A stretch of 21,599 nt of DNA from a virus, in IMG/VR virus record IMGVR_UViG_3300044733_005097, positions 1 to 21,599 of that record; one strand, 5' to 3'. The notes beneath the pieces are model-generated. The model was not told the origin of the DNA and ran no database searches. It saw only the letters and a list, made by a program, of their open reading frames with translations. Below are positions 1-21,599 of the stretch, one piece after another. The translations under genes were made by a program, and so were the position numbers. How positions within the stretch are numbered: position 1 is the first letter of the stretch; each line of letters begins with the position of its first letter.

Positions 1-2
1 AG

Positions 3-449
3 GAGCTGCGAGACTATGTGGATGAATTTTATGATGCGTTTATGATTATGCCTATTGAGGATGTCGCAGCTCCTCGGGGTGTCAAGGGTATCAACAAATA
101 TAAAGACAATTCTAATATTTACAAGACCGGAACTCCAATTGCTACAAAGGCAGCATTGTTACACAATGCTTATACAAAGAAACTAAACATAGATAAAGAA
201 GTACAATCTATCAAGGAAAACGACAAGATGAAGTTTGTCTTTGTTAAAGTTCCAAATCCCTATGGAATGGGTGGAAGAGATGCTGTCATGGGATTTATCA
301 ACAAACCACCCAAGCAATTTCAACTTGAAAAATATATTGACCGAAAGAAACAGTTTGAAAAAACTTTTCAAGAACCTCTTGACAATATTCTTCAAGCCAT
401 AAATTGGTCAATAAGTAAACAGGTAACGCTTGATTCTTTCTTTGTTTAA
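3..449 (+). CDS. 43: DNA polymerase, family B (T4 gp43-like), C-terminal part
   Basis: This is the C-terminal end of the phage replicative DNA polymerase. The reading frame is open to the left window edge, so the gene starts outside; the GTG at 18 is internal. The visible 148 residues match the thumb end of T4-type gp43: a PRGV element followed by a KY-containing stretch, then KVPNPYG, the stretch QLEKYIDRKKQFEKTF, and EPLDNILQAINW. T4 gp43 has the same order of a conserved substrate-grip segment and a closing helix. The last residues, QVTLDSFFV, fit a sliding-clamp binding peptide (Q, hydrophobic residue, two aromatics), as expected for a polymerase tethered to a gp45-type clamp. Its position just upstream of uvsX, helicase and primase agrees with T4-like gene order. 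The exonuclease and palm domains cannot be assessed because they lie outside the window. Confidence 0.88.
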   Translation, partial: ELRDYVDEFYDAFMIMPIEDVAAPRGVKGINKYKDNSNIYKTGTPIATKAALLHNAYTKKLNIDKEVQSIKENDKMKFVFVKVPNPYGMGGRDAVMGFINKPPKQFQLEKYIDRKKQFEKTFQEPLDNILQAINWSISKQVTLDSFFV

Positions 450-457
450 GATATAAT
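430..457 (+). promoter_or_regulatory. Candidate sigma70-type promoter at the polymerase 3' end
   Basis: TTGATT (430-435), a 16-base spacer, then TATAAT (452-457) form a good match to the -35/-10 consensus. The predicted start of transcription falls on or next to the ATG at 464, so the transcript would be leaderless. The gene has no Shine-Dalgarno sequence. The AT-richness of the region makes a chance match possible. Confidence 0.4.
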
Positions 458-463
458 ATAAAA

Positions 464-703
464 ATGAAAAGTTTTTCTAAAAAATATAAACAGCATAGTA
501 CAAAAAAGTCTGAATTTATTGATGGTAAATATATTTTTAGTTCTAATTCAAACCACGAAATAAATTTTCCAAATAATAGTGTCATTGAAGAACAGAAGAG
601 AGAAATTCAAAGACAGAATATCGTAATCAATCAACTCAAAGAAGAATTAGAAGAGTTGAAAGAAGAGCTGGAATTGCTAAAAGCAATGAATCAGGAGTGT
701 TAA
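464..703 (+). CDS. Small coiled-coil protein, unknown function
   Basis: A 79-residue protein that I do not recognise. The first 40 residues are Lys, Ser and Asn rich and look unstructured. Residues about 41-76 form a run of heptad-like Leu/Ile positions with alternating Glu and Lys (for example LKEELEELKEELELLK), a clear coiled coil that probably drives dimerisation or binding to another protein. It sits between polymerase and uvsX, a place where T4-like phages carry variable small genes. There is no Shine-Dalgarno sequence in front of the ATG; a TATAAT box lies six bases upstream instead. The coding call rests on tight packing and on the clear coiled coil rather than on homology. Confidence 0.65.
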   Translation: MKSFSKKYKQHSTKKSEFIDGKYIFSSNSNHEINFPNNSVIEEQKREIQRQNIVINQLKEELEELKEELELLKAMNQEC

Positions 704-706
704 TAT

Positions 707-1018
707 ATGGTTAAGAAATTTAAATCTAGATATGGTGATGAAAGAATACTCACACTTCTTGAAGATGGATCTTACAAAATCGAAGGCAGGTCTTTGTTTA
801 CTCGCCACGCTGATGGGTTATTTGATTTTGAAGGTGGGCCATGCTATATGGTTGGTGATAGATTTTATGAAGGCATTGGTGACCTAATCGTAGATTCAGT
901 TAAACCAATTGAGGCATCCCAGAAAGACTGGGGTGCAGTTATTATTACAACAAGAGAAATACCAAAAAGGAATAAAAATGTCAAAATATTTAAAAAGCCT
1001 AATCACAAAGATAAATAA
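707..1018 (+). CDS. Hypothetical protein upstream of uvsX
   Basis: A 103-residue basic protein without a recognised domain. It opens with MVKKFKSRYGDERILTLLED, followed by a short beta-rich middle containing FDFEGGPCYMVGDRFYEG (about residues 43-60), and ends in a Lys/Asn-rich tail. The start is supported by AGGAG at 693-697, nine bases upstream, inside the end of the preceding gene. Its last 41 bases overlap the beginning of uvsX in another frame, so the basic tail (after about residue 90) is encoded together with the UvsX N-terminus. The compact beta-rich core could bind nucleic acid or protein, but nothing in the sequence decides this. Confidence 0.65.
   Translation: MVKKFKSRYGDERILTLLEDGSYKIEGRSLFTRHADGLFDFEGGPCYMVGDRFYEGIGDLIVDSVKPIEASQKDWGAVIITTREIPKRNKNVKIFKKPNHKDK
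967..971 (+). promoter_or_regulatory. Shine-Dalgarno site that fixes the uvsX start
   Basis: AAGGA lies six bases before the ATG at 978. This decides the uvsX start in favour of 978 over an in-frame upstream ATG at 909, which lies inside the preceding gene and would add 23 residues with no counterpart expected in the family. Confidence 0.7.
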
Positions 1019-2000
1019 TCCAGACGCTAAACTTGTTGCAGATGGCCTTGACGGTTCTGATGTTACTGGGTTTATTGACACTGGTTCTTATGTATTGAAC
1101 GCCCTTTTGTCTGGTTCAATCTACGGAGGTCTTCCCAATAACAAGATTTCTTGTCTTGCTGGTGATCCAGCAACCGGAAAGACCTTCTATGCACTCGGAA
1201 TCGCATCACAATTCCTTAGAGACAACCCAGAAGGAGTTGTCATTTATTTTGATACCGAACAAGCAGTCACCACCGACATGTTTGAATCAAGAGGAATTGA
1301 TACAAACAGAATTGCAGTGGTTCCTGTGGCAACTATTGAAGAATTCAAGACTCAGGCACTCAAGATCGTTAATGATGTACTTGAGACCCCAGAAGATGAG
1401 CGCAAGCCAATGTTTATGGTTCTTGACTCTTTGGGCATGTTGTCAACCGAGAAAGAGATGAATGATTCTGCTGAAGGCAAGAATGTCAGAGACATGACTA
1501 AAGCACAGCAGACAAAAGCAACTTTCCGTGTACTGACACTGAAGCTTGGTAAAGCTAACATTCCAATGCTTTTGACTAATCACACATATCAAGTCATTGG
1601 TTCTTATGTACCAACCAAGGAACTTGGCGGTGGTATTGGTTTAAAATATGCAGCAAGCACAATTCTTACTCTGTCGAAATCAAAAGACAAGACAGATGAA
1701 GGTGTTGTGGGCAACTTCATCAAATGCACCAATTACAAGAACAGATTTGTAAAAGAAAATAAACAAGTAGAAACAAGATTAAACTATAGTAGTGGACTTA
1801 GCCGTTATTACGGTTTGACGGATCTTGCAATCAAATATGAAATCTTTAAAAAGGTTTCCACAAGAATTGAATTGCCAGATGGGTCAAAAGCATTTGAAAA
1901 AAATATTGACGAAGAGCCAGAGAAGTATTATACTAAAGATGTTCTAGATAGATTGGACGCAGAAATTCAAAAGGACTTCAAGTATGGACAAGGTTCCTGA
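978..2000 (+). CDS. uvsX: UvsX, RecA-like strand-exchange recombinase
   Basis: A 340-residue RecA-fold ATPase that coats single-stranded DNA and drives strand invasion for recombination-dependent replication and repair. The Walker A loop is GDPATGKT (residues 62-69), the catalytic glutamate lies in FDTEQ (91-95), and Walker B is MFMVLDSLGML (145-155). A glycine-rich stretch, KELGGGIGLKYA, lies in the DNA-binding loop region after the NHTYQV strand, as in T4 UvsX. It is somewhat shorter than T4 UvsX (about 390 residues), mostly at the C-terminus. It is flanked by polymerase and by helicase plus primase, the T4 arrangement. It overlaps the gene before by 41 bases and the gene after by 17 bases, which points to one co-transcribed and partly translationally coupled unit. 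No intein or intron interrupts it. Confidence 0.95.
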   Translation: MSKYLKSLITKINNPDAKLVADGLDGSDVTGFIDTGSYVLNALLSGSIYGGLPNNKISCLAGDPATGKTFYALGIASQFLRDNPEGVVIYFDTEQAVTTDMFESRGIDTNRIAVVPVATIEEFKTQALKIVNDVLETPEDERKPMFMVLDSLGMLSTEKEMNDSAEGKNVRDMTKAQQTKATFRVLTLKLGKANIPMLLTNHTYQVIGSYVPTKELGGGIGLKYAASTILTLSKSKDKTDEGVVGNFIKCTNYKNRFVKENKQVETRLNYSSGLSRYYGLTDLAIKYEIFKKVSTRIELPDGSKAFEKNIDEEPEKYYTKDVLDRLDAEIQKDFKYGQGS

Positions 2001-2292
2001 TTATAAATTTTTAGAAACATCTAACATGGATATGGATACATGTCCTATTCAAATTCTTTCCGGAGATTTTGCAGGAATTGTTTATCGTTATGGTAAAATT
2101 TCTCTTAAAGAAATGGATAGCGGTGATGTTCAGGTTACAATGGATATCTCTATTGTAAATGGACCAGAAAATTTTGATCATAACACTCCAGAATTTACAC
2201 TAGTTGCTGGTGAAATTTTTGTAGATATTATAGAAAAAAATTCAAAATTAGAAAATCCCATTGATCTTGAAGATGATGTTCACCAAGATTAA
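1984..2292 (+). CDS. Hypothetical protein between uvsX and helicase
   Basis: A 102-residue acidic protein without a domain that I can name. It is predicted to be mostly beta strand: ILSGDFAGIVYRYGKISL, then VQVTMDISIVNG, then FTLVAGEIFVDII, followed by an acidic tail (LEDDVHQD). The start is supported by AAGGA at 1971-1975, eight bases upstream and still inside uvsX; the two genes overlap by 17 bases, so translation is probably coupled. T4 has gene 40 at the equivalent position, but I see no similarity that would justify that name. A small accessory factor of recombination or replication is a guess based on position only. Confidence 0.7.
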   Translation: MDKVPDYKFLETSNMDMDTCPIQILSGDFAGIVYRYGKISLKEMDSGDVQVTMDISIVNGPENFDHNTPEFTLVAGEIFVDIIEKNSKLENPIDLEDDVHQD

Positions 2293-2295
2293 TGT

Positions 2296-2323
2296 TGGAC
2301 AAAGCAATATATAAGAGTATAGT
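2296..2323 (+). promoter_or_regulatory. Candidate sigma70-type promoter before the helicase gene
   Basis: TGGACA (2296-2301), a 16-base spacer, then TATAGT (2318-2323) each match five of six consensus bases. Predicted initiation falls at the ATG at 2330. The helicase gene has no Shine-Dalgarno sequence, so this may be a leaderless start. The interval 2293-2329 is one of the few gaps between genes in the left half. Confidence 0.4.
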
Positions 2324-2329
2324 AAAATA

Positions 2330-3745
2330 ATGGAAACAGTTATTCTCAAGAACTTGGTACTCAATGAGGAGTACGCAAGAAAAGTAGTTCCTTTCTTGCA
2401 GGAAGAATACTTTCACGATAAGTGTGAAAAAACAGTATTCAACATCGTGAGCAAGTTTATTCTTAAGTACAATAACATCCCAACTAAGGATGCTATTCTC
2501 ATCTCATTGGAGAATGAAAAAGCTCTGGGTGAAATTGAATTTAAGAGGTGTGTATCTATTTCCGATGAAATGTACAAGGAAGGTGAGAAGTCAGACACCA
2601 TTTGGCTTGTAGAGAACACAGAAAAGTTTTGCAAAGAAAAGGCCATCTATAATGGTATCATGGAATCCATTGGTATTATTGAGGGCAAAGACAAGGAGAA
2701 AACACAAAATGCAATTCCAGAAATTATGTCAAAGGCTTTGTCCGTCTCATTTGATACAAGAGTCGGGCATGATTTTCTTGAAGATGTGGATGAGCGCTAC
2801 GAATATTATCACAGAGTTGAAGAACGTATTCCATTTGACTTGGAAATGTTTAATACAATCACCCGTGGTGGGGTTAGGAAGAAGACGCTCAATGTAGTCA
2901 TGGCAGCGTCGGGTGTAGGCAAGAGTGCATTCCTTTGCCATCATGCAGCAGCATGTTTGTCACAAAACATGAATGTTCTTTACATTACTCTTGAGATGGC
3001 GGAAGAAGAAATTGCAAAAAGAATTGATGCAAATCTTCTGGACTCGGACATGCACGTTCTCGAACAAATGCCAATCAATCAATACGAAAGTAAGGTTGAA
3101 AATTTCAAGAAAACTTGCCGTGGAAAGCTAATCATCAAGGAATATCCAACAGCAGCTGCCAACGTTACTCACTTCCGCAATCTTATGGAAGAACTAAAGA
3201 TTAAGAAAAAGTTTATTCCAGATGTAATTTTTGTGGATTATCTGAATATCTGTTCTTGCGCTCGCTTTAAACTTGGCAATGGCATGAACAGTTACACTTA
3301 TGTTAAAGGCATTGCAGAAGAGCTTCGTGGTCTTGCCAAGCAGTTCAATGTTCCTTTGTGGACGGCTACACAGGTCAACCGCGAGGGCGCAAAGAGCAGT
3401 GATATGGAGATGACCGATACTTCTGAAAGTTTTGGTCTTCCCCAAACTGCAGATTTCTTCTTTGCTCTAATTGAGAATGAAGAGCTTGCAGAAGCAGGAC
3501 AACTTATGGTCAAGCAATTGAAAAATCGTGGAAACGATACTACAAAAAACCGTAAGTTCCTAATTGGTGTAAATAAATCTAAGATGAAATTTTATGATGT
3601 TGACAATTCTAACAACAATCTTGTTAATGCTAATAACACGGATGATGAAGGAGTCGGATCAGGATATGATGGACAGGCATTCAACCCGGCGTTCGGAAAG
3701 AAAAAAAATAAAGCGGTAAGCTGGACTTTCGAAGACGCAAAATGA
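2330..3745 (+). CDS. 41: Replicative DNA helicase, DnaB/gp41 family
   Basis: A 471-residue hexameric helicase that unwinds the fork ahead of the polymerase and works with the primase encoded next. T4 gp41 is of almost the same length (about 475). The N-terminal domain is helical (residues 1-150). The RecA-like motor contains Walker A AASGVGKS (192-199), the motif YITLEMAEEE with the catalytic glutamate (about 218-227), Walker B VIFVDYLNI (299-307) and the sensor motif WTATQVNREG (344-353). The C-terminal tail is Asn, Gly and Lys rich and looks flexible. The start lacks a Shine-Dalgarno sequence. The stop overlaps the primase start in an ATGA, which suggests translational coupling and a fixed ratio of the two primosome partners. 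Confidence 0.94.
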   Translation: METVILKNLVLNEEYARKVVPFLQEEYFHDKCEKTVFNIVSKFILKYNNIPTKDAILISLENEKALGEIEFKRCVSISDEMYKEGEKSDTIWLVENTEKFCKEKAIYNGIMESIGIIEGKDKEKTQNAIPEIMSKALSVSFDTRVGHDFLEDVDERYEYYHRVEERIPFDLEMFNTITRGGVRKKTLNVVMAASGVGKSAFLCHHAAACLSQNMNVLYITLEMAEEEIAKRIDANLLDSDMHVLEQMPINQYESKVENFKKTCRGKLIIKEYPTAAANVTHFRNLMEELKIKKKFIPDVIFVDYLNICSCARFKLGNGMNSYTYVKGIAEELRGLAKQFNVPLWTATQVNREGAKSSDMEMTDTSESFGLPQTADFFFALIENEELAEAGQLMVKQLKNRGNDTTKNRKFLIGVNKSKMKFYDVDNSNNNLVNANNTDDEGVGSGYDGQAFNPAFGKKKNKAVSWTFEDAK

Positions 3746-4725
3746 CTCTATATATTGACAAGAAGTATGTAAATCTTGTTTCTGGTTCACTTGAAAAATT
3801 TAAGTGGAAGAAAGAAACTCTAGCCACATGTAGATGTTTTAAGTGTGGCGACTCAAAGAAAAATAAGTCCAAGACAAGGGGATATTTCTTTGAGCACAAA
3901 GGACACTATGTATATAAATGCCACAATTGCGGTTTTTCTTCTAATCTATATGGGGTTCTTGAGTCTGTTAGCCCAATACTATGCAAAGAGTACTCGTTCG
4001 AAATGTTTAAGGAAAAAACTCCAGAACCAGTGGTTACAGAAAAGAAAGAAGTCAAGCAGCCATCTTTCACTAACCTCGGAACAAGGCTTGACTTACTCAA
4101 TGCAGATCATAAGGCGATAAAATATGTTCAGTCTAGACAAATTCCGAAAGAAAAGTATAGCAACTTTTATTACAGCCCTGATTTCAGTAAGATCATGGCC
4201 GATTTTGACAGAACCGGACATAAGGAAGCCAGACTCGTCATACCGTTCTACAATGAGGTGGGTGAGCTTGTTGGGGTTCAAGGCAGAGCAATTGATGACG
4301 AAAAAGCGATCAGGTACATCACGCTCAAAAAAGAAGGGCAAGAAAGGCTCTGGTACAATCTAGATAAAATAGATCCTAGGTCAACTATATATGTTACCGA
4401 AGGCCCTATTGATTCAATGTTTATTCCAAATTGTACGGCAATGCAGGGTGCAGGATGGCTTGAAGAATTGCCTGCAAAAATTGCAAAATCAAAAGTAGTG
4501 TTCATATTTGATAATGAACCTAGAAATGCAGAAATTTCTGCACTATTGGGTAGATACATAGATGCCGGAAGAAACGTAGTAATCTGGCCATCCGAAATAG
4601 ACAAAAAAGATATTAATGATATGGTTATCGCATATGGAGAAAAAACAACCATGAAATTAATAATGAATAATGTTTATTCTGGACTTAAAGCAAAAATGAA
4701 GTATACTTACTGGAAGAAAGTTTAA
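3742..4725 (+). CDS. 61: DNA primase, gp61-like with zinc-binding and TOPRIM domains
   Basis: A 327-residue primase that makes RNA primers for lagging-strand synthesis as part of the primosome with the upstream helicase. The N-terminal zinc-binding domain has C32-x2-C35 and C60-x2-C63 (in CFKCGDS and CHNCGF). The catalytic TOPRIM fold follows: YVTEGPIDSMF holds the metal-binding glutamate (E220), FIFDNE holds D257, and KDINDM (289-294) supplies further acidic residues. T4 gp61 is about 342 residues, so the length fits. It begins inside the helicase stop (ATGA overlap) and is followed after one base by the next gene. It is a single-polypeptide primase without a helicase fusion, unlike T7 gp4. 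Confidence 0.92.
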   Translation: MTLYIDKKYVNLVSGSLEKFKWKKETLATCRCFKCGDSKKNKSKTRGYFFEHKGHYVYKCHNCGFSSNLYGVLESVSPILCKEYSFEMFKEKTPEPVVTEKKEVKQPSFTNLGTRLDLLNADHKAIKYVQSRQIPKEKYSNFYYSPDFSKIMADFDRTGHKEARLVIPFYNEVGELVGVQGRAIDDEKAIRYITLKKEGQERLWYNLDKIDPRSTIYVTEGPIDSMFIPNCTAMQGAGWLEELPAKIAKSKVVFIFDNEPRNAEISALLGRYIDAGRNVVIWPSEIDKKDINDMVIAYGEKTTMKLIMNNVYSGLKAKMKYTYWKKV

Positions 4726-4726
4726 A

Positions 4727-4966
4727 ATGAAAGACGATAATAGTGATATGTCAGAAGAAGACATTTTAAAAGCTAGCGAAGCATATTTAACATTCGTTCA
4801 ACGTTTTGGTGAATATGTTAAAGAAATGGATCCAGATCTTTGGTCAAGAGCCCGCGAATACGCGGCAGATTTTACCAAAATTCCGGGTGTTACTGTTGAA
4901 CTTGTAGATAGAGATGATGAAGAGGAGACAAATGACAGAGACCAAACAAAACGCGGATCAGACTAA
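4727..4966 (+). CDS. Small acidic hypothetical protein
   Basis: A 79-residue, strongly acidic protein with no domain that I recognise. Residues 9-50 are predicted to be helical (SEEDILKASEAYLTFVQRF and a following helix ending in YAAD); the tail is a run of Asp, Glu, Arg and Thr and looks disordered. It starts one base after the primase stop, and its last 35 bases overlap the thyX start in another frame. The Shine-Dalgarno sequence for thyX lies within its coding sequence, so expression of the two is probably linked. Confidence 0.65.
   Translation: MKDDNSDMSEEDILKASEAYLTFVQRFGEYVKEMDPDLWSRAREYAADFTKIPGVTVELVDRDDEEETNDRDQTKRGSD
4923..4927 (+). promoter_or_regulatory. Shine-Dalgarno site that fixes the thyX start
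   Basis: AGGAG lies four bases before the ATG at 4932. It favours this start over the in-frame ATG codons at 4914 and 4917, which lie upstream of or against the site and have no comparable signal. Confidence 0.6.
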
Positions 4967-5663
4967 TATTAAAGTTCTAGATCACGGTCACGTTCAATTG
5001 GTTGACTACATGGGTTCCGATCTCAGTGTTGTCAATGCTGCCCGCGTTTCATTTAACAAAGAAAGTGATTGGGATAGCGAGCACAATTGGACAGGCTATC
5101 GTGAAAAGAAATTGTCTGACCGTGATGCTAAACTTATTAATTATCTTGCAAAGCATAATCACTTCACTCCATTTTGTCACGCTCAAATTAGTTTGAGAAT
5201 AAAGTGCCCAATCTTTGTTCGTGCACAACTTGGCAAGCATCAAATCGGTCTTGTCATGAATGAAGTCAGCCGCAGATATGTTACATTTGAACCAGAAATT
5301 TATATTCCTCTGTGGCGCAGTGCCCCAACAAACGGAGCAAAACAGGGCAGCTCTGGTGCAATTGAAGATATGGATCTTTGCATCAAGTTGAGACAAGAAT
5401 ATGAAGGAATTGCAAATGAATGTATTGATCTTTACAATCGTCTGTTGGTCGATGGAGTTGCACCAGAACAGGCAAGATCTATTCTTCCACAAGGAACTTA
5501 TACGGAATTTGTGTGGACTGGTTCTCTCTACGCATTTGCCCGCGTTTATAATCTGAGAATCGATAGCCACGCACAATGGGAAATTCAAAAATATGCTGAA
5601 GCAATAGATAAAATTGTTGCTCCACTTTTCCCAGTTTCGTGGAAAACTTTAACAACTAAATAA
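4932..5663 (+). CDS. thyX: ThyX, flavin-dependent thymidylate synthase
   Basis: A 243-residue enzyme that makes dTMP from dUMP using methylene-tetrahydrofolate, FAD and NADPH. It supplies thymidylate during infection and acts with the ribonucleotide reductase downstream. Conserved ThyX elements are HFTPFCHAQISLRIKCPIFV (residues 77-96), NEVSRRY (110-116), LPQGTYTEFVWTG (in the last third) and NLRIDSHAQWEIQKYA. The family signature RHRxxSxNExSxR is altered: at residues 101-115 the sequence is GKHQIGLVMNEVSRR, so the first Arg is Lys, the second is Gln, the usual Ser is missing and one residue is inserted. The rest of the fold looks intact, so I expect an active enzyme of a divergent phage-type subgroup. 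The start at 4932 is chosen from its Shine-Dalgarno sequence. Confidence 0.92.
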   Translation: MTETKQNADQTNIKVLDHGHVQLVDYMGSDLSVVNAARVSFNKESDWDSEHNWTGYREKKLSDRDAKLINYLAKHNHFTPFCHAQISLRIKCPIFVRAQLGKHQIGLVMNEVSRRYVTFEPEIYIPLWRSAPTNGAKQGSSGAIEDMDLCIKLRQEYEGIANECIDLYNRLLVDGVAPEQARSILPQGTYTEFVWTGSLYAFARVYNLRIDSHAQWEIQKYAEAIDKIVAPLFPVSWKTLTTK

Positions 5664-5674
5664 AGACACCAACT

Positions 5675-5680
5675 AAGGAG
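5675..5680 (+). promoter_or_regulatory. Strong Shine-Dalgarno site of the reductase gene
   Basis: AAGGAG lies nine bases before the ATG at 5690 in the 26-base gap after thyX. It is one of the strongest ribosome-binding sites in the window and contrasts with the SD-less genes of the right half. The gap is too short for a cobalamin riboswitch. Confidence 0.6.
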
Positions 5681-5689
5681 TAGCCTATT

Positions 5690-7579
5690 ATGGCAGAAAA
5701 TTTGTCACCATTTCAATCGTTTATTTTTATTTCGCGTTATTCTCGCTGGATTCCTGAAAAGAATCGCAGAGAAACATGGGATGAATGTGTAGACCGTTGG
5801 TGGAATTATTTTACTAATAAAGTTCCGCAACTTGCAGAGCGTCCTGACGTAAAAGAAGCAATCCTCAATCTTGAGGTTCTTCCTTCCATGCGCAGTCTGA
5901 TGACTGCAGGACCTGCATTAGATCATGACAACACTTGCTTGTACAATTGCTCGTACTTGCCAATTGACAGCCTTGATTCATTTGCAGAACTTTTTGTAAT
6001 TCTCATGAATGGAACTGGTGTTGGTTATTCTGTTGAGCACCAATACACAGATAAACTTCCACAAGTTGCAAACAAAATTGAAAAAGCCTTCAACATCACT
6101 TATGTTGTTGAAGACTCCAAGGAAGGTTGGGGCAACTCAGTTAGATTCTTGATGGACCATCTTTATGCTGGTCGCCACGTTAAGTGGGATCTCAGTAAGA
6201 TTCGTCCATCGGGTGCAAGACTGAAGACCTTTGGTGGTCGTGCAAGCGGTCCCGCTCCTCTTGACAATCTATTCAAGTTTATTGTCAAGGTGTTCTACAA
6301 CGCACAAGGCCGAAGACTCACCGCTCTTGAGTGTCACGATATCTGCTGTGCAATCGCAAACGCAGTCATTGTAGGTGGTGTTCGTCGCTCTGCTATGATC
6401 TCTCTCAGCGATCTTTCGGATCGTGAGATGGCTCTCTGCAAGAGCGGTGCATGGTGGGAGCAGGCTGGTTTCCGTTCCTATGCAAACAACTCTGCTGTCT
6501 ATCGCGGTCGTCCTCCTATGGGTCAGTTCCTTGAAGAATGGACTTCGCTTTACAACAGCCACAGCGGTGAGCGCGGAATGATTAACCGCAGGGCATTGCA
6601 GGAGCAAGCAGTCAAATGGGGTCGTGATGAAAACTGTGAGTATGGAACAAACCCATGCTCAGAGATTATTCTAAAGCCATTTGAGTTCTGCAATCTCTCA
6701 ACTGTCGTTGTTCGTCCCGATGACACCGCTGCTTCGCTGAAGAAGAAGATTGAGATTGCCACCATCATCGGCACAGTTCAATCAACATTTGTTGACTTTC
6801 CATACCTTCGTCCCGAGTGGAAGAAGAACTGCGAAGAGGAGCGTCTACTTGGTGTCAGCATGACCGGAATCTATGACAACAAATTGACTAGTGGACTCGA
6901 AGGCAAGCCAAAGTTGGTACGTCTGCTCGAAACACTCCGCGATCATGCAACGGCAACGAACATGAAGTGGGCAGAGAAGCTTGGCATCAATCCAAGCAAG
7001 TCCATCACATGCGTGAAGCCAGAGGGAACAACGTCATGCCTTGTTGATTCTGCATCAGGTCTTCACCCACGTTATGCGGAACATTATTATCGTAGAATCC
7101 GTATTGACAAGAAGGATCCAATTTATAATCTCATGAAGGATCAAGGCGTTCCTTGCGAAGATGATGTGATCAATCCTAATAATACAGCGGTCTTCACATT
7201 TGCTATGAAGGCTCCAAGGGGTACAACTACAACGGAAGATCTCCGTGCATTGGATCACTTGGATCTGTGGAAGACTTATCAGGAACATTACTGCCATCAC
7301 AAGCCATCCATCACCGTCAATTACAAGGACTCCGAGTTCCTTGAGGTCGGTAACTGGCTCTGGGAGAACTTCGATGTCGCAACAGGCATCTCGTTCCTTC
7401 CCGGTGGTGACAATCACACATACGCTCAGGCTCCATTTGAGCAAATTGATTCTGCAACATATGCAGCGCATCCGAAGGTTAAAGTTAACTTCAAGGAGCT
7501 CTCTAAATATGAGGCAGAAGACAATACTGAGTCGGCAAAGGAATTTGCCTGTGGTGCTGGTGGTTGCCAGATAGTCTGA
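5690..7579 (+). CDS. nrdJ: Class II (adenosylcobalamin-dependent) ribonucleotide reductase
   Basis: A 629-residue enzyme that reduces ribonucleotides to deoxyribonucleotides for phage DNA synthesis, using coenzyme B12 to make the active thiyl radical. Diagnostic residues are visible. NPCSEI holds the thiyl cysteine (C323) and catalytic glutamate (E325). C334 in FEFCNL lies eleven residues on, the spacing of C408 and C419 in the Lactobacillus enzyme. C87 in LYNCSY pairs with it as the reducing couple. The C-terminus CGAGGC (621-626) is a CxxxxC redox shuttle. No NrdB partner is encoded nearby, as expected for class II. It is shorter than the 739-residue Lactobacillus protein. Its GC content and use of CGT/CGC arginine codons are clearly higher than in the right half of the window. 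It ends eight bases before a tRNA. Confidence 0.93.
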   Translation: MAENLSPFQSFIFISRYSRWIPEKNRRETWDECVDRWWNYFTNKVPQLAERPDVKEAILNLEVLPSMRSLMTAGPALDHDNTCLYNCSYLPIDSLDSFAELFVILMNGTGVGYSVEHQYTDKLPQVANKIEKAFNITYVVEDSKEGWGNSVRFLMDHLYAGRHVKWDLSKIRPSGARLKTFGGRASGPAPLDNLFKFIVKVFYNAQGRRLTALECHDICCAIANAVIVGGVRRSAMISLSDLSDREMALCKSGAWWEQAGFRSYANNSAVYRGRPPMGQFLEEWTSLYNSHSGERGMINRRALQEQAVKWGRDENCEYGTNPCSEIILKPFEFCNLSTVVVRPDDTAASLKKKIEIATIIGTVQSTFVDFPYLRPEWKKNCEEERLLGVSMTGIYDNKLTSGLEGKPKLVRLLETLRDHATATNMKWAEKLGINPSKSITCVKPEGTTSCLVDSASGLHPRYAEHYYRRIRIDKKDPIYNLMKDQGVPCEDDVINPNNTAVFTFAMKAPRGTTTTEDLRALDHLDLWKTYQEHYCHHKPSITVNYKDSEFLEVGNWLWENFDVATGISFLPGGDNHTYAQAPFEQIDSATYAAHPKVKVNFKELSKYEAEDNTESAKEFACGAGGCQIV

Positions 7580-7587
7580 TTCTTCAC

Positions 7588-7661
7588 TCCTCGGTAGCTC
7601 AGTAGGTAGATGCGAGAAGCTGTTAACTTCTATGTCGCTGGTTCGATTCCAGCCCGAGGAG
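7588..7661 (+). tRNA. tRNA-Asn (anticodon GTT), bulged D stem
   Basis: A full cloverleaf can be drawn by hand. The acceptor 7588-7594 pairs with 7654-7660 over seven pairs. The anticodon stem is AGAAG/CTTCT with loop CTGTTAA (7620-7626), giving anticodon GTT. The T stem is GCTGG/CCAGC with loop TTCGATT, and the discriminator is G7661. The D stem GCTC (7597-7600) pairs with GA and GC only if T7611 is bulged out, one base more than in ordinary tRNA-Asn. CCA is not encoded (GCA follows). It lies eight bases after the reductase gene and just before a terminator, so it is probably processed from the 3' end of that transcript. Confidence 0.93.
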
Positions 7662-7682
7662 CATAAAAAATCAAAAGATTTT

Positions 7683-7703
7683 ACCCCCGCAAGGGGGTTT
7701 TTT
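7683..7703 (+). terminator. Rho-independent terminator after tRNA-Asn
   Basis: Stem ACCCCC/GGGGGT closed by a GCAA tetraloop (7689-7692) and followed at once by a T run (7698-7703). This is the strongest hairpin in the window and probably ends the transcription unit holding the replication and nucleotide genes plus the tRNA. A weaker AAAATC/GATTTT hairpin lies just before it (7667-7682). Confidence 0.88.
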
Positions 7704-7705
7704 AT

Positions 7706-7713
7706 TCTAAATA
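7706..7713 (+). promoter_or_regulatory. Candidate late promoter box TCTAAATA
   Basis: Seven of eight bases match the T4 late promoter TATAAATA. It lies directly after the terminator and eight bases before the protease start, which has no Shine-Dalgarno sequence. The same octamer recurs at 9886-9893. Confidence 0.4.
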
Positions 7714-7721
7714 TTTTTGCC

Positions 7722-8519
7722 ATGTTGCTGAGGCCATTAATCCTCGCAGTTGTGATGGCGACAAGCGTTGCTTGCAATTCGCTATCGTCTCCTCCAAAAC
7801 AAGTTGAATCAGAACAGGAAAAAACACAAGGAGTAGCGGAAGTCCCCGCATTCTTATTGGATTCTTCGAAGTACGATTCCATCGGGCTAGCTGAGGATGA
7901 CCGCTACTCCTGTGTAGGTGCTATAGTTACACAATCCGGTGATGTAATAGGATCTGCGGTTCTTATTCACAGAAACGCAATACTAAGTGCACAGCATTGC
8001 TTTGCATTATCTGATGATCCTCCAAAATATTTTTGGACTCATGGAGGACAATTTTTAAGAATAGGTAAAGTGCATAAAGCAAGCCCATATGTTCCTGGGT
8101 TTCCAATGAATGATATTGTTCTTTGCATTTTGGAAGAAGACTGCTATGAACCACCAGCAGAACTTTCAAAGATAACGTGGGATCTTATTCCGGGAGAAGA
8201 ACTTATTACTGTTGGGTGGAGCCTCGGATACAAAAAGGTAAGCGAGAAGGGTGTAATGCGCTACTACGGCTCTTTAATTGAAGATAATGGACAAGTGATG
8301 AGAATGCTTGCACTCAATGGTTCAGTTTACTACGGTGATTCTGGTGGAGGAATTTTTGAAGATTCTGGAAAATTGGCAGGGATAATATCATTCTTTGGTG
8401 TAGATCCATCTTCTGGGAATGTAATAGATAATGGAGGCATAAAAGTTTGTTACTATTACGAGTGGATAGATAATATTATGAAAGAAAGGTTCTGTGACTG
8501 GCCTTGGTACGAAGAATAA
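7722..8519 (+). CDS. Trypsin-like serine protease with lipoprotein signal
   Basis: A 265-residue protein with a chymotrypsin-fold (family S1) peptidase. The catalytic triad is complete: His92 in LSAQHC, Asp131 in MNDIVL and Ser207 in GDSGGG. C93 next to the histidine and C64 are placed like the conserved disulphide of trypsins. Residues 1-18 (a short hydrophobic stretch ending SVAC) look like a lipoprotein signal with the lipidated cysteine at C18, followed by a flexible Ser/Pro/Glu linker to about residue 45. The expected product is a membrane-anchored, envelope-exposed protease. The reading frame extends upstream through the tRNA, but the ATG at 7722 is the first start after the terminator and gives the signal peptide. 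It is not related to T4-type prohead protease gp21. The substrate is unknown; a role in host envelope modification, lysis or superinfection control is inference. Confidence 0.82.
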   Translation: MLLRPLILAVVMATSVACNSLSSPPKQVESEQEKTQGVAEVPAFLLDSSKYDSIGLAEDDRYSCVGAIVTQSGDVIGSAVLIHRNAILSAQHCFALSDDPPKYFWTHGGQFLRIGKVHKASPYVPGFPMNDIVLCILEEDCYEPPAELSKITWDLIPGEELITVGWSLGYKKVSEKGVMRYYGSLIEDNGQVMRMLALNGSVYYGDSGGGIFEDSGKLAGIISFFGVDPSSGNVIDNGGIKVCYYYEWIDNIMKERFCDWPWYEE

Positions 8520-8522
8520 ATA
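8515..8522 (+). promoter_or_regulatory. Possible late promoter box AATAAATA before the resolvase gene
   Basis: One mismatch to TATAAATA. It includes the stop codon of the protease gene, so part of the match is forced. It lies three bases before ATG 8526 and twelve before ATG 8535; the latter spacing fits the other boxes in this window better. Confidence 0.25.
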
Positions 8523-8525
8523 TCT

Positions 8526-9074
8526 ATGTTCCACATGTTAATAGGTGTAGATTATTCAATAACTTGTCCATGTCTCTGTTTGTATGACGAGAGAAAGCCA
8601 TTTACATTTGATAATTGTTTTTTCTACTACTTGACAAACACTAAAAAATACGCAGATAAAATTTTGCCAAATATTACTGGTGAAAGTTTTCAGGAATACG
8701 TGGCTGATACTGACAGATTTGACAGTATTTCAGACTGGGCTATAAATTTGTGTATTGGGGCATCTGAAGTGGCTATAGAAGGGTATTCCTATGGTTCCCA
8801 AGGAAGAGTATTCCATTTGGCCGAAAATATGGGAATTTTTAAACATAAGCTCTATAAGGCGGGGGTTCCTCTGACGGTCGTAGAGCCGTCCAAGTCAAAG
8901 AAACACGCCACGGGCAAAGGTAACGCTGATAAAGGGCTAATGTACGAACACTTCTCGAAAGAAACCAAAACAAATTTAATGGCAAATTTTGGTCAAAAAA
9001 CTTTATCCAATCCCATAACCGATATAGTGGACAGTTATTATATTTTAAAATATTTGGTTAATAATAAAATTTAA
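8526..9074 (+). CDS. RuvC-like Holliday junction resolvase
   Basis: A 182-residue RNase H-fold nuclease that probably cuts branched DNA made by UvsX-driven recombination before packaging. The acidic residues of RuvC-type enzymes are visible: D9 in LIGVDYS, E85 in VAIEGYSYG, and D166 and D169 in NPITDIVDS. The segment VVEPSKSKKHATGKGNADKG matches the lysine-rich stretch that precedes the last motif in phage RuvC-like proteins. This takes the place of T4 endonuclease VII (gp49), an unrelated fold. A second ATG at 8535 (MLIGVDYS) would start directly at the first strand and is an equally good start; neither has a Shine-Dalgarno sequence. The last four bases overlap the stop of the convergent zinc-ribbon gene. 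Confidence 0.8.
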   Translation: MFHMLIGVDYSITCPCLCLYDERKPFTFDNCFFYYLTNTKKYADKILPNITGESFQEYVADTDRFDSISDWAINLCIGASEVAIEGYSYGSQGRVFHLAENMGIFKHKLYKAGVPLTVVEPSKSKKHATGKGNADKGLMYEHFSKETKTNLMANFGQKTLSNPITDIVDSYYILKYLVNNKI

Positions 9075-9373
9075 CGAACAATTCTTCCAGCATGCTGCCC
9101 AGAATTGTCTAATTTATCATGGAATCTTTTTGGTACTTGACCGTTATTTTTGATTTTATCAATCACATCTTTCCATGCGGAACCAGTAACTTTAGAAGGA
9201 GTTAAAGTCATATCCATGCCTATGGAATTTCTTTGCTGGCCCCAATCTTTAATTACTTTCTTTTTTCCACAACATGGGCATTTATCTTTTAAAGGCTGAT
9301 CCGATTCACTCATTTTTAAAAACAATTCAAATGAATGATCACACTCCTCACATTTAAAACTATAATTAGGCAT
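9071..9373 (-). CDS. FmdB-type zinc-ribbon protein
   Basis: A 100-residue protein starting MPNYSFKCEECDHSFELFL, the typical opening of the FmdB/CxxC zinc-ribbon family. C8-x2-C11 and C32-x2-C35 would bind one zinc. The remainder, with SAWKDVIDKIK and a basic tail, looks flexible or helical. The family is often annotated as regulatory, but its molecular role is not well defined; protein or nucleic-acid binding is likely. It is the second gene of a minus-strand pair and overlaps the HNH gene by eight bases. Its stop codon overlaps the stop of the resolvase gene on the other strand (9071-9074). Confidence 0.82.
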   Translation of the reverse strand: MPNYSFKCEECDHSFELFLKMSESDQPLKDKCPCCGKKKVIKDWGQQRNSIGMDMTLTPSKVTGSAWKDVIDKIKNNGQVPKRFHDKLDNSGQHAGRIVR

Positions 9374-9863
9374 TACTATTCTTTCTAAAAGTAATTAGCA
9401 TGTGATCGAACAAGAATCCGTAAGATGGTTCTTTTGGTTTATTTTTTAGATCCATTTTTGCTTCTTTTGGAGTTCTATTTCCTTTATGCAAATTACAATC
9501 TTTACATGCTGCTACTAGATTGACCCATGTAGAACCACCGCCCTTACATTTTGGTATGACATGATCCAAAGTTGCAGTTTTTGTGCAAAGATCAATACCA
9601 CAATATTGGCACTTATAATTGTCTCTGCGGAGAATGTTTATTCTATTGGGTGCAGCCTTTTTAAAAGGCAATTTTACATAGTATTTTAATATCAAAATTT
9701 TAGGAATTTTTACAATTTTTGATACTGATACTACCTCATAATAATCTAAACTATTTTCATCTATCCAAACTTTATCTTTTGATAAAAGTTTAAAAGCTTT
9801 GGAAATGGTGATAATATTGAGAGGAGTATTATCTTGGTTTAACAGGAGTACCTGTTTTTTCAT
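9366..9863 (-). CDS. HNH endonuclease
   Basis: A 165-residue DNA endonuclease of the HNH (McrA-like) family. The N-terminal part (VLLLNQDNTPLNIITISKAF) is the usual pre-domain of free-standing bacterial and phage HNH proteins. The nuclease core follows: CQYCG, TLDHVIPKCKGG with the catalytic Asp-His, VNLVAACKDCN and HKGNRTP; two Cys pairs bind zinc. I start it at ATG 9863 because the family opens close to the VLLLN strand and because a promoter-like CATAAATA lies ten bases upstream. An in-frame ATG at 9905 would add fourteen residues and overlap the start codon of the gene on the + strand. It could be a homing-type or DNA-processing nuclease; sequence alone does not decide. It is followed by the zinc-ribbon gene. 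Confidence 0.85.
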   Translation of the reverse strand: MKKQVLLLNQDNTPLNIITISKAFKLLSKDKVWIDENSLDYYEVVSVSKIVKIPKILILKYYVKLPFKKAAPNRINILRRDNYKCQYCGIDLCTKTATLDHVIPKCKGGGSTWVNLVAACKDCNLHKGNRTPKEAKMDLKNKPKEPSYGFLFDHMLITFRKNSNA

Positions 9864-9873
9864 ACCTTTTAAG

Positions 9874-9881
9874 TATTTATG
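9874..9881 (-). promoter_or_regulatory. Candidate late promoter box CATAAATA for the minus-strand pair
   Basis: Seven of eight bases match TATAAATA, reading leftward and ending ten bases before the HNH start at 9863. It lies four bases from a similar box pointing the other way, making a compact divergent control region. Confidence 0.45.
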
Positions 9882-9885
9882 AAAA

Positions 9886-9893
9886 TCTAAATA
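9886..9893 (+). promoter_or_regulatory. Candidate late promoter box TCTAAATA for the right-hand block
   Basis: Identical to the octamer at 7706-7713 and ten bases before ATG 9904, which has no Shine-Dalgarno sequence. It is the mirror partner of the minus-strand box at 9874-9881. Confidence 0.45.
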
Positions 9894-9903
9894 TTTTACA
9901 GCC

Positions 9904-11469
9904 ATGGATAATAAACAACATAGACAATTTTATTGGGAAGTCAAGGATTTCTTGACAAAAAAACATAATAATGATGCATCTATTGAAAAGTCACCCACTC
10001 TGAAAGATGTTAGTAAAAATATTTTAGAACAAAATAATATTTTTAAACAAAAAAAATCACAGGCCACCGAAAACACAATAAGTAATACTAAAAATGTTTT
10101 AAGCTCTCTAGAAAAACAAAGACGCGGTTATGATGTTTCTTGTGTTGCTTACACAAGAAATAATATAGCAAATCCTTTTAATAAAAATGTTATTTATGAA
10201 TATACAGACAGCAATGAAACCATTGCAAGAAAAAGAATGGAAGCTGAAGCTAGAAATGAAAGAGCAAGAGCAAGAAATACGGCAGAAAATGACAGACTTT
10301 CTCAAGCAAAGCAAGATGTAAAAAGAAAAAGAGAAGAAGACGAAGCATATCAATTTAATCAAGAAATTTCAGCAGGATCGCAGGGTCAAGGTCCAACCCC
10401 ATCTGGTGGTAATTTAGCGGATACACTTGAAATGGGCAGAGATGGTAATCCAAATCTTCCAGCAGATACTCCAGAAAATAGAGCTCGTATGGGACAATGG
10501 AGAAGAGAAAAAGCAGAAACAAAACAGGCAGAATATATGGCTTCACGGATTGCAGAACTTTCTGGAAAAAAACCAGAAGAACTAACGTCACAAGAAGCTG
10601 GTGAACTTTCATTGATGAAATCAATGACACAAGGAAAAGTAGCCACAAGAGGTCTTGAAGGAAAAATACAAGGAAACTTGGAAGCCAAAGCAAAGGTATC
10701 TCCGCTAGCAATGGAACCAACTGCTGGCACCGATGATACTGGAAGAACCCAAGAACAGATTGATATGGATGCAATGGCTTCCGGTAAACAAAGAAAAGCT
10801 GCCGCACAAGATATGATGCAAAGAACTATTGGAAGATCGCAAGAAGATTTAGTTTCTCGAACTCAACAAGCTGGCGCCGAAGAAGCGGAACAGAGAGCTC
10901 AAGATAATGCAGACTTTTATGCTCAACAAGCTGAGAAAAAAAGAGCTGCTATGCAAAACACTCGTATTCAAGGAACGAATATGACATACGGACAATTTGA
11001 AGCTGAATATGGAAGACCATATGATGCAACAAATCGTGAAGATTCAACTATGCTAGTTCGTGCAGCTAGTAATACATCAGCTTTTAGAGTATCGCCTACA
11101 GCAAGAGCTTTGGACCAAACAACCGTAGATTTTAACAGAACCTATAGAGGTATTAATGCCCAAAATGCAGCAAGAGAAGGAGAACTTGATCGCAGAGTTG
11201 ATCAATCACAAATTTCTCTAGATCAATTTAATGCAGATAGAAGGGGGACTGTTCAAAGAGAAATTTCTTCAATACAAGCAAGACCCGGTTTTGTTCGTGG
11301 TGTTGCCCAAAGCATGCTTCCTTCAGGCACAACACCCCCAAAAATCGGTCAACCAAATACACCAACGGGTGGTGCAAAACCAACAGGGCAACCAGCTAGA
11401 ATTGGAGCTCCATCACTAAGTCAAGCAATAAATAGTGTTTTGGGAAACAATAATACAAGACGGGCCTGA
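9904..11469 (+). CDS. Charged, helical virion-type protein of unknown function
   Basis: A 521-residue protein with no recognised domain. It is rich in Ala, Arg, Glu and Gln, nearly free of cysteine, and contains long helical stretches (about residues 95-150, rich in Arg/Glu with RARARNTAENDR, and about 315-350, AEQRAQDNADFYAQQAEKKR). These are separated by Gly/Pro/Thr-rich disordered segments, and the C-terminus (GTTPPKIGQPNTPTGGAKP and onward) is also disordered. The opening MDN with KDFLTKK resembles the next protein, MDN with IKDLLSKR, suggesting a shared N-terminal signal. Composition and place resemble internal, scaffold-like or ejected virion proteins of phages. This is inference from style, not homology. 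It is followed after four bases by the 1181-residue gene. Confidence 0.7.
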   Translation: MDNKQHRQFYWEVKDFLTKKHNNDASIEKSPTLKDVSKNILEQNNIFKQKKSQATENTISNTKNVLSSLEKQRRGYDVSCVAYTRNNIANPFNKNVIYEYTDSNETIARKRMEAEARNERARARNTAENDRLSQAKQDVKRKREEDEAYQFNQEISAGSQGQGPTPSGGNLADTLEMGRDGNPNLPADTPENRARMGQWRREKAETKQAEYMASRIAELSGKKPEELTSQEAGELSLMKSMTQGKVATRGLEGKIQGNLEAKAKVSPLAMEPTAGTDDTGRTQEQIDMDAMASGKQRKAAAQDMMQRTIGRSQEDLVSRTQQAGAEEAEQRAQDNADFYAQQAEKKRAAMQNTRIQGTNMTYGQFEAEYGRPYDATNREDSTMLVRAASNTSAFRVSPTARALDQTTVDFNRTYRGINAQNAAREGELDRRVDQSQISLDQFNADRRGTVQREISSIQARPGFVRGVAQSMLPSGTTPPKIGQPNTPTGGAKPTGQPARIGAPSLSQAINSVLGNNNTRRA

Positions 11470-11473
11470 TTAA

Positions 11474-14400
11474 ATGGATAATATTCGTAAACTTAATCCA
11501 ATAATAAAAGATCTTCTTTCAAAAAGAAATACTATTTTGAAAGAAGATGGAGCTGATATTAGAGCAAGAAGATCAGAGGAATCAAGATTAAGAAAAGCTG
11601 GTGTTTTAAAACCAAATGAAGAGCTACCGTCAGTAGCAAAACAAACTGGCGAACAATATAAAAAAAGTTTAGCTTCCTTTAGACAATGGGGTCTCGGAAA
11701 GCTTATGGATCTTTCCGATGCTAGTGGATGGACTGATGCCTCACAATATGTTTTAAGTCCTGCAGCATCAGTATATTTTGGTGCTGGTGTAGAAGAGTTA
11801 GGAAGAGCCGAATCGGAAATGAAAGATAAATTACCGGGAAAATATAAAAGACTACGCGATGTTTTAGTTCAAGATTTGGTTAGAGAACGAAAAGCTGAGT
11901 TCGATGCAGGCAATACAAATATAAGTGAAAAAGATTTATTAACAAAAGTAATATCTAAAAATAAAGATTTAGCAGATGTTTTAACTAGAGATGAATATGA
12001 AACTGTTGCTGGTGGAATTACAAATCCTCTTCGTATTGAAACAGAAGATGCAGAAGGAAATAAAAAATTAGAAATAGATTTGCCTAGATGGACTGGAATA
12101 AGTCAAAGTGCGGCAAATTTTTATGATGTTGCAGCGGGTGCAGCTGATGTTTTAACTGATCCGGCTCAATTAGCAGCTGGTGGTGCTGTTGGCGGTGCAT
12201 TTAATTTAGCAACCAGAGGAGCAGGCGCAATTGGAGGAAGAGTTTTAGCAGGAGCGGCCTCTAGAGCACCAACAGGGGTTAAAACCGCAGCAGAAGCATC
12301 AAGAAGATTTTTACCACCAATATTAGCAAGAGCAAGAAGTGCAGAAGAATTGGGAAAAGCCGTGGGAAGAGCTGGGGTCGGCGCAGCTGGAGCAGCCATG
12401 ATAGCCCCCGGTGCCATTGAAGCAGCATCCCAAGACAAATTAGCAAGATGGGCTGGTGAAATGCTTGGTAGTGCTGCACCATTTGTATTGGGCTCCAAAT
12501 TGGCTGATAGAGCTATTGCAGCTTACAATAAATCAAAAACTACACCAAAGCCAGAGGTTTCTGCAAAACCAGAGACTGCACCAGAAGCAGCAAAAGATAT
12601 AGAAGTTTCGGGTGAAACAAAATTTGAAATTCCACCTTCTGGAACATACCCAGCAAAAAATTTACCAAGAGCAGATTTTGGTGCACCAACAAAATCTTTT
12701 ATAGAAATATCTAAAAAACCAGAATATGCAAATACTGGAGAAATGCTTAAAGCTTTTGGTTATTTACCAAATATCTATAAGGCAACCAAAGGGAGAAGAG
12801 GTGCTGCTTTTACTGCACAAATCCCAGAACCAGCAAAAACTGAAGTTTCTAAACCGTTAGCACCAGTTGAAATATCAAGAGAAACAATAACTAATCCTCT
12901 TTACGAACCCCCAGCAGTAGGATCTCAAAGAGTTGATTCTTTTGTTAAAACAAATGTTCCAATTACATTCTGGACACCACCAGAACCAATTGGAGGCGAA
13001 GGAAAAGCAAAAGAAAGAAGAAGAAGAAGATCTGAACCAGAAATTTCTCCAAAACCACCAGAAGAACCAACAGTTCCTGCAGTTGAAACACCCAAAAAAT
13101 CAGAAACACAAGTTGATTGGAATGCTCCTGCTACTCCACCTGTACCAGAATATTCTTTAAAACCAGATTGGGCCAATACTGGAGAAATGTTAAAATCTGT
13201 TGGTTATTTGCCAAACATCTATAAGGCAACTAAAGGAAGACAGGGTGGTGCTTTTACTGCACAAATTCCAGAACCAGCACCAATCCCCGAACCAAAAACA
13301 ACTTTGTCTTTAACAGATATAAAGACAATAGAACAAATAAAAAGACCACAAGAATCAATTCTTACTAGAGCAGCAAAAGAAGCGGAGGCTTCTCTAAAAT
13401 CAAAAGAAGTACCTGCAGAAACAGCAAAACCTGAAATATCTCCAAAACCACCGGAGGAATTGACTCCCGAGCAAATTCAAGATTTATTAAAAAGTCTTTC
13501 TCCAGTTTCATTTCAGTTTCCGAAACGAGCACCAAAACCATCTCTGTCAAGAGTGGCAGCAACAGTAGCTTCAATTCCGGGTGCAGGATCAAATCTGCTG
13601 CCAGCTCAAACAACTTTAGCAGATTTATTAAGACTTCCACAAGTTGCAGAAGTTAAACCAGCAATTGAAATTTCTGTACCAAAATGGGCAACAGAAACAA
13701 AACCAGTAGAAATAATTAATGGCGAACAAATTGCAAAAGCTGTTGCGGACTTAATGCCACAAATGAAAGCTCCGACTGCAAAACCGGGAGTAATAGAAAA
13801 ACCAGCTACAGCAACAAAACTTGATGACGCTTTACCGCCTTCAGCAAAACCTGAAAAAGCAGTAACAAAAACAGCTGAAAGAATTACAATACAGGAACCA
13901 TCAGCGATGTCTGGTGCAAAAAGACCTTCTGCAGTTTCGGCTCCCACATCAACGCCCGCTACTGCACAACCACAACAGCCAGAACAACAACCTACAACAG
14001 ATAGGGATAGACAAGCACCTGAATTAGTTGATACTTCTGGGGGTGCAGGATCTGGTGGCGGATCTACAGTTAAACAAGTTAAAACAATTACGTTACAAGA
14101 ACCATCAGCGATATCTGGTTCAAAAAGACCTTCTGCAGTTTCGGCTCCCGAAAAAACACCCGATTCCGATATTCCGGATGATGCTTCCACACAACCAGAA
14201 CAACAACCTACAACAGATAGGGATAGACAGCCACCAGAGTTGGTTGGGCCTTCTTCTGCGGGATCCGGTGGAACACCTGCCTATAAACAAGTTAAAACAA
14301 TTACGTTACAAGAACCATCAGCGATATCTGGTTCAAAAAGACCTTCTGCAGTTTCGGCTCCCGAAAAAACACCCGATTCCGATATTCCGGATGATGCTTC

Positions 14401-15019
14401 CACACAACCAGAACAACAACCTACAACAAATAGAGATAGACAAGCACCAGAATTGGTTGAACCTTCTTCTGCAGGATTCGGTGGCAAAGCTACCGGAAAA
14501 TCAGCTGAAACGATTACAATACAGGAACCGTCACAGATATCTGGTGCAAAAAGACCTTCTGCAGTTTCGGCTCCGAGTGTAACACCAGAAACCAAAGAAA
14601 CCAAAGAAACTAAAGAAACAAAAACTATTTTTGATATGATGCGCGATATGTATAGAGATTTTGAAAAAGCGCAAGAAAAAATAACAAATAAGCAAGAAAA
14701 AGATACAGAACAAAATACTCAAGATGATGAAACTTCACAAGTTCCACAAGTCCCACAAATAATAGTACCTGTAACAAAAAATATTTCAACTGGTGGAACT
14801 GATAAAGGTGGAATTGGTGGTTCAGAAAAAGGTCCACCACCAAAAAATATCGGTAAACCAAGACAAAAAGGAAAATCATCAAGAGCAGGAATTCCATCTA
14901 TAGGAGGGGGCGACACTGATTATGGAGGTTTAAAACAAGGTGGTGGATTTAAATTGGGTGCAAATGTGAATCTAGGAGCGAGAGCTCTTGGAAGATTCAC
15001 TCAATACTTGCACATTTAA
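11474..15019 (+). CDS. Large repeat-rich protein, probably virion-associated
   Basis: A 1181-residue protein, the largest here, with no domain that I can name. Residues 1-220 are mixed helical and charged. Residues about 225-355 are rich in Ala and Gly with several hydrophobic, membrane-active-looking segments (for example AAGGAVGGAFNLATRGAG and AGVGAAGAAMIAPGAIEAA), reminiscent of phage ejection or tape-measure proteins. Residues 360-800 are Pro/Glu/Lys-rich with two copies of a 40-residue module at 415-454 and 563-602. Residues 804 to about 1040 are four tandem copies of a repeat of 68-71 residues containing QEPSAISGSKRPSAVSAP. A short ETK repeat and a Gly/Lys-rich tail follow. The N-terminus contains ILKE at 21-24, a possible prohead-protease-type site. 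The gene starts four bases after its neighbour and has no clear ribosome-binding site. Confidence 0.75.
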   Translation: MDNIRKLNPIIKDLLSKRNTILKEDGADIRARRSEESRLRKAGVLKPNEELPSVAKQTGEQYKKSLASFRQWGLGKLMDLSDASGWTDASQYVLSPAASVYFGAGVEELGRAESEMKDKLPGKYKRLRDVLVQDLVRERKAEFDAGNTNISEKDLLTKVISKNKDLADVLTRDEYETVAGGITNPLRIETEDAEGNKKLEIDLPRWTGISQSAANFYDVAAGAADVLTDPAQLAAGGAVGGAFNLATRGAGAIGGRVLAGAASRAPTGVKTAAEASRRFLPPILARARSAEELGKAVGRAGVGAAGAAMIAPGAIEAASQDKLARWAGEMLGSAAPFVLGSKLADRAIAAYNKSKTTPKPEVSAKPETAPEAAKDIEVSGETKFEIPPSGTYPAKNLPRADFGAPTKSFIEISKKPEYANTGEMLKAFGYLPNIYKATKGRRGAAFTAQIPEPAKTEVSKPLAPVEISRETITNPLYEPPAVGSQRVDSFVKTNVPITFWTPPEPIGGEGKAKERRRRRSEPEISPKPPEEPTVPAVETPKKSETQVDWNAPATPPVPEYSLKPDWANTGEMLKSVGYLPNIYKATKGRQGGAFTAQIPEPAPIPEPKTTLSLTDIKTIEQIKRPQESILTRAAKEAEASLKSKEVPAETAKPEISPKPPEELTPEQIQDLLKSLSPVSFQFPKRAPKPSLSRVAATVASIPGAGSNLLPAQTTLADLLRLPQVAEVKPAIEISVPKWATETKPVEIINGEQIAKAVADLMPQMKAPTAKPGVIEKPATATKLDDALPPSAKPEKAVTKTAERITIQEPSAMSGAKRPSAVSAPTSTPATAQPQQPEQQPTTDRDRQAPELVDTSGGAGSGGGSTVKQVKTITLQEPSAISGSKRPSAVSAPEKTPDSDIPDDASTQPEQQPTTDRDRQPPELVGPSSAGSGGTPAYKQVKTITLQEPSAISGSKRPSAVSAPEKTPDSDIPDDASTQPEQQPTTNRDRQAPELVEPSSAGFGGKATGKSAETITIQEPSQISGAKRPSAVSAPSVTPETKETKETKETKTIFDMMRDMYRDFEKAQEKITNKQEKDTEQNTQDDETSQVPQVPQIIVPVTKNISTGGTDKGGIGGSEKGPPPKNIGKPRQKGKSSRAGIPSIGGGDTDYGGLKQGGGFKLGANVNLGARALGRFTQYLHI
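12716..12835 (+). repeat. 40-residue module, copy A
   Basis: In-frame 120-base module inside the large repeat protein (residues 415-454). It encodes KPEYANTGEMLKAFGY and continues through IYKATKGRRGAAFTAQIPEP. Copy B lies 444 bases downstream with most residues conserved, so this is likely a folded or binding unit rather than filler. Confidence 0.85.
13160..13279 (+). repeat. 40-residue module, copy B
   Basis: Second copy (residues 563-602), KPDWANTGEMLKSVGY and onward, of the same length as copy A without gaps. Differences from copy A are conservative and many are silent at the base level, so the duplication is older than that of the 213-base repeats. Confidence 0.85.
13883..14602 (+). repeat. 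Tandem repeat array, period 204-213 bases (68-71 residues), four copies
   Basis: Copies start at 13883, 14087, 14300 and 14513, always in frame. Each opens with IT(I/L)QEPS followed by SG(A/S)KRPSAVSAP, then a variable Pro/Glu/Asp linker, QPEQQPTT(D/N)RDRQ, and a Gly/Ser stretch. The fourth copy is cut short and leads into an ETK repeat. Positions 14071-14215 and 14284-14428 are identical over 145 bases, indicating very recent duplication or gene conversion. Confidence 0.93.
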
Positions 15020-15035
15020 AATAATATAGTATAAT
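15008..15035 (+). promoter_or_regulatory. Candidate promoter before the exonuclease gene
   Basis: A perfect TATAAT at 15030-15035 with a weak TTGCAC (15008-15013) sixteen bases upstream. Predicted initiation near 15042 is about five bases before ATG 15047, which has no Shine-Dalgarno sequence. The 27-base gap 15020-15046 is otherwise empty and AT-rich. Confidence 0.35.
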
Positions 15036-15046
15036 ATTTGTTAAAT

Positions 15047-15715
15047 ATGTCTTTATCAGAATTAAAAAAGTTTAATCATAATTTTATTGAAATAGATTGT
15101 AACTTAAAAGAAGTAACAATTGATGGAAAAAGATTTTATGAAACACCCGGTGGTGTGTTTCCCAGTGTGACAACTGTTGTTGGTTTCGAAAAACAACAGT
15201 TTTTTGCTAAATGGAGAGAAAAAAATCCAGAAGAAAGCAAAAGAGTCACAACAAGAGGTACAAAATTTCATTCTCTAATTGAAAAATATCTTAGAAATGA
15301 AGAAATTGATTTTGATGACGTTACTTCTGCAAATAAAGTTTTATTTAATTTGATTAAACCGGAATTAGATAAAATTGATAATATCATATCTATAGAAAAT
15401 CCTCTTTGGTCTAAAACATTAAAACTAGCTGGAAGAACTGACTGTATAGCTGAATATGATGGAAAAATGACTATCATTGATTTTAAGGCCAGTACAAAAG
15501 AAAAAAGAGAAAGAGATATTGATAATTATTTTGCACAAGCAACAGCTTATGCGTTAATGTTTCAAGAAAGAACAAATATTATAGTAGATAATTTTGCTAT
15601 TTTAATTGCATGTGAAGATGGAATAAAACAGGTATTCCAAGGAAACCCAATTAAATATGTAAAACATTTGCATGGATTGATAACCAATTATAGAAAAGTA
15701 AATAATGTTTTATAA
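15047..15715 (+). CDS. PD-(D/E)XK exonuclease (RecB/MGME1-like)
   Basis: A 222-residue nuclease of the PD-(D/E)XK superfamily, of the kind found in T4-like aquatic phages and related to the mitochondrial exonuclease MGME1. Motifs in order are RGTKFHSLIEKYL (helix with His and Glu), LAGRTDCIAEYDGKMTIIDF (the first catalytic Asp in GRTD and the second in IIDF, followed by KAS with the catalytic Lys), and YFAQATAYALMF (the Q-x-x-x-Y helix). A single-strand or end-processing exonuclease in recombination or packaging is likely. An in-frame TTG at 15038 would add three residues; ATG 15047 is preferred. It overlaps the next gene by eleven bases. Confidence 0.85.
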   Translation: MSLSELKKFNHNFIEIDCNLKEVTIDGKRFYETPGGVFPSVTTVVGFEKQQFFAKWREKNPEESKRVTTRGTKFHSLIEKYLRNEEIDFDDVTSANKVLFNLIKPELDKIDNIISIENPLWSKTLKLAGRTDCIAEYDGKMTIIDFKASTKEKRERDIDNYFAQATAYALMFQERTNIIVDNFAILIACEDGIKQVFQGNPIKYVKHLHGLITNYRKVNNVL

Positions 15716-16304
15716 ACCAAAAACTTTAGAAGGACAAGTAAACACAAAAGGAACAAAACTTTGGGTTCAAATGAATCAAAGTACTAAAGCTGTTAAATTA
15801 AGAAAAAATTTTATTGAAAAATATGGTGGCGTTTTTTTAGAAAAAGACGGTGAATGGCTTTGGACAAATCCAATAAAAGAAAAAAACGGATATTGGTTAA
15901 AACGCGTTGACACAGAAGAAAAAGTATTTTTTGAAAATATGAGTGAATTTGGTAAAAAATACGGGTTAACACCAGTAAAAATTTGTGAACTTTTAAATGG
16001 AAAACGCAAAACATATAAAGGCTGGACAGCGGTAGAATTAAGAGCAGTAAAAGAGGGAACTGGATCCCACGAAAAGATAAAAGAAAAGAAAGTAAATAAA
16101 ATCCAGATAAAAATGGGTGCTGTTTTAGTAGACACAAAAACGAATGAAATTTTGAATATTTCTTGTATCGCTGATTACGCAAGGGAAAATAAGTTAGATT
16201 ACGCTAATTTAAGAAAATTGGCTACAGGAAAATCAAAAACATACAAAAATTTAAAACTTTACAACCCATTAGAAAATTATAAGGTTACTCCAGAGCCTAA
16301 ATAA
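15705..16304 (+). CDS. Tandem homing-endonuclease-type DNA-binding modules, no nuclease
   Basis: A 199-residue basic protein. Two units resemble the NUMOD/IENR1-type DNA-binding modules found at the C-terminus of phage homing endonucleases. Residues about 63-111 contain NMSEFGKKYGLTPVKICELL and then NGKRKTYKGW; residues about 140-185 contain CIADYARENKLDYANLRKLA and then TGKSKTYKN. Each would place a helix-turn-helix on DNA. The first 60 residues have a Trp/Lys-rich segment that I do not recognise. No GIY-YIG, HNH or LAGLIDADG catalytic motif is present. It could be a relic of a homing endonuclease or a specific DNA-binding partner. It overlaps the exonuclease gene upstream by eleven bases; the next protein carries an HNH-like domain at its far end. 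Confidence 0.75.
   Translation: MFYKPKTLEGQVNTKGTKLWVQMNQSTKAVKLRKNFIEKYGGVFLEKDGEWLWTNPIKEKNGYWLKRVDTEEKVFFENMSEFGKKYGLTPVKICELLNGKRKTYKGWTAVELRAVKEGTGSHEKIKEKKVNKIQIKMGAVLVDTKTNEILNISCIADYARENKLDYANLRKLATGKSKTYKNLKLYNPLENYKVTPEPK
16296..16303 (+). promoter_or_regulatory. Possible late promoter box CCTAAATA
   Basis: An octamer of the same NNTAAATA form as elsewhere in the window, seven bases before ATG 16311. It overlaps the AAA-TAA end of the preceding gene, so part of the match may be forced by coding. Confidence 0.25.
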
Positions 16305-16310
16305 TTGGAG

Positions 16311-18674
16311 ATGAACTTTAAATCACTTTTATTCAAATTAACAGAAGCCAGAACATCAAAAGAAGCTTTTACTAAGTCCGGAGAGGCTGAAAAAAAGGAA
16401 AGAGCAAAAGGCTCTTCTACGGACTTAAAATCAAAAGACGCTGCGCGTAAGCGTATAGAACGCTCTAGAATGGTTCCTAGAGACAAGAAGCCGAAACAGG
16501 AACTTGTCAAGGAAGTAATTTCTGTAAAAACTAATGAAGGAAAACTTCAATTAATTTTTAAAGATTCATTTAATGAAAAATATCACACTAGAGTTGGTAA
16601 AGATAGCCTATCTCTTGGGGAAGCGCAGCAATTAACAAGAGATCCAAATTTTGAACAGACAAGAGCCTCAAAACTTTTATTTGGTGAAGTAAAAACAAAA
16701 GAGCCAAAGAAAAAAGAAAATAAAAAAGAAAAAACAGAAGAAAGAAAAAGTGAATCTTCTAAAGGCACTGCTAAACCGAAAGAAGCAGAAGAACAAAAAC
16801 CAAAAGCCCGTAGACTTTCAAAAGAAGAAATATTTCAAAACTTGTCTCAGATGAATGGTGAACAATTGGCCCAATTGCCACCAGAATTGAGACAAGAATA
16901 TTTTATGGCACAAAGAAAGCCATTAGATAATAATAATTTTGATAATTTGACATATGAATCTTTAAGCATTAAATTTTCTTTAAATCCAATATCTTCAAGC
17001 CCATTCAACCAACAAGTGTTGAATGCTTTAATTTTCTTGGCAAAAATGAAAATGGGTGCAAGCGATCAAGAAATGCAAACTCTCACATCTCTAAATCCAG
17101 CGGGTTTAGATTTTACAAGAAATGCATTTTATACTGCTAAAAAGATTTTATCACAATTAGGTGAAGCTTGTATACAAAATATGTTGACTTCTTTGGAGTC
17201 TGGCCCAACTGCTATAAACAGCGATGGAATGTCAGACATGTCTTGTGGAAATTATAGATTTAAAGTTTCTGCAGGAGGCGAAATAAGCCTCTCTACATCT
17301 GAAATGAGTCAATCAGCAAAGTCGTTTAAAGGATATATTGGTGCGGCTTTGGCTGGCGCTTTATCAAATCCAGATTTTATTAAAAATGATAAAATGCTTG
17401 GAGAAATTTTTCAAAATGGTGCAGAAATAAAAGCGGGTTTTTCAAAAGAATTGATTCCCGATGAATATCTTGATTTGATATTAAAAAATGAAAAATTAAC
17501 AAATAAATTTATGTCAACTCCAGTAATTGACATGAATGGTAATAATTTGGGAATGGTTTTAAGTAAAGATGGTAAATTAAATCCAAAAGTTTCTCTTAAT
17601 AATTATCAAGAGGAATGGAAAGATTTATCAAAGGGAATGATAAAAGGAAAAAATAGCCAATTTAAATCTTTTATAATAGGACAAGTATTAAAAAATGTTT
17701 TAAGAGGTGATGGAATCGTTTCCCCCAAAGTTGCAGCTAATCACGTAATTACAATAAATGGTGTGTTTCCTCTTACAGATGATTATATAAATGTAATTGC
17801 CAATCAATCTGAATTGGATTTAAAACCTGCTAAAAATATTATTACAGCACAAAATGTCATAAATTATAAACCATCTGCTGCTGAAATGTTAAAAAAATAC
17901 AGTGTTATAGTTGAACAAAATGAAAACAATGTTCTTAAAAAAATGATTGTTCCAATAGACTCCGTAGATGCAGTTCAATTAATGGTTTCAAATTTGATTA
18001 ATAACTATGAAATATCAATGAATGCAAGTCTATTGCCCGGATTTAAACCTAAAGATTTAAATGCTGTCGAATATAACCACATAAAAATTGGTAAAAAAAT
18101 GATCAAAATACCAGTTGAAAAGGGTCAAAAAATAGCCAATTCTTTGATGGAAAATACTGCGGTTATTATGAATGAAATTCTTTTAGAATCTTTATCAAAT
18201 AATTTTGTATTAAATTCATTGGTAAAAGTCAATTTAATTGATGCTGCTGAAGAATCATTTATAAAAATGGGTAATCAAGTTCTTCTTGAAAATGAGGTAA
18301 GACCGCAAGAATTAAAATTTATTTATCAAAATTTATTAGAAAAAATTGAACAAGAACCATTTAGATATTTTATGTTAATCAATCTTTTAAATTCCATTGA
18401 AGAAGAATATAAAAGAGATTATGACATGGAATATAGAAATTATCATGGAAAGCCAAAGCAGAGAAAAGAAAGAGCTGCCAGAACAAAAGCCAGAGAACAG
18501 ATGGAAAAAAAGGGAGTTGTAAAAAAGGGTGATGGAAAAGATATAGATCACAAAAAACCATTACGTTCTGGTGGTTCGAAAGGTATAAATAATCTACGGG
18601 TCAGAGATAGATCTAAAAATAGAGCAGATAACGGCCATAAAAAAGGCGAGAAACAAAATAAGGATTGGAAATGA
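16311..18674 (+). CDS. 787-residue virion-type protein with C-terminal HNH-like domain
   Basis: A long protein in three parts. Residues 1-190 are basic, charged and probably disordered, opening with MNFKSLLFKLTEARTS. Residues about 200-700 are Asn/Leu/Ile-rich and helical with no domain that I recognise. The C-terminus, from about residue 700, is an HNH-like nuclease domain: an Arg/Lys-rich lead-in (YHGKPKQRKERAARTKAR), then GDGKDIDHKKPLRSGG with the catalytic Asp-His, INNLRVRDRSKNR with the Asn and Arg positions, and a basic tail. The N-terminal LTE followed by Ala resembles T4 gp21 cleavage sites in internal proteins. An upstream in-frame TTG (16305) is possible; I prefer ATG 16311. It overlaps the next gene by four bases (ATGA). 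Function unknown; an internal or ejected DNA-binding or DNA-cutting protein is inference. Confidence 0.78.
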   Translation: MNFKSLLFKLTEARTSKEAFTKSGEAEKKERAKGSSTDLKSKDAARKRIERSRMVPRDKKPKQELVKEVISVKTNEGKLQLIFKDSFNEKYHTRVGKDSLSLGEAQQLTRDPNFEQTRASKLLFGEVKTKEPKKKENKKEKTEERKSESSKGTAKPKEAEEQKPKARRLSKEEIFQNLSQMNGEQLAQLPPELRQEYFMAQRKPLDNNNFDNLTYESLSIKFSLNPISSSPFNQQVLNALIFLAKMKMGASDQEMQTLTSLNPAGLDFTRNAFYTAKKILSQLGEACIQNMLTSLESGPTAINSDGMSDMSCGNYRFKVSAGGEISLSTSEMSQSAKSFKGYIGAALAGALSNPDFIKNDKMLGEIFQNGAEIKAGFSKELIPDEYLDLILKNEKLTNKFMSTPVIDMNGNNLGMVLSKDGKLNPKVSLNNYQEEWKDLSKGMIKGKNSQFKSFIIGQVLKNVLRGDGIVSPKVAANHVITINGVFPLTDDYINVIANQSELDLKPAKNIITAQNVINYKPSAAEMLKKYSVIVEQNENNVLKKMIVPIDSVDAVQLMVSNLINNYEISMNASLLPGFKPKDLNAVEYNHIKIGKKMIKIPVEKGQKIANSLMENTAVIMNEILLESLSNNFVLNSLVKVNLIDAAEESFIKMGNQVLLENEVRPQELKFIYQNLLEKIEQEPFRYFMLINLLNSIEEEYKRDYDMEYRNYHGKPKQRKERAARTKAREQMEKKGVVKKGDGKDIDHKKPLRSGGSKGINNLRVRDRSKNRADNGHKKGEKQNKDWK
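18660..18664 (+). promoter_or_regulatory. Shine-Dalgarno site that fixes the start at 18671
   Basis: AAGGA lies six bases before ATG 18671, which itself overlaps the previous stop as ATGA. This favours 18671 over the in-frame TTG at 18665. Confidence 0.6.
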
Positions 18675-19822
18675 TCTCAAAAAATGTAAATTTAATTTTA
18701 GAAAAAGTATTTTCTGATTCTGGTCTCGGCAAATGGTTCAACAAAGAATCTGCTGGAGGTGGACCCGGGTGGGATCGATATAACACAAAAGGCGAAAGAA
18801 TTGGAAAATGTGGTGACGCAAAAGAAGGTGAATCATATGCAGCCTGCTTAAGCAAACAGAAAGCAAAAAAGTTAGGTAAAGAAAAAATAGCTTCATTTGT
18901 TCGTCGTAAAAGATCTGCACAGAAAAAAGCTGGAAGATCCGATAAAGGCGATGTAAAAGGAAAAGGAAAGAAACCAGTATTTGTTGATACTGGAATTTCA
19001 AAAATTGAAGAATCATACTCAAAATTTATTGTTGAGAACGCACAAAACTTTTTAACAATTCAGTATCCAATAATAGAAGCAAAAGAGCTTTTACCATGTG
19101 ATTTAATTGTTTCTAAAAATGGAAATTTATTTAATGTAAATTTTGTAGAGTTAATTGAAAACAAGTATAAAGTTATTTTTGAAAACGAAGACGGTGAAGA
19201 AATAGAAGAATTATTTGATCCAGAAACAGTAATGGGATTTGTTGATACTACTGAAGGAATTGAACTTAATGAATTTGATGAAAAAATTGAAATTTATGAA
19301 GATAGCGGTAAAAAAGTAAAACTCAACAAAATCATGCGGGGTGATGTAAAGAAGTACAAAGTTTATGTAAAAAATGATAAAGGGAATGTCGTAAAAGTAA
19401 ATTTTGGCGATCCAAACATGGAAATCAAGCGAGACGATCCAGATCGCCGTAGAAACTTTAGAGCTAGACATAATTGCGATAATCCCGGACCACGTTGGAA
19501 AGCGCGTTATTGGGCTTGTAGAACATGGAGCGCAAAGCCAGTTAGTGCCATGCTAAAAGAATCCGAGAATCTAGAAGAAGCTACTAAAAATAAAGCCAAA
19601 AATCCTAAAAAATGGAGTTCTTGCATTAGCCAAGCTAAACAAAAATTTGACGTATATCCATCCGCCTACGCCAATGCTTGGGCTGCAAAGTGCTATAAAT
19701 CTAAAGGAGGAAAGTGGAAAAAACTTTCTGAGGATATTGCTCAAGAAACACTGGATAGCATAAAAAATGTAACTTATAATCCAAATTTATATGGTTTGAT
19801 AGAAAAACATAAAATGAATTAA
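18671..19822 (+). CDS. Protein with three small Cys-containing basic modules
   Basis: A 383-residue protein built from short modules that I have seen in T4-like aquatic phages but that have no known function. Module 1 (about residues 15-108): LGKWFNKESAGGGPGWDRY, then CGDAKEGESYAAC, then FVRRKRSAQKKAGR, resembling a DUF5872-type unit. A beta-rich acidic region follows (about 120-250). Module 2 (about 255-290): RRNFRARHNCDNPGPRWKAR followed by YWACRTWSAKP. Module 3 (about 310-355): NPKKWSSCISQAKQKFDVYP followed by SAYANAWAAKCYKSKGGKW. Each module has two cysteines, module 2 also a histidine, so metal binding or packing by disulphides is possible. The start is decided by a Shine-Dalgarno sequence at 18660-18664. 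Probably a virion or maturation-related protein by context. Confidence 0.72.
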   Translation: MISKNVNLILEKVFSDSGLGKWFNKESAGGGPGWDRYNTKGERIGKCGDAKEGESYAACLSKQKAKKLGKEKIASFVRRKRSAQKKAGRSDKGDVKGKGKKPVFVDTGISKIEESYSKFIVENAQNFLTIQYPIIEAKELLPCDLIVSKNGNLFNVNFVELIENKYKVIFENEDGEEIEELFDPETVMGFVDTTEGIELNEFDEKIEIYEDSGKKVKLNKIMRGDVKKYKVYVKNDKGNVVKVNFGDPNMEIKRDDPDRRRNFRARHNCDNPGPRWKARYWACRTWSAKPVSAMLKESENLEEATKNKAKNPKKWSSCISQAKQKFDVYPSAYANAWAAKCYKSKGGKWKKLSEDIAQETLDSIKNVTYNPNLYGLIEKHKMN

Positions 19823-19829
19823 AAACATT

Positions 19830-19837
19830 CATAAATA
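19830..19837 (+). promoter_or_regulatory. Candidate late promoter box CATAAATA with nearby ribosome-binding site
   Basis: Seven of eight bases match TATAAATA in a true gap between genes (19823-19848). AAGGA at 19839-19843 is a Shine-Dalgarno sequence for ATG 19849. The box is eleven bases before the start; if it acts as a -10 element, transcription would begin around the AAGGA itself. Confidence 0.45.
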
Positions 19838-19848
19838 TAAGGAACAAC

Positions 19849-20403
19849 ATGAAATTTAAAGAATTACTTTCAAATATCCGAACTTTAGTAGAAAATGCGC
19901 CGGAGGCTACCACGGGCGGTGGTGGTCTCTATGATATGGGTCAACCAAACCCCGGACCATCCGCGTTAACAAATAAAGGTACATTTAATTTACAGATGCC
20001 AAATTCAATTGATGCAATAAATGCATTATTGTATACTTTTTCTGCAAAAGATTATATTGATCCCGATTCCCTTCTCGGAGTTGTAAAACAAAAATTAAAT
20101 CATTTTGGATTGGATTTTATGTGCAAAACAAACAAAATGATGGATGGGCAAAATATGTACGAATTGGTTCAATATGGTAGCCCACAGCTAGGTGTTTATG
20201 GACAAAATCCATATGAAGATGTAAATAAAAAAGGTTTCAAACAAGGTGATGGAATTAAAGAAAAATTGGGATATTCATTAGCTCTTATGGTTCAAGTTCA
20301 AAAACTTCCAAGTGGATTGAGACGAGTTGAAATGGTAATTGTTCCGATGGATACATCTTCATATAATAGTGATAAAGATTCTGACTGTGGTTGCCAGCAC
20401 TAA
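19849..20403 (+). CDS. Hypothetical protein, virion block
   Basis: A 184-residue protein with no recognised domain. It opens with MKFKELLSNIRTLVENAPEA, much like the 787-residue protein (MNFKSLL and onward), followed by a Gly/Pro-rich linker (GGGGLYDMGQPNPGPSALTN). Residues about 50-165 look folded, with alternating helices and strands (SIDAINALLYTFSAKDY and YSLALMVQVQKLPSG, then RRVEMVIVPMD), and the tail is acidic and ends DCGCQH. The N-terminal LVE could be a prohead-protease-type cleavage site. It has a clear ribosome-binding site, AAGGA, five bases before the ATG. The next gene follows after four bases. Confidence 0.7.
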   Translation: MKFKELLSNIRTLVENAPEATTGGGGLYDMGQPNPGPSALTNKGTFNLQMPNSIDAINALLYTFSAKDYIDPDSLLGVVKQKLNHFGLDFMCKTNKMMDGQNMYELVQYGSPQLGVYGQNPYEDVNKKGFKQGDGIKEKLGYSLALMVQVQKLPSGLRRVEMVIVPMDTSSYNSDKDSDCGCQH

Positions 20404-20407
20404 AATA

Positions 20408-20806
20408 ATGAATTCAAAATACGAATCTTTGACAGAAGAAAATTTTATGAACTTCTGTCAAAGATATTATTTTAACCCCGAATGCTCGGGAAAAGATGAA
20501 TTTATAGATGATATGAAGCGCGTGAAATATGTTAAAAGACTTCTTCAAAAAATACATAAACATAAAACTTTAAAATCTATACGTGAGAGATTAATAATTA
20601 ATCATATTATAATTTTAAAAAATGTATTTGGTGAAGAAAAATTGATGAGAATATTGTTTTTTAAATTAGACCCGAGATTGCATTCTTATTTAAAATCTTT
20701 TTTAGTATTTTTAGAATTTAAAATTATAGATATTCCAGAAGTAAATTATAAAGTTTTAAATACAGATCCAAGAGTTGATAGAAAACTTACACAAACTGAA
20801 AACTAA
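20408..20806 (+). CDS. Small conserved-type phage protein, helical
   Basis: A 132-residue basic, mainly helical protein. The core is a chain of helices with many Leu, Ile and Lys residues: DEFIDDMKRVKYVKRLLQKI, then IRERLIINHIIILKNVFGEE, then LMRILFFKLDPRLHSYLKSF. I recall short proteins of this pattern in T4-like phages of aquatic bacteria, with no function assigned. The start at ATG 20408 is taken because the frame upstream runs antiparallel to the gene before; there is no clear Shine-Dalgarno sequence. The N-terminus ESLTE also holds an L-x-E motif. It lies between two probable virion-block genes. Confidence 0.68.
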   Translation: MNSKYESLTEENFMNFCQRYYFNPECSGKDEFIDDMKRVKYVKRLLQKIHKHKTLKSIRERLIINHIIILKNVFGEEKLMRILFFKLDPRLHSYLKSFLVFLEFKIIDIPEVNYKVLNTDPRVDRKLTQTEN

Positions 20807-20809
20807 ATA
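20802..20809 (+). promoter_or_regulatory. Possible late promoter box ACTAAATA
   Basis: One of the recurring NNTAAATA octamers, six bases before ATG 20816. It includes the stop codon of the preceding gene, so part of the match is forced. The gene lacks a Shine-Dalgarno sequence. Confidence 0.3.
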
Positions 20810-20815
20810 TTTTTA

Positions 20816-21544
20816 ATGCTTTCAGGATCTTCTTATATTCCACCATTTTATTTTTACGAATTTGCGCAAGCAATATCTGGACCTTATACGGCTCTTGATG
20901 CCTACAAAGCTGGTGCAATAGATGATCAAGGTAATATTATAAAACCAGAAAGTAGCATAGATTCTTTTGAATATCTTGTGATTAAACTTAAAAAAATTTT
21001 TGAATTAATTCCTTCAAATTTAACAAAAGCAAAATTAGCTTCTTATTTTAGTACGCTGCAATTATTTCAAGAAGAATATGAAGAATATGATTTAGATCCT
21101 TTATATCTCAATATGTTAATTGAAGGTCATATTACAAACATCTCTAACGGAGAAGTAAGTTATTTGGAATTGGTAGAAGACATGGCTTCTGGAAATCTCG
21201 GTGGCCCATCAGTTCAGGCAAATCCAGATTCTGCTAATGTTGCAGGTTTTGATCCACCACTTACAGATAAAATTTTAAAAAGAAAATATCTTAATAATTG
21301 TGAAATATTTGATGTTTGCCCGGAAGAATTTACTCAATTCAAACAAGGAAAATCTTGGAAAGATATTCAAGATAGTCCAACCAAATCATATTTGCAAAGA
21401 TTTCAAAGAAGATCAAATACAAAAATGGCCGTCAGAACTGTTAATCCAGAATCTGGCGACCAATATTTGCACTGGATTAATTATCCAGCTAAAAATTTTT
21501 TAGAAGAATACAATTTAAATATTAAAAAATTTAATCTTGAATAA
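20816..21544 (+). CDS. Hypothetical phage protein, likely structural block
   Basis: A 242-residue acidic protein. The N-terminal half is the most distinctive part: SSYIPPFYFYEFAQAISGPY, then LDAYKAGAIDDQGNIIKPES and FEYLVIKLKKIFELIPSNLT, a pattern I recall from uncharacterised proteins of T4-like aquatic phages. The second half contains a Gly/Pro-rich linker (about residues 128-148) and an aromatic C-terminal part with YLQRFQRR and YLHWINYPAKNF. No catalytic motif is visible. The aromatic and proline content and its place suggest a structural or assembly protein, but this is context only. Confidence 0.72.
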   Translation: MLSGSSYIPPFYFYEFAQAISGPYTALDAYKAGAIDDQGNIIKPESSIDSFEYLVIKLKKIFELIPSNLTKAKLASYFSTLQLFQEEYEEYDLDPLYLNMLIEGHITNISNGEVSYLELVEDMASGNLGGPSVQANPDSANVAGFDPPLTDKILKRKYLNNCEIFDVCPEEFTQFKQGKSWKDIQDSPTKSYLQRFQRRSNTKMAVRTVNPESGDQYLHWINYPAKNFLEEYNLNIKKFNLE

Positions 21545-21598
21545 ATTTTTTATTTTTGCAGCATTTTGGGCTTTTGCAAGACATATTTCTATTTCTTG
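21515..21598 (-). CDS. Possible C-terminal end of a minus-strand gene at the window edge
   Basis: Reading leftward from the edge, one frame is open for 27 codons (QEIEICLAKAQNAAKIKNLF and seven more residues) and stops at 21515-21517, overlapping the end of the + strand gene by 30 bases. The composition looks protein-like, but all frames here are short and AT-rich, and a + strand frame starting with TTG at 21536 and ending at 21599 is also open. The window ends before this can be settled. Confidence 0.22.
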   Translation of the reverse strand, partial: QEIEICLAKAQNAAKIKNLFKIKFFNI

Positions 21599-21599
21599 A

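Follow-up and report, generated by a model that had tools for sequence, protein, structure and literature searches.

The gene and its neighborhood

The window, by which we mean the whole stretch of 21,599 nucleotides of viral DNA that was analyzed, carries on its plus strand, at positions 16311 to 18674, a gene whose product, P0001, consists of a short leader, a large body, and a C-terminal HNH domain. The reading frame opens with an ATG at 16311, closes with a stop codon at 18672-18674, and encodes 787 amino acids; a TTG two codons 5' of the ATG is the mechanical start of the open reading frame. The original prediction had placed a 787-residue gene here, and the gene proves to be real and to have these bounds, with full-length relatives at 33 loci. 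IMG/VR scans yielded these 33 loci, and a search with a profile, in which 80 of the 162 matches listed were kept, raised the number from both scans to 113, which collapsed to 79 distinct proteins of 774 to 807 amino acids. Because these sequences are related, counts over the 79 relatives are less independent than they appear. Our alignment A1 has 28 rows: P0001 plus the 27 loci that remained of the 33 after six near-identical ones were omitted. The whole protein has no match above the cut-off in Pfam or NCBIfam, and searches of 50,697 phage records with the whole protein and with the body retrieved relatives of the HNH part only.

Directly upstream of P0001 lies an open reading frame (15705-16304, plus strand) with a NUMOD-like DNA-binding match (PF22083, E value of 0.0067, below the cut-off; phrog_2081, 1.5e-9), which is found at 79 of the 79 loci with room for it. 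No HNH core was seen in this ORF, and it could be a DNA-recognition partner of P0001. A gene for a PD-(D/E)XK exonuclease is also located upstream, at 78 of 78 loci with room. On the other side, the start of the next gene (18671-19822, plus strand) overlaps the stop codon of P0001 in an ATGA, an arrangement shared by 60 of the 79 relatives. Part of its product is similar to the C-terminal part of a leader-plus-cytidyltransferase protein of phage Melnitz (36% identity to residues 471-631, E value of 1.5e-13), with 53% identity to a protein of HTVC008M. Then come a leader-like ORF (MKFKELL...LVE; 19849-20403, plus strand), which is syntenic with a Melnitz ORF (E value of 1.9e-6) and present at 75 of 75 loci with room, and a gene for a DUF7207 protein of the S-SM1 gene cluster GC198 (20405-20806, plus strand; PF23837, 5.8e-30; 41% identity to SSM1_196, E value of 7e-24), present at 73 of 73.

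The genes 3' of P0001 (DUF7207, the next gene, and two others) match the gp41-gp61/nrdA interval of the Kyanoviridae HTVC008M, Melnitz, and S-SM1. In S-SM1, the gp41-gp61 interval includes GC190, which resembles CTP-transferases (PF01467, 5e-7), begins with the leader MKKFSAFLNEA, and, in the virion data of PMC3037559, was detected by mass spectrometry in purified particles. Although P0001 shows no sequence homology to GC190, the protein so detected, it occupies the same interval and thus corresponds to a virion protein in position rather than in sequence. Within the syntenic interval, no ORF of Melnitz or HTVC008M matched the A1 profile credibly (best E value of 0.029).

By sequence reading, genes elsewhere in the window are UvsX-, helicase-, and primase-like; in this fragment, no head gene of known function was identified. 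A trypsin-like serine protease with an N-terminus that looks lipoprotein-like by eye is encoded at 7632-8519 on the plus strand (PF00089, 3.2e-10, above the cut-off), and the ORF at 8526-9074, also on the plus strand, appears RuvC-type-resolvase-like by eye, a Pfam search returning no match. On the minus strand, a second HNH gene, of the cysteine type (9366-9905; PF14279, 2.7e-15), adjoins a zinc-ribbon gene, and both are found, as judged by N-terminal sequence, in two large relatives, G001 and G002. The protein of 1,181 residues encoded at 11474-15019 (plus strand) contains four 120-nt repeats spaced 204 to 213 nt apart and has no credible family match.

The HNH domain and the body

An HNH-like core had been predicted in the last 80 to 90 residues of P0001, and comparison with its relatives upholds this. 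The domain covers residues 701-787 (18411-18671, plus strand), with the motifs GDGKDIDHKKPL at residues 740-751, INNLRV at 759-764, and SKNR at 768-771. The core residues D746-H747 (18546-18551), N761 (18591-18593), and N770 (18618-18620), all on the plus strand, are invariant in the 28 sequences of A1, and the D-H/N/N set is retained in 79 of the 79 distinct relatives: a strict HNH pattern matches 71 of them, the remaining eight all have the D-H, N, and N, and a wider pattern matches 79 of 79. In 76 of the 79, a pattern search gave the spacing H-14-N-9-N, which we take to be reminiscent of that of the nickase I-HmuI. Mean pairwise identity in A1 reaches 0.82 in the domain versus 0.32 to 0.64 in the other segments, and the first four residues of the protein stand at 0.95. 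Residues 698-784 match phrog_4590 (E value of 2.8e-21), to which no function name is attached and which also takes in free-standing copies of the domain. The Pfam HNH family PF01844 is matched by nine of 10 domain members (best E value of 0.0017), the copy of the window itself falling below the curated cut-off (15.4 versus 21.4 bits), and free or divergent relatives match PHROG families named HNH endonuclease or endonuclease VII (3.8e-5, 1.7e-4, and 1.1e-5). On sequence grounds, the last ∼87 residues of P0001 are thus an HNH domain of the D-H/N/N type.

Modeled alone, the domain is predicted to fold as helix-helix-strand-strand-helix, with a mean pLDDT of 72 (∼80 in the core). The model contains the strand-strand-helix order that a beta-beta-alpha metal fold would have, its structural matches having Foldseek E values above 0.6 and VIA-align Z scores of at most 4.9. 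The best Foldseek E value was 0.62, so that no single match is significant; the top rows, judged by title, are HNH-Cascade complexes, colicin and pyocin DNases, the Gme HNH nickase, and an Rhs endonuclease, and the title of one of these rows, 8w1p, makes no mention of HNH. The first VIA-align match was the Gme HNH nickase 4h9d (Z score of 4.9, rmsd of 5.8, 73 residues aligned).

The domain is fixed in the P0001 family, since 81 of the 82 loci with a body (80 from a body-only search and two more from a search with a divergent body) continue into it and the single locus without it (1/82) is cut by the end of the locus. It is kept even where the bodies are only 33% identical, and the divergent members L062 and L063 align with the A1 profile over nearly their full length. 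L366, a protein of 676 residues encoded in the same gene interval, resembles P0001 in its N-terminal region and its HNH domain, lacks most of the P0001 body, and carries an extra tail; this form was seen in one contig only (G008).

The body had been described as having no similarity to known nucleases, a statement that holds both by sequence and against the PDB: the model of whole P0001 gave no PDB match at an E value of 0.001 or better, and profile searches of PDB sequences with A1 or A2 gave no match. A search of BFVD with the whole model did retrieve cyanophage proteins of 276 amino acids (E values of 2.4e-6 for S-RIM50 and 1.9e-5 for S-IOM18), and the central part of the body, about residues 301-520 (17211-17870, plus strand), where we tentatively place this link, gave weak hhalign matches (E values of 0.0078 and 0.37, with probabilities of 5.1 and 0.2). 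A 276-residue protein of S-IOM18 (phrog_22045), which may be the BFVD entry, is encoded in the same gene interval as P0001, and the cyanophage proteins display, by eye, a PKTD...SxK pattern reminiscent of PD-(D/E)xK enzymes. We consider the relationship of the body to these proteins as a lead only, profile comparison giving no confirmation.

Copies of the domain also exist outside the P0001 family. Among the matches listed for the domain profile were at least 80 loci, of which at least 24 encode long proteins (777 to 807 residues) that end in the domain and at least 55 encode short free proteins, one being a fragment. In the 50,697 phage records, free HNH proteins of ∼95 residues occur in Zobellviridae, and the domain of P0001 is 49 to 57% identical to five annotated free phrog_4590 proteins. 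We read by eye the gene surroundings in eight chosen loci: the free copy of L065 adjoins a terminase-like gene, that of L098 is located between portal-like and scaffold-like genes, and that of L070 lies within a replication-type module. As a consequence of this variety of settings, the HNH domain alone is no proof of virion cargo. In L070 (3318-5799), as in many contigs, the free gene stands between a gene of ∼221 amino acids, PD-(D/E)XK-like by eye, and a gene of ∼519 amino acids. A match in Escherichia phage Bas87 was set aside (31 residues, E value of 0.04, amid nucleotide-metabolism genes).

Leader, candidate cleavage motifs, and phage background

In T4, internal proteins reach the core by means of leaders of 10 to 19 residues, which gp21 then takes off by cleavage after Glu, as outlined in PMC9026906 (see also PMC5694885). 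P0001 begins with a comparable stretch, residues 1-12 (16311-16346, plus strand), which ends in L10-T11-E12 and offers a candidate prohead protease site at E12/A13. The motif [LI]xE is found within residues 6-24 of 77 of the 79 relatives, versus a mean of 23.3 (maximum of 36) in shuffles and of 13.6 (maximum of 25) in internal control windows, and it persists while its position and the neighboring residues vary, which bears out the capsid-targeting-like N-terminus of the original prediction.

A second set of candidate motifs emerged from the analysis. Just before the HNH domain, P0001 contains I696-E697-E698 (18396-18404, plus strand), and an [LI]xE cluster is new at this junction, present in 65 of the 79 relatives as compared with a mean of 36 (maximum of 47) in shuffles and of 8.6 (maximum of 17) in internal windows; given the high shuffle values, composition accounts for part of this signal. 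At most of the 14 junctions without a strict [LI]xE, the position of L/I is taken, by eye, by V, M, or F. A hydrophobic-x-E also directly precedes the domain in the divergent fusions L062, L063, and L366 and in a leader-HNH gene of contig G007. The candidate cut at 696-698 coincides with the point at which the free HNH proteins begin.

G007 is a contig of 152 kb with S77 protease matches, and it encodes an HNH protein of 96 residues in which the leader MNKSELKALIKEILME directly precedes the domain, the gene having a GTG start preceded by AAGGAG. Leaders of the MNKSELKALIKEILME kind are carried by seven of its 206 ORFs, the HNH gene included (background rate of 0.05%), and three leader-bearing ORFs lie at most 2 kb before the protease match. 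A separate leader-HNH gene was seen in this contig only. We regard as new that an unrelated phage joins the same predicted HNH domain to a leader common to six of its other ORFs.

The larger relatives place P0001 in a T4-like background. A T4-type gp23 (E value of about 1e-135) and an S77 prohead protease (about 1e-40) were found in two of the six relatives searched, namely, G001 (137 kb) and G002 (126 kb), and the other four, all shorter contigs, gave no match to either. The gp23 N-termini read LVE-D in G001 and LTE-D in G002. G001 has three ORFs with leader-like N-termini among its 147 (0.22 expected), one of which looks doubtful by eye, and G002 has seven among its 148 (0.14 expected). The late-promoter-like motif NATAAATA occurs within 60 nt upstream of 21 ORFs in the sense and six in the antisense orientation in G001 (147 ORFs) and of 23 and six, respectively, in G002 (148 ORFs), gp23 being among the latter. 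ATAAATA is found within 40 nt before the gene in 40 of the 79 family members in the sense and in none in the antisense orientation (maximum of eight in shuffles). The window itself has CTAAATA, one mismatch away, at 16297-16303 on the plus strand, and when the window was scanned by itself, the motif did not exceed chance.

Possible roles of P0001

P0001, if packaged, had been proposed to be a nuclease that arrives with phage DNA, for example, against host chromosome, plasmids, or rival phages. The use of P0001 as such a weapon would be conjecture. The HNH part of this proposal stands, the domain being strongly conserved, and packaging is supported indirectly, through the leader [LI]xE, the T4-type protease of relatives, the late motifs, and the synteny with a virion locus. 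With a head-address-like leader and a terminal domain of the DNA-cutting type in one protein, a nuclease may be among the contents of the phage head. Our working hypothesis, to which we assign a probability of about one half, is that P0001 is an internal head protein of the T4 type that is made late, is targeted to the prohead, bears a nuclease domain, and probably leaves the head together with the genome. P0001 would be expressed late and brought into the prohead core by its N-terminal leader, which the S77 prohead protease would cut off after the [LI]xE motif; the mature protein would be packed with the DNA and would exit with it at infection, and its C-terminal D-H/N/N domain would then nick or cut DNA in the newly infected cell. 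A more elaborate version, which we entertain only tentatively, is that P0001 is a precursor that the prohead protease would cut twice, after the leader and after the [LI]xE at 696-698, to free in the head a phrog_4590-like HNH enzyme of ∼89 residues that would enter the host with the phage DNA.

A nuclease stored beside the DNA of the phage poses a problem of self-damage. Experiments on T4 summarized in PMC9026906 indicate that nucleases fused to the T4 CTS get packed into heads and that packed staphylococcal nuclease destroys T4 DNA once calcium is added. Searches of six relatives for methylases matched PF02086 in none, PF01555 in none, and PF00145 in one, and self-protection by methylation is therefore not evident. 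It would be guesswork to say whether the metal supply, the body, or a late release keeps the putative P0001 nuclease in check.

The main rival, which we judge rather unlikely, has P0001 acting in the prohead or at the portal, where the HNH domain would nick or trim DNA during packaging or head filling. Self-damage would be eased, since cutting would be confined to assembly, and the free copies next to terminase-like (L065) and portal- and scaffold-like (L098) genes point the same way. HNH packaging proteins that act with the terminase exist, HK97 gp74 being one. An HNH protein is likewise described as required for packaging in phage PaoP5 (PMC13083879, citing Kala 2014), and those of PaoP5 (PMC13083879) and GVE2 (PMC5304195), phage-encoded proteins with the HNH fold that is predicted for P0001, act with the terminase in the accounts given there. 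The P0001 gene, however, is far from the terminase gene in both large relatives (33-34 kb versus 89-91 kb in G002 and 45 kb versus 112-114 kb in G001) and is linked to the virion-protein locus instead.

That P0001 is a head protein in which the HNH fold and basic helices merely hold DNA, without useful catalysis, strikes us as improbable. The HNH domain and the N-terminal part are indeed rich in Lys and Arg, and the structure matches of the domain are weak, but retention of the four catalytic-type residues in all of the 79 relatives, within a domain far more conserved than the remainder of the protein, argues against such a role. Still less probable is a late enzyme that remains unpackaged in the infected cell and acts there on replication intermediates or host DNA; the PD-(D/E)XK exonuclease and NUMOD-like genes constantly found upstream would suit it, whereas the leader with its conserved [LI]xE and the synteny with the MS-supported virion locus would not. 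We give very little credence to a homing-type or mobile HNH that became joined to a late gene accidentally and is passively carried: the NUMOD-like upstream ORF and the second HNH gene of the window recall such elements, yet a homing element is expected to be patchy and the domain is fixed across the body loci, including those whose bodies are only 33% identical.

To our knowledge, most head cargo proteins of T4-type phages are unstudied, and we found no description, in the open-licence PMC papers searched, of a natural HNH or other nuclease as cargo of T4-like heads. Both the internal proteins of T4 and nuclease cargo introduced by engineering are already known; what would be new is natural HNH head cargo. 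If true, it would add a new effector class beside restriction inhibitors and an ADP-ribosyltransferase and would raise the question of how an enzyme that cuts DNA can be kept in the head next to the phage's own genome. Because members of the P0001 family turn up in numerous environmental phage contigs, the answer would bear on many uncultured viruses. With two [LI]xE sites and shared leaders to work from, the idea of a nuclease cargo can be tested directly.

The closest precedents are IPI-III and Alt of T4, which, as presented in PMC9026906 and PMC12373910, are targeted to the capsid, processed by gp21, and ejected. P0001 resembles them in its short leader with a Glu-ending cleavage-like motif and in having relatives with T4-like head genes, an S77 protease, and a late-promoter-like motif. 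It differs in being far larger than the T4 internal proteins and in carrying an HNH domain. In activity, too, a contrast would be expected, given that, according to the same sources (PMC9026906, PMC12373910), the T4 internal proteins act as inhibitors of restriction enzymes and Alt acts as an ADP-ribosyltransferase, whereas P0001 has the HNH domain. With GC190 of T4-like cyanophages such as S-SM1, P0001 shares the interval, the kind of leader, and an enzyme domain behind that leader, the domain being nucleotidyltransferase-like in GC190 and HNH in P0001. T4 heads engineered to contain EcoRI or staphylococcal nuclease (PMC9026906) are an artificial version of a nuclease behind a capsid-targeting leader that would, if borne out, be natural in P0001. 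Predictions of multidomain proteins that are injected are widespread (PMC5512222); the polyvalent proteins portrayed there combine, in one polypeptide, several distinct domains that differ in activity, whereas the HNH domain is the only one recognized in P0001.

The free phrog_4590 proteins of Zobellviridae and other phages have the same core residues as the domain of P0001 but are short and devoid of leader and body. One free HNH gene, in Pelagibacter phage HTVC204P (L201, 7004-7222), is located directly 3' of an annotated putative internal virion protein gene. Another copy of the domain, 82% identical to that of P0001 (L222), belongs to a contig that had been assigned by binning to a Chitinophagaceae MAG, a possible but weak hint as to the host.
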